Source: Mucilaginibacter pallidiroseus (GTDB taxonomy: Bacteria; Bacteroidota; Bacteroidia; Sphingobacteriales; Sphingobacteriaceae). Taken from it: 64,000 nt of DNA. The translations under genes and the position numbers were made by a program. The stretch is from the NCBI RefSeq assembly GCF_007846085.1, contig NZ_VOEJ01000003.1, positions 372,001 through 436,000 on the forward strand, given 5' to 3'. Shown piece after piece: positions 1 to 64,000 of this stretch (position 1 is the stretch's first letter; the number at the start of each line of letters is the position of its first letter). A model generated the notes under the pieces. That model was not told where the DNA came from, searched no databases, and was given only the letters and a program-made list of their open reading frames with translations.

Positions 1-1
1 A

Positions 2-517
2 CTTAACGAAAGGTGCAGGGTGCTACGAAACCTGTCCTTCACTACACAAGGCCCAAGGTTTGTGCATGAAGAGTTCGGTTGGAACTATCGAATGACCAAT
101 TTGCAGGCAGCCATAGGTGTTGCCCAGTTGGAAAACATAGAAGCCCATATTATACGTAAGCGGGAAATCGGTGCCATTTACCAGGAAAGCTTGTCCTTTT
201 TAGCTGAAAAGGGTTATCAATTACCTGTACCCGAAGTGGAGTATGCGAATAACTTGTATTGGGTATTTGGCTTGCTTGCGCCTGATAAAGATGAAAAGAA
301 CAGGTTGATTGACCATCTTTCAAAAAATGGAATAGGTACCCGCCCTTTCTTTTACCCTATGCACATGCAGCCAGTGTTTAAGGATTACGCATTTGCAAAA
401 CAAAGGCTGCCCGTATCCGAGCAACTATCCAGCCTTGGTTTTTATTTACCAAGCGGGCTTGGCCTCACCAACGCCGACCAGTCGGTTGTGATTGATACCA
501 TTAAGGCTGCTTTTTAA
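2..517 (+). CDS. DegT/DnrJ/EryC1-family aminotransferase, C-terminal part
   Basis: This is a PLP-dependent sugar aminotransferase of the perosamine synthetase type, which makes 4-amino sugars for O-antigen or exopolysaccharide. The frame is open to the window edge, so only the C-terminal part is present; the GTG at 20 is internal. The motif WNYRMTNLQAAIG (residues 28-40 from the edge) is the hallmark of the family, followed by the conserved small-domain pattern IGTRPFFYPMH. The PLP-binding lysine and the cofactor-binding half lie upstream of the window. A glycosyltransferase starts 16 nt downstream, which supports a surface-polysaccharide role. The exact sugar substrate cannot be read from this fragment. 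Confidence 0.88.
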   Translation, partial: LNERCRVLRNLSFTTQGPRFVHEEFGWNYRMTNLQAAIGVAQLENIEAHIIRKREIGAIYQESLSFLAEKGYQLPVPEVEYANNLYWVFGLLAPDKDEKNRLIDHLSKNGIGTRPFFYPMHMQPVFKDYAFAKQRLPVSEQLSSLGFYLPSGLGLTNADQSVVIDTIKAAF

Positions 518-533
518 CCGAGTATTGTAAATC

Positions 534-1820
534 ATGCAAAAATTAAACAATAAACTCCGGGTTGGGCTTTGGGTAGACTTCAGTACCATTGAAGCAGAAC
601 ATGGTGGCGGATATTCGTACTATAAGAAGTTGGTTAATGCAATCAATACCTATAAGTTCGACGACACGATAGAAATCGTAAATATCATACTGCAAAACAG
701 TAATCACTCGCCCGCGGTGTTAAATGGTAACACAATTGAGCTTGTAAAGCCTGCTTATATTACAAAGCATAACAAAAACACCGGGAAAGGCTGGGGATGG
801 GTTACCCATCATTTAAAATATAAGTCGGTTTTCAGGGGGATTTATAAGACGGCTACAAAAAAGATCCGGAAGAAGATAGGCATCAGTATCGAAGATCAGC
901 TTAAGGCTAATGGTATTGACGTAGTGTTTTACCTTAATCAAAACATGAATGTTGTAGATTATCCATTTATCTCGGTGCATTGGGATATTGCTCACCGTTC
1001 TACACACCCCTTTCCCGAAACTGCATACGGAGGAAATTACCCTATCAGGGATTCTTATTACAAAGATACGCTTAGTAAAGCCATGTTGCTGCTTTGCGAG
1101 TCTGAGGCAGGCATAAAAGAGCTTTTGTATTATTGTAATTTCTTTCCGCAAAAAGTAAAGCTGCTGCCAATATTTGCAGGTGACATTATTGATTGCGCAT
1201 TCTCTGAAGAAAGCGACCAACAATGCCTATCTGACCATAAGTTAGTCAGACACCAATTTTTCCTGTACCCTGCACAGTTTTGGGCACTAAAAAATCATTA
1301 TAATCTGATTGTTGCTTTTGACGAATTTAAAAAGGTAAATGGGCCCGACGCCGCAAATTATAAGCTGATGCTTTGTGGTACCGATCATGGTAACTTTGCC
1401 TACATCAGCAGCGTTGTGCAAAGCTATGGCTTACAAGACACGGTAATTATGCCGGGCTTTGTAAGCGACAGAGACCTTAACTGTTTTTACAGGAACGCTA
1501 CCGCAATGGTTTTCCCGAGCTTTTTGGGCCCAACCAATATGCCATTGATAGAGGCCTCGCACTTGGGGTGCCCTGTTATCTGTTCGGATCTTACAGGCCA
1601 TCTTGAAATTATGGGCTCCAATGCACTTTACTTCCAGCCGACCGAACCGCGGCAAATAGCCGATCATATGCAGGCGGTGTTGGATAAGGCGTTTAGTGAC
1701 AAGCTAGCAAATGACGCCAAAGCAAATATCTCATCGTCCAAGTTCCGAATAGGCCAGACTTTAGAATACCTTGATGAAGCTTTGATTGAGTTAAGGTCAG
1801 TCAGAAAATGCTGGGAATAG
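534..1820 (+). CDS. Glycosyltransferase, GT4-like (GT-B fold)
   Basis: A 428-residue cytoplasmic glycosyltransferase that probably adds a sugar to a surface polysaccharide or lipid-linked intermediate. The C-terminal half has the GT4 pattern: LYPAQFWALKNH (about residue 243) resembles the nucleotide-sugar domain entry. The stretch around residues 323-345 has FPSFLGPTNMPLIEASHLG, which fits the family's E-x7-E type donor-binding region, here reduced to one clear glutamate. The N-terminal half is divergent. No signal peptide or membrane helix is visible. It follows the aminotransferase by 16 nt in the same orientation, so they are probably one operon. Donor and acceptor are unknown. Confidence 0.85.
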   Translation: MQKLNNKLRVGLWVDFSTIEAEHGGGYSYYKKLVNAINTYKFDDTIEIVNIILQNSNHSPAVLNGNTIELVKPAYITKHNKNTGKGWGWVTHHLKYKSVFRGIYKTATKKIRKKIGISIEDQLKANGIDVVFYLNQNMNVVDYPFISVHWDIAHRSTHPFPETAYGGNYPIRDSYYKDTLSKAMLLLCESEAGIKELLYYCNFFPQKVKLLPIFAGDIIDCAFSEESDQQCLSDHKLVRHQFFLYPAQFWALKNHYNLIVAFDEFKKVNGPDAANYKLMLCGTDHGNFAYISSVVQSYGLQDTVIMPGFVSDRDLNCFYRNATAMVFPSFLGPTNMPLIEASHLGCPVICSDLTGHLEIMGSNALYFQPTEPRQIADHMQAVLDKAFSDKLANDAKANISSSKFRIGQTLEYLDEALIELRSVRKCWE

Positions 1821-1866
1821 ATGTAACTTGATATTGACTATTTTACAAAATATTAAATCAACAAAA

Positions 1867-1890
1867 AAGCCGCTTCAATTGAAGCGGCTT
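1867..1890. terminator. Bidirectional terminator between glycosyltransferase and pdhB
   Basis: A perfect 24-nt palindrome (12-bp arms AAGCCGCTTCAA) with an A-run on the left side and AT-rich sequence to the right. It sits between two convergent genes, so it probably stops transcription from both sides. Being a perfect palindrome it would need a 4-nt loop taken from the arms. Confidence 0.75.
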
Positions 1891-1911
1891 AATAATTTAT
1901 GATCTGTTGCC

Positions 1912-2895
1912 TTATTTAGCTACATACATTACTTCTTTTACAGCTTTAACAACGCGGTCTGCATTTGGCAGGTACTCCTGTATTAAAGTTGGTGCGTAAG
2001 GCAATGGCACGTCGCCGCCGGTAATACGGATGATAGGCGCATCTAAGTAATCAAAAGCATCTTTTTGCACTTTAAACGCAATCTCAGTAGCTATTGAGCC
2101 TAACGGCCAGCTTTCCTCAACAATTACCAAACGGTTTGTTTTTTTAACCGACTCGATGATTGTTGCATAATCGATCGGGCGAACTGAGCGTAAGTCGATC
2201 ACCTCTGCACTGATGCCTTCTTTCTCAAGCTCGGCAGCAGCAGCGTTAACTACTTTCATTATTTTACCAAAGCCAACCAGGGTAACATCTGTACCTTCTT
2301 TAGTTACTTTAGCTTTACCTATTTCAACGTAGTAAGTTTCTTCAGGCACTTCACCTTTATCGCCGTACATTAATTCCGACTCCATGAAGATAACCGGATC
2401 CGGATCAAGAATAGCTGATTTTAAAAGGCCTTTTGCATCATATGGGTTTGACGGAACAACCACTTTTAAACCAGGGCAGTTTGCATACCAGTTTTCGAAG
2501 CACTGGCTGTGCTGTGAGCTAAGCATACCTGCGTTACCGGTTGGGCCACGAAATACAATTGGAACCGAAAACTGGCCACCGCTCATAGACATCATTTTGG
2601 CTGCACCGTTGATGATCTGATCGATAGCTACCAATGAGAAGTTGAAAGTCATGAACTCAACAATAGGTTTAAGGCCGTTCATTGCCGAGCCAATGCCTAT
2701 ACCGGCAAAGCCCAATTCAGAGATAGGTGTATCGATAACTCGCTTTGCACCAAACTCATCAAGCATACCCTGGCTCACTTTGTAGGCACCGTTATATTCG
2801 GCAACCTCTTCGCCCATCAAGTATATGTTTTCATCTTTGCGCATTTCTTCCTGCATGGCTTCTCGTAGCGCTTCTCTGAATTGTATTTCTCTCAT
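1912..2895 (-). CDS. pdhB: Pyruvate dehydrogenase E1 component, beta subunit
   Basis: The E1-beta subunit forms the heterotetrameric, thiamine-diphosphate-dependent pyruvate decarboxylase of the pyruvate dehydrogenase complex. At 327 residues it has the usual length for a separate beta subunit. The N-terminus (MREIQFREALREAMQEEM, then MGEEVAEYNGAYKVSQGML) and the block VIDTPISELGFAGIGIGSAM are characteristic, as are the C-terminal transketolase-C features VEESWPLGSIATEIA and RITGGDVPLPYA. The alpha subunit and E2 are not in this window. Branched-chain 2-oxoacid dehydrogenase beta is the main alternative; the GDVPLPYAPTLI ending favours pyruvate. It stands alone, convergent with the glycosyltransferase. 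Confidence 0.93.
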   Translation of the reverse strand: MREIQFREALREAMQEEMRKDENIYLMGEEVAEYNGAYKVSQGMLDEFGAKRVIDTPISELGFAGIGIGSAMNGLKPIVEFMTFNFSLVAIDQIINGAAKMMSMSGGQFSVPIVFRGPTGNAGMLSSQHSQCFENWYANCPGLKVVVPSNPYDAKGLLKSAILDPDPVIFMESELMYGDKGEVPEETYYVEIGKAKVTKEGTDVTLVGFGKIMKVVNAAAAELEKEGISAEVIDLRSVRPIDYATIIESVKKTNRLVIVEESWPLGSIATEIAFKVQKDAFDYLDAPIIRITGGDVPLPYAPTLIQEYLPNADRVVKAVKEVMYVAK

Positions 2896-3024
2896 TATAT
2901 TATTAAAATGAAGTTTTTTAGCAGGGCAAATATAAGCACTAATGTGTAAAATACAATTGATGGTTCCCTGCCCGGACGTATTTATGCATTAATTGTTACA
3001 TTCGGCTTATTAACAACCGCCCGA

Positions 3025-4908
3025 ATGAGATTTCCATCTGTTAAAAACCTGGCCGATAGCGCTGTGCTTACCCTTAGACGTTTTCCGTTTGAAGTAGCGT
3101 TTGCACTTACCGGGACAATTGCGGCCATCGTAAAAATTGAGCTTACGCGGGTTAACCGCATTAGTGAAAGTTGGTGTACACGTACCATAATGATGGCAAA
3201 CCTGGGCCTGTTACTAAGCCTTGGCGCCACGCTTTATACTGAAAGCCGTGAAATTACCGGAGGTAGGAAAATTGGTTTACGGGCGCTTGCTGCACTTATA
3301 GGCATAGCCTTAATATTTATAATTAACCCGGCCGAACGCGAGGCCGATTATGTAAGGTTTTTACTTTTAAGCCTTGCCTTGCACCTGCTGGTTGCTTATG
3401 CCGGTTTTACCAAGCCCGGGCATATACAAGGTTTCTGGCAGTTTAACAGAACGCTTTTCCTTCAGTCTCTAACCGCTGTTTTATATAGCGGCGTGTTATT
3501 TGCCGGGCTTGCGGGAGCCATTGGCGCCATGAATTTTTTGTTCAATTTTGAATTTGAGTGGGACACCTTTGCTATTTTATTTGCCTGTATTGCCGGCTTG
3601 TTTAATACCATATTCTTCCTGTCGGGCGTGCCGGCTAACTTGCAGGCGCTTGACCGTGATTTAAGCTATCCAAAGGGGCTCAAGATATTTACACAATATG
3701 TGCTTATACCTTTGGCGACTGTTTACGTAAGCATATTACTGGCTTACGAAGCACGAATATTGATACTTTGGGCATTACCAAAGGGTTTGGTATCAAATCT
3801 TATCTTAGGGTACGCGGTTTTCGGTATACTGGCGCTGCTGTTGGTTTACCCCATACGCGATCATGAAGAAAACAAATGGCTAAAAAGCTATACCCGAAGT
3901 TTTTATTTTTTGCTCATCCCGCTGCTTGGCTTGCTGTTTGTTGCCGCGGGCACACGTATTTTTAAATACGGAATTACCGAGAAGCGATATTTCCTGCTAT
4001 TGCTTGCCTGCTGGTTGCTGTTTATAACAATCATGTTCCTGGTCAGGAAAAATCAGAATATAAAGTTGATACCTATCTCGTTGTCGCTGCTTACATTGCT
4101 GTCTATTTACGGGCCGCAGAGTGCGTTCTCGGTAGCTGAGTACTCTCAAAAGAAGCTTTTGGTTGATATTTTTAAAAAGAACAATGCTTTTAAAGATGGG
4201 AAGCTGATTGCCGTAGATAGCCTTAAGATAAGCAAAAAGGAAGGTAGCCGAGCGGTTGCAACGCTCAATTACCTTGTTGAAACGCATGACCTTGAGAGCT
4301 TGCAGCCTTACTTTAGCCGCGACCTGCAAAAGGTAAGCGATTCGATTTCCAACCTTAAAGACAGTAAATTAATTGGCACGTTTTCTAACTATGAGCTTAG
4401 ATACCGGAAGTTTGATTGGGCAAAAAAGGAATTGGGTTTAAACAGTTTTAACAGCTATTATTATGAAAGCGATACAGTGGTTACAGATAGCTATGTAAAT
4501 TATACATTTACCACAAACCAGCATTATGCAACAGTGGTTAAAGGATTCGACTACCTGCTTGATGAAGGTGTTGTGGCGGATACCGTGCATTTTAAAGCCG
4601 ATGGGTTAATTGCAACGCGCATTAAGGCTCAAGACACCATGTTTACACTGAATATCGACGGCAGCATTTTTTTATTTGATTTGGGGCCGGTTATTAAAAA
4701 TATTACAGCGCCTGCAAAAATGGATAAATATGTTCAGGATAATACTGACCATCAATTTGTACTCCCTGTCAAAGATTTAACCCTTATAAAAAGTAACGAC
4801 CGATTTGAAGTGCAATTTGTTATCGATCAAATAAACGTAGGCAAGGAAAAGGGAAAAGCTTGGGAAGCCAGTTACGTTCATGGCAGTTATCTGGTCAAAA
4901 AAAGATAG
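3025..4908 (+). CDS. DUF4153 family multipass membrane protein
   Basis: A 627-residue inner-membrane protein of unknown function. The first ~370 residues contain about ten to twelve hydrophobic segments (for example residues 22-38, 60-75, 88-102, 113-130, 145-170). The last ~230 residues are soluble, rich in charged residues, and follow SIYGPQSAFSVAEYSQ. This split, with a polytopic N-half and an extracytoplasmic C-half, is typical of the Bacteroidota DUF4153 proteins. The start at 3025 follows an AT-rich gap of 129 nt after the divergent pdhB. It ends 5 nt before the stop of the convergent PAS sensor, with no separate terminator visible. Confidence 0.8.
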   Translation: MRFPSVKNLADSAVLTLRRFPFEVAFALTGTIAAIVKIELTRVNRISESWCTRTIMMANLGLLLSLGATLYTESREITGGRKIGLRALAALIGIALIFIINPAEREADYVRFLLLSLALHLLVAYAGFTKPGHIQGFWQFNRTLFLQSLTAVLYSGVLFAGLAGAIGAMNFLFNFEFEWDTFAILFACIAGLFNTIFFLSGVPANLQALDRDLSYPKGLKIFTQYVLIPLATVYVSILLAYEARILILWALPKGLVSNLILGYAVFGILALLLVYPIRDHEENKWLKSYTRSFYFLLIPLLGLLFVAAGTRIFKYGITEKRYFLLLLACWLLFITIMFLVRKNQNIKLIPISLSLLTLLSIYGPQSAFSVAEYSQKKLLVDIFKKNNAFKDGKLIAVDSLKISKKEGSRAVATLNYLVETHDLESLQPYFSRDLQKVSDSISNLKDSKLIGTFSNYELRYRKFDWAKKELGLNSFNSYYYESDTVVTDSYVNYTFTTNQHYATVVKGFDYLLDEGVVADTVHFKADGLIATRIKAQDTMFTLNIDGSIFLFDLGPVIKNITAPAKMDKYVQDNTDHQFVLPVKDLTLIKSNDRFEVQFVIDQINVGKEKGKAWEASYVHGSYLVKKR

Positions 4909-4913
4909 ACTGT

Positions 4914-6212
4914 TTAATTATTCTTTGATTGCTGTTCGGTTAAGATGTCGGCGCTTTTGTTAACAACGGCCTTAATGGCGTTATCCAGTTCATTGGCTGA
5001 CGTATTAAGGTAGCCCAAAAGTTTCGGATCTACCGTGTGCTTATACTCCTGCTCAATCAGGTCAGACAGTGCCATTATGCGGGCCAGCGGCAGCCTTAAT
5101 ATGTGCGATTGCATATGTGCTATCTCCAGTAGCCTGTCGTTTTGTTTTTGTATGGCATCAATGTGGTTTACACGTTGGGTAATATCGGTAGCTACTATCA
5201 TACAAGCAGGCTTGCCCTGATAGGAAATGTCGGCCCGGTTAACTTCAACATGTATGTAATCTCCATTTTTCCCCAGGTGCTGTGTTGTTTGCGATAATGG
5301 CGCACCTACATGCAAATTGGTCTGTGCATTCACTATTTCATCAGCGTCATAACGATCAGGATAAATATCTGTAATCTTCATTTGCAAAAATTCCTGCAAG
5401 CTATAACCATAGTTGCGCACAGCAGCATCGTTTACCTGCAAAATACGTAAGCTCTGGGCGTCAAATATCAACTTGGGCGACGGGCTTTGATAGAACAATG
5501 TGCGGTATTGGGCTTCGGAATTTTTAAGGCCCGCGTTAAGGTCAGCCTTTATTACAGCTTCCTGTTGCAGCTCGTTATAAAGCGAAAGCTCTTTGTGCAT
5601 GGTATTGCTAAGCCCGTTAAGCGTTTGCCTTATAAGCACAACTACAACAATATCCATAAACACAAAATTGGCCGAGTAGATGATCCATCGGTCAAGAGTG
5701 ATCTGTTCCAGTAGTGGGATTGGGAATAGCTTATAATGTATAACCAGGGCAAAGCCGGCACATACCAAAAAGTTGAATATAACTGTGCCGTAAGCTATCC
5801 TGTCAGAAAATTGCAGCGCCACAAATACACTCAACGAGAACAAGTATATACAGGCCATGCTAAATGTGCCCAGCAATGCCGTAAGTACAATTGCAAATAC
5901 TGCAATAATAGCCGATAGCCATATGCGGCGCGTGTGTAAGCTTATACCGCGCGCAAGTGCAATTGCAGCCACCGTAACCAGCGCAAAGACGTTGAACCCT
6001 GCTAAAAAAACGTTTCCTGATCTGCATTCGAGATATACGCTTGGTATGAGTGCAAGTAAGCTGCCGGGAAGGGCATATATTATGGCATTTGTAAACAATC
6101 GGTTTTGCCAGTACTCAATATTCTGTACAGGCAGTTTGGTGCTGGCCTGCATGGCATTTTCCATATAGAAGCAGTAGCGCTTCCACATTGATTGTAAAAC
6201 TGGTTGAAGCAT
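4914..6212 (-). CDS. Membrane PAS-domain sensor with HisKA-like end but no ATPase domain
   Basis: This 432-residue protein has roughly six hydrophobic helices (residues ~40-205), a coiled linker (~210-245) and a PAS domain (~240-360, with YRTLFYQSPSPKLIFD and the PAC-like end GKPACMIVATDITQR). It ends with a short helical region containing HMQSHILRLPLARIMAL, which resembles the H-box of a HisKA dimerisation domain. No N, G1 or G2 box follows and the protein stops about 60 residues later. It cannot phosphorylate itself unless it borrows an ATPase domain. It may act as a phosphorylatable adaptor or be a shortened kinase. Alternative starts exist at Met9 and Met17 (6188, 6164). Confidence 0.72.
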   Translation of the reverse strand: MLQPVLQSMWKRYCFYMENAMQASTKLPVQNIEYWQNRLFTNAIIYALPGSLLALIPSVYLECRSGNVFLAGFNVFALVTVAAIALARGISLHTRRIWLSAIIAVFAIVLTALLGTFSMACIYLFSLSVFVALQFSDRIAYGTVIFNFLVCAGFALVIHYKLFPIPLLEQITLDRWIIYSANFVFMDIVVVVLIRQTLNGLSNTMHKELSLYNELQQEAVIKADLNAGLKNSEAQYRTLFYQSPSPKLIFDAQSLRILQVNDAAVRNYGYSLQEFLQMKITDIYPDRYDADEIVNAQTNLHVGAPLSQTTQHLGKNGDYIHVEVNRADISYQGKPACMIVATDITQRVNHIDAIQKQNDRLLEIAHMQSHILRLPLARIMALSDLIEQEYKHTVDPKLLGYLNTSANELDNAIKAVVNKSADILTEQQSKNN

Positions 6213-6366
6213 AAAAATGAATACCTAATCAAGCTAATACCCGGCCTAATATAATAACTCAAAATTAATGTACAACCAAATGGTTTAGCCGGCAACTTAA
6301 GCCCTGAATGCATAATAAGGTTTTAAGCAATAAGTGTACTGTAAATGAAGATGATTAGCTATTTGA

Positions 6367-7071
6367 CTAAATAATGATACCGGACGAACTAAGCACCAAA
6401 GCCGGATCGGGAATGTTGCACAGGTGAACATCTTTCTCTGAGAATTTGGCCACGCCGGGGTAATCTCCAAAAGCTTCGCCAATATCAAACATAAGCTGGA
6501 AGTGCAGGTGCGGCGGCCAATGGCCATTTTCCTGTACATTACCAAACGTTGCAATTTGCTGGTTGGCGGCCACTGCTTGGCCAACAGATAGTCCATTTAT
6601 ACTTTCGCGATTTAGATGGCCGTAAAGGCTATACATCGTCAGGCCTTCTAAATTATGCTGTAAAATTATGGTCGGTCCATAATCGCCAAAGTTATCGTTA
6701 TCTGCAAAGCTGTGTACTATGCCGGCAAGCGGAGAGTAAACCGGCGTGCCTGCGCTGGCCCAAATGTCTACACCCAAGTGCAGGCGGCGGGGTTCATCTG
6801 CGGTATCAAACAACGCGCTGCGATTGTATATGGTACGGTGCTCCATGTAGCCCCCAATACCATAGCGGCAACGGCTGTTGGCAAGTGTTTCGTCTATCCA
6901 AATGGTAAAAGCGTTGGTATCAGCAATTAGCTCTGGGGAAAGCGCTGTGTTTGCTGCAGTAAAATCAAGCTTACAAAGCCTGTCAACTTCAGGGTCAAAC
7001 TCAACCACTTTGCCCACGGCTTTGGGGTTGGCGTTTAAATAGGCAGCTAACCGGTCAGTTGCATCCAGCAT
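6367..7071 (-). CDS. M23-family metallopeptidase (LytM-like)
   Basis: A 234-residue protein with a zinc-dependent peptidoglycan endopeptidase-like domain. The ligands are readable: H-L-G-V-D (HxxxD, about residue 97) and H-L-H-F (about residue 188), with YGHL between them. The N-terminal ~80 residues are not recognisable and no signal peptide is present, which is odd for a cell-wall enzyme. It may be exported by another route or act on a cytoplasmic substrate. Its ATG overlaps the stop codon of rbfA by one base (TAATG), so the two genes are translationally coupled. Confidence is high for the fold and lower for cell-wall hydrolysis. Confidence 0.82.
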   Translation of the reverse strand: MLDATDRLAAYLNANPKAVGKVVEFDPEVDRLCKLDFTAANTALSPELIADTNAFTIWIDETLANSRCRYGIGGYMEHRTIYNRSALFDTADEPRRLHLGVDIWASAGTPVYSPLAGIVHSFADNDNFGDYGPTIILQHNLEGLTMYSLYGHLNRESINGLSVGQAVAANQQIATFGNVQENGHWPPHLHFQLMFDIGEAFGDYPGVAKFSEKDVHLCNIPDPALVLSSSGIII

Positions 7072-7448
7072 TACTCGCTGTCGGTATCTGGCTGGCGATC
7101 TTCCTTGCTTATTTTATCAAAAATGGCATCCATACGCTCGACATATTCACTGGTATCGTCAATAAAAAACTCAAGCTGCGGAATAACCCTTACCTGGTCT
7201 TTAATGCGGGCACCAAGCTTGTACCTGATTTCGGAAGCATGGGATTTGATAGTTTGTAACGCCTGCTGGTTATTAGCACCGTTAAAAAAGCTTAAAAAAA
7301 CACGGGCAATGGCCAAATCTGGCGTTACGCGCACTTTAGTAATGGTTACCAATGTATTTGGCAGGTAATTCATACCCTCGCGCTGAAATATAGCGGCAAG
7401 ATCTTCCTGAATTACCCCGGCGAATTTTTGCTGACGTTTTGATTCCAT
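7071..7448 (-). CDS. rbfA: 30S ribosome-binding factor A
   Basis: RbfA binds the free 30S subunit near 16S rRNA helix 1 and is needed for late maturation and cold adaptation. The 125-residue length is typical. It begins MESKRQQKFAGVIQEDLAAIF and carries VTITKVRVTPDLAIARVFLSF followed by the KH-like core ending QLEFFIDDTSEYVERMD. The C-terminal tail is acidic (EDRQPDTDSE), as is common in this family. It is the first gene of a two-gene unit with the M23 peptidase, overlapping it by one base. No Shine-Dalgarno sequence is visible upstream, as usual for this phylum. Confidence 0.93.
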   Translation of the reverse strand: MESKRQQKFAGVIQEDLAAIFQREGMNYLPNTLVTITKVRVTPDLAIARVFLSFFNGANNQQALQTIKSHASEIRYKLGARIKDQVRVIPQLEFFIDDTSEYVERMDAIFDKISKEDRQPDTDSE

Positions 7449-7670
7449 GATTATTTATTAACGCCGGTTAGGCAAATGAGTTTCAATTATTATAATGGGC
7501 GGCAAATATATAAAGCTAATGATTAGCACAAGGCTTGCAAATTAATTTTTTTAAACGGGTTGATTTCGGCCTAAGCCTTTTTTAGAAAACACTCGGCGCA
7601 TTGAGCCGTTAGTTTAGACACACTATCCAATTCTAAACTTTTAAAAGTACAAGCGCCGTCCCGATTTTAT

Positions 7671-8993
7671 ATGAGTGATTTTTTAAAGGATATTAAGCAA
7701 GCACTAAACAACAGATTTAATTTACAGGAAGATAAAGCCGACGAGCATGAGATCATAGCATCACTGCGTAAAAATGTAGATTTCAGAGGAGCAAACTTGT
7801 GGGCATTGGTATTCGCCATACTTATAGCATCCATCGGCCTTAATGTAAATTCGACAGCCATTATTACCGGTGCTATGTTGATATCGCCATTAATGGGCCC
7901 GGTTATGGGGATAGGCCTTGGTATTGGAATTAATGATTTGGCCCTGGTTAAACGCGGTGCTAAAAACCTTTTGGTGGCCACCGTTATAAGTATTTTTACA
8001 TCGTACGTTTATTTTTTAGTGACCCCGCTGCATGAGGTACAGTCGGAGCTGTTGGCGCGCACATCTCCGTCCATCTGGGATGTATTTATTGCTTTTTTTG
8101 GTGGGCTTGTGGGTATGGTTGCCGCATCGCGCAAAGAGAAGAACAATGTTATACCAGGCGTTGCCATAGCTACCGCTTTAATGCCGCCATTGTGTACAGC
8201 AGGTTTTGGCCTGGCTATGGGCAATTGGTACTTTGTACTAGGTGCGTTTTATTTATACTTCATCAACAGCGTATTTATATCGATAGCCACATTTATGATG
8301 GCGCGGTATCTTAAGCTACAACGCACGCGTTTTGACGATGCCCGCGTTCAGAAGAAAGTAACCACCTACTTAATTATAGTTAGCCTGATTACCATTTTGC
8401 CAAGTATTTACATGGCATACCGCATTGTAAACAGAAGCATATTTGAAAGCAATGCACGTAAATACATCGATGAGCAATTTCATTTTGATAATACGCAGGT
8501 AGTGTCAAAAGCCTTCAACTATAGCCGGAAAGGTAACAGCATCGATTTATTACTCATTGGCTCGCCGCTTGAAAGTAGGCAGATAGATTCATTAAAGAAA
8601 AATCTTGACAATTATAATCTTACGGGTGTTGGGCTAAACATTCGCCAGGGGCTAAATGCCAAGCAGCAGCTGGACCTTTCGCAAATAAAGGCAAGTATAT
8701 TGGAGGATGTGTTTAGCAGGCAGGCATCAGCAGATACCGTGAAAAAAACAGCCATTGTTAAACCCCGGGCAGATAGCAATGTGCTGGCCGAGATTAAGAT
8801 TTTATTTCCTGCCGTACAATCTTTCGGTGTTACAAAGATGGGAATTCACCGTGCCGACACAAACTTGGTGGATACCCAACGGGTTGCCTTTGCACGATTT
8901 AAAACACCACTACCAAAAAATGATGAGGCCAAGCTGCGTAACTGGCTGCAAAAGCGTTATCAAAGCCCTGATTTAAAATTGGTAACACAATAA
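7671..8993 (+). CDS. DUF389 family membrane protein
   Basis: A 440-residue membrane protein of unknown function. After a ~35-residue cytoplasmic start there are five to six hydrophobic segments (residues ~44-250) containing the family's STAIITGAMLISPLMGPVMGIGLG and the glycine-rich NVIPGVAIATALMPPLCTAGFG. The C-terminal ~180 residues form a soluble domain with alternating beta/alpha character. DUF389 proteins have been linked to hydrophobic-compound or metabolite transport, but this is unproven here. It stands alone between a 220-nt upstream gap with no recognisable gene and a strong terminator. Confidence 0.85.
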   Translation: MSDFLKDIKQALNNRFNLQEDKADEHEIIASLRKNVDFRGANLWALVFAILIASIGLNVNSTAIITGAMLISPLMGPVMGIGLGIGINDLALVKRGAKNLLVATVISIFTSYVYFLVTPLHEVQSELLARTSPSIWDVFIAFFGGLVGMVAASRKEKNNVIPGVAIATALMPPLCTAGFGLAMGNWYFVLGAFYLYFINSVFISIATFMMARYLKLQRTRFDDARVQKKVTTYLIIVSLITILPSIYMAYRIVNRSIFESNARKYIDEQFHFDNTQVVSKAFNYSRKGNSIDLLLIGSPLESRQIDSLKKNLDNYNLTGVGLNIRQGLNAKQQLDLSQIKASILEDVFSRQASADTVKKTAIVKPRADSNVLAEIKILFPAVQSFGVTKMGIHRADTNLVDTQRVAFARFKTPLPKNDEAKLRNWLQKRYQSPDLKLVTQ

Positions 8994-8997
8994 AAAA

Positions 8998-9023
8998 AGT
9001 CCCTCTGCAAAAACAGAGGGACT
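8998..9023. terminator. Terminator after the DUF389 gene, shared with msrB
   Basis: A 10-bp perfect stem (AGTCCCTCTG and its complement) with a six-base A-rich loop. It has an A-run before it and a T-run after it, so it can serve both convergent genes. Confidence 0.85.
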
Positions 9024-9049
9024 TTTTTTATTAGTAAATACTACGTTGC

Positions 9050-9571
9050 TTATTTGCCCAACGCGTCGGGCTGGAAATCGAGCGAAACCGAATTCATGCA
9101 ATAGCGTTTGTGCGTAGGCGGCGGGCCGTCGTCAAAAATATGGCCCAAATGTGAGTCGCAACGGGCGCAAAGCACCTCAGTGCGTTCCATGCCGTATGAA
9201 TTGTCTTCTTTGTATTTCACGCTGTTTTTTTGCGAAGGCTCAAAAAAGCTTGGCCAGCCGCAATCGCTCGCAAACTTAGCTGTAGACCGGAATAGCTTAT
9301 TGCCGCAAACGGCGCAATAGTAAGTGCCTTTGGCATTTTTGTTCCAATATTGCCCCGTAAAAGCGCGCTCGGTGGCCTGCTCCCGGGCGGTTGCATAAAG
9401 TGCCGGCGGCAATATTTTTTTCCACTCGGCATTGCTTACATTCAGGTGTTTCGTATCGGTATTAGAGTAGTACGGGTTGTTTTTATGAGCGCCCGCGTTC
9501 TTAATGTTTTGAGCGCTCAAGCTGCTACCTAATCCCAATACAAGGGCTACTGCAATTATGGCTTTTCTCAT
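9050..9571 (-). CDS. msrB: Peptide-methionine (R)-S-oxide reductase, exported
   Basis: MsrB repairs the R-epimer of methionine sulfoxide in oxidised proteins. The protein has a Sec signal peptide (residues 1-20, ending SLSAQ), so it acts outside the cytoplasm. Two CxxC zinc-binding pairs are visible (CAVCG and CARCD), with GHIFDDGPPPTHKRYCMNS carrying the catalytic cysteine near the C-terminus. Length (173 aa) suits a single-domain secreted MsrB. It is downstream of msrA with a one-base TAATG overlap, so both stereoisomers would be repaired by co-translated enzymes. Confidence 0.95.
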   Translation of the reverse strand: MRKAIIAVALVLGLGSSLSAQNIKNAGAHKNNPYYSNTDTKHLNVSNAEWKKILPPALYATAREQATERAFTGQYWNKNAKGTYYCAVCGNKLFRSTAKFASDCGWPSFFEPSQKNSVKYKEDNSYGMERTEVLCARCDSHLGHIFDDGPPPTHKRYCMNSVSLDFQPDALGK

Positions 9572-10191
9572 TATTTGTTAAGCTTATTTTTAAATACTTT
9601 CTTAAACTTCTCCAGCTCGGGCTGTATCACATATTTGCAATACGGTTGGTTGCCATTAAGGGCATAGTAGTTTTGATGATAGCCTTCGGCTTTGTAAAAT
9701 ATTTTATAAGGCGAAACCTGCGTTACAATCTTGTTTTTGTAAGCTTTTTCGGCATTTAGCTTCGATATGTAATAGTCGGCCTTTTGTTTTTGGGCGGCGT
9801 TATGGTAAAAAATTGCCGAGCGGTACTGCGTGCCTACATCATTACCCTGGCGGTTAAGCTGGGTTGGGTCATGCGCTACAAAAAATGCTTCAAGTAGTTC
9901 ATCGTATGATATCACAGCCGGATCATACACAATATTACATGCTTCTGCATGGCCGGTATTGCCTGTGCAAACCTGTTCGTAACTTGGGTTGGCAACTTTG
10001 CCGCCCGTAAAGCCCGATGTTACAGACTTTACACCACGTAACGCTTTAAACTTAGCCTCGGTACACCAAAAGCAACCGGTAGCAAAGGTTGCGGTATCAA
10101 GCCCTTTATATGTAGGTGCGGATATGCCTTTCGCAAAGGATGCAATCTCTGAAATGATCAGGAAAGCAATTAATATTGTTCTTCTCTTCAT
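9571..10191 (-). CDS. msrA: Peptide-methionine (S)-S-oxide reductase, exported
   Basis: MsrA reduces S-methionine sulfoxide. The catalytic GCFWC motif lies about 40 residues from the chosen start and is followed by the expected YEQVCTGNTGHAEACNIVYDP and HDPTQLNRQGNDVGTQYRSAIF blocks. I start at 10191 because MKRRTILIAFLIISEIASFAKG is a plausible signal or lipid-anchor segment; the upstream in-frame start at 10230 adds 13 unlikely residues. Its stop overlaps the msrB start by one base. In many Bacteroidota MsrA and MsrB are fused; here they are separate but coupled. Confidence 0.94.
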   Translation of the reverse strand: MKRRTILIAFLIISEIASFAKGISAPTYKGLDTATFATGCFWCTEAKFKALRGVKSVTSGFTGGKVANPSYEQVCTGNTGHAEACNIVYDPAVISYDELLEAFFVAHDPTQLNRQGNDVGTQYRSAIFYHNAAQKQKADYYISKLNAEKAYKNKIVTQVSPYKIFYKAEGYHQNYYALNGNQPYCKYVIQPELEKFKKVFKNKLNK

Positions 10192-10284
10192 TACACATAC
10201 ATACGAAGTAAACGGCCGCAGGGTATACAATAAATTAATTTTGATAACCGGCTGACAATTAATGCCTGAAAAGTAGTGTAATAA

Positions 10285-10620
10285 CTATAACCCGGCACCG
10301 GTGGTTTTGGTCATGAGCTTTTTGCGGATGGTGTATGCACCGTAAACAAACATCAGCACTATAAAAATATAGATCCAAAACGGCAAGTTACGGCCAACAA
10401 TCAGCAGGTATAAGTAAGGAATACTAAAACTTACAGATGCCAGCAAAAGCTGCAAGGTGATAGGCCTTTTTAAGCTGAAACGCCTTGCTGCCCAACCCAA
10501 AAAACAAACCATGCTTACCTTACTTACAAGGTAAAGGCTGCCAAGTAACAGTGGGTCAACCTGGTGTTTTTCGCCCAGTGCTATTACATAGTCTTTAAAT
10601 TGTGTAAGGAATTCGTTCAT
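10285..10620 (-). CDS. Small membrane protein of unknown function
   Basis: A 111-residue protein with three hydrophobic stretches (residues ~24-42, 54-73, 79-96) and a basic C-terminal tail (RKKLMTKT). I do not recognise a family. The reading frame has normal codon use for this genome and is bounded by AT-rich gaps on both sides. It lies between msrA and an acyltransferase, all on the minus strand, but the gaps are too large to claim an operon. Confidence 0.6.
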   Translation of the reverse strand: MNEFLTQFKDYVIALGEKHQVDPLLLGSLYLVSKVSMVCFLGWAARRFSLKRPITLQLLLASVSFSIPYLYLLIVGRNLPFWIYIFIVLMFVYGAYTIRKKLMTKTTGAGL

Positions 10621-10697
10621 TTATAATAATGCAAGGTATGATTAATAAACGTAGGTAGATTGTAAATCAATACAAAGCACAAAATTTTTAACGATGG

Positions 10698-11771
10698 TTA
10701 TTTACGTTTACTGTTTAAATATCCTCGCAAAGGTTTGTCATAAAGTTTCATTACCAGCCAGGCGAAAAGCGGTAAAACAATCAGGCCGCCAATAATAATG
10801 CCTGTTAAATGCAAGGTATCAGGCTTGTGAGCAGTATAGTAGCCAGCAAACATCCATATAACGGCATAATGTGTCATGTAAAGCGGGTACGATAGTTCGC
10901 CCAGAAAAACGCAAAGCTTTTGCATGCCGTTTAGTAATGTTGTGCCTGCGCCTAAAGCCACAATTAGCGGGAAGTAAATCATCACAACCAGCGGCTCAGT
11001 TAGCCAGTTGCATTTGCCAAAGGGCATCAAAAACGCCAGCATTAATAATGCTGCTACGCCTAAAAAGCCAAGTTTGTTTTTAATGATCAAATTGCTGCGG
11101 TATACGAGCATACCTGCGGTGAACGAGTAAAATATCCGCACGCCACCATCCCAAAAAGTATCGCCGTTCCAGCCGCCCATGAGGTTGTCGGCCCGCAAGG
11201 CCACCCAACTAATAAGTAAGGCAGCAATACCGAGCAGTGCCCAAAGCCATTTACGCGCAAGCTTGTATAAAACTATTGCATACAATATATTGAATACATA
11301 CTCCCAAAAAAGTGACCACGCTGGAGCATTAAGTCCGAATAGATTAAACACCCGCTCGGGCATATTGGGTACCGGTATCATCAGCAACGAGCAAATAATC
11401 ACGATGGCCAATTTACCTGCGCTGTAAGCTTGTGCCCCATCAGTAAAAGGGTCGAACATAAACGCCAGCAGACCCAGCACCGTACCGAGTATAACAAGCG
11501 GGTGCAGGCGTATCAACCGGAATTTAAAAAATTCCCAGGTGCTTATTTTTTCGATGCGACCATCGTATGCGTAAGCTATCACAAAACCCGAAAGGCAGAA
11601 AAAGAAATCAACCGCCAAGAACCCGTGCGCTATAAAATCCTTGCTGTAATCGGTATAAGCCACCTCCATAAAGTGGAATGTTACCACTGCTAAAGCTGCA
11701 ATTCCGCGTAAGCCGTCAAGGATCTCGAAATGCTGCCTGGTTTTTAGGAATGCCGGATTTACTTTTTCCAT
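10698..11771 (-). CDS. Acyltransferase 3 family protein (OafA/YrhL-like)
   Basis: A polytopic inner-membrane O-acyltransferase that probably transfers acetyl groups to a surface sugar. The family's N-terminal motif is clear: FEILDGLRGIAALAVVTFHF, where the arginine and the final histidine are thought to be functional. About ten hydrophobic helices follow and the tail is basic (GYLNSKRK). I prefer the start at 11771 (MEKVNPAFLKTRQHFEIL); the longer frame from 11864 adds 31 residues that look untranslated. The gene is not close to a polysaccharide cluster, so its target is unknown. Confidence 0.87.
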   Translation of the reverse strand: MEKVNPAFLKTRQHFEILDGLRGIAALAVVTFHFMEVAYTDYSKDFIAHGFLAVDFFFCLSGFVIAYAYDGRIEKISTWEFFKFRLIRLHPLVILGTVLGLLAFMFDPFTDGAQAYSAGKLAIVIICSLLMIPVPNMPERVFNLFGLNAPAWSLFWEYVFNILYAIVLYKLARKWLWALLGIAALLISWVALRADNLMGGWNGDTFWDGGVRIFYSFTAGMLVYRSNLIIKNKLGFLGVAALLMLAFLMPFGKCNWLTEPLVVMIYFPLIVALGAGTTLLNGMQKLCVFLGELSYPLYMTHYAVIWMFAGYYTAHKPDTLHLTGIIIGGLIVLPLFAWLVMKLYDKPLRGYLNSKRK

Positions 11772-11905
11772 ATAAGCTTTTAAGGTAGATGGGGTGAGGT
11801 AAAAATAGCATTTAAAACATGCTGGCTGCAATTGGGCGTTAGTAAGACTTTGATTATTTGTCAAAAAAATTAAAATGTTAAAGCTTTACAATCGTCATTA
11901 CAGTC

Positions 11906-12556
11906 ATGAAAGTAATAATAACAGGTGTAACCGGCCTTGTGGGCGAAGGTGTATTAATGACCTGTCTGCAACATCCGGAAATTGAAGAGGTATTGATAGT
12001 TGGTCGTAAACATTACGAGATTGACCACCCGAAGATAAAGGAGATACTTGTTCCCGGCTTTTTTGATATTGGCGGTATAGCCGAGCAAATGAAGGGTTAT
12101 AATGCCTGTTTCTTTTGTGCAGGCATAAGTTCGGCAGGGATGAGCGAAGCCGATTACTATCATATAACGTATGAGCTAACCATGCACTTCGCAAAGACGC
12201 TTTTGATGGTTAACCCGGGTGCTACTTTTTGTTTCATATCCGGTGCGCATACCGATAGCACCGAGAAAGGCCGCTTCATGTGGGCGCGAGTTAAAGGCAA
12301 AACCGAAAATGCGCTTGCCCGCTTACCTTTTAAACAAACCTACATGTTTAGGCCCGGGCTAATGAAGCCGACCGCAGGCCAGCGTAATATACGCGGCTAC
12401 TATAAAGCAATAGCATTTTTATACCCGCTGCTTAAGTATATATTCCCGGCAATCACCCTTCAGGAGCTTGGGCTATCTATGGTAAACGCTGTGGCTAAAG
12501 GCTACCCTAAGCACATTTTAGAAATTGCTGATATTAAAAAGCTGGCTGCAAGTTAA
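11906..12556 (+). CDS. NAD(P)-binding epimerase/SDR-like protein
   Basis: A 216-residue protein with an N-terminal Rossmann fold: MKVIITGVTGLVGEGVL contains the GxxGxxG dinucleotide-binding loop. It resembles the short atypical SDR/NAD-dependent epimerase group common in Bacteroidota, including the segment MFRPGLMKPTAGQ near residue 150. A classical YxxxK catalytic pair is not obvious; the tyrosine-containing MSEADYYHITYELT may replace it. The substrate is unknown. Its stop overlaps the end of the convergent GNAT gene by four bases. Confidence 0.72.
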   Translation: MKVIITGVTGLVGEGVLMTCLQHPEIEEVLIVGRKHYEIDHPKIKEILVPGFFDIGGIAEQMKGYNACFFCAGISSAGMSEADYYHITYELTMHFAKTLLMVNPGATFCFISGAHTDSTEKGRFMWARVKGKTENALARLPFKQTYMFRPGLMKPTAGQRNIRGYYKAIAFLYPLLKYIFPAITLQELGLSMVNAVAKGYPKHILEIADIKKLAAS

Positions 12557-13284
12557 TATGGCTCATTCTGCAGCACATAAAAAATCACTTTTCTACGGAT
12601 TTTGAATCCGATAGCTTCATAAACATTAATAGCACGTGCATTATCTTCCCTCACGTGCAAGTAGGGCGTATTACCGCTTGCAAGCATTCTATTAACCTGG
12701 TGTATAAGTATAGCACGGGCATAGCCGCGGCCAAGGTAATCAGGATGGGTGCAAACGGCACTTACTTCGGTAAAATTTCCGGCATGCAACCGCTGACCTG
12801 CCATGGCAACCAGCTTATCGCCATCAAATACACCGCAGTAATGCCCAAACTCTATAGTGCGTTGTGCAAACGGGCCCGGGTTGGTAAGCTTGGTTAGCGC
12901 TACCATCTGTGATATGTGTTCGGTGGTTAGGTTAACCACGTTCGCGTTGCTCGTTGCTATTGTATTTTCGTTATCATAGACCATTTGCACACCCGGAATT
13001 ATTTTAAGGCATTCTCAATTAGCAGGAACGGACATATCCTCCAGGCTCAGGTATAGCACAACCCGGCCTGGCGACGTTAAGTTATGCAGTTCGGCAAAGT
13101 TAGAAGCCATTGCGTCGTCGTCAGTGTTTTTGAAAGCCGCATAAGGCGAAACATCGGCATCAAAAAACTTAACAATACCCGATCCTTGGGCAAGCTTGCT
13201 GTTGCCGGTGGTAAGCGCACCCCATGCCGGGTTATCTAAAATTAGATTTGATTCCATTGCAGCCGCAAGATAGCCATAAGCCAT
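12553..13284 (-). pseudogene. GNAT acetyltransferase gene interrupted by an in-frame TGA
   Basis: Two stretches in the same reading frame (13284-13018 and 13014-12553) are separated by a single TGA at 13015-13017. Together they give a ~243-codon protein. Its first part (LDNPAWGALTTGNSKLAQGSG) looks like the N-terminal domain of an FR47-type GNAT enzyme. The second part carries the acetyl-CoA-binding domain with VCTHPDYLGRGYARAILIHQV and LHVREDNARAINVYEAIGF. The residue at the TGA is probably Trp (TGG to TGA). So the gene is either inactivated, read through, or carries a sequencing error. A shorter GNAT from the GTG at 12990 could still be made. Confidence 0.78.
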
Positions 13285-13404
13285 AAGTGCAATGTTACTG
13301 GCCGGTCAAATATATTGGTATGCTTAAAGCTTATTTTTATACAGGATGAACAACAGCCTCGTTACAAATGGCTTACGCAAAATAGCTATAATTTCGACAC
13401 CCGT

Positions 13405-13421
13405 ATTAAGTAATACTTAAT
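13405..13421. promoter_or_regulatory. AT-rich palindrome upstream of the sensor kinase
   Basis: A perfect 7-3-7 inverted repeat (ATTAAGT-AAT-ACTTAAT) lies about 180 nt before the kinase start, in a 300-nt gap (13285-13584) that otherwise shows nothing I can name. It may be an operator; AT-rich palindromes of this size can also arise by chance. Confidence 0.3.
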
Positions 13422-13584
13422 TGCCGCTAATTAATATGTAAGCTTTGTTCGTTTGCTTACATAATGCCCAAATTATAATCCTTCCCTTAGGCTTTGCCGT
13501 ATATTTATCAATTATCATTTTGCATTGAAAACCCTTACCGAGCTTCACGAGAAAACAACCCAGTGTGGAATAAATTGTGCAAAG

Positions 13585-15120
13585 ATGCACGCCGCCGCAA
13601 ACGCAAAAGCCAGCCTCGGCAGCCAAATCACGGAGTTTTTTACAAACATACTTAACACAGATGCCTGGCCCCCAAGGTGGCATTGTGGTACCTGGAGCGA
13701 TTTTCATGGGTGGCTGTACATTGTATCAGATCTTGGCATATGGGCATCATACTTTGCTATCCCCCTTTTGCTGCTTACGTTGGTGCGCAAACGCAAGGAT
13801 CTCCCCTTTCATAAAATTTTTTTACTTTTTGTATCATTCATATTGCTATGCGGCATTACGCACCTTATGGATGCCATTATATTTTGGTGGCCGGCATACA
13901 GGCTTAGTGCCTTACTGCGCTTCATAACCGCCGTGGTATCGGGTTTTACGGTTTATGCGCTGTACCGTATTATCCCGATGGCATTTAATCTGCGCACAAT
14001 TAGCGACCTGGAAGATGAGATGCAGAAAAGGCGCGTGGTTGAATATAAGCTTGCCGCAAGTGAATTTTTGCTTTCTGAAGCGGGCCGCATTGGTTGTGTA
14101 GGCGGCTGGGAATTTGATCTGGTCTCAAAGCAACGAACCTGGTCAAAAGCGGTTTATGACATATTCGAGCTGCCTTATGATTATGATATTAACACGTTGA
14201 ACTTTGAAAACTACGTGCAACCCGAATATGTTGAAAAGATAAACAAGGTTTTACATGACGCTATTGAGCATGGCACACGTTGGGATCATGAAGTGTTGGG
14301 CATAACATATAAAAAGAATCTGAAATGGGTAAGGGTTACCGGCGAAACACTTTTTGATGAAAATGGAAAAGCCATTAAGCTGCGCGGCATTTATATGGAT
14401 ATTGACAAGTATAAACTAACCGAACTTGCCCTTAATCAGTCTCTTGACATTACTACCCAAAACAACCAGCAACTTAAAAACTTTGCACATATCCTGTCTC
14501 ACAACATACGCAATCACGCCAGCAATATGGCACTGATATCGTCATTGGTTGATATTGATAATCTAGATGAAGTAAACGCCGAATACTTTGATAAGATGCG
14601 CACGGTTTGTACAGCATTAAATACCACATTGGAGGATCTGTCGCAAGCTATCAAGATTAAAAATAGTATCATCGACTCGGAAGAAATTGACCTGAATGAT
14701 ATGGTTCAAAAGATAGAGGAGGTTTTTGAGTCGGATATGGATCAGCACAAGGCACAAATTAAAAAAGACTTTCAGGTAGTACACGTGACCTTCCCGCGTA
14801 TTTATTTGGAAAGTATTTTACTAAATCTTGTATCAAACGCTATAAAATATCGTAAGTATGATACGCCATTAATTGTGGAGCTTAAAACATTCAAAAACGC
14901 CGAGGGACGTACGGTTTTAACCTGTAATGATAACGGAATGGGTATTGACCTTAACCTGCACGGACAAAAAATATTTGGTCTGTATAAAACCTTTCATGAC
15001 CGTAAAGATGCGCATGGAGTGGGTTTATTTTTAATAAAATCGCAGGTTGAATCACAAAATGGCCAAATAGATGTTGAAAGTACACCCGGAGAGGGCACAA
15101 CCTTTAAAATAACGTTTTAA
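13585..15120 (+). CDS. Histidine kinase with ethylene-receptor-like membrane domain and PAS
   Basis: The N-terminal membrane domain resembles the copper-binding ethylene-binding domain of plant ETR1 and cyanobacterial Etr1. The first helix reads LYIVSDLGIWASYFAIPLLL, keeping the Asp and Tyr positions. The second reads FILLCGITHLMDAI, keeping the Cys and His (C-x3-H) that bind Cu(I) in ETR1, and a third helix follows. Then come a PAS domain (about residues 160-290), an H-box (HILSHNIRNHASN) and a complete ATPase with NLVSNAIKY, DNGMGID and GVGLFLIKSQV. I start at ATG 13585; a TTG at 13525 would add 20 residues. The response regulator gene overlaps the stop. Ethylene sensing is inference. Confidence 0.85.
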   Translation: MHAAANAKASLGSQITEFFTNILNTDAWPPRWHCGTWSDFHGWLYIVSDLGIWASYFAIPLLLLTLVRKRKDLPFHKIFLLFVSFILLCGITHLMDAIIFWWPAYRLSALLRFITAVVSGFTVYALYRIIPMAFNLRTISDLEDEMQKRRVVEYKLAASEFLLSEAGRIGCVGGWEFDLVSKQRTWSKAVYDIFELPYDYDINTLNFENYVQPEYVEKINKVLHDAIEHGTRWDHEVLGITYKKNLKWVRVTGETLFDENGKAIKLRGIYMDIDKYKLTELALNQSLDITTQNNQQLKNFAHILSHNIRNHASNMALISSLVDIDNLDEVNAEYFDKMRTVCTALNTTLEDLSQAIKIKNSIIDSEEIDLNDMVQKIEEVFESDMDQHKAQIKKDFQVVHVTFPRIYLESILLNLVSNAIKYRKYDTPLIVELKTFKNAEGRTVLTCNDNGMGIDLNLHGQKIFGLYKTFHDRKDAHGVGLFLIKSQVESQNGQIDVESTPGEGTTFKITF

Positions 15121-15527
15121 TGAAAAAGATCAGTATAGCCTGTGTGGTTGATGATGATGAGATTTATACCTTTTCGGTAAAAAGGATAATTGCAAAGGCT
15201 GACATAGCTGAGAAAACAATTTTTTTCCATAACGGAAAAGCCGCGCTTGATTATCTCGTTGCCAATATGCGTAATGAGGACGAACTGCCTGACCTTATAT
15301 TGCTTGACCTGAACATGCCCGTTTTAGATGGATGGCAATTTTTAGATGAGTTTGCAAGACTTGCTCCGGCGTTTAGTAAAAAAATTACCACTTATATAGT
15401 AAGTTCATCTATTGACGAAGATGATTACGAGCGCGCAAAACACATTGAGCTTGTAAGCGATTTTATCGTTAAGCCCCTTACTGTGCACAATTTACATGAT
15501 ATACTTACAAACATCCACACAGCTTAA
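15120..15527 (+). CDS. Single-domain response regulator (CheY-like)
   Basis: A 135-residue receiver domain with no output domain. The acidic pair DDDE follows the first strand, the phospho-acceptor aspartate is in LILLDLNMPVLDG, the Thr/Ser position is in IVSSSID, and the conserved lysine is in DFIVKPL. Its ATG overlaps the kinase stop by one base (TAATG), so it is the direct partner of the ethylene-receptor-like kinase. The signal must be passed on by protein contact or a phosphorelay because there is no DNA-binding domain. Confidence 0.92.
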   Translation: MKKISIACVVDDDEIYTFSVKRIIAKADIAEKTIFFHNGKAALDYLVANMRNEDELPDLILLDLNMPVLDGWQFLDEFARLAPAFSKKITTYIVSSSIDEDDYERAKHIELVSDFIVKPLTVHNLHDILTNIHTA

Positions 15528-15549
15528 TAAATTTTACTACTTATAGTAA

Positions 15550-15581
15550 ACAATTATCAAAAGATTTAAGATGATAATTGT
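15550..15581. terminator. Possible terminator hairpin after the response regulator
   Basis: A 10-bp AT-rich inverted repeat (ACAATTATCA and its complement) lies between convergent genes. It lacks a GC-rich stem and a strong T-run, so it is a weak candidate. Confidence 0.4.
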
Positions 15582-15592
15582 GCTGTGATTGG

Positions 15593-16342
15593 CTATTTGC
15601 GGGCGGCTGTCATCTTATACATATTGTCTACTAGCTCGTCGTAACGGGCGGCAACTTTAGCAGCGGTTTGCTCGGGGTTTAATTTATAGTCCATGCCGTT
15701 ATCGTGCATGTATTGTTTTAAATCGTGCTTTTTGTCTGCAAAAGCGCCTAACAAAGCGTTTTCATTATTCACGCTAAAGTATTTGCCTTTATTTTGAACG
15801 TAAATATTCGTTTTGGCTTTAAAAGATGAGGCGTCGTTTGTGTTAGCGGCTTGCATTTCTTTGCTGAATTTTACCAGCACCTGGCTTTTGCCATGATATA
15901 GCTCATTGTAAAAACCTGCGTTGAAATCTTTAGCGGCTTCCATATAAATAAAGTGGCGTGACTGCAAATCAAAGCTTTGAACGCGCTCGTTAACAAGGCT
16001 GATGTTTTTGTTACTGCGTGGAGGTGTTACAACAACCACGTCTTTATAAGTATCATACATCAACGGAACTTCGGTATAAACAAAGCCATCATACTGTATG
16101 GTGCCTTTCACAAAGGTTGATGCATCATCAAGGTTGGCACTGCCTTTAATAGTATTGTCGTAAGCTTCGTATTGCGGGCCGGTGTATAACCGTGATTGAT
16201 CGTTAACCGATTCGTAAAAGCTATTAACAACATTTTCGAGCTGAACAGGATTTTGAGCAGGAGCTGTTTGCGCCTCAGCAACATATATAACGGCTATAAA
16301 AAGAGTGGTAAAAGCTACCACGTTTTTAGCAAGTGATCTCAT
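15593..16342 (-). CDS. Secreted protein of unknown function
   Basis: A 249-residue protein with a clear signal peptide (residues 1-24, ending VAEAQ) and no transmembrane helix afterwards. The mature part is hydrophilic and rich in Tyr, Asn and Lys. I recognise no catalytic motif. It contains YEAYDNTIKGSANLDDASTFVKG, suggesting a beta-rich fold. Such lone periplasmic or surface proteins are common in Sphingobacteriaceae. It is convergent with the two-component pair and divergent from the next secreted protein gene across a 292-nt AT-rich gap. Confidence 0.72.
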   Translation of the reverse strand: MRSLAKNVVAFTTLFIAVIYVAEAQTAPAQNPVQLENVVNSFYESVNDQSRLYTGPQYEAYDNTIKGSANLDDASTFVKGTIQYDGFVYTEVPLMYDTYKDVVVVTPPRSNKNISLVNERVQSFDLQSRHFIYMEAAKDFNAGFYNELYHGKSQVLVKFSKEMQAANTNDASSFKAKTNIYVQNKGKYFSVNNENALLGAFADKKHDLKQYMHDNGMDYKLNPEQTAAKVAARYDELVDNMYKMTAARK

Positions 16343-16634
16343 GAACTTAAGTTTATAATTGGTGTATTGAAGGTACCAACTTAAAACTGTGTAGCAAGTA
16401 CTTAGCTCACTTTTGCGATTTTACAGGCTGTTATCCGTTAATCTTTAAAAAAATCATACATAATGGTTAAACCTTTTGCAAAAACGATGTTCTAACCAGG
16501 AATAAATAGAAGTCGGCCCCTGACTTTTGCAGTATTTTTTTTCGTATAGAGCCAATTTTTCGTCGTTTTAGGACTATTGTAATTATTAAACAGTTAAATT
16601 TATTTCTTTATATCACCTAAAACCATATTTACCA

Positions 16635-17288
16635 ATGATCTTTAAATCCTCACTTGTTGTCTGCGCTATTCTTTCAGCGTCGGCTTATGTATCATTCGCA
16701 CAAACCGCTTCCCGGTCGCCGTATATATTCCCCGAGTTTGTAACTGGAAGAGTGCTACAAAAAGGTGGTGCTTCGGTACAAGCTTCACTCAACTATAACC
16801 TTACAACGCAGGAAATGATGTTTATGAACAACGGGCAGCGGTTGGTGCTTGACCAGGCACCCAACATTGACACCATATATGTAAACAATCGCAAATTTGT
16901 GCCCGTAAAAGAAAACTACTTTGAGAAATTAACAGATGGGCCCGTTCCTCTTTATGTGCAAAGGAAAGGTGCGATAGTATCCGCTGCAAGCGCCGCAATG
17001 AAAAATGTTGGCGGGGTTATAGGTGGTAATGAAGGCCGGAAAAAGGCTTCACAGCAAAAACTTAGAGCATACTATGAAATTAAATTACCGGATGATTATG
17101 CTTTGGCAAGTGAAAATATCTACTGGTTGAAGAAGGACAAAGATTTTGCACCTGCAAATGATCTCAAAAAAATCATAAAGCTTTTTCCTGAGAAAGAAAA
17201 TGATATAAATGTATTTGTAAAGGAAAACAAGATCAATTTTTCAAACGAAGCAGATTTGATAGCATTGGTGAATTATTGTAACAAGTAA
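16635..17288 (+). CDS. Secreted protein of unknown function
   Basis: A 217-residue protein starting with a signal peptide (to about residue 23, SFAQ). The middle resembles many Bacteroidota envelope proteins: FVTGRVLQKGGASVQASLNYN, then MMFMNNGQRLVLDQ, then a second half ending in a helical region with FPEKENDINVFVKENK. No enzyme motif is visible. It lies alone before a good terminator. The sequence just upstream (TTTATTTCTTTATATCA, near 16597-16613) loosely resembles the stretch conserved before rtcB and the TROVE gene, but it lacks the palindrome. Confidence 0.7.
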   Translation: MIFKSSLVVCAILSASAYVSFAQTASRSPYIFPEFVTGRVLQKGGASVQASLNYNLTTQEMMFMNNGQRLVLDQAPNIDTIYVNNRKFVPVKENYFEKLTDGPVPLYVQRKGAIVSAASAAMKNVGGVIGGNEGRKKASQQKLRAYYEIKLPDDYALASENIYWLKKDKDFAPANDLKKIIKLFPEKENDINVFVKENKINFSNEADLIALVNYCNK

Positions 17289-17315
17289 TCAACTTATTAC
17301 AAATGCTATAAATAG

Positions 17316-17345
17316 AAAAGGCTCGGTCTCGCACCGGGCCTTTTC
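17316..17345. terminator. Terminator between two secreted-protein genes
   Basis: A GC-rich hairpin (AAAAGGCtCGG pairing with CCGgGCCTTTT, one mismatch) followed by T-rich sequence, between convergent genes. Confidence 0.78.
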
Positions 17346-17392
17346 TCTAACTAACTATTAACTGATCTAACTATTAAAGTACTATAACGCAA

Positions 17393-17926
17393 TTAGTGCC
17401 TTCTATCGTATCTCGCTTCTTTTCTATCGCGTTTTAATTCTTTACGATCGTCGCGTATTTCTTTCCTGTTGTTACGCATTTCCTGACGATTACGCACTGC
17501 CTGCCTGTGTTGGGCCTGTGCCCTCCAGTGGTTGGCATAACGTGCATCACGGCTGTCTCTTATAATTGCCTGCCCGGTGCGGCCACGGTAATTTGCGTAT
17601 TTTGTTCTGTAGACATCGTTACGTGTCCAAGGATTACGTTCGTTCACAACTACTTTGTAGCCATTGTAAACATTGTAGTTACTATACCTGCTTGGCAAAC
17701 TGGCCCTGCGTACCCACGTGTTGTTTTCTAAAAAGATGTACTGATGATTAGGCACATCATAATAAGAGTCGATATCTGGCATGTAATAATAATCGGCATG
17801 ATCATAACCTACAGGCCCCCACTCGGGTTGGCTACCAATGTTTACACTTAAGCTTATTTGCGCATCAGCCTGTTTAACTATTAAAAGGCTAAAAAATATG
17901 GCGGTTGTTAAAAATATCTTTTTCAT
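17393..17926 (-). CDS. Secreted protein with very basic C-terminal tail
   Basis: I start at 17926, where MKKIFLTTAIFFSLLIVKQADAQ forms a signal peptide; the upstream start at 17953 adds nine residues in front of it. The mature N-terminal half is rich in Tyr, Asn and Asp (YDHADYYYMPDIDSYYDV) and looks like a short beta domain. The last ~60 residues are an Arg-rich helix with repeated EIRDDRKELKRDRKEA-like units. Similar tails occur in Bacteroidota envelope proteins of unknown role. It may bind acidic polymers such as nucleic acid or LPS, which is inference. Confidence 0.7.
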   Translation of the reverse strand: MKKIFLTTAIFFSLLIVKQADAQISLSVNIGSQPEWGPVGYDHADYYYMPDIDSYYDVPNHQYIFLENNTWVRRASLPSRYSNYNVYNGYKVVVNERNPWTRNDVYRTKYANYRGRTGQAIIRDSRDARYANHWRAQAQHRQAVRNRQEMRNNRKEIRDDRKELKRDRKEARYDRRH

Positions 17927-18017
17927 AACTATCGTGTTTTGTAAGTATGACAATAACCATCCTCCAATGTTTAATCATCGTGCACTATCCTATCATAGTT
18001 GTTACATTTAAGCTAAC

Positions 18018-18055
18018 AAAAAAGGCGAAACAGTTAAATACTGCTCCGCCTTTTT
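18018..18055. terminator. Terminator downstream of ctp
   Basis: An interrupted stem (AAAAAGGCG pairing with CGCCTTTTT, plus inner ACAGT/ACTG) flanked by A- and T-runs. It lies downstream of the minus-strand protease gene. Confidence 0.7.
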
Positions 18056-18076
18056 GCTGTTTTATGTGATCAAAGA

Positions 18077-19807
18077 TTAATCTTCGTCCTTATCATTTTT
18101 TTTGGCGGCCATGGCCAGCATGGGTTTACCAATAGTTTTAAATGTGCCCTCTCCCTTAAGTATTGATGCCAGCTGAGCTTTATTTTGCATGGTTTTAACT
18201 GCCTCATCCAATTCTTTATCATATTTAAAGTTGGCTTCGTAGCGGCCTTTCTCATAAAAATAGCGTGATGCTATTTCATTTTCCAATACCTGCTTTATCT
18301 CCTCCTTGTGCACCTGCAAATCATTCTTCTTGCTTGCAGCTAACTTGTTTTTTAAGGCATCGTACTCGGCCTGTATCTCGTTAAATTGCTTTTCGCGGGT
18401 GGCCTCCGTTTTCATGCTGTTCAGCATCTTTTCGGTAACGGTGCTGTAGGCGTAATTTTTATCAGCAAGGTATTTTACAAAGTCGTTGTATTCGGCGTCG
18501 GTAAGATTCAGCGAGCGGGCATCAGCCAGTTTAGGGTGGCTGTTACGATACTTGGTAGCGTAATCAAATATCAAAAGCTTGTTTACCAGTGTCGAAGTGA
18601 TGTTTGCAAAGCGTTCCTGTTTTACAAAAATGTCCGGGTATATGCCGCTACCATCGTAAACAGACCGGCCATTTTTAGTTTTAAACTCATGGATAAGCGA
18701 ATCGGCAACCTTTATAACGCTGCCATCATCCTTACGATGTGCATAATCAAGCGCCTGCACGCACCGGCCCGATGGAACATAGTACTTAGCAACCGTAACT
18801 TTAACCAAGCTATTATACGGCAAGTTAAAGGTTTGCTGCACCAGGCCTTTACCATAGCTTCGCTGGCCTATAATAATTGCCCTGTCCAGATCCTGCAAGG
18901 CTCCTGCCACAATCTCCGACGCTGAAGCCGAGCGGCTGTTAACCAATACCACAAGCGGCAGGTTAGGCTCCATGGGTGCGCTTACCGTACTGTAAGTAAA
19001 ATTTTTTTCCTTTATCTTCCCTTTTTGGGATACCACAAGCACATCTTTGGCAACAAACAGGTTTACTATTTTAACTGCTTCCTGCAAAATGCCGCCACCG
19101 TTTGAGCGAAGATCAAGGATTATACCGTTGGGGTTGTTCTTTTTAATAGCAACCAAGGCATTGGTTACTTCATCGGCCGAGTTTTCCAGAAACTTGTTGA
19201 GTTTGATGTAGCCCATGTTGCCATCAACCATTCCCGAATAAACTACGTTGGGTTGCTTAATTTCGTCACGGATCAGGTTTTTCTCAACAGGCGCCTCATT
19301 ATCACGCTTAAGCAGCAGCTTTATAGCAGCCCCTTTCGAGCCTTTAAGTAAAGCACTTACCTGATCGCTGGTTTTACCGGCAAGGTCAATGTCATTGATC
19401 TTTACCAATTGATCGCCCTGACGAATGTCGGCGCGTTGAGCCGGGAAGCCTGTAAATATATCAGAGATGTATACTTTGCCGTCGCGGGCAAAAATGCTTG
19501 CACCAATGCCGCCGTATTGGGTACTTACATAGTGCAGTTTATACTCTTCAATTTCAGATTCGGGTACAAACTCGGTATAGGGGTCGAGCCCTTCAAGCAT
19601 GGCATCAACGCCGGTTTTTACCATTTTGGCCGAGTTAATATCATCTACATAGTTGATATGCACCTCTTTATATACCGAAGAAAAAACATCAAGGTTTTTT
19701 GATATCTGGAAAAGGTCGTCATTAAAACCAAATGCAGTTACTGCCAGTGCAATTGTACCAGCAATAATAGCCGGGCGTTTGTAGCTGCGTTTATTCGTTT
19801 TTTCCAT
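18077..19807 (-). CDS. ctpA: Carboxy-terminal processing protease, S41 family
   Basis: This 576-residue periplasmic serine protease degrades or trims proteins from their C-terminus. A signal anchor (residues ~12-28) is followed by a PDZ domain (~90-175, with GGIGASIFARDGKVYISDIF and the G-Q-R-A-D-I-R-Q-G-D loop). Next comes the S41 catalytic core, with serine in SRSASASEIVAGAL and lysine in GQRSYGKGLVQQTF. A long helical C-terminal extension (~410-576), rich in Lys and Glu, is typical of Bacteroidota Ctp/Tsp proteins. It stands as its own unit, 74 nt downstream of a small gene in the same orientation. Confidence 0.92.
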   Translation of the reverse strand: MEKTNKRSYKRPAIIAGTIALAVTAFGFNDDLFQISKNLDVFSSVYKEVHINYVDDINSAKMVKTGVDAMLEGLDPYTEFVPESEIEEYKLHYVSTQYGGIGASIFARDGKVYISDIFTGFPAQRADIRQGDQLVKINDIDLAGKTSDQVSALLKGSKGAAIKLLLKRDNEAPVEKNLIRDEIKQPNVVYSGMVDGNMGYIKLNKFLENSADEVTNALVAIKKNNPNGIILDLRSNGGGILQEAVKIVNLFVAKDVLVVSQKGKIKEKNFTYSTVSAPMEPNLPLVVLVNSRSASASEIVAGALQDLDRAIIIGQRSYGKGLVQQTFNLPYNSLVKVTVAKYYVPSGRCVQALDYAHRKDDGSVIKVADSLIHEFKTKNGRSVYDGSGIYPDIFVKQERFANITSTLVNKLLIFDYATKYRNSHPKLADARSLNLTDAEYNDFVKYLADKNYAYSTVTEKMLNSMKTEATREKQFNEIQAEYDALKNKLAASKKNDLQVHKEEIKQVLENEIASRYFYEKGRYEANFKYDKELDEAVKTMQNKAQLASILKGEGTFKTIGKPMLAMAAKKNDKDED

Positions 19808-19881
19808 CTGTCAACATCCTTATTCGCTGTAAACTATAAATATACAAAAGCACAGCCCTTTTGTATAATCAATAACTGTTT

Positions 19882-20097
19882 TTACAGGCGGTTATTATCA
19901 ATGTTTACCAATGCTTTTTTAAGGGTAAACACAACATAGGCGCGGTCGCGGTTAACCAGCTCCATTAACCTGTTTATCAGGCTTTCTTCCTGGCCCTGGG
20001 TGTATTGCAATTCCTCGTCGGTAAGGTGGTTGTATTTGCGCTGAACTTTAATTTTTACGCGTTTCCAATCCTTATCGCTGATAGTTATCTCTGCCAT
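19882..20097 (-). CDS. Small CsbD-like protein
   Basis: A 71-residue charged cytoplasmic protein. The pattern W-K-x5-KVQRKYNHLTDEELQY-x3-G resembles CsbD-type general stress proteins, where a short helical segment ends in LTDDDL. The match is over about 25 residues only. Downstream residues ESLINRLMELVNRD continue a helix. It lies directly upstream of ctpA on the same strand. No motif indicates a reaction. Confidence 0.6.
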   Translation of the reverse strand: MAEITISDKDWKRVKIKVQRKYNHLTDEELQYTQGQEESLINRLMELVNRDRAYVVFTLKKALVNIDNNRL

Positions 20098-20273
20098 AGA
20101 TCAAATATATTTCAGCAAAAATATAAAAAATACAGCTCGCCTGCGTTTAATGTGCTGACGCTGTTAAACTTTTAACACATACCTATATTCAAAGGTTTGT
20201 AACAGAAGCAAACTCGCGTTTATTTGTTGCATTAAAAACAACACATTGTTTAACCCTACTGAAAACACAATTT

Positions 20274-20858
20274 ATGAAAAAGTTTTTCTTAAGCATTGCC
20301 ATTGTAGCAATGGCAGTTATTGGCGCTAAGGCGCAATCGTTAGGCGTAAAAGCCGGTATCAATTTCTCAAAGATCAATGCTGATAATGTAGGCGAATCGA
20401 GCGTTACAGGTTACCAGGCCGGTTTGTTTGCCCGTTTTGGCCACAGCCTTTACCTGCAGCCCGAGCTTTACGTGGGTAGCAGCGGTGGTAAGTTTGATTT
20501 TCAAAACAATAACGGTACCGTGACAACCAACGGCAAAGTCACGTTCACTACCCTAAACCTGCCGTTACTGGTTGGTAAAGGCTGGGGTGGCGATAACCTT
20601 AATTTCAGAGTGATGGCAGGCCCGGTATATAGCTACGTAATGGACAAAAATCAAAACTTTGCCGATAACGTGAGCAGTGCTTACCAGGACTTTGGCGATT
20701 ATAAGAAAAGTACGCTTGGTTTCCAGGCGGGTGCCGGTATTGATGTTGGTCATATTACAGCCGATTTTCGTTACGAGGGCGGACTGACCAAGATTAATCA
20801 GAATTTTGGCCAGCGCCAAAACTTATGGGCACTGAGTGTAGGCTTTAAATTCTTTTAA
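20274..20858 (+). CDS. Outer-membrane beta-barrel protein (PorT-like)
   Basis: A 194-residue exported protein with a signal peptide (residues 1-20, ending AKAQ). It shows the alternating-residue pattern of an eight-stranded barrel: LGVKAGINFSKI, YQAGLFARFGHSLYLQPELYV, LLVGKGWGG and the C-terminal aromatic LSVGFKFF. Proteins of this type are annotated as porin-family or PorT-like in Bacteroidota. No specific ligand or role can be read from it. Confidence 0.83.
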   Translation: MKKFFLSIAIVAMAVIGAKAQSLGVKAGINFSKINADNVGESSVTGYQAGLFARFGHSLYLQPELYVGSSGGKFDFQNNNGTVTTNGKVTFTTLNLPLLVGKGWGGDNLNFRVMAGPVYSYVMDKNQNFADNVSSAYQDFGDYKKSTLGFQAGAGIDVGHITADFRYEGGLTKINQNFGQRQNLWALSVGFKFF

Positions 20859-20877
20859 TTGTTAAAATACAAATAAG

Positions 20878-20946
20878 TCATGCCGATGCATGTCGGCATC
20901 TCACGGATACTTAAACTATGAGATGCTGAAAGAATTTCAGTATGAC
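20878..20946. repeat. Dispersed hairpin repeat with GTCAT/ATGAC ends
   Basis: A ~69-nt element with inverted ends (GTCATGCCGA on the left, TTCAGTATGAC on the right) and internal short inverted repeats. A related element with TGTCATcCTGA and TCAgcATGACA ends is at 28319-28384. They look like REP/MITE-type intergenic repeats of this phylum. Confidence 0.55.
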
Positions 20947-20952
20947 CAATAA

Positions 20953-20994
20953 CAAACAAAAGCGGCTGCTCACTAAGGCAGCCGCTTTTGTTTG
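20953..20994. terminator. Long terminator hairpin between the barrel gene and amidohydrolases
   Basis: A 17-bp perfect inverted repeat (CAAACAAAAGCGGCTGC and complement) with an 8-nt loop, serving both convergent units. Confidence 0.85.
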
Positions 20995-21009
20995 TGTTAA
21001 TTGATAAGC

Positions 21010-22311
21010 TTAATTGGCTTTAAAGCCATACTTTTCGCTGTAGCGTTTGTATAGTTGCTTATGCAAGTTGTCCAGGTCAATGTTGCGGCCCTGTATGTAG
21101 GCGTTCTCTACACCCAGGGTGATCATATCTAATGCATCACCTTTAGATATAAAAAGGTTAGCATCTTTACCTACCTCAAGTGTGCCTGTAGTTTTATCGA
21201 TACCTAAAATTTTAGCGTTGTTAAGCGTGATCATGCTCAAGGCTTGCTCTTTGGTTAGCCCGTAGCCAACCGCCTGGCCCGCCTCGAAAGGCAGGTTGCG
21301 CTGACGCCAGAAACCAATGCCTGTTAAACCATAAAGCACACCCGCATCCTGCAGCATTCTTGGTAATTTATAAGGCAGATAAACATCGTCTTCGTCTTTA
21401 TCCGGCAGGGTTTGGGTTTCGCGGATAATAACGGGCACATTATTTTGTTTCAAAACATCGGTAACCAGGTAAGATTCTACCCCGCCGACTATAACCACTT
21501 GTACGCCCCATTTTTTGCCGAAGTTAATAGCCTGTATAATCTCTTTAGCGTTATTGGCGTTTACAAACAGCTTTTTGCTGCCGTTAAACAAACCCTTCAT
21601 GGCATCGAAGCGAAGGTTTTTGACAGATGGCTTGCCAATTTCGGCGTAGGCTTTCGCCTGTCCGAAAAGGTCTTCAAGCGCATCTATTTCCTTTTGCGTA
21701 CGCTCTGCCGGAGACATACCACCAGGTGCCGGTGCACGGCGAAAGCTCGGGCGGTTGTATGGCCAGTTAAGGTGGATGGCAACATCTGTTTTATATGCTG
21801 CGTCTTCCCAATTCCAGCCGTCAAGCATCATTACTGATGATTGCCCACTTATTACCCCGCCATCCGGAGTGGCCTGGGCCAATAAAACTCCGTTTGATCG
21901 TACTGTAGGAATAACTTTAGAGTCGGTATTATAAGCGATCAATGCGCGTACGTGCGGATTAAGCTCGCCGGTTTCGCTATCGTCAACACTGGCTTTTACT
22001 GCCTCAAACTCTACCAACCCCAGGTTGGTAACCGGGCAAATGAAACCCGGGTAAAGTTGCTTACCGGCAGCATCAATTACGTCTGCACCTGCCGTGTTTG
22101 GAGCGGCACCTTCGCCAACTGCGGTAATTTTACCTTTATCAAATGCAATGTAGCCGTTGTTGTAAACTGTGCCGTTGCCCACGTGAATAGTGGCGCCGGT
22201 AATAATTACAGGCTTTGATTGCGGCTTGGCAGGCATAATATTGGCCTGGCCAAATGCAATAGCAGCGCTTGCCATGAGGGCTGCCGTTATACTGAATATT
22301 TTATTTGTCAT
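21010..22311 (-). CDS. Exported amidohydrolase-family protein, probably metal-site deficient
   Basis: A 433-residue protein with a signal peptide (to about residue 21) and an imidazolonepropionase-like amidohydrolase fold: GATIHVGNGTVYNNGYIAFDKGKI at the start and LNNAKILGIDKTTGTLEVGKDANLFI at the end. At the place where an HxH zinc motif should follow the first strand, the sequence is KQLYPGFICPVTNLGL, without histidines. It therefore may not bind the usual metals and could be a structural partner. It lies 14 nt downstream of the 1018-residue amidohydrolase, so the two are co-transcribed and may form a complex. Confidence 0.82.
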   Translation of the reverse strand: MTNKIFSITAALMASAAIAFGQANIMPAKPQSKPVIITGATIHVGNGTVYNNGYIAFDKGKITAVGEGAAPNTAGADVIDAAGKQLYPGFICPVTNLGLVEFEAVKASVDDSETGELNPHVRALIAYNTDSKVIPTVRSNGVLLAQATPDGGVISGQSSVMMLDGWNWEDAAYKTDVAIHLNWPYNRPSFRRAPAPGGMSPAERTQKEIDALEDLFGQAKAYAEIGKPSVKNLRFDAMKGLFNGSKKLFVNANNAKEIIQAINFGKKWGVQVVIVGGVESYLVTDVLKQNNVPVIIRETQTLPDKDEDDVYLPYKLPRMLQDAGVLYGLTGIGFWRQRNLPFEAGQAVGYGLTKEQALSMITLNNAKILGIDKTTGTLEVGKDANLFISKGDALDMITLGVENAYIQGRNIDLDNLHKQLYKRYSEKYGFKAN

Positions 22312-22325
22312 GATGGTTGTGATAA

Positions 22326-25300
22326 TTATTTGGTGCCAATGGTTTGGAATCCGTTGTAAGCGTCGGCTACGGTAAAGGCAGCTTCCTCAAGGCTCTCGCA
22401 CTCGTACAGGCGACGCCTGCGCGGGGTGGCTGTTTGTGTAGCTGCACCTTTATTTTTAGCCGATAACATTTTTTGGATCAAGCGGCCTTCGTCTGCTTTT
22501 AAAGCTTTGCGCTTTTCGGCATCTTTCTCGATATCCCAATAAGGCACACCATCAACATATGTCTTTTCGGCCACGGCATAAATTGATAATGGCTTGGCCG
22601 ACCATACCACGATGTCGGCATCTTTACCGGCTTTTAAACTGCCAACCTTGTTATCAATGTGCAGCATTTTGGCGGGGTTAAGGGTAACCAGCTTCAAAGC
22701 ATCTTCCTCGGTTAGGTTACCGTAGGTCATGGCTTTACCGGCTTCCTGGTTCAGGCGTCGGGCCATCTCCGCATCATCAGAGTTAAAGCCGGTTATAACA
22801 CCAACTTCGTGCATTAGCTTGCCGTTGTATGGGATAGCCTCAGCCACCTCCATTTTGTATGCCCACCAATCGCTAAAGGTTGAGCCGGCAATATTGCGGG
22901 CCTTCATCTTATCAGCTACTTTGTAACCCTCTAATATGTGCGTAAAGGTATTGATCTTGAAGCCCATCGAGTCGGCCACATGCATCAGCATGTTGATTTC
23001 CGACTGTACATAAGAGTGGCAAGTGATAAAGCGTTTGTTATCCAATATCTCTACCAAAGCATCCAGCTCCAGGTCGCGGCGGGTGGTGCTGCCTTTAACA
23101 GCCCGGGCTGCTTTGTATTCTTTAGCACGGGTAAAGGCATCTTTGTAAACCTGTTCAACACCCATACGTGTTTGCGGGAAACGCAGGTTTGGCGTACCCG
23201 GTACCACACCCCAGTTGGTTTGTTTTACGTTTTCGCCAAGCGCGAATTTGATAAACCCGTCAGATCCGGCAAATTTCATTTGCTCGGGCATAGCGCCCCA
23301 ACGCAATTTAATAAGCTGCGTTTGGCCCCCAATAGCATTGGCAGATCCATGCAGCAGGTGCGATGTGGTTACACCACCCGCCAACTGGCGATAGATGTTA
23401 ATATCCTCAGGATCTAAAACATCAGCAATACGAACTTCTGAAGTTACAGATTGCGTACCCTCGTTTACACCGCTTTGTATGGCAATGTGCGAGTGCTCGT
23501 CAACAATACCTGCGGTAATGTGCTTGCCTGTGGCATCAACTACCTTAGCACCGCCTGCAGACAGGTTTTTACCTACAGCTTTTATTTTACCGCCCTCAAT
23601 CAATACATCAGCACCTGTTAACACACCTTCTTTTTCGTTGGTCCAAACGGTAGCGTTTTTGAAAAGAACGGTTTCCTGTTTTGGTACTTCGGCATTGCCA
23701 TACGCTGTGAACGGATAAATTACCCGGCCCGTTGTAGGTTTTGGTTTAGACGTTGTGTCGCGTTTTGTTTCAGCAGGAGCTGGGGCTGTTTGTGTAGCAG
23801 TCCAGCCAATGCTGTTACCATCGGCTAAAACACCGCTGCCCTTTAAGGTAAGGGGCGATACAGAAGCGATGTATCCGTTAAGGCGTACAGTACCTGATGG
23901 TTTGTTTTTAAGGTCGAAATAAAGGTTAAGCAAATCGCCGGTGCGTACAATAGTGCCTTTGGTTTTAAGGCTGTCTGCCCCTGTGCGCTCAATATTAGCC
24001 TCGTATGAGCCGGGCTTGCCGGTAATTTTTAAAATGGTATTATTAAAGGTTTCGCCGGTTAGCGCATACGTACCGCGCAGGTCGGTAATATCTTTTTTGC
24101 TTACTACATACTGCCGGCCTTCAACCCAATTCTCGTAAATGATGTTTTCGGGCTTAAATAACTCGTCGGAAGTGATCAGCAGGTTGGCCAGTTTGCCTTT
24201 GGTAAGTGTACCTACCTTATCACTAACGCCTAAAATTTCGGCAGGGGTTTGGGTAAGTGCGCGCAGGGCTTGTGCAGGAGTTAAGCCGTTATCAATGGCG
24301 GTGCGCAGATTGGTCCAAAAGTCGGTTGGTTTTGCAAGGCCGAATGAAGTAATTGCAAACCTCACGCCTGCTTTAGCTAATACAGCCGGATTGCTTGGTG
24401 CCATTTCCCAGCTCTTCATCTGGTCGTAGCTAATGTTACGGGCATCAAACGGGTTTTCGATATCGAAAGCTTCCGGGAAATTTAGGGGAATGATCAGCGT
24501 AGCGTTTAAGGCTTTTACAGCGTCGACACGCTTAAATTCCAGGCCATCTGTTTTGTAAATATATTGCTTGCCAAACTCTTTAGCTATTTTATCAGCACGC
24601 AATATGCTGTAAACATCGCTTGCCTCAAAAATCTGCGGGTATGCTTGTGTGCGGTTAAACTCGGCAAGAGAAATATTGTACTCCTCCTTTTGCCCTTTAT
24701 ACCATTCAGCATCGTAATAAGTCTGGCGCAGTAAGGCAATGCTTCCCATTAATGATGACGGGTAGTTTGTAGCAGCCGTGCCTTTGCTAAAAGAGTAATT
24801 TGCAGCTGCCTGGTCACTTAGTAACACTTTATTATCCGCCTCATCTGCCAGTGTAACAACCACAGATGTGCCACGGGCAATACCATCATGAATGAGTGAT
24901 TGCACTGTAGTAAACCCATTCTTTTTAAATTCTTCGGCTTTGGCAGCATCAACATGAAATACTTCTTTGGCGTTCATCTCCGGGCGGATGGCCTCGTTCC
25001 AGCCATAAGCCCCGCGCTTGGCCGATACAAAAGACGGCTCGTTGGGATTGCGTTTAGGGGTAAAGTTTTGGCGGGATGACTCAGGGATACCGTAAGTGGT
25101 ATAAGCATCTATCAAACCAGGGTAAATGTATTTGCCCTTCAGGTCAACAACCACGTAACCTTTGGGTACGCTTACACCAGTACCAACGGCTTCAATAACG
25201 CGGTCTTTAATCAGCAGGGTGCCGCCTTTAATGGTTTGGTCGGCGCTGGTTACAATGTTTGCATTGGTAAATGCGTAAAGGCCGGGTCGCACATCCCAGG

Positions 25301-25382
25301 CGCCATTTACAGGATAGGTGTCCTGTGCATGGCCGGGCCGGAATACGAACACGGACAAACAAATAAGTAATAGTTTTTTCAT
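22326..25382 (-). CDS. Exported double-module amidohydrolase, 1018 residues
   Basis: An exported protein (signal peptide to residue ~19) with two amidohydrolase modules. The first (about 25-430) begins PGLYAFTNANIVTSADQTIKGGTLLI and lacks the HxH motif (KYIYPGLIDAYTTYGI). A beta-rich linker (~430-570) follows. The second (~570-1000) has the intact metal motif in ITAGIVDEHSHIAIQSG, downstream histidines in CHSYVQSE and FTHILEGY, and the closing pattern LNPAKMLHIDNKVGSLKAGKDADIVVW. Only the second module looks catalytic. The substrate is unknown; a peptide-like or cyclic amide is plausible. It is first in a two-gene operon. Confidence 0.85.
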   Translation of the reverse strand: MKKLLLICLSVFVFRPGHAQDTYPVNGAWDVRPGLYAFTNANIVTSADQTIKGGTLLIKDRVIEAVGTGVSVPKGYVVVDLKGKYIYPGLIDAYTTYGIPESSRQNFTPKRNPNEPSFVSAKRGAYGWNEAIRPEMNAKEVFHVDAAKAEEFKKNGFTTVQSLIHDGIARGTSVVVTLADEADNKVLLSDQAAANYSFSKGTAATNYPSSLMGSIALLRQTYYDAEWYKGQKEEYNISLAEFNRTQAYPQIFEASDVYSILRADKIAKEFGKQYIYKTDGLEFKRVDAVKALNATLIIPLNFPEAFDIENPFDARNISYDQMKSWEMAPSNPAVLAKAGVRFAITSFGLAKPTDFWTNLRTAIDNGLTPAQALRALTQTPAEILGVSDKVGTLTKGKLANLLITSDELFKPENIIYENWVEGRQYVVSKKDITDLRGTYALTGETFNNTILKITGKPGSYEANIERTGADSLKTKGTIVRTGDLLNLYFDLKNKPSGTVRLNGYIASVSPLTLKGSGVLADGNSIGWTATQTAPAPAETKRDTTSKPKPTTGRVIYPFTAYGNAEVPKQETVLFKNATVWTNEKEGVLTGADVLIEGGKIKAVGKNLSAGGAKVVDATGKHITAGIVDEHSHIAIQSGVNEGTQSVTSEVRIADVLDPEDINIYRQLAGGVTTSHLLHGSANAIGGQTQLIKLRWGAMPEQMKFAGSDGFIKFALGENVKQTNWGVVPGTPNLRFPQTRMGVEQVYKDAFTRAKEYKAARAVKGSTTRRDLELDALVEILDNKRFITCHSYVQSEINMLMHVADSMGFKINTFTHILEGYKVADKMKARNIAGSTFSDWWAYKMEVAEAIPYNGKLMHEVGVITGFNSDDAEMARRLNQEAGKAMTYGNLTEEDALKLVTLNPAKMLHIDNKVGSLKAGKDADIVVWSAKPLSIYAVAEKTYVDGVPYWDIEKDAEKRKALKADEGRLIQKMLSAKNKGAATQTATPRRRRLYECESLEEAAFTVADAYNGFQTIGTK

Positions 25383-25514
25383 CAGTCAGTTAATTTGCTT
25401 TAAATATATGAACAATCGCATAAAATTGGCCCGCATCACGGTACTGGCATATGTTTGTTACATTTTCTGCCCTCGGCATATTATCAGTATATTCGTAGCA
25501 AAAAATCAATCGTA

Positions 25515-25961
25515 ATGACTGCTTATCAATTCTTTCTTTACTTCCACTCGGGTTTCAGGTATATTGTAATGGTGCTTGTATTGCTGGCCATACTTGGTGC
25601 TTTAGCGGGCTGGCTGGGTAAAAAACCATATACAGATGGTAGCCGCAAGCTTAACTTGTTTGCCATGATATCTGCCCACACCCAATTTTTGCTGGGCATT
25701 ATATTATACTTTTTAAGCCCGTTTGTAGTGTTTGCAAAAGCCACCATGAAAGATGCAACATCACGCTATTGGACGGTTGAGCATATTGCCATGATGTTGT
25801 TTGCCATTGTATTGATAACAATAGGTCACAGCAAATCAAAGAAAGCAACTTTGCCTGAAGCTAAGCACCGCTCAATTGCTGTGTTTTATATTTTAGCGCT
25901 GATTGTCATTGCGGTAGCGATTATACAAAGCCAAAGGCCCTTCTTTGGAATGAGCCATTAA
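25515..25961 (+). CDS. Four-helix membrane protein, cytochrome-b-like
   Basis: I start at 25515 (MTAYQFFLYFHSGFRYIV). The 149-residue product has four hydrophobic helices and conserved-looking histidines in YFHSGFRYIVM, ISAHTQFLLG, TVEHIAMML and ITIGHSKSKK. These would suit haem or copper binding in a small membrane cytochrome, although I cannot prove it. The family is common and uncharacterised in Bacteroidota. It lies just upstream of the trp leader but ends 18 nt before the -33 box of that promoter. Confidence 0.7.
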   Translation: MTAYQFFLYFHSGFRYIVMVLVLLAILGALAGWLGKKPYTDGSRKLNLFAMISAHTQFLLGIILYFLSPFVVFAKATMKDATSRYWTVEHIAMMLFAIVLITIGHSKSKKATLPEAKHRSIAVFYILALIVIAVAIIQSQRPFFGMSH

Positions 25962-25978
25962 AATAAAAGTTGAAAAAA

Positions 25979-26008
25979 TTTGGTAATTCAAAATTCTTTA
26001 TAAATTTG
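25979..26008 (+). promoter_or_regulatory. Promoter of the trp leader
   Basis: TTTG (25979-25982), 18 nt, then TAAATTTG (26001-26008), a full match to the Bacteroidota -33/-7 consensus. Transcription would start about 10 nt before the leader peptide ATG, leaving almost no 5' leader. Confidence 0.7.
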
Positions 26009-26018
26009 TTGCCACGTT

Positions 26019-26093
26019 ATGAAAAAAACTATCTACAATAACCTTTGGTGGCACCGTGCAAAACATGGCAGCCGGATAGAATTTTGGAAATAA
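26019..26093 (+). CDS. trpL: Tryptophan operon leader peptide
   Basis: A 24-residue open frame (MKKTIYNNLWWHRAKHGSRI, then EFWK) with adjacent Trp codons at positions 10 and 11 and a third at 23. It lies between a strong promoter and a terminator hairpin, directly before trpE. This is the arrangement of ribosome-mediated attenuation: low charged tRNA-Trp stalls the ribosome on the Trp codons and changes downstream RNA folding. No function of the peptide itself is expected. Leader peptides of this size are usually missed by gene callers. Confidence 0.85.
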   Translation: MKKTIYNNLWWHRAKHGSRIEFWK

Positions 26094-26122
26094 CTAACTA
26101 ATCAAATGTAAACCTAAATTGG

Positions 26123-26156
26123 AAACCCGGCGAACGCTCAATTCGCCGGGTTTTTT
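26123..26156 (+). terminator. trp attenuator hairpin
   Basis: A stem of about 12 bp (AAACCCGGCGAA with TTCGCCGGGTTT, 7-nt loop) followed by six T. It ends 20 nt before the preferred trpE start, so it must be avoided when tryptophan is scarce. A competing antiterminator with the leader around GGTGGCACCGTGC is likely but was not folded. Confidence 0.85.
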
Positions 26157-26176
26157 ATTTAATGGATTTTTATAAA

Positions 26177-27586
26177 ATGACTACTTACAAAATTACAACC
26201 ACACATAAAAAGTTACTTGCCGATACCACCACGCCGGTGAGCATATACCTGCGCCTAAGGGACGTTTTCCCGAACTCGCTCCTGTTGGAAAGCTCCGACT
26301 ACCACAGCCGCGAAAACAGCATGAGTTATGTTTGCTGCGCACCTTTTAGCGGGCTTATACTTGACGAGCGCACGCTAACTAAAACGTTTCCTGATGGCAG
26401 CGTTGAAGTGAGCCAGCCCGATAGCTTTGATATTACGCAAGAGATAAACAATTTTTTGGGCAGGTTTGAAGCCGACAGCACGCCGTCGAAGATTATATCA
26501 AACGGTTTATTCGGTTATTTTACGCATGAAGCTGTTGAGTATTTTGAAACCATTAAATTAAAGGAAAGCGACGATACCAGCCGGAAGATTCCGGTAATGC
26601 AGTATCATATGTACCGTTATATTATTGCGGTAGATCATTTCAAGAACGAACTTTATATTTTCCATAACCAGGTAGATGGGCAGGCCGAAACAAACGGCTT
26701 GGATAAGATAGCCGACCTGATCAAGAACAAAAACTTTCCGGAGTATAGCTTTAACAGCGTAGATGCTGAAAAATCTAACCTAACCGATGACGAATTTATT
26801 GCCATTGTTGAGAAGATGAAACAGCACATCTACCGTGGCGATGTTTTCCAGATTGTGCCTTCCCGAGCTTTTTCGAGGCATTTTTTAGGCGATGAATTTA
26901 ACGTTTACCGTGCCTTGCGTTCTGTTAACCCGTCGCCATATCTGTTCTATTTCGACTTTGGGGATTTCAGGATCTTCGGTTCATCGCCCGAAGCGCAGAT
27001 TACCGTTAAAAATGATATTGCAAGCATATTCCCTATCGCCGGAACCTTTAAGCGCAGCGGCGATGATGAGAAAGATGCAGAGATAGCCCGTGCATTGGAG
27101 AATGACCCTAAGGAGTCGGCAGAGCACGTGATGCTGGTTGACCTTGCCCGTAACGACCTGAGCCGCCATTGCGAACAGGTAAACGTAAAGGCTTTTAAAG
27201 AGGTGCAATACTACTCGCACCTTATACACCTGGTATCGCACGTAACGGGTAAATTAAAACCTGGTGCAACGTCATTTAAAATTGTTGCAGACACTTTCCC
27301 GGCAGGTACGCTGAGCGGTGCGCCCAAGTACCGTGCGATGGAAATTATTGATGAGAACGAAAAAAGCAAACGCAGTTTTTACAGCGGTGCAATAGGTTTC
27401 CTTGGCTTTAATGGCGATTTTAACCATGCCATCATGATCCGGTCGTTCCTAAGTAAGAATAATACATTGCATTACCAGGCTGGTGCTGGAATTGTAGCCG
27501 GATCTGTAGCAGAAAGCGAACTTAAAGAAGTAGATAATAAAATAGCAGCCCTGCGCCGGGCAATTGAACTGGCAGAGGAATTGTAG
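26177..27586 (+). CDS. trpE: Anthranilate synthase component I
   Basis: TrpE makes anthranilate from chorismate with ammonia supplied by TrpG. Hallmarks are FQIVPSRAFSRHF, SPSPYLFYFDFGD, IAGTFKRSG and the C-terminal FPAGTLSGAPKYRAMEIIDE. The segment LLESSDYHSRENSMSYVCC near the N-terminus fits the tryptophan-feedback site. I start at 26177 (MTTYKITTTHKKLL) because the earlier ATG at 26162 lies in the T-run of the attenuator. Length (469 aa) is typical. The gene is first in trpE-trpG-trpC. Confidence 0.94.
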   Translation: MTTYKITTTHKKLLADTTTPVSIYLRLRDVFPNSLLLESSDYHSRENSMSYVCCAPFSGLILDERTLTKTFPDGSVEVSQPDSFDITQEINNFLGRFEADSTPSKIISNGLFGYFTHEAVEYFETIKLKESDDTSRKIPVMQYHMYRYIIAVDHFKNELYIFHNQVDGQAETNGLDKIADLIKNKNFPEYSFNSVDAEKSNLTDDEFIAIVEKMKQHIYRGDVFQIVPSRAFSRHFLGDEFNVYRALRSVNPSPYLFYFDFGDFRIFGSSPEAQITVKNDIASIFPIAGTFKRSGDDEKDAEIARALENDPKESAEHVMLVDLARNDLSRHCEQVNVKAFKEVQYYSHLIHLVSHVTGKLKPGATSFKIVADTFPAGTLSGAPKYRAMEIIDENEKSKRSFYSGAIGFLGFNGDFNHAIMIRSFLSKNNTLHYQAGAGIVAGSVAESELKEVDNKIAALRRAIELAEEL

Positions 27587-27587
27587 A

Positions 27588-27614
27588 AGCCCCCTAACCC
27601 CCTGAAGGGGGAAC
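27588..27614. repeat. C/G-rich dispersed repeat, copy 1
   Basis: AGCCCCCTAACCCCCTGAAG followed by GGGGAAC: a C-run, a second C-run and a G-run that can fold as CCCCCTGAAGGGGG. An inverted copy lies at 27685-27710, inside the start of trpG, and a third at 28276-28300 in this orientation. Such elements litter intergenic regions of Sphingobacteria. Confidence 0.65.
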
Positions 27615-27662
27615 AGAATTATAAACAAGTTAGATATTTCCTAACAGGATTAATTATATATA

Positions 27663-28277
27663 ATGACTAATAGCATTTCAAAAAACTCCCCCTCCAGGGG
27701 GCAGGGGGGCGTAAGCATCCTCATTATAGACAATTACGATTCATTTACGTACAACCTGGTACACTTGGTTAATGAACTTGGACTGGAGTGCGACGTATGG
27801 CGTAATGACAAATTTGAGTTAGCCGATGTTGATAAATACAGTCATATTATCCTTTCGCCGGGACCGGGTATCCCATCGGAAGCCGGCTTGCTTTTGGATG
27901 TGATAAAAATTTATGCGCCTACAAAAAGCATGTTTGGCGTATGCCTTGGTCAGCAGGCCATTGCCGAGGTGTTTGGCGGCAAGCTTTATAACCTGCCGCA
28001 GCCTATGCACGGTATAGCTACACCGATAAAGGTTACAGACGGCAGCGAACAACTGTTTGAGGGACTGCCGGATACTTTTAAAGTTGGGCGTTATCACTCA
28101 TGGGTGGTTGAAAAAGATTTGCCCCAGGAGTTGGAAATTACCGCTATCGACGAGCAGGATGGCTCGGTTATGGCTTTGAGGCATAAACAATATAATGTTC
28201 GCGGTGTACAGTTTCACCCGGAATCTGTTTTGACCGAATACGGTAAGGAAATGCTGCAGAACTGGTTGAAAGGGTAG
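27663..28277 (+). CDS. trpG: Anthranilate synthase component II (glutamine amidotransferase)
   Basis: TrpG hydrolyses glutamine to feed ammonia to TrpE. The core begins ILIIDNYDSFTYNLVHLV, which is where related proteins start, and continues with the nucleophile motif FGVCLGQQAIAE and the His-Glu pair in GVQFHPESVLTEYG. The only start codon in frame is ATG 27663, which adds about 18 residues (MTNSISKNSPSRGQGG) encoded partly by an inverted copy of the C/G-rich repeat. So the N-terminus is derived from the repeat unless a non-standard start is used. trpD does not follow. Confidence 0.92.
   Translation: MTNSISKNSPSRGQGGVSILIIDNYDSFTYNLVHLVNELGLECDVWRNDKFELADVDKYSHIILSPGPGIPSEAGLLLDVIKIYAPTKSMFGVCLGQQAIAEVFGGKLYNLPQPMHGIATPIKVTDGSEQLFEGLPDTFKVGRYHSWVVEKDLPQELEITAIDEQDGSVMALRHKQYNVRGVQFHPESVLTEYGKEMLQNWLKG
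27685..27710. repeat. C/G-rich dispersed repeat, inverted copy inside trpG
   Basis: AACTCCCCCTCCAGGGGGCA followed by GGGGGGC is the reverse-complement form of the copy at 27588. It lies within the first 16 codons of trpG. Confidence 0.65.
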
Positions 28278-28300
28278 CCCCCAGCCCCCTGAAGGGGAGA
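28276..28300. repeat. C/G-rich dispersed repeat, copy 3
   Basis: AGCCCCCAGCCCCCTGAAGG plus GGAGA, directly after the trpG stop and in the same orientation as the copy at 27588. Confidence 0.6.
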
Positions 28301-28318
28301 TTAAAATATATAATAATT

Positions 28319-28384
28319 GTCATCCTGAACGCAGTAAAGGATCTATTTGCGAATATATACTTTGCTATCACTCAGCATGACATA
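28319..28384. repeat. Dispersed hairpin repeat with TGTCAT/ATGACA ends
   Basis: Inverted ends TGTCATcCTGA and TCAgcATGACA enclose ~45 nt. It is related to the element at 20878 and lies in the trpG-trpC gap. Confidence 0.55.
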
Positions 28385-28397
28385 ACACTTTGAACAC

Positions 28398-29183
28398 ATG
28401 ACCATACTTGATAAAATAGTTGCTCAAAAGAAAATAGAGGTTGCCAATGATAAGGCCATAATTCCTGTAGAAGTGCTGCAGGCTTCGCCGCTTTTTCAGC
28501 GTGACACATACTCTTTTAAAGACTTTTTGCTGGCACCGGAACGTACCGGCATCATAGCCGAGTATAAAAGGCGGTCGCCATCAAAAGGTATCATCAATGA
28601 TAAGGTAAGCGTTGAAGATGTAACACAAGGATACGCGGCTGCAGGTGCATCTGCCTGCTCGGTATTAACAGATCCTGATTTTTTTATGGGTGATAAGATC
28701 GACGTAACCAATGCCCGCAAGGCGGTTAAAATACCCGTGTTACGCAAGGATTTCATGATAGATGAATACCAGGTGATTGAAGCCAAAGCCATCGGTGCGG
28801 ACATCATTCTGCTGATAGCTGCTATACTTACACCTGCTGAAATAAAAAATCTTGCAGGGATTGCAAAAAGCCTCGGCTTAAATGTGTTGCTCGAGGTGCA
28901 TAATCTGGAAGAGCTCGAGCGTAGCATCGATCCTAACCTTGATGCCATAGGGGTAAACAACCGCAACCTGGCCGATTTTACAGTATCTGTAGAAAACTCT
29001 TACAAACTGGTTGACCACATTCCTAACGAGTTCATGAAGATATCGGAAAGTGCTATAAGCGATACCGATACTATAAATAATCTAAAGGCAGCAGGCTTTA
29101 ACGGGTTCCTGATAGGCGAAAACTTTATGAAACAGGCTGATCCGGGCGCGGCAATGCATGAGTTTGTAAAGGGTTTAAAATAG
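28398..29183 (+). CDS. trpC: Indole-3-glycerol-phosphate synthase
   Basis: TrpC converts CdRP to indole-3-glycerol phosphate. The 261-residue TIM barrel shows the family landmarks: IAEYKRRSPSKGII (catalytic Lys and phosphate grip), SVLTDPDFFMG, PVLRKDFMIDEYQV, GVNNRNLADF and SESAISD, then GFLIGENFMK. It is third in the trp operon, separated from trpG by 120 nt containing two repeat elements. It encodes only IGPS, with no PRAI (TrpF) fusion. trpD, trpF, trpB and trpA are not in the window. Confidence 0.95.
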   Translation: MTILDKIVAQKKIEVANDKAIIPVEVLQASPLFQRDTYSFKDFLLAPERTGIIAEYKRRSPSKGIINDKVSVEDVTQGYAAAGASACSVLTDPDFFMGDKIDVTNARKAVKIPVLRKDFMIDEYQVIEAKAIGADIILLIAAILTPAEIKNLAGIAKSLGLNVLLEVHNLEELERSIDPNLDAIGVNNRNLADFTVSVENSYKLVDHIPNEFMKISESAISDTDTINNLKAAGFNGFLIGENFMKQADPGAAMHEFVKGLK

Positions 29184-29434
29184 CCTTATATTTGCATCAA
29201 TGTAATTCTACTTCCTCCACTCAACACAAAAAATTTAGTGTAAAAATGGTGCCAACTGTTTAATGCGATTAATGCATTTTGCCGGTTCTGATGTGCGCCC
29301 GTGTTTGTCAAATTTTAAGCGACAACCAAAATGTAATATTTATTAAAATTTATCTGAACAAGCAGATAAGTAGCGAGTTGTATATTAAGGCAGCATTATG
29401 GCTACCTTTATGTGTTAATGATTAATCATTATAA

Positions 29435-30619
29435 ATGAAACAGAAATTTTATGATACTGCTGTGAAGCAGGAACGAGCTGTGCTTGTTGGTGTGATTACA
29501 CCCGACGAAACCGAAGCACAGGAAAAAGAATATTTAGAAGAACTTGAGTTTTTAGTAACCACTGCCGGCGGCAAAACGGTGAAGCATTTTACCCAAAAGC
29601 TGCAAAGGCCCGAGCGTGCCACGTTTGTTGGTACCGGTAAACTGGAAGAAATAAGAGACTATGTAAAAGCAGAAGAAATTGATATTGTAGTTTTTGACGA
29701 TGAGCTATCGCCATCGCAGTTGCGTAATATCGAGAACGAGTTGCAGGTTAAGATATTGGACCGGAGTAACCTTATCCTTGATATTTTTGCCGGGCGTGCA
29801 CAAACGGCCCAGGCCAAAACACAGGTAGAACTTGCCCAGTTGCAATACCTGCTACCACGATTAACCCGCTTATGGACCCACCTTGAGCGCCAAAAAGGTG
29901 GTATTGGTATGCGCGGACCGGGTGAGTCGCAGATTGAAACGGATAGGCGATTGATTTTAAACAAGATCTCCTTACTGAAAGAGCGCCTGAAACTGATTGA
30001 CCGCCAAAACGAAACGCAGCGCAAAAATCGCCAGCAAATGATACGGGTAGCATTGGTGGGTTACACCAACGTAGGTAAATCAACCATTATGAACATGCTG
30101 TCCAAGTCCGACATACTGGCCGAGAACAAGCTGTTTGCAACGCTTGATACTACCGTGCGTAAAGTGGTTATTGAGAATGTACCCTTCCTGCTTTCGGATA
30201 CTGTTGGCTTCATCCGCAAACTACCTCACCATTTGGTAGAGTGTTTTAAATCGACATTGGATGAAGTGCGCGAAGCTGATATTTTGGTACATGTGGTTGA
30301 CGTTTCACACCCAAGTTTTGAAGACCAGATACGTACCGTTAATGAAACATTGAAAGAACTTGGCGCACGCGATAAGCTAATGATAACCGTTTTTAACAAA
30401 ATGGATGCCTTTGTGCCCGAGCAGCACCATGTAGATGTTACCGAAGGCCCGCTTACCCTCGATGATTTTAAACAGAGCTGGATGGCCAAAAACAACAGCC
30501 CTGCTATTTTCATATCAGCTACCAAAAAGGAAAATGTGGATGAATTCAGGAATATGCTTTACGGCTACATCAAGGATATGCATGTAGACAGGTATCCTTA
30601 CGATAACCTGTTGTATTAG
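29435..30619 (+). CDS. hflX: GTPase HflX
   Basis: HflX is a ribosome-associated GTPase that splits stalled or hibernating 70S ribosomes. The N-terminal HflX domain (about 1-190) contains VGTGKLEEIRDYV, FDDELSPSQLRNIE and GGIGMRGPGESQIETDRR. The G domain follows with P-loop GYTNVGKST, DTVGFIRKLPHHLVE (G3) and NKMDA (G4). Length (394 aa) is normal. It is a single-gene unit ending in a good terminator; the 250-nt gap upstream shows no gene. Confidence 0.95.
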   Translation: MKQKFYDTAVKQERAVLVGVITPDETEAQEKEYLEELEFLVTTAGGKTVKHFTQKLQRPERATFVGTGKLEEIRDYVKAEEIDIVVFDDELSPSQLRNIENELQVKILDRSNLILDIFAGRAQTAQAKTQVELAQLQYLLPRLTRLWTHLERQKGGIGMRGPGESQIETDRRLILNKISLLKERLKLIDRQNETQRKNRQQMIRVALVGYTNVGKSTIMNMLSKSDILAENKLFATLDTTVRKVVIENVPFLLSDTVGFIRKLPHHLVECFKSTLDEVREADILVHVVDVSHPSFEDQIRTVNETLKELGARDKLMITVFNKMDAFVPEQHHVDVTEGPLTLDDFKQSWMAKNNSPAIFISATKKENVDEFRNMLYGYIKDMHVDRYPYDNLLY

Positions 30620-30640
30620 TATTTAACCTTTTAAATATTC

Positions 30641-30686
30641 AAGCGCGTATCAAGGAATTAGACCGTCCGGATACGCGCTTTTTTTA
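30641..30686 (+). terminator. Terminator after hflX
   Basis: An 11-bp stem (AAGCGCGTATC with GATACGCGCTT), an 18-nt loop with its own short stem potential, and a run of seven T. Confidence 0.85.
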
Positions 30687-30724
30687 TTGAGCTAAATAAA
30701 TTACCAACACCTTCCCAATCAACA

Positions 30725-30755
30725 TTTGCCTGCTTTATGCAGATTGATAACTTTG
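30725..30755 (+). promoter_or_regulatory. Promoter of nrtR
   Basis: TTTG (30725-30728), 19 nt, then TAACTTTG (30748-30755): a full -33/-7 match. The predicted start of transcription nearly coincides with the first ATG (30760), so the mRNA may be leaderless or use Met4 at 30769. Confidence 0.65.
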
Positions 30756-30759
30756 CAAC

Positions 30760-31446
30760 ATGCCAGCCATGCAAAATATTAAGGTAGCTGTTGATGCAGT
30801 TGTTTTTGGGTACAACTCCAAAGATGGGCTGCAGGTGCTGCTTATTAAACGCAAAGTAGCCCCATTTAAGGATAGCTGGGCCTTACCCGGCGGTCTGGTT
30901 GGCGATGATGAGTCGCTTGAGGATGCCATCCAGCGGGAACTAAAAGAGGAAACAGGTGTCAATATAAACTACCTTGAACAGCTATACAGCTTTGGCAAAC
31001 CAAACCGCGATCCGCGCAACCGCGTTATATCCATTACCTACTATGGCTTGGTAAGGCCCGATGAGTTTGAGATTAAGGCTGATACAGATGCAGCCGAGGT
31101 TGCCTGGTTCAACTCCAAAAAACTGCCGCAATTAGCGTTTGACCACCGGGAGATTTTAACCGCCGCACATGAGCGCTTAAAGGGGAAAATACTATATCAA
31201 CCAATCGGCTTTGAACTGCTTGAGAAGAAATTCCCATTCTCCGACCTCGAGAAATTGTACATGGCAGTGCTCGACCGCGCCATTGACAGGCGTAACTTTA
31301 AAAAGAAAGTACTTAAGTACGGGTTTTTAGAGCAAACTACCGAGAAACAAGCGCATGATGGGGCTGGCCGTCCGGGTAACCTGTTCAGCTTTGATGTGGA
31401 CAAGTATTACCAGCTGCAAAAACAAGGCATCAACTTCGAGATATAA
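30760..31446 (+). CDS. nrtR: Nudix-type transcriptional regulator of NAD metabolism
   Basis: NrtR proteins repress NAD-synthesis genes and release DNA on binding ADP-ribose or related compounds. The 228-residue protein has a Nudix domain (about 5-145) with a complete box, GGLVGDDESLEDAIQRELKE followed by ETGV, so some hydrolase activity could remain. The C-terminal winged-helix part (about 150-228) has AIDRRNFKKKVLKYGFLEQT and the family's GRPGNLFSFDVDKY. It stands directly upstream of nadM-nadV-prs, whose promoter carries two palindromic sites, as expected for an NrtR target. Start at 30760 or 30769 is uncertain. Confidence 0.88.
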   Translation: MPAMQNIKVAVDAVVFGYNSKDGLQVLLIKRKVAPFKDSWALPGGLVGDDESLEDAIQRELKEETGVNINYLEQLYSFGKPNRDPRNRVISITYYGLVRPDEFEIKADTDAAEVAWFNSKKLPQLAFDHREILTAAHERLKGKILYQPIGFELLEKKFPFSDLEKLYMAVLDRAIDRRNFKKKVLKYGFLEQTTEKQAHDGAGRPGNLFSFDVDKYYQLQKQGINFEI

Positions 31447-31460
31447 AAAAGCAAAAAATA

Positions 31461-31508
31461 ATTTGCGTAATAAAACGAATATTTATATTTGCGTATAATT
31501 AACGCAAA
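31461..31508 (+). promoter_or_regulatory. Tandem NrtR-type operators over the nadM promoter
   Basis: Site 2 is a perfect 7-7-7 inverted repeat, TTTGCGT-ATAATTA-ACGCAAA (31488-31508). Site 1 (31462-31480) starts with the same TTTGCGT and has a degenerate right arm (ACGAAT). The TTTG of site 1 (31462-31465) and TATATTTG (31484-31491), 18 nt apart, form the -33/-7 promoter, so a protein bound at both sites would cover the promoter. NrtR as the binder is inference from adjacency. Confidence 0.72.
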
Positions 31509-31513
31509 TGGTC

Positions 31514-32413
31514 ATGAAAACAGCAGTTATTATTGCCCGCTTCCAAACACCCTACCTGCACCAAGGGCATAAGCAATTGATTGAAACAGTTAAGGCGCAG
31601 CACTCAAACCTTGTTGTTTTACTGGGCGTGAGCCCGGTAATGGGTAGCCGCAAAAACCCGTATGATTATTATACGCGCGAAAAGATGATTAAAAAGGAAT
31701 ACCCCGATGTTGTGGTGCTGCCGGTAAGCGATCATCCGAGCGACAGGGTATGGTCCGAAAATATCGATGCTCTGCTCAAAAGCATTATGCCCGGCGGGGA
31801 GTTTTGTTTGTTTGGCAGCCGCGACAGCTTTATTCCGTACTACTCCGGCAGGTTTGAAACCGTTGAACTGCCCGAACATGGCGATTACAACGCTACCGAA
31901 TTGCGCAGGCAATATGCTGATAAGGTTTTCGACTCGAACGACTTTAGGGCCGGCATCTTATATGCCTACTATAACCAGTACACCAAGGTTTACCCCACGG
32001 TTGATGTTGCCGTTTTCAGAAATAACAAAACCGAAATACTGTTGGGCAAAAAGGCAAACAGCAACACCTGGCGTTTTATTGGCGGCTTTGCCGACTCTGA
32101 TGACCACAGCTACGAAGCCGCGGCACAACGGGAGCTGGCCGAGGAAAGCGGGCTTACCGAAACTACAACAATGGTGTATGAATCATCGCGCAGGGTAAAC
32201 GACTGGCGGTATCGCAAGGAGGCCGATAAGATCATTACCATGCTGTTTAGCTGCGATTATATCAATGGTACACCTGCCCCGCAGGATGATATCATAGGCC
32301 TTGAATGGTTCCCGCTTACTGCTGTATTGGATATGATTGCCAACGGTAGCATAAACCCCGAACATGCCGATATGCTGAAAGCACTTACAAATAAATACCT
32401 TAAACTTGCTTAA
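31514..32413 (+). CDS. nadM: Bifunctional NMN adenylyltransferase / Nudix hydrolase
   Basis: The N-terminal domain (about 1-165) is a NadM-type nucleotidyltransferase: MKTAVIIARFQTPYLHQGHK carries the H-x-G-H ATP site, and NATELRRQYADK follows the SxTxxR position in altered form. It makes NAD+ from NMN. The C-terminal domain (about 180-295) is a Nudix hydrolase (GGFADSDDHSYEAAAQREL, then AEESGL) that may cleave ADP-ribose. I start at 31514 because the ATG at 31508 overlaps the operator. nadV begins one base after the stop, so the two act in sequence: nicotinamide to NMN to NAD+. Confidence 0.9.
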   Translation: MKTAVIIARFQTPYLHQGHKQLIETVKAQHSNLVVLLGVSPVMGSRKNPYDYYTREKMIKKEYPDVVVLPVSDHPSDRVWSENIDALLKSIMPGGEFCLFGSRDSFIPYYSGRFETVELPEHGDYNATELRRQYADKVFDSNDFRAGILYAYYNQYTKVYPTVDVAVFRNNKTEILLGKKANSNTWRFIGGFADSDDHSYEAAAQRELAEESGLTETTTMVYESSRRVNDWRYRKEADKIITMLFSCDYINGTPAPQDDIIGLEWFPLTAVLDMIANGSINPEHADMLKALTNKYLKLA

Positions 32414-32414
32414 C

Positions 32415-33836
32415 ATGAAACGCGAAAACTTGATCCTGTTAGCTGATGCTTACAAATACGCTCATCATAAGTTTTACTATCCCGGTACTACGCAAATTTA
32501 CAGCTACCTGGAAAGCCGTGGCGGCATGTTTAATGAAACCATATTTTTTGGCTTGCAATATTTTTTAAAGGAATACCTGCAGGGCCCCGCTTTTACACAG
32601 GTTGATTTAGATGAAGCCGATGAGTTTCTGTTAGAGGTTTTCGGTCGTAACGATGTGTTCGACAGGACTAAGTTTCTGTATATATTAGATAAATACAACG
32701 GGCATTTACCTGTTAAGATAAAAGCTGTTGCCGAAGGTACCGCTGTGCCGACCGGTAACGTATTGCTCACCATCGAAAACACCGACCCCGAGTGTTACTG
32801 GCTCACCAATTTCTTGGAAACCCTGCTAATGCAGGTTTGGTACCCCTGTACCGTTGCAACCCTAAGTAACCAGGTGCGTAAGGTTGTTACCCGTTACTAC
32901 GCCGAAACTGCAACCGACGGTGCCGAAGCAGGGATTGATTTTGTGTTAAATGACTTTGGCTTTCGGGGCGTAAGTAGTGTGGAGAGCGCCAAGATTGGCG
33001 GTGCGGCTCATTTAGTAAACTTCAGCGGGAGCGATAACCTTGCAGGCAGCGGCATGACAATAAAATATTACGGTGCCCAAAAGGTTTATGGCCTCAGCAT
33101 CCCGGCTACCGAGCACAGCATCTGCACGTTGCTGGGCCGTGAGGGCGAGTTGGAGGTATTTCGCCATGTGTTGCGCAGCTTCCCTACCGGCACTATCGCC
33201 TGCGTAAGCGACAGCTACAACATATTTAAAGCCTGCAGCGAGTATTGGGGCACCGAGCTTAAAGATGAAATTTTAAAGCGCGATGGTACACTGGTTGTCC
33301 GTCCGGATAGTGGCGACCCAATACGGACGTTGCTGGAAATATTCAGGATTTTGTTTGACAAGTTTGGCTTTACCACCAATGCAAAGGGCTACAAAGTGCT
33401 GCCGCCGCAAATAAGGGTAATACAGGGCGATGGCGTAAACTACACCGAAATTGGCAGGATATACGCTGCTTTAAAGGCCGATGGCATAAGTGCCGAAAAC
33501 CTGGTACTGGGTATGGGTGGTGCCTTGCTGCAAAAGGTTGATCGTGATACGCAAAAGTTTGCCCTTAAATGCAGCAGCGCCGTTATTAACGGTAAAGAAG
33601 TAGCGGTAGAAAAGAGCCCTACAGAAATGGATGCCCAAGGCAACATTACCCAAAGCTTTAAAAAGAGCAAAGGCGGCAGGTTAAAGCTCATTAAAACAGA
33701 TGGTGCATATAAAACCGTAAAGCAAACAGAATACCCAGACGTAGCCGATGAATTACACACCGTTTTCGAAAATGGCGAACTGCTAAATACCATTACATTT
33801 GAACAGGTAAGGGCCAACGCCGCACTATCATTATAA
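32415..33836 (+). CDS. nadV: Nicotinamide phosphoribosyltransferase
   Basis: NadV (NAMPT) makes NMN from nicotinamide and PRPP, the first step of direct nicotinamide salvage. The 473-residue protein begins MKRENLILLADAYKYAHHKF, typical for the family. It contains DFGFRGVSSVESAKIGGAAH and VVRPDSGDP, which match the NAMPT active site including the PRPP-contacting Arg and Asp. I start at 32415 rather than the upstream in-frame codon at 32406, which lies inside nadM. The gene lies between nadM and prs with spacings of 1 nt each, so the three are one transcript. Confidence 0.95.
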   Translation: MKRENLILLADAYKYAHHKFYYPGTTQIYSYLESRGGMFNETIFFGLQYFLKEYLQGPAFTQVDLDEADEFLLEVFGRNDVFDRTKFLYILDKYNGHLPVKIKAVAEGTAVPTGNVLLTIENTDPECYWLTNFLETLLMQVWYPCTVATLSNQVRKVVTRYYAETATDGAEAGIDFVLNDFGFRGVSSVESAKIGGAAHLVNFSGSDNLAGSGMTIKYYGAQKVYGLSIPATEHSICTLLGREGELEVFRHVLRSFPTGTIACVSDSYNIFKACSEYWGTELKDEILKRDGTLVVRPDSGDPIRTLLEIFRILFDKFGFTTNAKGYKVLPPQIRVIQGDGVNYTEIGRIYAALKADGISAENLVLGMGGALLQKVDRDTQKFALKCSSAVINGKEVAVEKSPTEMDAQGNITQSFKKSKGGRLKLIKTDGAYKTVKQTEYPDVADELHTVFENGELLNTITFEQVRANAALSL

Positions 33837-33837
33837 C

Positions 33838-34743
33838 GTGAAGAAGATTTTATTTGCCATTAAAGAGTACCAATACCTTGCCGATAAAGTGTTGGCCTGC
33901 GGTGATTTCGAAAAAGGGCAGCTGGAAGTGAGCCACTTTACCGATGGCGAGCGCTACCAGCGTATCATTTCGCCCATAGAGGGCCGCGAAGCTATTTTAA
34001 TAGGCGGCACAGTAAATGACGAAGCCACGCTTGAACTTTTCGATCTGGCATCGTCGTTAGTGAGCTATGGCGTAGATGCGTTAACGCTTGTTATACCCTA
34101 CTTCGGCTACTCAACCATGGAGCGGGCCGTACTAAGCGGCGAAATTGTGACGGCAAAAACGCGGGCCCGCCTGCTATCTGCCATTCCAAAATCAAACCGG
34201 GGCAATAAGGTTTTACTGTTCGATCTGCACTCCGAGGGTATCCAGTACTATTTCGAGCATGATTTGTACCCGGTGCATGTGTACTGTAAGGATATTGTGA
34301 TACAGGCCGCAAGGCAATACGGCGGCGATAATTTTGTAATGGCAAGTACCGATGCGGGCCGCGCCAAGTGGGTAGAATCGTTAGCGAACGATTTGGGCGT
34401 TAATGCAGCCTTTATCCTGAAGCGCCGCCTCAAAGGCGACCATATTGAAGTGAGCGCCATTAATGCCGATGTAGATGGCAAAACCATAGTTATTTATGAC
34501 GACATGATCCGCTCGGGCGGGAGCATCATCAACGCAGCCAAAACCTATAAAGATGCCGGTGCAGGCGATATTTACGTGATCACCACGCATGGCCTGTTCG
34601 TAAACAACGGCATCGAAAAACTACAAAGCTGCGGGCTCATCAAAAAACTCATCTGTACCGATACTCATGTCAACATGAACAACGTACACAACGATTTTGT
34701 CGAAGTAATAAGCATAGCCGGTTTAATCTGCAAATCGCTGTAA
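33838..34743 (+). CDS. prs: Ribose-phosphate pyrophosphokinase-like protein
   Basis: A 301-residue PRPP synthetase homologue, here probably a second copy dedicated to NAD salvage. It has a Prs-like N-domain (VSHFTDGERYQRI, then YFGYSTMERAV) and the PRPP-binding loop IVIYDDMIRSGGSIINAAK. It is more divergent than a housekeeping Prs; for example the usual ARQDRK ATP loop is not recognisable. It starts with GTG one base after nadV. PRPP made here would feed NadV directly. It is convergent with the WYL-KptA gene, 16 nt apart. Confidence 0.86.
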   Translation: MKKILFAIKEYQYLADKVLACGDFEKGQLEVSHFTDGERYQRIISPIEGREAILIGGTVNDEATLELFDLASSLVSYGVDALTLVIPYFGYSTMERAVLSGEIVTAKTRARLLSAIPKSNRGNKVLLFDLHSEGIQYYFEHDLYPVHVYCKDIVIQAARQYGGDNFVMASTDAGRAKWVESLANDLGVNAAFILKRRLKGDHIEVSAINADVDGKTIVIYDDMIRSGGSIINAAKTYKDAGAGDIYVITTHGLFVNNGIEKLQSCGLIKKLICTDTHVNMNNVHNDFVEVISIAGLICKSL

Positions 34744-34759
34744 CGAGCGTAGGTCTTAG

Positions 34760-36361
34760 CTATTTTGAAAGCGTTATAAACTCAACGGGCACAGCGTTCG
34801 TGAGCCATACTTTATTTTCTGATAAATAAAACACGAATCCCTTTTTACACATTTCTGCAGCTGATATCTTAAGTACTACCGGTTTACCGTGCCTGCTTCC
34901 TACTTGTATTGCGGTTTCAATGTCGCGGCTTAGGTGGACATGTTGACGACTGCGTTTTTCTAAGCCGCTTTTAAGAATTGACGATACCGATTTTTCGCCG
35001 GTACCATGATATAGCACATCAGGAGGCATTTGTGGTTGATATCCAAGATCAACAGCTACCGAGTGGCCCTGGCTTGCCCGTATCTTTTGGCTGGTTTCAT
35101 CAAAGGCGAACCGCTTTTTACTATTGTTTTCAACAATATGGTTTAGCAATTCGCTGTCCAAATGTTGCCCATGTAAATTGGCTTTATCAATTAACTCATC
35201 AATATTTGCCCAGCCATGTTCGTCAAGCTCAATTCCTATTAATTGCGGCTGGTGCCTTAAAACCATACTTAAAAACTTGCTTGTTTCGTTTATATATTTT
35301 TCGTTCATTTCGTTATTAGATGATTGTGGTTCCGACGATATATTATTGAACGGATCGTAATTATCTATCATTTTACGCAATTGCCCTTTTATCTGCTTAA
35401 CCAATACCCGCGGCCCAAGTACCCGCATTTTGGCTCCGAAACCAAGCAGCTCTCGTTCCAATTCAAAGTTTAATATCACCTTGATGCTGAATATGGTGCC
35501 GGTTGCATCCTCGTTTAATACCTTTTGCGTGTGATGGAGCGGTTTGGTTATCACATATGGTGCATTGTCCCGATCAATCCAGAATATTACCTCGCAATCG
35601 CGCTGCCCGGGTGTTTTGGTTACGCCAATGCAATCGTCATAATAAGTTGCCAGGTCGAGTGTTTTATTTTCTCGATAAGGTTCGTCATGCTCTTCAACAG
35701 TTTGTATCCTGTCCAATGCCAGGTTCATGATATGGGCGTTACGTTTGTGCTGCATGCCCAATACAAACCAGCGGTTGCGGTATTCTTTAAGCAGGTATCC
35801 GCTAAAGCAAAAAGTACTGGCCTCCCGTGCTTTAAAAGATTGGTAGGTAATGCAAATGGTTTTTTTAGCCACAATGGCCTTGCGTATCACTTCTATCCAT
35901 TCCAAACCCTTCAGGTTGTCGTTTTTTTCAAAATCAATTATCGGGGCGCTCTGTGTTTTTTGGGTGTATATCTTATCCTCCAGCTTGCTTACCATTTCAT
36001 TCACATCGCTAAAATGGCCAAAGCCCTTAAACTGTTTCAATAGGTCGGATACCTCGGTAAGTACCTGTATGTCCTGTTGATTAAGAGGAATATTGGTAAT
36101 ACTATAATTTTTATCGCTGTAGGTATAATACTTTTTATCCACCACAATAATTGGCGCTTCGTAACCAAGCTTATTGCTGCGCATCATCTCGATATCGGCC
36201 TGTATGGTGCGTCGGCTTACGCCGGTGTTAATGCCCTGGTACTCGTATAAGGCCTCGCCGCAGGCATCCATCAGGTCGTCAAGTGTCCACTTGCGGCGGC
36301 GGTTTTGCAGGCAGGCATCAAGCGTACGGTAGCGGATAAGGGCGTTGCGATTAACTGGCAT
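34760..36361 (-). CDS. kptA: WYL-domain transcriptional regulator fused to RNA 2'-phosphotransferase (KptA/Tpt1)
   Basis: A 533-residue fusion. The N-terminal part (about 1-345) is a WYL regulator: a winged helix (NRNALIRYRTLDACLQNRRR, then VSRRTIQADIEMM) and a WYL domain (about 150-260, with ITYQSFKAREASTFCFSGYL and RNRWFVLGMQHKRN). A linker rich in Ser/Asn (about 338-352) leads to a KptA/Tpt1 domain (about 355-533). That domain keeps FLSMVLRHQP, IRASQGHSV, YHGTGEKSV and SRQHVHLSRD, which carry the Arg-His-Arg-Arg-type residues of an NAD+-dependent 2'-phosphotransferase. It is divergent from rtcB. A regulator that also senses or removes RNA 2'-phosphates is the natural reading; that is inference. 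Confidence 0.88.
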   Translation of the reverse strand: MPVNRNALIRYRTLDACLQNRRRKWTLDDLMDACGEALYEYQGINTGVSRRTIQADIEMMRSNKLGYEAPIIVVDKKYYTYSDKNYSITNIPLNQQDIQVLTEVSDLLKQFKGFGHFSDVNEMVSKLEDKIYTQKTQSAPIIDFEKNDNLKGLEWIEVIRKAIVAKKTICITYQSFKAREASTFCFSGYLLKEYRNRWFVLGMQHKRNAHIMNLALDRIQTVEEHDEPYRENKTLDLATYYDDCIGVTKTPGQRDCEVIFWIDRDNAPYVITKPLHHTQKVLNEDATGTIFSIKVILNFELERELLGFGAKMRVLGPRVLVKQIKGQLRKMIDNYDPFNNISSEPQSSNNEMNEKYINETSKFLSMVLRHQPQLIGIELDEHGWANIDELIDKANLHGQHLDSELLNHIVENNSKKRFAFDETSQKIRASQGHSVAVDLGYQPQMPPDVLYHGTGEKSVSSILKSGLEKRSRQHVHLSRDIETAIQVGSRHGKPVVLKISAAEMCKKGFVFYLSENKVWLTNAVPVEFITLSK

Positions 36362-36518
36362 AAGATCAGGATTTTCAAGATTTTAGGATTTTCAGAATCT
36401 GATTTGTTACTAATTATTAATTAACTGCATTAAAATTTTTTCCTCATTCAGGCATTTCCCTCATTCAAAAATTCTGTAAATTCTGATTCTGACCGAAATT
36501 TAATAAATTATTTTTCAT

Positions 36519-36559
36519 CTGCGCAAATACACTGCGCAGTAGCTATATTTCTTTGTATC
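36519..36559 (+). promoter_or_regulatory. Operator palindrome and promoter of rtcB
   Basis: A perfect 7-7-7 inverted repeat, CTGCGCA-AATACAC-TGCGCAG (36519-36539), followed at fixed distance by ATTTCTTTGTATCA (36547-36560). The palindrome plus the next T is identical to 40148-40169 before the TROVE gene, and ATTTCTTTGTATCA is repeated there at the same spacing (28 nt from the palindrome start). TATATTTC or TTTG within this stretch may be the -7 element. The rtcB ATG follows at once, so the rtcB message may be leaderless. Confidence 0.82.
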
Positions 36560-38059
36560 ATGAAAAAGGAAATAAATGAAAAGCTATCCCTTAAAGAGGC
36601 CGGGGAGCATAAAGAAAAAGTAGGAAACAACGAGCTGAAGGCACTGGGTATTAACGATGTTGATATACTGGTAAATTTTAGTCGTGTGGCTAATGGTTTG
36701 CTTAAACATGGTGTTATGGATAAGCAAACCATCCTGGCCAACCTGGAGGCGCTAATAGACGACCCTGTGCCTTACGCGCTTAAGAAAGGCGGTAAGTTTA
36801 AGAACCTTGCCGAGGCTGTGATAAACTTGCGTAAAGAAGGGCGTTTTGTAAAACAACAGCGCAGCAATTTTAAACTGAAAGAGGAGATAGCCGAGTTCCC
36901 GGTATGGGGTATGGAGCATATTGAAGTTGGTGCGTTAGCGCAAATGCGTACGGCTATCCAATTGCCCATTGCCGTTGCAGGAGCTTTGATGCCCGATGCA
37001 CACCAGGGCTACGGCCTGCCTATTGGCGGGGTGCTGGCTACAACTGCAAACACCATTATACCCTTTGCGGTGGGGGTTGATATTGCCTGCCGTATGTGCC
37101 TGAGCATATTCGACCTGCCGGCTGGTGTTATTGATACCGAGACCGACAAACTGAAAACCATTTTGGTTGATAACACCTGCTTTGGTATGGGTGGCACTAC
37201 AAAGTCGCACTTTGATACATCGTTGTTTGATAGCAAAACTTGGGGCGAAACTAAAATGATCCGTACCCTAAAGGATAAGGCTTATGCGCAGTTGGGTACC
37301 AGCGGTACAGGCAACCACTTTGTGGAATGGGGCGAACTTACTATTGCCGAAAATGCTATAGCAGATATCCCTGCAGGGCGATACCTGGCTTTGCTGTCAC
37401 ACTCGGGTTCACGTGGGTTTGGAGGTAACATAGCCAACCATTACAGCAAAATTGCCATGACCAAAACCAAGCTGCCTGCCGAAGCCAAACACCTGGCATG
37501 GCTGGATCTGGATAAAGACGAAGGGCAGGAATACTGGATAGCCATGAACCTGGCCGGCGAATATGCCAGCGCCAACCACCACGAAATTCACAATAAAATT
37601 GCGCGTGCCCTGGGTGTTAAACCTATTGCACAGGTAGAGAACCACCACAATTTTGCCTGGAAAGAGCAACTGGCCAACGGTACCGAAGTAATGGTACACC
37701 GTAAGGGTGCAACACCTGCAGGCGAAGGCGTTTTAGGTATTATTCCTGGTAGCATGAGTACCCCGGGCTTCCTGGTACGCGGTAAAGGCAATGCCGAAAG
37801 CATTAACTCGGCAAGCCATGGTGCGGGCCGGTTAATGAGCCGAAGCGCCGCATTCAGAACGCTTGATAAAGCCGCCATTGCCGCCAACCTGGTTGATAAA
37901 CGCATTACCCTGATGGGCAGCGACATGGACGAGGCCCCAATGGCCTACAAGGACATCCACACAGTAATGGCGGCGCAGGAAAATTTAGTAGAAGTACTGG
38001 CTCAATTTGAGCCTCGTGTTGTAAGGATGGCGGATGCGAGGGAGACGCCGGAGGATTAG
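36560..38059 (+). CDS. rtcB: RNA-splicing ligase RtcB
   Basis: RtcB joins RNA 2',3'-cyclic-phosphate or 3'-phosphate ends to 5'-OH ends using GTP and Mn2+, the repair step after cleavage by many ribonuclease toxins. Metal ligands are visible: Cys in GVDIACRMCLSIFD, His in GTSGTGNHFVEWGE, His in LLSHSGSRGFGGNIANHY and His in QVENHHNFAW. The guanylated histidine is in SINSASHGAGRLMSRSAA. The GKGNAES and final NLVDKRITLMGSDMDEAP, PMAYKDI blocks are typical. Length 499 aa. No archease or RtcA gene is nearby. Its promoter region is shared in sequence with that of the TROVE gene. Confidence 0.96.
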   Translation: MKKEINEKLSLKEAGEHKEKVGNNELKALGINDVDILVNFSRVANGLLKHGVMDKQTILANLEALIDDPVPYALKKGGKFKNLAEAVINLRKEGRFVKQQRSNFKLKEEIAEFPVWGMEHIEVGALAQMRTAIQLPIAVAGALMPDAHQGYGLPIGGVLATTANTIIPFAVGVDIACRMCLSIFDLPAGVIDTETDKLKTILVDNTCFGMGGTTKSHFDTSLFDSKTWGETKMIRTLKDKAYAQLGTSGTGNHFVEWGELTIAENAIADIPAGRYLALLSHSGSRGFGGNIANHYSKIAMTKTKLPAEAKHLAWLDLDKDEGQEYWIAMNLAGEYASANHHEIHNKIARALGVKPIAQVENHHNFAWKEQLANGTEVMVHRKGATPAGEGVLGIIPGSMSTPGFLVRGKGNAESINSASHGAGRLMSRSAAFRTLDKAAIAANLVDKRITLMGSDMDEAPMAYKDIHTVMAAQENLVEVLAQFEPRVVRMADARETPED

Positions 38060-38455
38060 CCTTCGGCCTTTCTTCGTATTAGTCGACATTAAGTCCTGCT
38101 GAGCTTGTCGAAACACTTTGCTTTTTTTGTCCTATCGAGAGGAGTTAGGGGGGTGTCAATTGCCTTCGCGTCATTGCGAGGTACGAAGCAATCTCCCAAC
38201 TGCTCGGTGCTTCGTTGAGTATCGCAGAAGTTTGTGTTTGGCCTGTGGATGTTACTTTTCTTTGGCCGTAAAAGAAAAGTAACTAAAAGAAAACTCGGCT
38301 TGTTAACGCTCTTTTAAAGTTAATGCTTTAAAAATCCTTTAGTTATCAAAATAAAAAGTAACAGTCCAAGAGAAACAGGGTGTAAGGGCTTTAAGAATAC
38401 TATTTTTTTTAATCCAGTTTAATTTACTAATATTAACATATCTAAACTTAATCTT
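38060..38455. other. Gene-free gap with dispersed repeats
   Basis: 396 nt without a supportable gene. It holds a CGTCATTGCGAGG..CGAAGCAATCTC element (about 38170-38192) of a kind dispersed in many bacteria, a TGAGCTTGTCGAAACA element (about 38099-38114) and the long inverted repeat at 38251-38283. The last ~110 nt are AT-rich and lead into the cold-shock gene. This looks like an accumulation zone for intergenic repeats at a boundary of the RNA-repair island. Confidence 0.5.
38251..38283. repeat. Long inverted repeat GTTACTTTTCTTT / AAAGAAAAGTAAC
   Basis: Perfect 13-bp arms with a 7-nt loop (GGCCGTA). The right arm is followed by a further TAAAAGAAAA. It has no T-run and is 190 nt from the rtcB stop, so I read it as a dispersed repeat, not as the rtcB terminator. 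Confidence 0.6.
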
Positions 38456-39673
38456 ATGTCACAAGGAACAGTTAAATTCTTTAATCTCCAAAAGGGGTTC
38501 GGAAAAATACATTCTGAGGATTTTCCAAACAAGGATATTTTCATTCATTTTTCTCAAATTCAAGATGACGCAAAAATTCTTTTAGAAGATGAAATCGTAT
38601 CATTTGAAGTTGAAGAGTCCAACAAGGGCCTAAACGCTAAAAACTTACATCGCCTTACAGATAGATATATAGGAACCATTGAGGAGTTTGATAAAGGCTA
38701 TGGCTTTATCAAATCACAAGGCATAGATGATAAGTATTTTATTCATCATACAGATGTAGTTGGTAGAGGGTTTAAAAAAATAGAAGTCGGATTCGAGGTT
38801 GAATTTTCGCCAGATGTTACAGACAAGGGGTTGTTGGCAAAACAAATTGTTATTCGTGATATCAGAACCGGACTTGAAAAATTCGCTTCATTTCCTAACT
38901 GGGATGATAGTATTGCTGATTTAGCTGAGAATTTAGCTCAAAAAGAAGACGGAAATTGGGATTTTATCAATAGTAAAACGGATAGGTATCCAATTTTAGA
39001 AAGCTACTTAAAATATACTTTTTCGAGATTGCACAGAGAAGGAAAAATTAAATACACATCAACAACGGACAGGGGCCGTGAGGTTAAGTATGCCTGTTTT
39101 AATACAGGTCTTGCCACGACAAAGCAGGAAGAAATTTTTGCATATTTTGAACATAAAGACAATAATTTTCAAGCCAGATATCAAGATGGTTACCTCAAGC
39201 AACCGATTTGGATTTTTAAGATATTTGACCGGGAAAGTAATCGAATGATGAATTTCTTTGGAGAGAAGCCAGAATTAGCAAACTATTTTCAAAATGCTGC
39301 TGAACTAATTTATGACACATCTCGTCGGCTAATTCCCGATTTTGAGCATATCTTGGATGACAGAGAGAAAAGATTTCCAGAGTTATTTCGTGACTTGAGT
39401 AAAGCGCAGCAAGTCGAACGCATTAAAAGCGCAATTGATTCTGCTTTAATAAGAATTAAACGAAATTATAAAACAGCAATTCCTCAATTTTATAGCGAAT
39501 CAATTCAATTATTGCTTCCACTTTGCATTTCTACAGCTGAAACAGCTGACGTCGCCCTTGTCGTAGGCCGAGAAGGAGAGGTCTATAGGGCAAATACCGT
39601 TTTGCCTTTAGATTGGGCATATAACAACGCAAGACTATTAGCTAAACCCGATAGAGAGTGGTTAAATCCTTAA
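38456..39673 (+). CDS. Double cold-shock-domain protein with DUF3825
   Basis: A 405-residue protein with two nucleic-acid-binding OB folds in tandem: domain 1 (about 1-68) has GTVKFFNLQKGFGKIHSED and DIFIHFSQI; domain 2 (about 70-140) has GTIEEFDKGYGFIKSQG and YFIHHTDV. The rest (about 145-405) fits DUF3825, a domain found attached to RNA-binding modules: YACFNTGLATTKQEEIFAYF, PIWIFKIFD and LVVGREGEVYRANTVLPLDWAYNNARLL. The reaction is unknown; the pairing suggests action on RNA. Base composition is clearly more AT-rich than rtcB or the TROVE gene, which suggests later arrival. It lacks the CTGCGCA palindrome. Confidence 0.82.
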   Translation: MSQGTVKFFNLQKGFGKIHSEDFPNKDIFIHFSQIQDDAKILLEDEIVSFEVEESNKGLNAKNLHRLTDRYIGTIEEFDKGYGFIKSQGIDDKYFIHHTDVVGRGFKKIEVGFEVEFSPDVTDKGLLAKQIVIRDIRTGLEKFASFPNWDDSIADLAENLAQKEDGNWDFINSKTDRYPILESYLKYTFSRLHREGKIKYTSTTDRGREVKYACFNTGLATTKQEEIFAYFEHKDNNFQARYQDGYLKQPIWIFKIFDRESNRMMNFFGEKPELANYFQNAAELIYDTSRRLIPDFEHILDDREKRFPELFRDLSKAQQVERIKSAIDSALIRIKRNYKTAIPQFYSESIQLLLPLCISTAETADVALVVGREGEVYRANTVLPLDWAYNNARLLAKPDREWLNP

Positions 39674-39760
39674 TCTATTTTAAACTAAATTGAGAAAATC
39701 TGCACTACCTTATCTGTCAGAATTAAAAATCGACAGGTAAGGTAATCAATTTTTTTCCAA

Positions 39761-40110
39761 TCAATGCCAATCCACTTCACAAAACCGGCATTGTTTAGCC
39801 CGCGGGGTGCGGGCCAGTTTGCCGCATTTGGGCAGTAATTAAAAAATACCTTTTCGGGGCATTCTTTCATAATGCGCCCTGCGCAATTCAGTGCAAATTG
39901 TACATACCCATCCTTCAGATAATCTAATATTAGTGGGCCGGTGGTTAAGCGGCCTGTTTTCAAATACATTCGAGTTAAGCCTGTGTCATTCGTTTCTGAA
40001 AATTTTACTGTATATCGACGGTGTTTTAGCGCCATACCTTCTTGCTCGGTAAGCAAAGCCGGGTAATGGGTTATAATATAGTCGGCCTTTTCAATGGTAA
40101 CTCCATCCAT
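39761..40110 (-). pseudogene. Frameshifted gene for a small zinc-ribbon protein
   Basis: The first ~90 codons (MDGVTIEKADYIITHYPALL, then LALKHRRYTVKF-type sequence in this frame as MALKHRR) read well up to FFNYCP. One frame over, the sequence then reads PKCGKLARTPRAKQCRFCEV followed by DWH and a stop at 39761. Joined, this gives YCPKCG..CRFC, a CxxC-x11-CxxC zinc ribbon. So one C appears lost in the run at 39830-39832. The unshifted frame runs on to 39685 with no zinc ligands. It is a recent pseudogene or an assembly error. It lies inside the RNA-repair island, divergent from the TROVE gene. Confidence 0.72.
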
Positions 40111-40147
40111 TTCATAAATATCTAAAAAAACATAAAATTAATTTGAA

Positions 40148-40190
40148 CTGCGCAAATACACTGCGCAGTGCCTCTATTTCTTTGTATCAA
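40148..40190 (+). promoter_or_regulatory. Operator palindrome and promoter of the TROVE gene
   Basis: The same CTGCGCA-AATACAC-TGCGCAG palindrome (40148-40168) as before rtcB, here extended to 8-bp arms by flanking A and T, then ATTTCTTTGTATCA at 40176-40189. Unlike rtcB there is a ~25-nt leader with a strong Shine-Dalgarno sequence (AAGGAGG, about 40202-40208), which is unusual in this genome. Confidence 0.82.
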
Positions 40191-40214
40191 CAATAAATAA
40201 AAAGGAGGTTCACA

Positions 40215-41792
40215 ATGAAATTCAACCTGTTAAGCAAGCTAAAAAATCAGACCGTCAACTACGCGGGTGCCAAAGCGTTTACGCTGTCGCCCGAGATGGA
40301 ACTGTACACCGCGGTGGTTACCTGGAGCTTAAACGATTCCTTTTACGAAAAAGACGAACAGCGCATGGTGCGCCTGCGCACCCTGATAAGCAAATGCAAC
40401 CCGGTTTTTGTGGGTAAGCTGGCGGTGTATGCGCGCACTAAAATGTATATGCGTTCGGTACCGCTGGTGCTGGTTACTGAATTGGCCAAGCTGCACTCGG
40501 GCGACGATCTGGTTGCCCGGGTTACCGACGGCGTAATTGGCCGTGCCGATGAGATCACCGAACTGCTGGCCTGCTACGAAACGTTGAACAAACGCAAGGG
40601 CCCTAAAAAGCTGAACCGCCTGAGCAAACAAATGCAAAAAGGCCTGAGCATGGCGTTCAACAGGTTCGACGAGTACCAGTTTGGCAAGTATAACCGCGAT
40701 GGCGCCATTAAATTGCGTGATGCTTTGTTCCTGGTTCACCCTAAAGCAAAAGACGAATTGCAGCAGCTGTTGTATAACAAAATAGTAAACGGCGACCTGC
40801 AAACGCCTTATACCTGGGAAACTGAACTGTCGGCATTGGGCCAGCTCAATTTTGACAGTGACGAGGCCAGGGCCATAGCGTTCCGCGCAAAATGGGAAGA
40901 ATTGATAGAAAGTGGCAAGTTGGGCTACATGGCCTTGCTGCGTAACCTGCGCAATATACAGGAGGCGGGGGTAGGCTATGCACATTTCGAAAAAGTATGC
41001 AACCGTTTAGCCGATGCTGATGAAGTGGCTAAGGCAAAGCAGTTTCCGTTCCGTTACCTGGCTGCTTATCGCGAGTTAATTGCTGACGGCACCGAATCTC
41101 GTTCAAAAACCCTTGCAAAAAAAGCGCTGGCAATGCTGCAAAGCAACAAAGGCTATACCGGCCAGGTTTTGGACGCGCTTGAAAAAGCCGTACAGGCGAG
41201 TGCCGCCAATATAAAAGGTTTCGGTCATGACACCCGCGTGCTGTTAGCCTGCGATGTTTCCGGGTCGATGCAAACACCGGTATCTGCCAAAAGCAAGATC
41301 CTGTTGTACGATGTAGGCTTAATGCTGGCCATGCTATTGCAAAGCCGCTGTAAAAACGTGGAGGTAGGTATGTTTGGCGATAAATGGAAAACCATTGTAG
41401 TGCCGGGTAATAACATATTAGGTAATGTACAAAAGTTTTACAGCCGCGAGGGCGAGGTGGGTTACAGTACCAATGGCTACTTGGTTATCAAGGATATATT
41501 AAAGCGTGGGGTGCAAATGGATAAGGTATTTTTATTCACCGATGCCCAGTTGTGGAACAGCAATAACACTGCCGACCATATCCAAACCTTATGGTTGCGC
41601 TACAAGAAAGAGGTATCGCCAAACGCGAAACTCTACCTGTTCGACTTGCAGGGCTACGGACAAGCACCATTGCAAATATTGCGCAATGATGTGTATCTTG
41701 TAGCTGGCTGGAGCGATAAAGTTTTTGAGGTATTGGCTGCCTTAGAAAATGGAGGCTCGGCATTAGATGCTATAAATGAGGTGGAATTGTAA
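40215..41792 (+). CDS. rsr: Ro60-like TROVE/vWA protein (Rsr)
   Basis: Ro60 homologues are ring-shaped RNA-binding proteins that hold Y RNAs on the outer surface and bind ends of misfolded RNA in the cavity; bacterial ones work with exoribonucleases. The TROVE part (about 1-345) has NYAGAKAFTLSPEMELYTAV, CNPVFVGKLAVYAR and LGQLNFDSDEARAIAF. The vWA part (about 345-525) has the MIDAS motif in LACDVSGSMQTPV and FTDAQLW. Length (525 aa) is normal. Its regulatory region matches that of rtcB, and eight Y-RNA-like units follow 70 nt downstream on the same strand. No PNPase or other RNase lies beside it. Confidence 0.94.
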   Translation: MKFNLLSKLKNQTVNYAGAKAFTLSPEMELYTAVVTWSLNDSFYEKDEQRMVRLRTLISKCNPVFVGKLAVYARTKMYMRSVPLVLVTELAKLHSGDDLVARVTDGVIGRADEITELLACYETLNKRKGPKKLNRLSKQMQKGLSMAFNRFDEYQFGKYNRDGAIKLRDALFLVHPKAKDELQQLLYNKIVNGDLQTPYTWETELSALGQLNFDSDEARAIAFRAKWEELIESGKLGYMALLRNLRNIQEAGVGYAHFEKVCNRLADADEVAKAKQFPFRYLAAYRELIADGTESRSKTLAKKALAMLQSNKGYTGQVLDALEKAVQASAANIKGFGHDTRVLLACDVSGSMQTPVSAKSKILLYDVGLMLAMLLQSRCKNVEVGMFGDKWKTIVVPGNNILGNVQKFYSREGEVGYSTNGYLVIKDILKRGVQMDKVFLFTDAQLWNSNNTADHIQTLWLRYKKEVSPNAKLYLFDLQGYGQAPLQILRNDVYLVAGWSDKVFEVLAALENGGSALDAINEVEL

Positions 41793-41795
41793 GAT

Positions 41796-41850
41796 AAGCT
41801 TAAAGCGGAAAGGCTAAAGCAAAAAGCTTTTATCTTTTCGCTTTCAGCTT
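41796..41850 (+). other. Stem-loop between the TROVE gene and the Y-RNA array
   Basis: AAGCT-(T)-AAAGCGGAAAG pairs with CTTTTCGCTTT-(C)-AGCTT in a stem of about 16 bp, ending in TTTTAATT. It could terminate part of the TROVE transcript, stabilise its 3' end, or be a processing site. TATCTTTT (41831-41838) in its right arm is one base from a TAnnTTTG -7 box and could start a separate array transcript. Confidence 0.5.
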
Positions 41851-41862
41851 TTAATTAAAAAA

Positions 41863-41983
41863 AAGGATGCCGTAGAAACGGGTTACTTCGCGCCATTAAG
41901 GGGGTGGTCAGTATAGTGCAAACTAAACTGAGGGTTCGAGTCCCTAAAGCGTTCCCCCAACCCGCTTTCGCCTGTTGCTCCTT
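41863..41983 (+). ncRNA. Y-RNA-like unit 1 (T-arm, acceptor-like stem)
   Basis: Base: AAGGA-[U bulge]-GC pairs with GC-UCCUU; internal loop CGUA / GCCUGUU; upper helix GAAACGGGUU with AACCCG-c-UUUC (one bulged C); then ACUUCG. The top resembles a tRNA in normal order: GGGGG (about 41899-41903) pairs with CCCCC (41953-41957), a D-arm-like GGTCAGTATAGTGC follows the first strand, and AGGG-TTCGAGT-CCCT is a T-arm with a consensus loop. About 121 nt. It is very similar to unit 3 in its base, suggesting recent duplication of this module. Confidence 0.85.
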
Positions 41984-41992
41984 ATAAAATAT

Positions 41993-42093
41993 AAAAGAAG
42001 GTGCCGTAAATAAGTCTTACTTCGATCGGGGCCTGTTGGCGGGCACAGCTACGCGCAGGTAATGAACGTCTTATTGCTATTAGCCCTTCTTTT
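41993..42093 (+). ncRNA. Y-RNA-like unit 2
   Basis: Base: AAAGAAGG-[U]-GC pairs with GC-CCUUCUUU (8 bp, bulge, 2 bp); internal loop CGUA / GCUAUUA; upper helix AAUAAG with CUUAUU; then UACUUCG. The top (about 42025-42069) is G/C-rich (GGGGCCTGTTGGCGGGCACA) without a consensus T-loop, so tRNA mimicry is not evident. About 101 nt, separated from unit 1 by only 9 AT-rich bases. Confidence 0.8.
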
Positions 42094-42110
42094 TAAAGCA
42101 TTAAAAATAT

Positions 42111-42236
42111 AAGGATGCCGTAGACGTGGGTTACTTCGGTCATCGGTTAGGAGGAAGTGGCATTGTGATGTAAGTTGCAATGTGGGTTCGAATCCCAAAG
42201 CAATTTCCTCACTCCCGTGTTCGCCTGTTGCTCCTT
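42111..42236 (+). ncRNA. Y-RNA-like unit 3 (T-arm, acceptor-like stem)
   Basis: Base: AAGGA-[U]-GC with GC-UCCUU; internal loop CGUA / GCCUGUU; upper helix GACGUGGG with CCCGUGU-u-C including wobble pairs; UACUUCG. The top holds GAGGAA (about 42150-42155) pairing with UUCCUC (42205-42210), an inner ATTG/CAAT stem and a T-arm GTGGG-TTCGAAT-CCC with perfect consensus loop. This is the most convincing tRNA mimic in normal order. About 126 nt. Confidence 0.85.
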
Positions 42237-42248
42237 ATAAAATTTAAA

Positions 42249-42348
42249 TTAGGTGTCGTAAATAAACCATACTTCGAACCAAAGAACCGTTGCCGGGGCT
42301 TGCCTACGTAGCGGGGATGAAATGGTTTATTGATCATTACCCTTTTTT
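42249..42348 (+). ncRNA. Y-RNA-like unit 4 (compensatory change in the base)
   Basis: Base: AGG-[U]-GU pairs with AC-CCU: the second inner pair is U-A where the other units have C-G, a compensatory change that supports the fold. Internal loop CGUA / GAUCAUU; perfect 9-bp upper helix AAUAAACCA with UGGUUUAUU (42261-42269 / 42323-42331); UACUUCG. The outer helix is shorter than elsewhere. The top (GCCGGGGCTTGCCTACGTAGC region) has no T-loop consensus. About 100 nt. Confidence 0.8.
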
Positions 42349-42365
42349 AAAGGAAACTAAAAACA

Positions 42366-42508
42366 TAAGGTGCCGTAAATGTGCGCTACTTCGGGTCGCC
42401 GGTTCGAATCCGGCCTTTGGCTCCAGGCTTTACAGCGGGCGCCATTGTAGCTCAGTATGGGTAGAGCAGTGGGCTAATTAGCTATACGCATATTGACTGT
42501 TGCCCTTA
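42366..42508 (+). ncRNA. Y-RNA-like unit 5 with circularly permuted tRNA-like top
   Basis: Base: UAAGG-[U]-GC with GC-CCUUA; internal loop CGUA / GACUGUU; upper helix AAUGUGCG with CGCAUAUU (one G-U); UACUUCG. The top contains tRNA parts in permuted order. First comes a T-arm GCCGG-TTCGAAT-CCGGC (42398-42414), then CTTTGGC-T-CCA (42415-42425), a ~15-nt linker, then GCCATTG-TA and a D-arm GCTC-AGTATGGGTA-GAGC (42441-42467). The acceptor halves pair imperfectly (five of seven). The anticodon arm is replaced by the Ro-type stem. At 143 nt it is the longest unit. Confidence 0.85.
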
Positions 42509-42516
42509 AAAAAAAC

Positions 42517-42594
42517 AAAGAAGATGCCGTAAGGCTTGCGATACTTCGTCAGTCAAACAAAGCAATAAAGGCAGGTAATCCGTAGCTCTTCTTT
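42517..42594 (+). ncRNA. Y-RNA-like unit 6 (compact)
   Basis: Base: AAAGAAGA-[U]-GC pairs with GC-UCUUCUUU (8 bp, bulge, 2 bp). CGUA and UACUUCG are both present. The upper helix is weaker (GCUUGC with GCAGGU) and the 3' internal-loop strand does not begin with G as in the others. At 78 nt it has no room for a T-arm. It may be a Ro-binding module without an effector top, like a minimal Y RNA. Confidence 0.75.
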
Positions 42595-42609
42595 CAATTA
42601 CCTAAACCT

Positions 42610-42736
42610 AAAAAGGTGCCGTAAACCGGTAATACTTCGGTATGACATTCCCCGTGGGGAAAGGTGCAGACTCGGGCTCTGCCTGTGGGAAACCGCAGTG
42701 GTCTAAAAAAAATACCGGTTGCTTTTTGCCCTTTTT
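42610..42736 (+). ncRNA. Y-RNA-like unit 7 (multi-hairpin top)
   Basis: Base: AAAAAGG-[U]-GC with GC-CCUUUUU; internal loop CGUA / GCUUUUU; perfect 8-bp upper helix AACCGGUA with UACCGGUU (42624-42631 / 42713-42720). Here the conserved UACUUCG can form its own hairpin, AUAC-UUCG-GUAU. The top has GCAGA-CTCGGGC-TCTGC (42666-42682), with T-arm geometry but a different loop, and CTGTGG-GAAA-CCGCAG with a GNRA tetraloop. About 127 nt. Confidence 0.82.
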
Positions 42737-42743
42737 AAAAATT

Positions 42744-42841
42744 ATGAAAGATGCCGTAGGCAGTTGATACTTCGCTGGTGAAACCGTTTATGCGGTAGGG
42801 TTCGACTCCCATACGGCACTTGCCGATTTTTGCTCTTTCAT
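42744..42841 (+). ncRNA. Y-RNA-like unit 8 (T-arm-like)
   Basis: Base: AUGAAAGA-[U]-GC with GC-UCUUUCAU; internal loop CGUA / GAUUUUU; upper helix GGCA with UGCC, extendable by one bulge; UACUUCG. The top holds ACCG-TTTATG-CGGT and a T-arm-like GGG-TTCGACT-CCC. An alternative fold pairs TGCCGTA near the 5' end with TACGGCA near 42813-42819. It is the last unit, and AT-rich sequence follows up to the ArsR operator. Confidence 0.8.
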
Positions 42842-42932
42842 TTATATTATAATCATATTGAAATTATTTACCCTTCACCCATAGCTATTCCCCACTTTAT
42901 CAACCCATTGTCATAAAGCAATCTTCTATTGG

Positions 42933-42960
42933 TATATCGGGAATTATCGATATATCTTTG
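42933..42960 (+). promoter_or_regulatory. Palindromic operator and -7 box of the ArsR-type regulator gene
   Basis: TATATCG-GGAATTAT-CGATATA (7-8-7, perfect, 42933-42954) overlaps TATCTTTG (42953-42960), a full -7 match. The ATG follows after 4 nt, so the message is probably leaderless and the regulator probably represses its own operon. Confidence 0.65.
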
Positions 42961-42964
42961 CCTT

Positions 42965-43264
42965 ATGGATCACGTGGAAGTATTTAAGGCATTGTCAAAT
43001 AAATCGCGCCTGCAAATATTAAACTGGCTAAAGGAGCCGCAGCTTAATTTTCCCGAACAGGCATACAACGGTTACGAGCACGGCGTGTGCGTGGGGCAAA
43101 TACAGGTAAAGGCGGGGCTTACGCAGTCAACCATATCCGAGTACTTGAGCAGCCTGCAAAGGGCGGGGCTAATCTCGTCTAAACGCGTTGGGCAGTGGAC
43201 CTACTACAAACGCAACGAAGAAGCCTTTGCTGCCTTAAGTAAATTAATAGAACAGGAAATTTAA
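42965..43264 (+). CDS. ArsR-family winged-helix regulator
   Basis: A 99-residue HTH protein: MDHVEVFKALSNKSRLQILN opens a typical ArsR fold, and the recognition helix is in LTQSTISEYLSSLQRAGLIS. There is no CxC metal motif of the ArsR/SmtB type, so it may sense a redox or organic signal; one Cys is in HGVCVGQIQ. I start at 42965, just after the -7 box, not at the upstream frame start. The Old Yellow Enzyme gene follows after 15 nt, so it is the likely target together with the regulator gene itself. Confidence 0.86.
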   Translation: MDHVEVFKALSNKSRLQILNWLKEPQLNFPEQAYNGYEHGVCVGQIQVKAGLTQSTISEYLSSLQRAGLISSKRVGQWTYYKRNEEAFAALSKLIEQEI

Positions 43265-43279
43265 TAAAGTATATACGTT

Positions 43280-44386
43280 ATGAATACAGATAGCTTGTTC
43301 AGGCCGTTTAGCCTGAAATCTTTAAATATCAAAAACAGGATAGCAATGGCCCCCATGACACGGTCGTTTTCGCCAAACGGTGTGCCAACTGCCGATGTTG
43401 CCGCTTATTACCGTAAACGCGCCGAAGGCGAGGTAGGTTTGATCTTGTCGGAAGGTACGGTAATCAACCGCGCTTCATCATCAAACGATGCCAACGTACC
43501 GCACTTTTACGGTATCGAAGCGATTAACGGCTGGCAAAACGTAATCAATAACGTGCATGAGGCAGGAGGTGCCATGGGCCCGCAAATTTGGCACATGGGA
43601 ATATTAAACAACCACCAGTCGGGCTGGTTGCCGCCGGTACCTTTCGAAGGTCCGTCGGGCATCAACAAATTAGGTACCGACCCGGGTACGGTGATGACCG
43701 ATAGCGACATTGCCGATACCATAGCTGCTTTTGGCCAGGCTGCCGCCGATGCCAAGGCCCTGGGTTTTGATTGCGTAGAGATACACGGCGCACACGGTTA
43801 CCTTATCGACCAGTTTTTTTGGGACGAAACCAACCAGCGGACGGACGCATACGGTGGCAAAACCCTTGCGCAACGCACACGCTTCGCGGTAGAGGTAATT
43901 AAAGAAGTGCGCAGGCGCGTAGGCGATGATTTTGCATTGATTATCCGTTTATCGCAGTTTAAACCATCGAGCTATACCAACAAGCTGGCAGCAAACCCGC
44001 AAGAAATGGAAGCCTGGTTAACACCCCTTGCCGATGCCGGTGTGGATATTTTCCATTGCTCTCAACGCCGTTTTTGGGAGCCCGAGTTTGATGGCGACGA
44101 TTTGAACTTTGCAGGCTGGGCTAAAAAGCTAACAGGCAAGGCAACCATCACGGTAGGTTCGGTAGGTTTATCTGGCGATTTCTTTGGCGCATTTGCCGGC
44201 GAAAGCTCACAGGCAAGCTCCCTTGATGATCTGCTTCGCAGGTTTGACCGTGGCGACTTCGACCTGGTGGGTGTTGGTCGCCCCTTACTGGCAGACCCAT
44301 CATGGACACAAAAGATCCACGACGGCCGTAACGATGAGTTGAAAGGCTTTACCGCAGCCGCTCTTGGCGAGTTGGTAATGGAATAA
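43280..44386 (+). CDS. NADH:flavin oxidoreductase, Old Yellow Enzyme family
   Basis: A 368-residue FMN-dependent TIM barrel that reduces activated C=C bonds, for example in enones or electrophilic compounds. Landmarks are LFRPFSLKSLNIKNRIAMAP, MTRSF, VEIHGAHGYLIDQFFWDETN (the HxAH-type substrate-binding pair is H-G-A-H), RTDAYGG and LVGVGRPLLADPSW. It is in an operon with the ArsR-type regulator, so induction by an electrophile or redox signal is a reasonable inference. The substrate is unknown. Confidence 0.92.
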   Translation: MNTDSLFRPFSLKSLNIKNRIAMAPMTRSFSPNGVPTADVAAYYRKRAEGEVGLILSEGTVINRASSSNDANVPHFYGIEAINGWQNVINNVHEAGGAMGPQIWHMGILNNHQSGWLPPVPFEGPSGINKLGTDPGTVMTDSDIADTIAAFGQAAADAKALGFDCVEIHGAHGYLIDQFFWDETNQRTDAYGGKTLAQRTRFAVEVIKEVRRRVGDDFALIIRLSQFKPSSYTNKLAANPQEMEAWLTPLADAGVDIFHCSQRRFWEPEFDGDDLNFAGWAKKLTGKATITVGSVGLSGDFFGAFAGESSQASSLDDLLRRFDRGDFDLVGVGRPLLADPSWTQKIHDGRNDELKGFTAAALGELVME

Positions 44387-44412
44387 GGGTCATCAAAATC
44401 TTAATACAAGTA

Positions 44413-44442
44413 GAAGGGCTGCCCAAACGGGCGGCCTTTTTT
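44413..44442 (+). terminator. Terminator after the Old Yellow Enzyme gene
   Basis: A GC-rich hairpin (GGCTGCCC / GGGCGGCC, AAAC loop, one mismatch) followed by six T. Confidence 0.8.
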
Positions 44443-44495
44443 GTGCAGTTAAGTGTAATTTAATGTAGCTATATTTAGGTTGATACAAACCTATT

Positions 44496-46028
44496 ATGAA
44501 ACGCTTACTAACCATTGCTTTGGGCCTGTTTATGGCGCAGGCTGTTTCGGCTCAGCATAATTTAAAAACAGTGAAAACCGCAGCCGGTACAATATCAGGT
44601 ACCACAACTGCCAATGGTGCTGTACACGCCTTTAAGGGCATTCCCTTTGCGGCACCACCTGTTGGTAATTTGCGCTGGAAAGCACCGCAGCCTGTAAAAC
44701 CCTGGCAGGGTGTTAAATATTGCAGCCAGTTTGCTAAAAGCCCCATGCAGGCAAAGCCCAACGAGTTTGGTGTGTACACCCGCGAGTTTTTAATTAAGGA
44801 TGAGCCCTTAAGCGAGGATTGCCTATACCTGAACGTTTGGACAGGCGCAAAATCGGCTACCGAAAAGCGCGCCGTAATGGTATGGATATACGGCGGCGGC
44901 TTTGTGAGCGGTGGCACCAATGTACCTATTTATGATGGCGAAGCATTGGCCCGTAAAGGAATAATATTGGTAAGCATACCCTATCGTGTTGGCATATTCG
45001 GGTTTTTTGCACACCCGGAACTAACGGGAGAGTCGCCTAACCACGCATCGGGCAATTACGGGCTGATGGACCAGATAGCGGCCTTAAAATGGGTGCAAAA
45101 AAACATTGCTGCCTTCGGCGGCGATCCTGATAACGTAACTGTTGCGGGGCAGTCGGCAGGGGCATTTAGCGTAAATTATTTAGTTGCATCACCCCTGGCT
45201 AAGGGTTTATTTAAAAAAGCCATTGCAGAGAGTGGCGCAGCATTTTTAACAGGCCCTATCAGCGCAACCACGCTTAAGCAAGCCGAAGCAGCAGGCCTCA
45301 AAACGGCATCGGCATTGCAGGCCAATACCCTGGCAGATCTGCGTAAGCTCCCTGCCGAGGCATTACTAAAGCAAATGGCGGGCAGGCCAATTATTGATGG
45401 CTATGTGCTGCCGCAAACCGTTGCAGAAACCTTTGCAGCAGGTAAGGAAAACAAAGTGCCCCTGCTTACCGGCTGGAATACCGATGATGCCTTTGTAGGC
45501 AAACTTAAAAATGCCGCCGATTACATAGCCGAAATTAAACAACAGCACCCTGCAAATGCGGACGAATATTTAAGACATTACCCCGCCAATACCGATGCTG
45601 AAGCCGAGGAGTCGCAGGTGCGCATTTCGCGCGATATGACGTTTGGCGTTCAAAATTATACCTGGGCAAATGTGCAAAGCGCCAAAGGCGGGCCAAAGGT
45701 TTACCTGTATCGTTTCACCCGCAAATTGCCTGCAACGCCGCAGTTTAAGCACTATGGAGCCTTCCATACAGGCGAGGTTGCCTATGTTTTTAACAACCTG
45801 AAATTCCTGAACCGCCCTTTCGAGCCTGTGGATCATGAGTTGGCTAAAACCATATCAACCTATTGGGTAAACTTTGTAAAAACAGGCAGTCCGAATGGTG
45901 TCGGCCTCCCTAAGTGGACGGACTATACCCCCAATAGCAACCAGGTAATGCTATTGGGCGAGCAAACAAAAGCCGAAACCCTGCCGGATAAAGCAGCTCT
46001 TGATTTCATGACATCAACCTTTAAATAA
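44496..46028 (+). CDS. Exported carboxylesterase, type B
   Basis: A 510-residue alpha/beta hydrolase with a signal peptide (residues 1-20, VSAQ). Type-B signatures are visible: FKGIPFAAPPVGNLRWKAPQ, SEDCLYLNVWTG, the oxyanion hole VMVWIYGGGFVSGG, and the nucleophile elbow VTVAGQSAGAFSVNYL. Glu/Asp and His would be in TGWNTDDAF and HYGAFHTGEVAYVF. It hydrolyses esters of unknown origin in the periplasm or outside. It is followed after ~100 nt by the dehydrogenase gene on the same strand, which has its own promoter-like box. Confidence 0.9.
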   Translation: MKRLLTIALGLFMAQAVSAQHNLKTVKTAAGTISGTTTANGAVHAFKGIPFAAPPVGNLRWKAPQPVKPWQGVKYCSQFAKSPMQAKPNEFGVYTREFLIKDEPLSEDCLYLNVWTGAKSATEKRAVMVWIYGGGFVSGGTNVPIYDGEALARKGIILVSIPYRVGIFGFFAHPELTGESPNHASGNYGLMDQIAALKWVQKNIAAFGGDPDNVTVAGQSAGAFSVNYLVASPLAKGLFKKAIAESGAAFLTGPISATTLKQAEAAGLKTASALQANTLADLRKLPAEALLKQMAGRPIIDGYVLPQTVAETFAAGKENKVPLLTGWNTDDAFVGKLKNAADYIAEIKQQHPANADEYLRHYPANTDAEAEESQVRISRDMTFGVQNYTWANVQSAKGGPKVYLYRFTRKLPATPQFKHYGAFHTGEVAYVFNNLKFLNRPFEPVDHELAKTISTYWVNFVKTGSPNGVGLPKWTDYTPNSNQVMLLGEQTKAETLPDKAALDFMTSTFK

Positions 46029-46131
46029 GCCGTTGCTAATTTCTGCACAATGCCATTTTTTGTTGCGATGGATTCAAGGCATCATAATTTGGTTTGATAC
46101 TTTTAGATTTGCCCTCATAAATACCGTACAA

Positions 46132-47058
46132 TTGAAAAACAACATATTAATAGTAGATGACCTGCACCCAGCCTTTATGGAGCAGGCATCAGCAAAAGGA
46201 TACACGTTTGATTACCACCCCACCATGGATTTAGCCGGTGCTACGGCGGCTATTGGTAATTATGACGGCCTTGCCATCCGCTCGAAGTTTCAGGTTGATA
46301 AGGCTTTTATAGATGCAGCACCGGGCTTGCGGTTTATTTGCCGTGCAGGGGCAGGTATGGATAATATTGATGAAGCATACGCCCTAAGTAAAGGTATACA
46401 GCTGATAAACGCCCCCGAGGGCAACCGCGATGCCGTTGGCGAACATGCCATTGGGATGCTGCTGTCACTGATGAATAACTTTAACCGCGGCGACCAGCAG
46501 ATACGCCAGGGCAGCTGGCAGCGCGAAGCTAACCGCGGTTTCGAGTTGAAAGGACGGACGGTTGGTATTATAGGTTACGGCTTTATGGGCAGTGCTTTCG
46601 CCCGCAAACTGGCAGGGTTTGAAGTAAATATAATTGCCTACGATAAGTATAAAACCGGCTTTAGCGATAGCTACGCCCGCGAGGTAAGCATGGAAGAGAT
46701 TGTAAAGCAAAGCGACGTATTAAGCCTGCATGTACCGCTTACCGCGGAAACAAACGGACTGGTTGATGATGAGTACCTGTTCCATTTTCGTAAACCTATA
46801 TTTTTCCTGAACCTGGCACGTGGCAAAGTGGTTAAAACCCAGGCTGTACTAAACGCCATAAAGCAAGGCAAAATATTGGGCGCGGGCCTTGATGTACTGG
46901 AAATTGAAAAATTCCCGGCACTGGGCGAGCAGGCTTGGTATGACGAGCTGCGCCAAAGCGGACAGGTGCTGCTAAGCCCCCACGTAGGCGGCTGGACATT
47001 TGAATCGTACCGGAAAATAAGTGAGGTGCTGGCAGCTAAATTACCTGCCGTTATTTAA
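46132..47058 (+). CDS. D-2-hydroxyacid dehydrogenase (NAD-binding)
   Basis: A 2-hydroxyacid dehydrogenase with the Rossmann loop GRTVGIIGYGFMGSAFAR and the catalytic Arg-Glu-His set: FICRAGAGMDNID, LDVLEIEKFP and LLSPHVGGWTFES. The likely role is reduction of a 2-oxo acid, as in phosphoglycerate dehydrogenase-like enzymes. I start at TTG 46132 (LKNNILIVDDLHPAF). The open frame begins at 46033 but those 33 residues look untranslated, and TAGATTTG at 46104-46111 fits a -7 box placed 20 nt before this start. Substrate uncertain. Confidence 0.85.
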   Translation: MKNNILIVDDLHPAFMEQASAKGYTFDYHPTMDLAGATAAIGNYDGLAIRSKFQVDKAFIDAAPGLRFICRAGAGMDNIDEAYALSKGIQLINAPEGNRDAVGEHAIGMLLSLMNNFNRGDQQIRQGSWQREANRGFELKGRTVGIIGYGFMGSAFARKLAGFEVNIIAYDKYKTGFSDSYAREVSMEEIVKQSDVLSLHVPLTAETNGLVDDEYLFHFRKPIFFLNLARGKVVKTQAVLNAIKQGKILGAGLDVLEIEKFPALGEQAWYDELRQSGQVLLSPHVGGWTFESYRKISEVLAAKLPAVI

Positions 47059-47061
47059 ACT

Positions 47062-47085
47062 ATGCAGGGCTACCAAACCCTGCAT
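47062..47085. terminator. Hairpin between convergent dehydrogenase and methyltransferase genes
   Basis: 8-bp perfect arms (ATGCAGGG / CCCTGCAT) with an 8-nt loop. It overlaps the last codons of the minus-strand methyltransferase gene and probably stops the plus-strand transcript. Confidence 0.6.
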
Positions 47086-48257
47086 AATAATCCTTTTAAA
47101 TATTCACCTTCCGGGAACGACGAGCGCACGGGGTGGTCTTCGGGCTGGTTAAACTGGTTAATGAACTGTACCTGTTTACCGGCATCAAGCGCAGCCCAGG
47201 CAAGCACCTGTTTAAACGTTTCCATATCCATAGCACCCGAGCAGGAGAAGGTTGCCAGCAGGCCGCCGCTGTTTAACAGCTGCATACCAATGCGGTTAAG
47301 GTCTTTATAAGCACGTGAAGCCCTGTCAAGCGCCGAACGAGATGGTGCATACTTAGGCGGGTCCAGCACGATGATGTCAAACTTATCGCCGCTTTCCTTA
47401 AACTTGCGTAGCTGTGCGTTAACGTCAGATTTTATGGCAGTGTGTTTGGCACTATCCAAACTGTTAAGGCGGATGTTTTCCTGCAAGGTTTCGATAGCCA
47501 GGGCAGAACTATCTACACTGGTTACCAGCGCTGCACCGTTCTTTAACGCATTCAGCGTGAAGCCGCCGGTATAACTAAAGCAATCCAGCATGGTCTTGCC
47601 CTTGGCGTATGCAGCCAGCAGGCGGCGGTTATCGCGCTGGTCGCAGTAAAAGCCCGATTTTTGGCCTTCGGCGATATTGATGCCATATGTGATGCCGTTC
47701 TCCTTTACCATAACAAGCTCCGGCGGATGGGTTCCGGCTAACAGTACATTGCTGGTTTCAAGGCCTTCGTGCGAGCGGGATGTGGCATCGCTTTTATCGA
47801 AAATGCTGGTGGGCTTAAGCAGTGCATTAAGCTCATCAATTATTACGGGCATGGCATTTTGCATCCCGGACGTAAGCACCTGTACCGACAGATGATCGGC
47901 ATATTTATCTACGATTAATCCGGGCAGGTAATCTGCCTCGCTAAATATCAAACGGCAGGTATCGGTTGAGCCATCCTCAAGGATGTGGGCACGGCCTGCA
48001 ACTGCGGTGCGTACTTTTTGGCGGAACCAATCTTCATTTACAGCAGTGTCTTCGTTCCACTCCAGCAACCTAACGGCTACTCTCGACTGATCGTTATAAA
48101 AGCCGTAACCCAAAAACTGTTTTTTACCATCAAGCAAGCGTATAATATCGCCGTTGGCAGGTTTGCCTTTAACATGCTCAATAGCACCAGAAAATACCCA
48201 GGGATGTTTTTGCAATACTGCTTTTTCTTTCCCCTTCTTTAACACCACATCAATCAT
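47070..48257 (-). CDS. rlmI: Class I rRNA large-subunit methyltransferase, RlmI-like
   Basis: An SAM-dependent m5C methyltransferase of 23S rRNA (RlmI-type). The N-terminal PUA domain (about 1-75) has QKHPWVFSGAIEHVKGKPANGD. Then come GQKSGFYCDQRDNRR, the SAM-binding MLDCFSYTGGFTLNAL, the catalytic motif IIVLDPPKYAPS and LATFSCSGAM, with the Cys expected of an m5C enzyme. Length 395 aa is typical. It is transcribed alone. Confidence 0.92.
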   Translation of the reverse strand: MIDVVLKKGKEKAVLQKHPWVFSGAIEHVKGKPANGDIIRLLDGKKQFLGYGFYNDQSRVAVRLLEWNEDTAVNEDWFRQKVRTAVAGRAHILEDGSTDTCRLIFSEADYLPGLIVDKYADHLSVQVLTSGMQNAMPVIIDELNALLKPTSIFDKSDATSRSHEGLETSNVLLAGTHPPELVMVKENGITYGINIAEGQKSGFYCDQRDNRRLLAAYAKGKTMLDCFSYTGGFTLNALKNGAALVTSVDSSALAIETLQENIRLNSLDSAKHTAIKSDVNAQLRKFKESGDKFDIIVLDPPKYAPSRSALDRASRAYKDLNRIGMQLLNSGGLLATFSCSGAMDMETFKQVLAWAALDAGKQVQFINQFNQPEDHPVRSSFPEGEYLKGLLCRVW

Positions 48258-48351
48258 GCTGCAAAGGTACTAAATAGCGGCACAATATATTTTAGGTAGG
48301 ATATACCGGTGCAAGTGTTCAGCAATTTCCAGCGCTACCGTGTTAAGCTGC

Positions 48352-48696
48352 TTAATCTTGCGTAATAGGCTCATGATGTGCGTGGCATGCTTCGGCACAT
48401 TCCATACATGCTTTTGCACAATCCTGGCAGTGTTGATGCTGGTGTTTACTGCACTCGGCAGCGCAAAGGCGGCAAATTTCTTCGCATAAAAGCAGGTATT
48501 GGTGCGCAATAACCGAATTACGTTGTAGCAGTCGTGCAGCCTGGCTGCATATGTCAGCGCAATCGCGGTCAAGGGCTATGCAACCCGCCATCATTTTTAC
48601 ATCTTCCTCTTTAAGGCACTCGGTAGCGCAGTTTTCGCAAGCGGCAACACAGGTAAGCAGTTTCGAAATCAGCGCGGTATGATTATGGTTTTCCAT
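48352..48696 (-). CDS. Cys-rich four-helix-bundle protein, copper-storage-like
   Basis: A 114-residue protein with about 13 cysteines in the spacing expected for a four-helix bundle of the Csp/DUF326 type: CVAACENCATEC, GCIALDRDCADIC, LLLCEEICRLCAAEC and HCQDCAKACMECAEACHAHH. Copper-storage proteins bind many Cu(I) ions inside the bundle. There is no signal peptide, so it would be cytosolic (Csp3-like). The His-rich start (MENHNHT) and end (CHAHHEP) may also bind metal. No copper exporter or regulator gene is adjacent. Confidence 0.83.
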   Translation of the reverse strand: MENHNHTALISKLLTCVAACENCATECLKEEDVKMMAGCIALDRDCADICSQAARLLQRNSVIAHQYLLLCEEICRLCAAECSKHQHQHCQDCAKACMECAEACHAHHEPITQD

Positions 48697-48754
48697 GATA
48701 TTGTCTTTTTAATTATCAATAACCGCAAGGCCGAAATGTTTTGAATAATTTATA

Positions 48755-49426
48755 TCACATAAACCCATAGGCGGATCCAACCGGTAATACCCTTTCGCCA
48801 ATATGCACCTGGTGCCGCTCGGCGCGGTCTACCTTCTCTTTGTTAACAACAATAGAGCGATGGATGCGCGTAAACTTGTTTGCGGGTAACATGGTTAGCG
48901 TTTCATTCATGGTTAGGCGGGATAAGATCTGCTTACCGTTGCTCATGTTAAAATTCATGTAGTTGCCGGCGCTTTCCAGGTACAAAATGTCGTCATATTT
49001 TATCCGAACCTGCTCATAGCCCGACTTGATAAAGATGCTGTCGGCGGCCTTGCTTGCTTGTGCCGAGCCCGGGCTTTTGAGATCGACTACCTTATTGCAG
49101 GCCTTCAAAAAACGTGGGAACGAAAACGGCTTAAGCAGATAGTCAACTGCATCAAGCTCATAACTTTCCACAGCATGTTCGGCATAGGCGGTTGTAAATA
49201 TTACCGATGGTTTATTTTTAAGGCCCGCCATCAGCTCAAGGCCGCTTATGTCGGGCATTTTAATATCTAGAAACAATAAGTCTACCGGGTTTTGAGCAAG
49301 GTAAGCAATGGCTTTAAACGCATCCGTAAAACAAGCATCCAAAAATATAAATGGCACCTTTTCGGCGTGCGATCGTATTACTTCAAGTGCAAGCGGTTCA
49401 TCGTCTATAGCTATCGCCCTAATCAT
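48755..49426 (-). CDS. LytTR-family response regulator
   Basis: A 223-residue DNA-binding regulator: receiver domain (about 1-115; LALEVIRSHAEK, phospho-Asp in LLFLDIKMPDISG, Lys in LLKPFSF) and LytTR domain (about 130-220; FIKSGYEQVRIKYDDILYLE, ILSRLTMNETLTMLP, FTRIHRSIVVNKEKVD). It is the last gene of a three-gene operon. The preceding gene overlaps its start by one base. Its partner kinase is the first gene of the operon. Confidence 0.93.
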   Translation of the reverse strand: MIRAIAIDDEPLALEVIRSHAEKVPFIFLDACFTDAFKAIAYLAQNPVDLLFLDIKMPDISGLELMAGLKNKPSVIFTTAYAEHAVESYELDAVDYLLKPFSFPRFLKACNKVVDLKSPGSAQASKAADSIFIKSGYEQVRIKYDDILYLESAGNYMNFNMSNGKQILSRLTMNETLTMLPANKFTRIHRSIVVNKEKVDRAERHQVHIGERVLPVGSAYGFM

Positions 49427-50913
49427 TACAGGTATTTTTCAATTTGCTCATAAAGTTCGGCACGGTTACTTGGGCGCTTTGCATCGGCCTGCACAAGGTT
49501 ACCCTGCTTGTCAAATATAAAATAAGTAGGGTAATAACGTGTGCCGCCCGCCGGCATCAGCTCATTCCAAAATGCTTGTATAGCTTGCGAACTTTTGCGC
49601 AGATGTACTCCGGTCATGCCATTTATCCTGATAAAATCGCGCCATTGGCTGTCTTTATCATCGGCATCCATATCCAGGTATATATAAGCAACATCCTTAT
49701 TTTTAAAATGCTTCTTTAACTCAGGTACATATTTAAGCTCGTGTTTGCACGGGCCGCACCAGGTACCCCAAATATCAAGGTAAACTACTTTGCCCTTAAG
49801 CGTTTTTACCACATCATATATTGATGTTATGGTTTCATAATCATTGGCCACCACAATTTCTTTATTGGTCATGTTTTCGGCCAAGGCCTTTTCAAGCCTG
49901 TTAATCTTGGCTTCGAACTCTGGCAAATAGATGCTTTGCGGATAGTACCTTTTGAAATCAGTGTACAAAGGTTTCGCCTGATATAAGTCTTTGGTAAGGT
50001 ACTTATCCTCTATGGCCTGCGCCAGCCAATTTTCGCCTTCTGCCTTACCAAATTGTTTGCGGGCAACCGTCCAATTAAGGTACTGCTTTCCTTTGTTTTT
50101 TATGATGCTATCACCTTCACGAATGGTAATGTCGAAGTATTTTATAAATGTTTTGGGATCCTTCAATGCGCCGAGGGGAAAACCTTTAATAGCCATTGTT
50201 TCCAGGTAGCTGATATAGCTGTTAGCAAAAGCATAATACTGCGGGCCGGCAGGTAAAACATTTGCATGCAGTTCCGCTCCTTTATAAACTTCTTCCACCA
50301 GCTCAAACACCTGCGGCCGCCCGGTAGCTAAGGTAGTCCTCGCAAAATCATTTAATTTAAGTATTGCGTTTGCACTTATTTCCTGGCTGATCAGGCGTTT
50401 ATCAAAAGGCGATAAATCACTTGCCTGCACCCTATTTAAATTTTTATCGCGCATAGCAAACCATCTGCTAATCATTTGTTCTTTAAGCTGCGGTAGTGTA
50501 AGTTTTGAAAAGGTAGTATCCGTAAAAAAGAATGGTACTTCTTCAAAACCTAAAGACGATACAAATTGATTTTCTGCCCGGTAGCTACCCTTAAACCCTG
50601 CAATGGTGGTATCAGCTCCCTTGATGTTAAGGTAAAGCGATTTGCCGGGCGTTAACAGCAAGGTAAACATTTTTCGGTTGATGTTGATGGTGCCGAAGCG
50701 TTTGTTTTTGACAGCAATGATGCTGCTAAAACTGCCATTTTTATTTACCGCTATGCCAAAGGTATTTTCGGTATGGTAGCCGTACACAAACGGAATATTT
50801 ATGTAAACCGAGTCGGGCATTTTGCCGCCTCTTATATCGCCGAATATTTTAAATTGTGCAAATGCAAGGCTTGCCGATACAAGCAGCCAGATTAATAATA
50901 GAAGGTGTTTCAT
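49426..50913 (-). CDS. Exported thioredoxin-fold protein, TlpA-like
   Basis: A 495-residue protein with a signal peptide (to about residue 19) and a long N-terminal region (about 20-350) of unknown fold typical of Bacteroidota thiol-disulfide proteins. The C-terminal thioredoxin domain (about 355-495) has VVYLDIWGTWCGPCKHELKY, whose WCGPC is the active site. It lies between the sensor kinase and the LytTR regulator, overlapping the kinase by four bases (ATGA) and the regulator by one. This suggests it belongs to the same signalling unit, perhaps as a redox input or target in the periplasm. Confidence 0.86.
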   Translation of the reverse strand: MKHLLLLIWLLVSASLAFAQFKIFGDIRGGKMPDSVYINIPFVYGYHTENTFGIAVNKNGSFSSIIAVKNKRFGTININRKMFTLLLTPGKSLYLNIKGADTTIAGFKGSYRAENQFVSSLGFEEVPFFFTDTTFSKLTLPQLKEQMISRWFAMRDKNLNRVQASDLSPFDKRLISQEISANAILKLNDFARTTLATGRPQVFELVEEVYKGAELHANVLPAGPQYYAFANSYISYLETMAIKGFPLGALKDPKTFIKYFDITIREGDSIIKNKGKQYLNWTVARKQFGKAEGENWLAQAIEDKYLTKDLYQAKPLYTDFKRYYPQSIYLPEFEAKINRLEKALAENMTNKEIVVANDYETITSIYDVVKTLKGKVVYLDIWGTWCGPCKHELKYVPELKKHFKNKDVAYIYLDMDADDKDSQWRDFIRINGMTGVHLRKSSQAIQAFWNELMPAGGTRYYPTYFIFDKQGNLVQADAKRPSNRAELYEQIEKYL

Positions 50914-52385
50914 GATAGTTGAAGGGTTAAGTGAACAAAAAATTCGCGGGTTGTTTGGCGTATAGTAAGCTCATGCTTTTGGGGGTATAGTAATTGCAAT
51001 CGCTGTTTAACATTCTCGAGGCCAATGCCCGATTTGCCGCTTTCCGGGTCATTGTCGTTACGTGTTTGCAGGCTGTTAGTTACATCTAAAAGCAAAACCT
51101 CATTTTCAACCTGCAGGCTTATGTTAATGTGCGATGGATTTTTAAAGCTGATTCCATGTTTGTAGGAATTTTCTACAAAAGGGATTAATAACATAGGTGC
51201 TATTTGCAGCCCGTCGTCTACATCGGCAATATCTGCCGTAATTTTTATATCTGCAGATGGCGCTATTCGCAGGTTTTGCAGAGCAACGTAGTTGCGCAGG
51301 TATTCGATATCGCGAGCGAGCGATATCTTATCCTGATTGTTTTCATGCAGCATAAAGCGCATCATGTCGCCAAGCTTTTGTATGCCCTCGCCGGTTTTTT
51401 CTGCTTGCTCCATCAGCGCGGTGCCGTAAAGTGTGTTTAGCACATTAAAAAGAAAGTGAGGGTTGATTTGCGAACGCAGAAACTGCAGGTTAGCATCAGA
51501 TGTGCCTAAAGCGGTTTGCAGCGAGGCAACCTCGCGGTAACCTTTGAGCCGGCTGCTATAAATCCACCATGATGCGGAAGAAACGATTAATGTTGGCAGC
51601 AACCAAACAAATACAATAAAGCCGGCAAAGGATAGATTATTGCGACCCTGCATCATGAACATGGTGGCGATAAAACTTAACAATGCCGAGCTGGCTAAAA
51701 GTTTAAGTATGTAAGCACTCATTTGCTTATCCCTGTAATATTGCGGAACAAGCAAATGCATATTAACAATGTAAATAAGCAGGCAAAGCGGCAGGCCAAA
51801 AAGGTACAAGGTGCCAAAGTTTAAAAAAAACCAATCGAGCTTTAATAAGTATATAGGTACAAGTATAATGAGCCATACAGCCGGGAGTACCACCAAGTCG
51901 CCCTTTAACTTTGCGGCAGGTGTTTGCGCCGCACTTTGGGTTTTATAAACCTGCCTTAACACGCGGCTTGCTAATACATAGGTAATACATACACCTATCA
52001 AGAAGGTAGCATGCGTTAAACCCCTGCTCATAAACTTGACGTTTGCGCTATAAGCGTTTGGGCTTGTGTTGTATATCCAGCTTCGTAAGTAGCTCTGGCA
52101 TACCATTAATATAAGGCTGGCTATCACCCAATTTACCAGCAGAAAAACTATGGACGTATTTATCTTTTTTTTATCAAATAACAACGGCGCAACCAGGTAA
52201 TTTATGAATAGGAATGTTGTATAAGTTATCCCATCTATCAGTAACCAGGGGAAAAAGAAGCCGAACGGCCCTTCGCCGATATCGGCCCGGTTTCCATATA
52301 ATATCATTCCCCTGTTAATATCCGCTACTAAAAAAAGTGCAAACAGGCAGGTTGCTATTATAAACTCTATCTTATTATATTTCAT
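50910..52385 (-). CDS. LytS-like sensor histidine kinase
   Basis: A 491-residue membrane kinase with about eight hydrophobic segments (residues ~10-285) and a His_kinase (LytS/YehU) module: the phospho-acceptor motif in FLRSQINPHFLFNVLNTLYG, followed by the ATPase with LLIPFVENSYKHGI and GIGLENVKQRLQLLYP. It has no periplasmic sensor domain of any size, so the signal is sensed in or near the membrane. First gene of the kinase-thioredoxin-regulator operon. Confidence 0.92.
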   Translation of the reverse strand: MKYNKIEFIIATCLFALFLVADINRGMILYGNRADIGEGPFGFFFPWLLIDGITYTTFLFINYLVAPLLFDKKKINTSIVFLLVNWVIASLILMVCQSYLRSWIYNTSPNAYSANVKFMSRGLTHATFLIGVCITYVLASRVLRQVYKTQSAAQTPAAKLKGDLVVLPAVWLIILVPIYLLKLDWFFLNFGTLYLFGLPLCLLIYIVNMHLLVPQYYRDKQMSAYILKLLASSALLSFIATMFMMQGRNNLSFAGFIVFVWLLPTLIVSSASWWIYSSRLKGYREVASLQTALGTSDANLQFLRSQINPHFLFNVLNTLYGTALMEQAEKTGEGIQKLGDMMRFMLHENNQDKISLARDIEYLRNYVALQNLRIAPSADIKITADIADVDDGLQIAPMLLIPFVENSYKHGISFKNPSHINISLQVENEVLLLDVTNSLQTRNDNDPESGKSGIGLENVKQRLQLLYPQKHELTIRQTTREFFVHLTLQLS

Positions 52386-52524
52386 GTGCTGTTGTATTAT
52401 GGTACAATCATACTGAGCACGCGGTGGTTGTTAAAATAAATGTGACGAAGGCCTTAAAAAATGTGATGAGCTGCTTTTAAGTGCGCAATCATTATATTTA
52501 TCTCGCGTATAAATCCGCCGTATC

Positions 52525-53832
52525 ATGAAGAGAGTTTTAATTGCCGCCTTGGCACTGGTATCCTTTGCAGCTTCCGCACAAACCACTACAAATGCATTGG
52601 TAAGTAAAAAAGCCGACGCGCTCGAGCAAAAGCTGATAGCCTGGCGGAGGGATTTTCATGAGCATCCGGAGCTGGGCAACCGCGAGGTGCGCACATCGGG
52701 CATTATCGCCAAACATTTGCAGACATTGGGCATTGAGGTGCAAACAGGCGTTGCAAAAACCGGGGTAGTGGGTATTTTAAAAGGTGGCAAACCTGGCCCA
52801 GTAGTGGCATTGCGTGCCGATATGGACGGCCTGCCAGTAACGGAGCGTGTTAATCTGCCCTTTGCATCAAAAGTAAAAACCACTTATAACGACCAGGAAG
52901 TAGGCGTTATGCATGCCTGCGGGCACGACTCACACATGGCCATTTTAATGGCTGTGGCAGAGGTGTTGTCGTCTATGAAAAAGGATTTGCACGGAACCGT
53001 CAAGTTCATCTTTCAGCCGGCTGAGGAGGGTGCGCCCGCAGGCGAAAAAGGCGGCGCCGAAGAAATGGTAAAGCAAGGTGTGCTTGATAATCCTAAGGTT
53101 GATGTGATTTTTGGCTTACACATTAATTCACAAACCGAAGTTGGCAAAATTGTTTATCGGCCGGGTGGTACCATGGCCGGTGTGAGTGATCTGCAGATTA
53201 CCGTAAAAGGGCGTTCGGCGCATGGTGCTTATCCATGGAGCAGTGTCGATCCTGTTGTGGTTTCGGCACAGATTATTACCGGCCTGCAAACCATTGTGAG
53301 CCGTAATGTAAACGTTACCGAAAACCCGGCGGTAGTGACTATCGGGGCCATAAAAGGCGGTACACGCTTTAACATCATCCCCGAAAATGTGGTTATGCAG
53401 GGCACCGTTCGTTATTTTACCGAAGCCGATCAAAAATTGATTTCCGAAAACGTTAAACGTATTGCCATAAAAACAGCCGAGGCTTACGGAGCGATTGCCG
53501 AAGTGCAGATCCCTTACAGCAATCAATATCCCCTAACTTTTAATGATGTTACACTAACCGAAAAAATGCTGCCTACGTTACAGGCAACCGCAGGCAAAGC
53601 AAATGTGCTGCTGCGACCGCCTGTAACCGGTGCCGAAGATTTTAGTTTTTTCCAGCAGAAGGTTCCCGGATTATTCTTCTTTTTAGGTGGTATGCCAAAG
53701 GGTGGGAACGCCATAACGGCACCGTCGCACCACACGCCCGATTTTTACCTTGACGAAAGCGGCTTTACCCTTGGCGTTAAAGCGTTATGTAATTTAACGT
53801 TGGATTATATGGCAAGTGGAAAGAACAAATAA
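52525..53832 (+). CDS. Exported M20D amidohydrolase (hippurate/IAA-amide hydrolase-like)
   Basis: A 435-residue zinc amidohydrolase with a signal peptide (to about residue 18, ASAQ). Motifs are LIAWRRDFHEHPELGNREVR, VVALRADMDGLPV, MHACGHDSHMAIL (metal ligands), FIFQPAEEGAPAGEKGGAEE (catalytic Glu) and the C-terminal GAEDFSFF. It cleaves N-acyl amino acids, or similar amides, outside the cytoplasm. It is a single gene; the PTP-like gene follows 12 nt later and may be co-transcribed. Confidence 0.92.
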   Translation: MKRVLIAALALVSFAASAQTTTNALVSKKADALEQKLIAWRRDFHEHPELGNREVRTSGIIAKHLQTLGIEVQTGVAKTGVVGILKGGKPGPVVALRADMDGLPVTERVNLPFASKVKTTYNDQEVGVMHACGHDSHMAILMAVAEVLSSMKKDLHGTVKFIFQPAEEGAPAGEKGGAEEMVKQGVLDNPKVDVIFGLHINSQTEVGKIVYRPGGTMAGVSDLQITVKGRSAHGAYPWSSVDPVVVSAQIITGLQTIVSRNVNVTENPAVVTIGAIKGGTRFNIIPENVVMQGTVRYFTEADQKLISENVKRIAIKTAEAYGAIAEVQIPYSNQYPLTFNDVTLTEKMLPTLQATAGKANVLLRPPVTGAEDFSFFQQKVPGLFFFLGGMPKGGNAITAPSHHTPDFYLDESGFTLGVKALCNLTLDYMASGKNK

Positions 53833-53844
53833 TATATCATCCCC

Positions 53845-54159
53845 TTGCCAAACCTACTTTTCATTTGCAGTAAAAACCAGTGGCGAAGCCCTACGGCTGA
53901 GTTACTGGTTAAAAATCATCAATACCATAATGCCCGGTCGGCTGGCACGACTGATAAGGCCCGGATAAAGTTAAATCAGAAAATGATTGATTGGGCCGAT
54001 GTTATTTTCGTGATGGAAGGCAAGCATCGCGATATCATGAGGCAACGTTTCCGCATAGCGGAGAAACAAATAGCGGTCCTCCATATAGAAGACCGCTATC
54101 AGTTTAATGACCCAGAACTTGTTAGGATATTGCAGGTGAGCCTTTCCGATTGGCTTTAG
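53845..54159 (+). CDS. Low-molecular-weight protein tyrosine phosphatase-like protein
   Basis: A 104-residue protein starting with TTG. The P-loop is LLFICSKNQWRSPTAE, a C-x5-R-S signature as in low-molecular-weight phosphatases, but with a longer, charged insert instead of the usual CxGNxCRS. DVIFVMEGKHRDIM is the second landmark. The family is often listed as predicted protein tyrosine phosphatase (COG4551). It is shorter than a full LMW-PTP (about 150 aa) and lacks the usual C-terminal DP Asp loop; the acid may be in FNDPELV. The substrate is unknown. Confidence 0.8.
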   Translation: MPNLLFICSKNQWRSPTAELLVKNHQYHNARSAGTTDKARIKLNQKMIDWADVIFVMEGKHRDIMRQRFRIAEKQIAVLHIEDRYQFNDPELVRILQVSLSDWL

Positions 54160-55688
54160 TTTACTTTTCTAAACTCGTAAGCATCCTGCTCCACAAAGTC
54201 GGCCACTTTTACGCGCATGCCTGTAACCTTGCCATCTTTAACGCGGAACGGGAAGATAGCTTTGCCAAACACCGGGTCGGAAAAAGTTACATAAAACCTG
54301 TTGCCGCCAAGGGGCTGCATGCGTGCAAACATTTTTGGGTGATGCTCAAAACGGGCCTCAAGGTCGTTGCCATTATCGCCTCTTGTAATTTCAACGCTAC
54401 CGTAGAGGTTGTTTATGTATTTGCCTGTGTAGTTATTCACAGATAGTTCAGGCTTTTTATTCATAAGCGTTGTATCACGCATTCTTTTATCACTGGCTTC
54501 AAATTGTGCTGTGTTACGTTTGTTATAGTTTAGGTAGGTGTCGTTATAGTGATAGTTTTTGTTTTTGAAATAAGCATCTAACAAATCCCAGCGCAGCGTG
54601 TCATAAAGTTCGTTTTGGTCGGTATTAGTCAAAATCACTATACCCAGCTTTTGATCGGGCACCAATGTTACCGATGATACGTAGCCGCTTACGCCGCCTG
54701 TGTGCATGATAAGCCTGTGTCCACCGTACTCTTGTATAAACCAGCCCAGCCCGTAAAGTGAAAATCCGGTTTCGCCGTTAAGCTGCTCGGTGCTGTTTAC
54801 AAAATTCTGTGGCTGGCGGGTCGCGGCTATAGCTGCTGCAGGTATCACTTGCTTGCTGCCCACCTTTCCATCATTAAGCAGGGCCATCATCCATTTACCC
54901 ATATCAGCAGCGGATGAGCTAATGGCTCCTGCAGGTGCCATATTATCCAGGTTGACATAAGGTATAGCCTGTAATCTGCCGTCAACCAGTGTGTGGGCAA
55001 CCGTACGGTTCAGGGCTTTAGGCATTTCAGTAGTTAAAGCAATGGTATTGCTCATGCCGAGCGGCGCGAAAATGCTTTCTTTTAAATATACTTCCCATTG
55101 TTTACCTGTAACCCGCGGGATGATCTCGCCCGCTGTAAGGAACGCAGCGTTGGTGTAACCCCATTTTGTACGGAAAGGATACGTGGCTTTCATCTCACCC
55201 ATTTTTTTGATGATCTCGTAACGGGCCAGGTTGCTGTTATAAAAAGTAAAATCACCCTGAAAGGTGCGGAAACCCAGGCGGTGACACAACAAATCTTTTA
55301 TTATGGTCATTTGCCCGGCGGCCTGATTTTCTAATTTAAATTCGGGAATGTATTTGGTTACCTGGTCATCTAATGATAGCTTTTTTTCTGCCTGCAGCAT
55401 AGCAAGGGCGGTAGCGGTAAATGCTTTGGTATTGCTGCCAATCATGAAAAGGGTGTTTTGATCAACTTTGTTCATCACCCCCAATTCCTTAATACCATAG
55501 CCCTTTTGCAGTACTATTTTACCATCCTTTACTATGCATATCGCCGCACCCGGCACACGCCAATTGGTTAAGGCGCGGTTCATATAAGCGTCCAGGCTAT
55601 CGGTAATAAATTTACTCCTGTCGACCTTTTGGGCATTTACATTAACAAAGGCAAAAGTGAACAGGAGTAATAAGTGTATTTTTTTCAT
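54156..55688 (-). CDS. Exported serine hydrolase, beta-lactamase class C fold
   Basis: A 510-residue protein with a signal peptide (to about residue 19). The penicillin-recognising motifs are present: S-x-x-K in LFMIGSNTKAFTATAL, Y-x-N in TKWGYTNAAFLTAG and H-T-G in LIMHTGGVSGYVSS. A C-terminal ~130-residue DUF3471-like beta domain (about 390-510) follows. Such proteins are usually D-aminopeptidases or esterases; resistance to beta-lactams cannot be assumed. Its stop overlaps the PTP-like gene by four bases in convergent orientation. Confidence 0.88.
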   Translation of the reverse strand: MKKIHLLLLFTFAFVNVNAQKVDRSKFITDSLDAYMNRALTNWRVPGAAICIVKDGKIVLQKGYGIKELGVMNKVDQNTLFMIGSNTKAFTATALAMLQAEKKLSLDDQVTKYIPEFKLENQAAGQMTIIKDLLCHRLGFRTFQGDFTFYNSNLARYEIIKKMGEMKATYPFRTKWGYTNAAFLTAGEIIPRVTGKQWEVYLKESIFAPLGMSNTIALTTEMPKALNRTVAHTLVDGRLQAIPYVNLDNMAPAGAISSSAADMGKWMMALLNDGKVGSKQVIPAAAIAATRQPQNFVNSTEQLNGETGFSLYGLGWFIQEYGGHRLIMHTGGVSGYVSSVTLVPDQKLGIVILTNTDQNELYDTLRWDLLDAYFKNKNYHYNDTYLNYNKRNTAQFEASDKRMRDTTLMNKKPELSVNNYTGKYINNLYGSVEITRGDNGNDLEARFEHHPKMFARMQPLGGNRFYVTFSDPVFGKAIFPFRVKDGKVTGMRVKVADFVEQDAYEFRKVN

Positions 55689-55758
55689 AGGTAATTCAAA
55701 AAAGGCTTTATAAATGGTAATTTACGCCAAAAATATAATCTCCACATTAAATATTGCA

Positions 55759-57972
55759 ATGAATATTAAACACCAGCGCATCCGTTTGTTTGCCGCAGGC
55801 TTTTTTTGCCTGGCAGGCATTAATACAGCATCGGCGCAAATCCCCTCAACCCATTGGGCAAAAGATGGCTACCAGTATTACCGTGCGCAAGGCAGCTCAA
55901 TTGTTTTGCTTGATGCACGCGATGCCGCAAAGAAAACCGAAATTGTAAGCCAGGCAGCACTAACGCCCACGGGCCAGAAAGCTTTGGCAGTTCGCCGGTT
56001 CTATTTCAGTGAGGATGGACAAAAGGTATTGATTTATACAAACAGCAAAAAGGTTTGGCGTTATAACACCCGCGGCGATTATTGGCTTTATGACTTGACT
56101 GCCAAAAAGCTCACTAAGTTGGGTGCAAAGTTCCCGGCATCATCCATGATGTTTGCAAAGTTTTCTCCCGATGCAAGTAAGGTTGCTTACGTAGTTAACC
56201 ATAACATTTACGTAGAAAGCCTGGCAGACAACAATGTTACACAGCTTACTACTGATGGTACTACAAAGCTGATTAACGGTACGTTTGACTGGGCCTATGA
56301 GGAAGAGCTTTTTTGCCGCGACGGTTTTAGGTGGAGCCCCGACAGCAAGCAAGTTGCCTACTGGCAAATTGATGCAAGTAAAACCAAAAACTATTTAATG
56401 ATAAACACTACCGATTCCATTTACCCATATGTGGTGCCCGTGGAGTACCCGGTAGCGGGCGAGCCGCCATCGCCGTTTAAAATTGGTGTGGTGCCGGTAA
56501 CAGGCGGTGCAACCAAATGGATGGATATACCCACCGACCCCGTGCTGCAATCGTACGTGCCGCGTATGGAATGGGCTGCCAACAGCAATGAGCTGATTAT
56601 TCAGCACCTGAACAGAGCGCAGAATCAAAGCGAACTGATGATGTGCAACGTGGCTACCGGCAAAGCAAAAACCATTTACAAGGAAAATGATGCGGCATGG
56701 ATTGATGTATTGGCATCATGGGATGATGATTACTCGTACGGTGGCTGGGATTGGTTTAAAAAGGGCGCCGAGTTTTTATGGCCGAGTGAAAAGGATGGCT
56801 GGCGCCACCTGTACCGCATAAGCCGAGATGGTAAAAAAGAGAAACTGATAACCAAAGGAAATTATGATGTAATGGGCATTAACGCCATTGACGAGCAATC
56901 AGGCTACGTATACTTTATGGCATCGCCAACAAACGCTACACAAGCTTACCTGTACCGTACTAAACTTGATGGCAGCGGACAGGCCGAGCGCCTTAGCCCG
57001 GCCAACCAGGTAGGATCGCACGATTATGATGTATCGCCAAATGGCAAAGCTGCAACACACACCTTTTCCAACTACTATACACAGTATGTTAACGAGACGG
57101 TTTCACTGCCCGATCATAAAACCTTTAATGGCGATGAAAAAGTGAACAAAGCTATTGCTGCTGCCGATAAGAGTAAAAACAATGCCGAATACTTCAAGGT
57201 AAAAACTGCCGACGGTGTGGAGATGGACGGTTGGATGGTTAAGCCAAACAACTTCGACTCGAAAAAGAAATACCCTATTGTATTTTACGTATACAGCGAA
57301 CCATGGGGCCAAACCGCTAAAGACCAATATGGCGCAACGTTCAACAACCTGTACAACGGCGATATGGCCGAAGATGGCTACATTTACGTATCTATGGATA
57401 ACCGCGGTACACCAGTGCCAAAAGGACGTGCATGGCGCAAAGCCATTTACCAGGGTATAGGTACACTTAATATTCGTGATCAGGCTATGGCCGCGAAAGA
57501 GGTATTAAAAAACTCATTTGTTGATACTTCGCGCGTGGCGGTGTGGGGCTGGAGCGGCGGTGGTTCAACCACGCTTAACCTGATGTTCCAATATCCGGAC
57601 ATTTATAAAACCGGTATTGCCGTAGCTGCTGTTGGCAACCAGCTTACCTATGATAACATTTACCAGGAGCGCTATACAGGTGTACCGGTTAATGAAGCCG
57701 GCAAAGAAGCTTTCAGGAAAGGCTCGCCTATTACATATGCAAAAAATTTGAAGGGCAATTTGCTTTACATACACGGCACGGCCGATGATAACGTACACTA
57801 CTCAAACGCCGAGCAATTAATAAACGAGCTGGTGAAATATAACCGACGATTTCAGTTAATGAGCTACCCTAACCGCACGCATAGTATATCTGAAGGCGAA
57901 GGTACAGCGGCTCACCTGCATCAGTTATATACAAACTATCTGCGCGCCAACTGCGCACCTGGAGCAAGGTAA
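55759..57972 (+). CDS. Dipeptidyl-peptidase IV-type S9 peptidase
   Basis: A 738-residue exported prolyl dipeptidase. The start at 55759 gives a signal peptide ending NTASAQ. The first ~480 residues form the beta-propeller (DPPIV_N, including the substrate-binding DWAYEEEL motif, here TFDWAYEEELFCRDG). The hydrolase domain has VAVWGWSGGGSTTLNLMF (nucleophile Ser), HGTADDNVHYSNAEQL (Asp) and YPNRTHSISEG (His). It releases X-Pro dipeptides from peptides in the periplasm. The frame start at 55714 adds 15 residues before the signal peptide and is less likely. Confidence 0.94.
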   Translation: MNIKHQRIRLFAAGFFCLAGINTASAQIPSTHWAKDGYQYYRAQGSSIVLLDARDAAKKTEIVSQAALTPTGQKALAVRRFYFSEDGQKVLIYTNSKKVWRYNTRGDYWLYDLTAKKLTKLGAKFPASSMMFAKFSPDASKVAYVVNHNIYVESLADNNVTQLTTDGTTKLINGTFDWAYEEELFCRDGFRWSPDSKQVAYWQIDASKTKNYLMINTTDSIYPYVVPVEYPVAGEPPSPFKIGVVPVTGGATKWMDIPTDPVLQSYVPRMEWAANSNELIIQHLNRAQNQSELMMCNVATGKAKTIYKENDAAWIDVLASWDDDYSYGGWDWFKKGAEFLWPSEKDGWRHLYRISRDGKKEKLITKGNYDVMGINAIDEQSGYVYFMASPTNATQAYLYRTKLDGSGQAERLSPANQVGSHDYDVSPNGKAATHTFSNYYTQYVNETVSLPDHKTFNGDEKVNKAIAAADKSKNNAEYFKVKTADGVEMDGWMVKPNNFDSKKKYPIVFYVYSEPWGQTAKDQYGATFNNLYNGDMAEDGYIYVSMDNRGTPVPKGRAWRKAIYQGIGTLNIRDQAMAAKEVLKNSFVDTSRVAVWGWSGGGSTTLNLMFQYPDIYKTGIAVAAVGNQLTYDNIYQERYTGVPVNEAGKEAFRKGSPITYAKNLKGNLLYIHGTADDNVHYSNAEQLINELVKYNRRFQLMSYPNRTHSISEGEGTAAHLHQLYTNYLRANCAPGAR

Positions 57973-57990
57973 AAAAGCAACCCCACAAAA

Positions 57991-58027
57991 AAGCCCTCTT
58001 GTCTTATCGATAAGGGGGCTTGTTTTT
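57991..58027. terminator. Terminator after the S9 peptidase gene
   Basis: An interrupted hairpin (AAGCCC with GGGCTT, CTT with AAG, one U-G) flanked by A- and T-runs, between convergent genes. Confidence 0.75.
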
Positions 58028-58047
58028 TAAGGTAATCAGGCGTTTTA

Positions 58048-58470
58048 TTAAAACGGCAAGTCGTCTGCATCATTATTACGGAAACCGTCAGTATCAATTG
58101 TACGGCTTACCGGTTTGGGCTGTGTCTCGTTCTCAAAATCGGTTTTGCGGCCAAGCAGGGTAAAGTTTTCTGCAACTACTTCGGTAGTATACTTTTTAAT
58201 ACCTTCTTTGTCCTCAAAAGACCGCGTACGTAACTTTCCTTCAATATAAACTAATTTGCCCTTTTGTAAAAATTTTGCAGCTACATCAGCCAGTCCTCTC
58301 CACATTACAATATTGTGCCATTCAGTTTGCTCAACCTTACGGCCATCTTTATTAAATGTTTCTGATGTGGCTAACGGGAAGCTTGCAACAGCCACGCCCC
58401 CTTCCAAATGCCGCACCTCAGGGTCCTTACCTAAATGACCAACTAATATAACTTTATTAATTCCAGACAT
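58048..58470 (-). CDS. ssb: Single-stranded DNA-binding protein
   Basis: SSB coats single-stranded DNA in replication and repair. The 140-residue protein begins MSGINKVILVGHLGKDPEVR, has the OB-fold core WHNIVMWRGLADVAAKFLQK and YIEGKLRTRSFED, and ends in the acidic tail NDADDLPF, the usual docking tip for partner proteins. mutY lies upstream in the same direction, with a 23-nt gap, so they are likely co-transcribed. Confidence 0.95.
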   Translation of the reverse strand: MSGINKVILVGHLGKDPEVRHLEGGVAVASFPLATSETFNKDGRKVEQTEWHNIVMWRGLADVAAKFLQKGKLVYIEGKLRTRSFEDKEGIKKYTTEVVAENFTLLGRKTDFENETQPKPVSRTIDTDGFRNNDADDLPF

Positions 58471-58493
58471 GCCATAAATTAACGGAGAATTAT

Positions 58494-59537
58494 TTAGAAA
58501 TTAAAAAAATCTTTTATAAATATAATAACGCCTTTTGGTATAGCCATTTTCTTAATATTGTCTATATCTGTATAGAACCATCCCGGCTGCAAATCTGCAG
58601 GCTTTTCCTTTATTATTAAAAACTGAATAAACAGCTGTTGATGCGTTAATACATGCTTTATAATACCCGAATGGCTTAATAAAGTTAAATTTTTGCCAAA
58701 AACTGCTGCCTCTGGTAAATGTAGTATTTCATTTGGTATTAATTGTTCAGTGGTTTCAATCATGGGTAGGTCGTACATATTTGCCCAAATGTCCTTATCG
58801 CCCCGTTTGTTCATTAATACTGTTTCGCCATCAGATATTAACAGATAGTTAAAATATCTTTTTTTAACCTTTACGTTTTTTAGTTTAACCGGAAGGCTGG
58901 TAGTGGCGTTTTGTTTGAATGCTATACAGTCTAAATGCACCGGGCAAATACCACAGGCCGGGTTTTTAGGTTTACAAAGCATTGCGCCAAACTCCATCAT
59001 GGCCTGGTTATGCAAAGCGGGGCGGTTAACATCCAAAACTTCATCTGCAATTTGCTGAAAAGTTTTTTTGCCTTTGGGAGAGTTTATGGGCTCATCTATC
59101 CCATAATAGCGGGCCAGTACGCGGTAAACATTACCATCTACCACTGCTTTTGCCTCATTTGCCGAAAAGGAAGATATGGCTGCAGCAGTATACTCGCCAA
59201 TGCCCTTAAGCTTGATAAGCTCTGTGTAACTGGTGGGGAAGATGCCATTGTAATCATTTAAAACCTGCCTGGCTGTTTTAAGCATGTTGCGCCCTCGCGA
59301 GTAATAGCCCAGGCCCTGCCAAAGGCGCAATACTTCATCCTCGGTGGCGGCTGCAAAATGGCTAACTGTAGGGTAATGAGCCGCAAAGCGCTCAAAATAA
59401 GGTAGGCCCTGCTCAACCCGCGTTTGCTGCAAAATAATTTCAGATAACCATATTATATAAGCTTCAGTAGTGTTTCGCCAGGGTAAATCGCGTTTGTTTT
59501 CCTGGTACCAGCTAATCAATCGGGCAGATAAATCCAT
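58494..59537 (-). CDS. mutY: A/G-specific adenine glycosylase
   Basis: MutY removes adenine mispaired with 8-oxoguanine. It has the helix-hairpin-helix and catalytic Asp in LKGIGEYTAAAISSF and KAVVDGNVYRVLAR, and the [4Fe-4S] ligands in C-x6-C-x2-C-x5-C (CKPKNPACGICPVHLDC). The C-terminal Nudix-like domain (about 230-347, with DIWANMYDLPMIE) recognises 8-oxoG. Length (347 aa) is normal. It is upstream of ssb on the same strand and divergent from the HU gene. Confidence 0.95.
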   Translation of the reverse strand: MDLSARLISWYQENKRDLPWRNTTEAYIIWLSEIILQQTRVEQGLPYFERFAAHYPTVSHFAAATEDEVLRLWQGLGYYSRGRNMLKTARQVLNDYNGIFPTSYTELIKLKGIGEYTAAAISSFSANEAKAVVDGNVYRVLARYYGIDEPINSPKGKKTFQQIADEVLDVNRPALHNQAMMEFGAMLCKPKNPACGICPVHLDCIAFKQNATTSLPVKLKNVKVKKRYFNYLLISDGETVLMNKRGDKDIWANMYDLPMIETTEQLIPNEILHLPEAAVFGKNLTLLSHSGIIKHVLTHQQLFIQFLIIKEKPADLQPGWFYTDIDNIKKMAIPKGVIIFIKDFFNF

Positions 59538-59653
59538 CGTTGTACAAAGTAACGTCTTATCATCGCTGTATCATAATTTGGGTTTAAAAATGACCTTTGG
59601 CCCACGCCCGAAAAAAAAAAGATCAATTATTTTAATCTTTAATTTTAAACCGA

Positions 59654-59661
59654 TACTTTTG
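59654..59661 (+). promoter_or_regulatory. -7 box of the HU gene
   Basis: TACTTTTG matches TAnnTTTG and lies 52 nt before the HU start, giving a ~45-nt leader. A matching TTTG at -33 is not clear. Confidence 0.4.
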
Positions 59662-59712
59662 CAACCCCAAAACAGTTAAGTAATTATACATTAAAATAAA
59701 AGAAAACAGGAT

Positions 59713-60015
59713 ATGACCAAGGCAGAAATTATAGCTGAAATCTCGTCAAAAACCGGAATAGAAAAAGTTGATGTGCAGGAAACTGTTGAGGCGTTTTTCA
59801 AAGTTGTAAAAACCTCAATGGTTGGTGGAGAAAACGTTTATGTAAGAGGTTTCGGTAGCTTTGTAGTTAAGAAAAGAGCTAAGAAAACTGCACGTAACAT
59901 TTCAAAAAATACTGCCATTATTATCCCGGAGCATTTTGTGCCAAGCTTTAAACCGGCCAAAACATTTGTTGAGAAAGTACGCACAGGTAACAAAACAACT
60001 AAAGCAAGCAAATAA
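59713..60015 (+). CDS. HU-family DNA-binding protein
   Basis: A 100-residue histone-like protein that bends and compacts DNA. It begins MTKAEIIAEISSKTGIEKVD, has GGENVYVRGFGSFVVKKRAKK and the DNA-contacting arm RNISKNTAIIIPEHFVPSFK; the tail is basic (TTKASK). Compared with E. coli HU the arm proline is kept as IPEHFVPSFKP. It is followed after 5 nt by the TPR gene. Confidence 0.94.
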   Translation: MTKAEIIAEISSKTGIEKVDVQETVEAFFKVVKTSMVGGENVYVRGFGSFVVKKRAKKTARNISKNTAIIIPEHFVPSFKPAKTFVEKVRTGNKTTKASK

Positions 60016-60020
60016 GCAGC

Positions 60021-60863
60021 ATGAACAAGTCGCAAATAGCCACCATTGTAATAATATTAGTTGTTATGGGCTATTTGTATGCTTTACCTGTTAAAGGTTT
60101 AATAAAACCCAAACCGGAAAACACCACCGCCGCGGCAGCCACAGCTTCAAAAGCCGCTGTTACAGTAACTGTTGCAGATGTATCGGCCACGGCAAAACAG
60201 GCTTTAGAGACAACACCGGCCAAACAAATATCTGATCTTGAAGCGCAGCTTAGCAATGCCCCGGTTGGTGGCAAACTTGCTTTACAAAAACAGCTGGCAA
60301 CAAAGTGGGATGAAGTAGGCCAGTTTGCCCCTGCAGCCTTTTATTATTTAGATATTGCACTTCAAAGCAATCAACTGGCTGACTGGTTAGATGCAGGTAA
60401 GCGCTTTAACTCGGCTTATAAAGTGAGCCAGGATACGGCCGCACAGGCTGCGTTTATTACAAATGCTGTAGAAGCGTTTGACCACGCAACCAAACTACAG
60501 CCAAACAACCTTGAGGCTAAAATGGGCTTGGGTATTGCTTACGTTAATGGTGGCGCCATGCCAATGCAAGGCATAGCACTATTGCTTGAAGTGGTTAAGC
60601 AGGAGCCTAAGAATCATGATGCCCTTTTAAACCTGGGTATGTTTTCCATGAAGAGTGGCCAGTATGACAAGGCGGTGCAAAGGTTTAAAACCATGGTAGC
60701 TATTAAAGAAGAGGTAGAGCCTTATTTTTACCTTGCCGAAAGCTACAAACAACTTGGGCAAAAAGAAGAAGCGATTGCAGCTTACGAAAAATGCAAAGAG
60801 TTAATGGGCGACCCGGTTGCTGGCCAGCGCATTGACGAGTATATAAAGGAATTAAAAAAATAA
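60021..60863 (+). CDS. Membrane-anchored TPR protein
   Basis: A 280-residue protein with an N-terminal membrane helix (about 4-24), an Ala/Thr-rich linker (about 30-75) and tetratricopeptide repeats (about 140-275): FDHATKLQPNNLEAKMGLGI, KNHDALLNLGMFSMKSGQYD and EPYFYLAESYKQLGQKEEAI. It probably scaffolds a protein complex on the cytoplasmic or periplasmic face. It lies between the HU gene and the tiny basic gene, all in one direction; co-transcription is likely. Confidence 0.85.
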   Translation: MNKSQIATIVIILVVMGYLYALPVKGLIKPKPENTTAAAATASKAAVTVTVADVSATAKQALETTPAKQISDLEAQLSNAPVGGKLALQKQLATKWDEVGQFAPAAFYYLDIALQSNQLADWLDAGKRFNSAYKVSQDTAAQAAFITNAVEAFDHATKLQPNNLEAKMGLGIAYVNGGAMPMQGIALLLEVVKQEPKNHDALLNLGMFSMKSGQYDKAVQRFKTMVAIKEEVEPYFYLAESYKQLGQKEEAIAAYEKCKELMGDPVAGQRIDEYIKELKK

Positions 60864-60889
60864 ATCATTAACATTTAAAACTTATTATT

Positions 60890-60979
60890 ATGCCAAGCGG
60901 TAAAAAACGTAAAAGACATAAAATGGCTACCCACAAACGCAAAAAACGTTTAAGAAAAAACAGACATAAGAAAAAATAA
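60890..60979 (+). CDS. Very small, very basic protein, ribosomal-protein-like
   Basis: A 29-residue frame, MPSGKKRKRHKMATHKRKKR followed by LRKNRHKKK, with about 18 Lys/Arg and 4 His. It lies 26 nt after the TPR gene and ends at a terminator before RNase G. Such composition is typical of small ribosomal proteins such as THX, or the additional large-subunit protein (bL38) reported for Flavobacterium ribosomes; I cannot confirm either match from memory. It is too short for most gene callers, but its position and codon pattern make it a convincing gene. Confidence 0.7.
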   Translation: MPSGKKRKRHKMATHKRKKRLRKNRHKKK

Positions 60980-61028
60980 GATGCCCTAACCGGCATCTTA
61001 TAAAATCCCGCCTGCGCGCGGGATTTTT
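60978..61028 (+). terminator. Two consecutive hairpins, the second a terminator
   Basis: Hairpin 1 (AAGATGCC / GGCATCTT, 60978-60999) starts at the stop codon of the small basic gene. Hairpin 2 (AAAATCCCGC / GCGGGATTTT, 61002-61027) ends in a T-run. Together they close the HU-TPR-small protein unit. Confidence 0.82.
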
Positions 61029-61095
61029 ATGTGTGTATTTTACCCACTTATTAACACGCGGCGTAGCAGCTATGCCGCTTAAAATGGAGTAGCAA

Positions 61096-62646
61096 TTGAT
61101 AAAAGAATTAATTATCGATTCATCCCCAAGCGGGGCTACTATTGCATTATTACAGGACAAACAACTTGTAGAACTCCATAAAGAGCAGATTACCAACAAT
61201 TATACTGTTGGCGATATTTATTTGGGCCGCATTAAAAAAATAATGCCGAGCCTTAATGCTGCTTTTGTGGATGTAGGTTATGAGAAAGACGCCTTTTTGC
61301 ATTACCTTGATTTGGGGCCGCAGGTACAAAGCCTGATTAAGCTAACCAAACAGGTACGTAGCGGGGGATACCAATCTAAGTTGTTAGATAACTTTAAGCT
61401 CGACGCTGATATAAATAAAAGCGGTAAGGTTTCTGAAGTTTTATCTAAGGGCCAGTTAGTACCCGTTCAAATTGCAAAAGAGCCGATATCTACCAAGGGG
61501 CCGCGCTTAAGCTCCGACCTTTCAATTGCAGGCCGTTATGTGGTGCTTGTTCCTTTCTCTGAGGTTATATCTATCTCGAAAAAGATCAAGAGCAACACAG
61601 AACGTGCCCGTTTGCGTAAGGTAGTGGAGAGCATTAAGCCAAAGCATTTTGGTGTGATTATCCGTACGGTGTCTGAGGGCAAGGGTGTGCACGAGTTGCA
61701 GAAAGACCTTCTCGACCTGATATCCAAATGGGAAACATTTGTTACCAAGCTGCACGGTACCGAACCTTCAAAAAAGGTTTTGGGCGAAATTGGCCGTACA
61801 TCAACCATTCTGAGAGATATTTTAAACCCTGACTTTCAGCACATTTATGTGAATGAACAGGGAATGTATGAGGAAGTAAAGTCATACATACACGAGATAT
61901 CTCCCGATCTGGAAAACATTGTACGCCTGCACAAGGGTAAAGAGACTATTTTTGAGCACCATGGTGTTGAAAAGCAAATCAAATCTACCTTTGGTAAAAC
62001 TGTTAACCTTGCCGGTGGTGCCTATCTTGTTATTGAACATACCGAGGCACTGCATGTTATTGACGTTAACAGCGGTAACCGTACGGCCAACAAGGAAAAC
62101 CAGGAAGAGAATGCTTTCCAGGTAAATAAAGAAGCTGCGCGCGAAATTGCCCGGCAATTGCGCCTGCGCGACATGGGTGGTATAGTGGTTGTTGATTTTA
62201 TTGACATGCACAAGCCGACCAATCGCAAGGAGCTTTTTGATTACCTGAAGGCCGAGATGGCACATGACAGGGCGAAGCATACTATTTTGCCACCAAGCAA
62301 ATTTGGCTTGGTGCAGATAACACGCCAGCGTGTGCGCCCCGAAATGAACATCGTAACAACCGAAGTTTGCCCAACCTGCCACGGCACAGGCACTATAAGG
62401 CCAACCATTTTGCTGCTGGATGATATTGAAAACAATTTCAATTACATACTTGACGAGCAGAACGAGAAAAATATTACGCTTTGCGTACATCCGTACATCG
62501 AGGCTTACATCAAGAAAGGTATTTATACCCGCCAGATGAAATGGTATTTTAAGTATGGCCAGTGGATTAAGGTTAAAAATAACCCTTCTTACCAGATAAC
62601 CGAGTTCAGGTTTTTCTCGAGTAAGGACGAAGAAATAAAGCTATAG
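61096..62646 (+). CDS. rng: Ribonuclease G/E family
   Basis: An endoribonuclease of the RNase E/G family that processes rRNA and decays mRNA. The start is TTG 61096 (MIKELIIDSSPSGATIALLQ). An S1-like domain is inserted early (about 35-125; GDIYLGRIKKIMPSLNAAFVDVG). The catalytic DNase I-like region has HVIDVNSGNR and GGIVVVDFIDM, and the zinc-link is CPTCHGTG. Length 516 aa suits RNase G, without the long RNase E scaffold. As a general RNA-processing enzyme it could help to mature the Y-RNA array, but it is ~19 kb away. Confidence 0.94.
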   Translation: MIKELIIDSSPSGATIALLQDKQLVELHKEQITNNYTVGDIYLGRIKKIMPSLNAAFVDVGYEKDAFLHYLDLGPQVQSLIKLTKQVRSGGYQSKLLDNFKLDADINKSGKVSEVLSKGQLVPVQIAKEPISTKGPRLSSDLSIAGRYVVLVPFSEVISISKKIKSNTERARLRKVVESIKPKHFGVIIRTVSEGKGVHELQKDLLDLISKWETFVTKLHGTEPSKKVLGEIGRTSTILRDILNPDFQHIYVNEQGMYEEVKSYIHEISPDLENIVRLHKGKETIFEHHGVEKQIKSTFGKTVNLAGGAYLVIEHTEALHVIDVNSGNRTANKENQEENAFQVNKEAAREIARQLRLRDMGGIVVVDFIDMHKPTNRKELFDYLKAEMAHDRAKHTILPPSKFGLVQITRQRVRPEMNIVTTEVCPTCHGTGTIRPTILLLDDIENNFNYILDEQNEKNITLCVHPYIEAYIKKGIYTRQMKWYFKYGQWIKVKNNPSYQITEFRFFSSKDEEIKL

Positions 62647-62671
62647 TAGACGTGCAATTTGCACATGAATG

Positions 62672-62707
62672 AAAAGGGCCGGTATCAGGAAGATGCTGGC
62701 CCTTTTT
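62672..62707. terminator. Terminator after rng
   Basis: AAAAGGGCC pairs with GGCCCTTTT around a 17-nt loop, with a T-run; it lies between convergent genes. Confidence 0.82.
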
Positions 62708-62724
62708 GTAAACTCACTTTGCGA

Positions 62725-63825
62725 TCATTTCTGCATCCGTAACAAGCCATCATTAGTTATGGTCCATGTTTTTCCGTCGGCATCGCTAATGGTGGCGAGG
62801 TACTGATGTTTCGATCCGTCAACAGCCAAGGTGTTTTTAATGCCTTTAATTATTGCCTCGGCAGAAGTTATGCCCAAGTCTGCAAGACTGTTTGCATAAG
62901 TGTTATGCTGCTGGCGATACTTTTGCTGGCTGTAATATACCAACCATAGGTATTGCTTTTGCAAATCAGCATAGGGCACTTTAAAGCTGATGCCGCCGGC
63001 CGACTTATTTTTTGTAAACTGCAGGTATCCCCAGCGTTCGGGCGCATGCATACTGATAATGCCAGGTGCCGACCATACCCAGTTACGCTCGGGCAGGTTG
63101 TTGCCTTTAGCATCTTTTTGCTTAACGTATTTACCGTTCTTTACATCGGTATCCCACTCTACTCGCGAAAAATTGATGCGCCACACTGTGCCTTCTGCTG
63201 GTGCACCGCTGCCAAAGCCCATCTTGATGTTACTGAAAGGTATTTTAAACTCGGCTGTCCAACCTATGTCTTTATCGTTAGGATTATTTAATGTTCCTTG
63301 CAGCTGTACAGCGTTTTGCATCCCGGCAGCGTCCCAGCTTATCAGCGCGTCACCTTTGTCGCGATAAGGCTTGGGCAGGAATAAGTCAAAAATCTTGTTC
63401 CGCTGGTTGATCTCGATCTCAAAGTAATCGCGGGCGTCATTGTCAGGATCAATAAATATCTCGAAATCGTTGTCCTGAAAAATTACCTGGTCGTGCTTGG
63501 TAAGGTTTGCCCATAAGTGCGGTTCCTGCATTTTAACGGCAAGGTACAGGCAGCTATCGCCCCAAAGCATTTTCATCCTGGTGCTTAAATGTGGCTTTGG
63601 TTTTAAATCGCCCTCAATGTCAACAAACTCATCTGTCCAGGCGGCTTGCTGCCATACCTGGTCATTTATGTTGCCGTCAATCTTAGGCGCTGCTGCCGTG
63701 TAGGTAACTACGTAATTTTTGGGTATTGTAAAGAGGTGGGGCATTGCCTTAAAGGCATCCTGGGCGTTTGCATAATACCCAGCTAGTGATAGCAGAGCTG
63801 CCAAAAGGTTTCTTTTTATAGTCAC
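62725..63825 (-). CDS. Exported CBM9-like carbohydrate-binding protein
   Basis: A 366-residue secreted protein (signal peptide to about residue 21). The central part (about 35-250) follows the CBM9-like pattern: APKIDGNINDQVWQQAAWTD, then LWGDSCLYLAVKMQEPHLWA, VIFQDNDFEIFIDPDNDARD and WTAEFKIPFSNIK. A C-terminal ~110-residue segment has no recognised domain. Such proteins bind or process sugars or sugar-derived compounds at the cell surface; the ligand is unknown. 175 nt follow to the window end with no gene I can support. Confidence 0.82.
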   Translation of the reverse strand: MTIKRNLLAALLSLAGYYANAQDAFKAMPHLFTIPKNYVVTYTAAAPKIDGNINDQVWQQAAWTDEFVDIEGDLKPKPHLSTRMKMLWGDSCLYLAVKMQEPHLWANLTKHDQVIFQDNDFEIFIDPDNDARDYFEIEINQRNKIFDLFLPKPYRDKGDALISWDAAGMQNAVQLQGTLNNPNDKDIGWTAEFKIPFSNIKMGFGSGAPAEGTVWRINFSRVEWDTDVKNGKYVKQKDAKGNNLPERNWVWSAPGIISMHAPERWGYLQFTKNKSAGGISFKVPYADLQKQYLWLVYYSQQKYRQQHNTYANSLADLGITSAEAIIKGIKNTLAVDGSKHQYLATISDADGKTWTITNDGLLRMQK

Positions 63826-64000
63826 GGCCTAAATATAGTAATCAGGTAATGAAGCCCGCTAAATGGTATAAAAAAAGAATTGTAATTCCTTACTATAAAA
63901 TATCATTTATCTTTAGTTCGTGTTTGATTACAAAGTAAAAGCCCATTTGAATTCAATAATTGACCGGGCTGCATCATATGGATTAACATCTGTTGATGTA

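What the first reader, a model, noticed from the sequence alone, without database searches (positions are those of the whole stretch)
41863..42841. Tandem array of eight different Y-RNA-like noncoding RNAs directly behind a Ro60-like gene
Eight head-to-tail units of about 78-143 nt follow the TROVE gene on the same strand. Each begins with a purine-rich strand, bulged U and G(C/U)CGUA, then UACUUCG, and ends with a strand complementary to its start. Spacers are only 7-17 AT-rich bases. Ro60 with one or two Y RNAs is known in bacteria (Deinococcus, Salmonella YrlA/YrlB). An eight-member array with different tops would let one Ro protein be fitted with eight effector modules. I do not know of a characterised array of this size.
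Basis: partly seen in the sequence, partly recalled or inferred. Interest (0 to 1): 0.95.

Follow-up and report, generated by a model that had tools for sequence, protein, structure and literature searches.

The report
Eight-RNA tRNA-mimic kit for Ro60
Directly behind a gene for a Ro60-type RNA-binding ring protein this bacterium carries eight likely small-RNA genes that share one base stem but come in six kinds, some with tops predicted to fold like tRNAs opened at different loops, which would let one protein dock onto different tRNA repair or decay enzymes.

Summary
Eight head-to-tail units (41862-42839) follow a TROVE/Ro60 gene. All eight carry G(C/U)CGUA and UACUUCG, with 6-8 of 8 lower-stem pairs each. 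They are of six kinds, not eight. Such arrays mark this Ro60 branch: 42 of 56 fetched loci have two or more units and three others also have eight. The base helix covaries.

New here: many tops read as tRNAs once circularly rotated. At default ARAGORN of 150 rotated tops, 0 of 150 unrotated, 0 in ten shuffled sets. Unit 5 is YrlA-like, opened on the anticodon side. The class of unit 7 is opened in the D-loop (6 of 17 at default once trimmed; unit 7 itself only at 85%), a topology I do not know from the literature. A distant genome has nine candidate units inside RtcR-Ro60-RtcB-RtcA.

RtcB and a WYL-Tpt1 fusion lie near by; RtcA and RtcR were not found in the genome. Likely role: exchangeable tRNA-mimic tethers for a Ro60 repair or decay particle. 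Expression, binding and partners are untested.

The parts
40215..41792 (+). Ro60/TROVE ring protein gene, 525 aa
41862..41984 (+). Y-RNA-type unit 1, class I top (T-arm hairpin by eye, GGGG...CCCC closure)
41996..42090 (+). Unit 2, class B top (no T-arm; nested hairpin CCUG..GGGC..GCUACG..CAGG)
42110..42237 (+). Unit 3, class I top
42248..42346 (+). Unit 4, class B top; weakest lower stem (6 of 8 pairs, 3' strand set by eye)
42365..42509 (+). Unit 5, class II top: YrlA-like, T-arm before D-arm, base joined on the anticodon side
   Evidence: Rfam YrlA 24.7 bits, below gathering 69; ARAGORN calls a tRNA at default threshold when the top is joined to itself, opening after tRNA position 50 with the anticodon at 36
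42519..42592 (+). Unit 6, class IV: base stem only, no top
42611..42735 (+). Unit 7, class III top: tRNA-like, circularly permuted with the opening in the D-loop; acceptor stem capped by GAAA (by eye); T-loop has drifted from consensus
   Evidence: (rotated: tRNA only at the 85% threshold); 87.2 bits with model R1, which was built with it
42746..42839 (+). Unit 8, class V top: GGUGA, a hairpin (by eye) and a T-arm
36560..38059 (+). RtcB-family RNA ligase, upstream, same strand
   Evidence: Pfam RtcB 277.8 bits; RtcB homologue in the fetched flanks of 24 of 56 related loci
34760..36361 (-). WYL regulator fused to Tpt1/KptA RNA 2'-phosphotransferase
   Evidence: Pfam PTS_2-RNA 170 bits, WYL 45.7, WCX 41.9; one NCBIfam RNA 2'-phosphotransferase model above cut-off; WYL part in 26 of 56 related loci, 25 divergent
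38456..39673 (+). Cold-shock domain + DUF3825 protein between RtcB and Ro60; membership in the system uncertain
   Evidence: homologue found in only 1 of 56 related loci

Best explanation
The locus encodes a Ro60-type ring protein followed by a tandem array of eight Y-RNA-type units of six kinds, whose shared, covarying base stem is predicted to bind Ro60 and whose tops, several of them predicted tRNA mimics, would act as exchangeable tethers that bring the ring to different tRNA repair or decay enzymes. Shown by sequence and comparison: the array, the base helix, the tRNA-like sequence of many tops after circular rotation, the different opening points (anticodon side in class II, D-loop in class III), the largely conserved order of kinds within one genus group, different tops on one base type, and the linkage to RtcB and a WYL regulator. 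Inferred: that the units are transcribed and cut apart; that the base binds Ro60; that the top-less unit 6 only occupies or gates the ring; that class II and III tops, whose acceptor strands are joined by a loop or linker and whose anticodon arm is opened or mostly stunted, recruit proteins that read the tRNA body; and that the particle sorts broken tRNAs towards RtcB/Tpt1 repair or nuclease decay under control of the WYL sensor.
For: Base: 14 of 16 consensus pairs have double-sided changes in 24 class IV units; covariation score 0.857 against 0.290 in shuffles and at most 0.246 when slid (the lower stem was also used to find the units, the upper stem was not). In 17 class III units 7 of 8 upper-stem pairs have double-sided changes. 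Array: 213 units on the Ro60 strand, 6 on the other, in 56 loci; 42 of 56 have two or more. In an even draw of 392 phylum genomes 26 have this Ro60, and 21 of those 26 loci, held with 1.5-kb flanks, have two or more units on the Ro60 strand. tRNA mimicry: ARAGORN default of 150 self-joined tops, 0 of 150 linear tops, 0 in ten shuffled sets; openings cluster on the anticodon side (class II) and in the D-loop (class III). Class III: 94.1% of cells paired against 77.2% in shuffles, D-stem 3 of 4 pairs with double changes. A rotated class II top of L043 aligns across its artificial joint with tRNA-Gly and tRNA-Asp genes of other species, 81-83% identity. Ro60 fold. Repair context; in a distant genome RtcR-Ro60-nine candidate units-RtcB-RtcA. 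Prior knowledge (passages read): Deinococcus Rsr is tethered by Y RNA to PNPase; the Salmonella rsr-yrlBA-rtcBA operon responds to tRNA fragments (PMC7790460).
Against: No transcript, binding or partner data. Rfam has no match at gathering level in the window, and none to YrlA in seven related loci; its YrlA model finds nothing at E <= 0.001 in this genome (strict filters). Only a minority of tops pass ARAGORN's default; before trimming none of those is class III; at an 80% threshold linear tops (12 of 150) and shuffles (2-16 of 150) pass too, against 98 rotated. Window unit 7 passes only at 85%, has a drifted T-loop and an unpaired outer D-stem pair, as have 3 other members. Class I as a tRNA mimic is unproven: RNAalifold gave 2 pairs on the mixed alignment, no GGGG/CCCC closure in one sub-group, and the closure but no T-arm in the window's own sub-group. 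Classes B and IV have no tRNA features. No donor tRNA for unit 5 was found in this genome. 11 of 56 Ro60 loci have no detected unit. In relatives the WYL homologue shows no Tpt1 part, so Tpt1 may be incidental.
Confidence: 0.6

Rival explanations
1. Decoy array: the tops are tRNA-shaped baits, held by Ro60, that soak up tRNA-cutting toxins or phage anticodon nucleases, while RtcB mends real tRNAs.
For: Several tRNA-like shapes without a free end; repair ligase beside them; patchy distribution, 26 of 392 genomes; Ro60 relatives on 9 viral contigs, 6 of them with candidate Y-RNA-like units. PMC7790460 itself raises YrlA as a possible competitive inhibitor of the anticodon nuclease.
Against: Most class III anticodon loops are stunted (3-4 nt in 12 of 17, by eye) and class II is opened on that side, so the usual cutting site is missing; class B and IV units are not tRNA-like yet recur in the order; no PADLOC match for Ro60 or RtcB.
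Confidence: 0.2
2. Permuted tRNA genes: the class II and III units are precursors that are cut, joined by RtcB and trimmed to working tRNAs, as circularly permuted tRNA genes are in some algae and archaea (recalled; only the title and abstract start of PMC3978253 seen).
For: Rotated tops are called as tRNAs; RtcB near by; one relative (L043) keeps an ACCA next to the acceptor strand.
Against: The base stem enters the anticodon side in class II; class III anticodon loops are 3-4 nt in 12 of 17 (by eye); acceptor stems are often capped by short loops such as GAAA, GUAA or UUCG (by eye); this genome already has 44 matches to the tRNA family.
Confidence: 0.05
3. Ro60 gating only: the base stems matter, because they cover the ring's RNA site, and the varied tops are interchangeable stabilisers with little function of their own.
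For: Base far more uniform than the tops; class IV units with no top are common (27 collected); different tops sit on one base type.
Against: Kinds keep a largely fixed order, with losses and swaps, across 15 loci of one genus group, T- and D-arm pairs covary, and class III recurs on a different base sequence in a distant genome.
Confidence: 0.15

Closest known systems
Salmonella rsr-yrlBA-rtcBA RNA repair operon (PMC7790460, passages read)
   Same: Ro60 gene and Y RNAs next to RtcB; a tRNA-like Y RNA present
   Different: Two Y RNAs there, eight here (nine candidates in G231); here no RtcA match and no RtcR above cut-off in the genome; a WYL-Tpt1 fusion near by instead
YrlA family, Rfam RF02553 / PDB 6CU1 (named in PMC8394870, passages read)
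   Same: Unit 5: T-arm, acceptor strands joined, D-arm order; base joined on the anticodon side
   Different: 24.7 bits against a gathering score of 69; different base motif; the other seven units are of other kinds
Deinococcus Rsr-Y RNA-PNPase particle (RYPER; PMC8394870, passages read)
   Different: A set of different tops with one Ro60; partner unknown
Circularly permuted tRNA genes (PMC3978253, title and abstract start seen)
   Same: 3' half of a tRNA precedes its 5' half
   Different: Anticodon arm opened or mostly stunted, acceptor strands joined, held on a Ro60-type base stem
Thermus phage phiLo Ro60 (PDB 9l5y)
   Different: Phage protein; no Y RNA array known to me

Membership tests
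Ro60/TROVE proteins | TROVE domain and Ro60-type vWA domain | tested here: met
   Pfam above both cut-offs
Ro60/TROVE proteins | Overall Ro60 fold | tested here: met
Ro60/TROVE proteins | NCBIfam Rsr equivalog score | tested here: not met
   40.9 bits against 900: a Ro60 relative, not a close Rsr orthologue
Bacterial Y RNAs | Encoded next to Ro60 | tested here: met
   First unit starts 69 nt after the Ro60 stop codon; 42 of 56 loci with two or more units within 2.6 kb
Bacterial Y RNAs | Ends pair into a helix with a bulge and conserved loop sequence | tested here: met
Bacterial Y RNAs | Bound by Ro60 in the cell | not testable with these tools
   needs pull-down or crosslinking
Bacterial Y RNAs | Discrete small transcripts | not testable with these tools
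   needs RNA sequencing; simple promoter and terminator scans show nothing beyond chance
YrlA (RF02553) | Rfam gathering score | tested here: not met
   unit 5 scores 24.7, gathering 69
YrlA (RF02553) | T-arm, joined acceptor strands and D-arm in permuted tRNA order | tested here: met
   unit 5, rotated, is called at ARAGORN default; alignment to the full YrlA model
RtcR-controlled rtcBA repair operon | RtcB present | tested here: met
RtcR-controlled rtcBA repair operon | RtcA cyclase present | tested here: not met
   no match in the genome; 5 of 14 control genomes ring
RtcR-controlled rtcBA repair operon | RtcR regulator present | tested here: not met
   10 matches, none over cut-off, best 323.8 against 650; aligned parts begin at profile position 124 or later
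Functional permuted tRNA gene | Usable seven-base anticodon loop | tested here: inconclusive
   class III loops are 3-4 nt in 12 of 17 by eye; in class II the base joins on the anticodon side, and the anticodons ARAGORN prints often span or adjoin the artificial joint

The most novel reading that the evidence does not exclude
Ro60 particles of Bacteroidota carry a swappable kit of tRNA mimics cut open at different places (anticodon side in class II, D-loop in class III, perhaps acceptor in class I), so that one ring shows different faces of tRNA to different enzymes. The D-loop-opened form, which keeps the GG of the D-loop and so could keep the tRNA elbow, is a tRNA-mimic architecture not previously described to my knowledge.
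Probability: 0.4. Interest if true: 0.9.

Novelty: new variant of a known kind. Interest (0 to 1): 0.78.

Why it matters
What bacterial Ro60 and its Y RNAs do is still largely open: by 2020 they had been studied only in Deinococcus, with PNPase as partner (PMC7790460), and the role of the tRNA-like top is unknown. An array that presents tRNA-like tops opened at different points on one base is a ready-made set of probes: pull-downs with each top would show which protein reads which face of a tRNA. It also ties Ro60 to tRNA repair in a genome where neither RtcA nor RtcR was found, and gives an RNA family that Rfam does not detect at gathering level in the window or in seven related loci.

Tried and rejected
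Rfam at gathering threshold: no match in the window; in seven related loci only tRNA matches. Simple promoter and terminator scan: 1 and 1 found, no more than in shuffles. Donor tRNA for unit 5 in its own genome: only the unit itself and matches with E above 0.5. In L043's own genome the best match of the rotated top other than itself was 79%; I did not check whether those are tRNA genes. Defence-system library: nothing for Ro60 or RtcB; WYL, Cas3c and cold-shock domain models matched the two neighbours. CRISPR direct-repeat matches in the array are on the minus strand, below gathering and judged chance. Mixed class I alignment: RNAalifold gave 2 pairs; sub-groups gave more but disagree. The repeat in G349 that carries the pattern was set aside as an unrelated satellite by the spacing and identity of its copies. 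A tRNA match in L045 at 7948-8127 spans two neighbouring units and was read as halves of two units, not a gene. The idea that Tpt1 is a constant partner was dropped: relatives show only the WYL part. ARAGORN at 80% was discarded for its background. Literature: Chen 2014, Sim and Wolin 2018, Sim 2020, Wang 2018 and, under the identifier I tried, Burroughs and Aravind 2016 are not held, so what they say on array size or top topology could not be checked. Searches listed nothing that by title or abstract start describes Y RNA arrays of this size or D-loop-opened mimics; that is not proof of absence.

Method limits: classes came from patterns, with 18 units of the 15 Mucilaginibacter/Pedobacter-group loci reassigned by eye; base types there were grouped by only 6 lower-stem and 5 upper-stem letters. 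The 17 class III members were chosen by eye (one search listed 18; L044 was dropped before alignment); L037 was mis-trimmed. Window unit 5 was missed by the automatic scan, because unit 4 took a wrong 3' end, and added by hand. The 56 loci were found by peptide patterns of this Ro60 and lean to close relatives; many flanks are cut by contig ends. The nine units of G231 are nine base-motif starts, eight with the CUAC-type core; their base helices were not tested.
Full report
OBSERVATION. Between the Ro60 stop (41792) and a small ArsR-type regulator gene (42968), the + strand holds eight head-to-tail units at 41862-41984, 41996-42090, 42110-42237, 42248-42346, 42365-42509, 42519-42592, 42611-42735 and 42746-42839. 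Each has, in order, a purine-rich strand, one unpaired U, G(C/U)CGUA, a second paired strand, UACUUCG, a variable top (bare loop in unit 6), and the two complementary strands. Lower stem: 6-8 of 8 pairs per unit (mean 7.5; strands taken from different units 6.2). Upper stem: 6-8 of 8 (mean 6.9; 5.6 across units, 10 of 56 mixed pairs reach 7); the script's partner for unit 8 was misplaced, and the consensus fold gives the right one. In the whole 4.25-Mb genome the strict pattern occurs 8 times forward, all here, and 0 times reverse; the pattern read backwards gives 0 and 3. Single matches of the pattern are common background: 154 of 392 genomes have at least one. ARAGORN finds no tRNA in the window and Rfam gives nothing at gathering level. 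Unconstrained folding of single units shows the base in units 1 and 7 only.

RECURRENCE. A peptide-pattern scan of one-genome-per-species contigs gave 56 loci with a Ro60 relative, 51 of them Bacteroidota by record title (counted by me). A scan for the 5' core plus a matching 3' strand found 213 units on the Ro60 strand and 6 on the opposite strand in 672,554 bases. 42 of 56 loci have two or more units within 2.6 kb, 21 have five or more, three have eight, and 11 have none. In an even draw of 392 phylum genomes, 26 have this Ro60 at E <= 1e-40, and 21 of those 26 loci, held with only 1.5-kb flanks, show two or more units on the Ro60 strand (counted from the printed rows). So the array is a trait of this Ro60 branch; eight is near the top of the range.

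BASE HELIX. In 24 top-less units (class IV) RNAalifold recovers six pairs, the bulged U, two pairs, an internal loop with CGUA, and eight upper pairs; 14 of 16 pairs show changes on both sides. Covariation score 0.857 against 0.290 in shuffles and at most 0.246 when partners are slid; 93.8% of cells paired against 65.5%. The lower stem was part of the search that found these units, so its percentage paired is biased; the upper stem was not. In 17 class III units the upper stem has double-sided changes in 7 of 8 pairs.

KINDS OF UNIT. I sorted units into classes by patterns, with corrections by eye. The window reads I-B-I-B-II-IV-III-V: five tops and one bare stem. Fifteen loci of the Mucilaginibacter/Pedobacter group, the window included, largely keep the order I, B or II..., II, IV, III, V, with losses and swaps. 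One base type carries top B in 5 loci and class II in 7: tops are exchanged on one base. Class II reads T-arm, joined acceptor strands, D-arm, the order of YrlA; window unit 5 matches Rfam YrlA at 24.7 bits (gathering 69) over the full model. Class III in its clear members begins with GG(U)UAGA(A/G)C, the 3' half of a D-arm, then a short anticodon-like arm, a T-arm, acceptor strands joined by a short loop, and ends with UAG(U/C)UCAG, the 5' half of a D-arm; the window, L009, L016 and L017 form a sub-group with GGUAUGA and a weaker D-stem. The base stem thus enters a tRNA through its D-loop; the GG on its 3' side is invariant in all 17. In these 17, 94.1% of the cells of upper, D and T stems pair against 77.2% in shuffles; D-stem 3 of 4 and T-stem 4 of 5 pairs show double changes; the outer D pair is unpaired in 4.

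ROTATION TEST. If a top is a circularly permuted tRNA, joining it to itself should make a tRNA appear. ARAGORN at default of 150 self-joined tops, 0 of 150 as they stand, and 0 in each of ten shuffled sets of 150; at a 90% threshold 67, 0 and 0-1; at 80% it loses meaning (98, 12 and 2-16). With window unit 5 added and one top containing N removed, 34 of 149 pass at default, nearly all class II and none class III, and 68 at 90%, with openings at tRNA positions about 22-28 (mostly class III) and about 29-50 (mostly class II). So class II is opened in the anticodon loop or somewhat 3' of it; unit 5's opening is read after position 50. With class III trimmed to the D-halves, 6 of 17 pass at default, 11 at 90% and 12 at 85% (window unit 7 among the last), against 0, 1 and 1 unrotated; shuffles gave none in 340 down to 90%; in the seven hits at 95% the opening lies after tRNA position 15-17. 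A rotated class II top from L043 aligns over about 62 bases, across the artificial joint, with two tRNA-Gly(gcc) genes of one other species (83%) and with tRNA-Asp(gtc) genes of two more (81%); shared tRNA consensus sequence contributes to this. Against: the rotated window unit 5 found no donor in its own genome.

OTHER TOPS. Class I (units 1, 3) has a T-arm-like hairpin inside GGGG...CCCC. The mixed alignment folds poorly (2 pairs); one sub-group folds a T-arm and a second arm but not the closure; the window's own sub-group folds the closure but not the T-arm. An acceptor-joined tRNA mimic is possible, not shown. Class B (units 2, 4) folds as nested hairpins with no T-arm. Class V (unit 8) has a T-arm and, by eye, another hairpin.

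CONTEXT. Upstream lie RtcB (36560-38059), a WYL-WCX regulator fused to a Tpt1/KptA RNA 2'-phosphotransferase (34760-36361, minus) and a cold-shock-DUF3825 protein. RtcB is within the fetched flanks of 24 of 56 loci and the WYL part of 26 of 56; 25 of those 26 WYL homologues are divergent to Ro60, 13 within 400 bp of its start. Relatives show no Tpt1 part in these matches; in this genome the fusion is the only Tpt1 match. No RtcA is found in this genome and no RtcR over cut-off.

A DISTANT PARALLEL. A class III covariance model run over 392 phylum genomes hit 8. The three strong hits (81-104 bits) all lie in Ro60 arrays; of these the window was in the model and only G122 is a clearly independent case. 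Four hits at 42-45 bits also lie beside Ro60 genes and were not classified. The last (46.4 bits, G231) led to a different arrangement: RtcR (811 bits, cut-off 650), a Ro60 relative, nine candidate units with a GAAUGC base motif, an RtcB-family gene, RtcA. Its fifth unit is opened in the D-loop (after position 18) and is called a tRNA at default after rotation, not before; four of the five hand-cut tops tested pass at default. So large arrays and the D-loop-opened form are not confined to this genus. Rfam's YrlA model passes its cut-off in 3 of 392 genomes, G231 among them.

MECHANISM. Known from passages read: Deinococcus Rsr is tethered to PNPase by Y RNA, and the Salmonella operon is switched on by broken tRNAs (PMC7790460; PMC8394870). 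I infer that the eight RNAs load onto Ro60 through the base; that the top-less unit gates the ring; and that tRNA-like tops, whose acceptor strands are joined and whose anticodon arm is opened or mostly stunted, recruit proteins that recognise the tRNA body, so that Ro60 can hand damaged tRNA to RtcB or to a nuclease. None of these steps is shown here. Decoys for tRNA nucleases, plain gating, and permuted tRNA genes are the rivals.

NOVELTY. Y RNAs beside Ro60, tRNA-like YrlA, and their place in RNA repair operons are known. New as far as I can tell, with the key papers not held: arrays of eight or nine, the D-loop-opened class, exchange of tops on one base, and the WYL-linked version in a genome without RtcA or RtcR. 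I call it a new variant of a known kind.

Noticed in passing
L181:449-9449 (genome G231): RtcR, Ro60 relative, nine candidate Y-RNA units, RtcB-family gene, RtcA in a G+C-rich distant phylum member; one more unit than the window, with another base motif.
   Followed up: partly
window 30760-36361: A likely NAD salvage cluster (Nudix protein by eye, NMN adenylyltransferase-like/Nudix below cut-off, nicotinate phosphoribosyltransferase above cut-off, PRPP synthetase-like gene) ends 16 bases from the WYL-Tpt1 gene; Tpt1 enzymes use NAD+ (recalled)..
   Followed up: no
window 38456-39673: Cold-shock domain fused to DUF3825 between RtcB and Ro60; homologue in only 1 of 56 related loci.
   Followed up: partly
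L164-L172: Nine viral contigs encode a Ro60 relative (28-29% identity); candidate Y-RNA-like units lie upstream of it on 6 of the 9, e.g. L172 at 3585 with a class II-like top, but none was found on the two contigs of about 420 kb.
   Followed up: partly
L009, L010, L012-L016, L018, L020, L056, just after the Ro60 stop: A strong hairpin (about AAGTATGGGG...CCCCATACTT, varied in L009, L015 and L016) lies between Ro60 and the first unit; possible attenuator or processing site.
   Followed up: no
G349:C22:35028-35604: A repeat, mostly of 68 bases, whose copies contain GCCGTAGAGACGCGATACTTCG; same motif, apparently unrelated to Ro60, for which this genome has no match.
   Followed up: no
L024, about 5 kb upstream of Ro60: In this Prevotella MAG most of the array sits upstream of the Ro60 gene; one bare unit lies right behind it.
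   Followed up: no
L028, L033, L035, L036, L059 class I units: T-loop variant GGUGCAAAUCC; with the GC-rich stretch and CCC downstream it is reminiscent of cobalamin riboswitch cores (recalled resemblance only).
   Followed up: no
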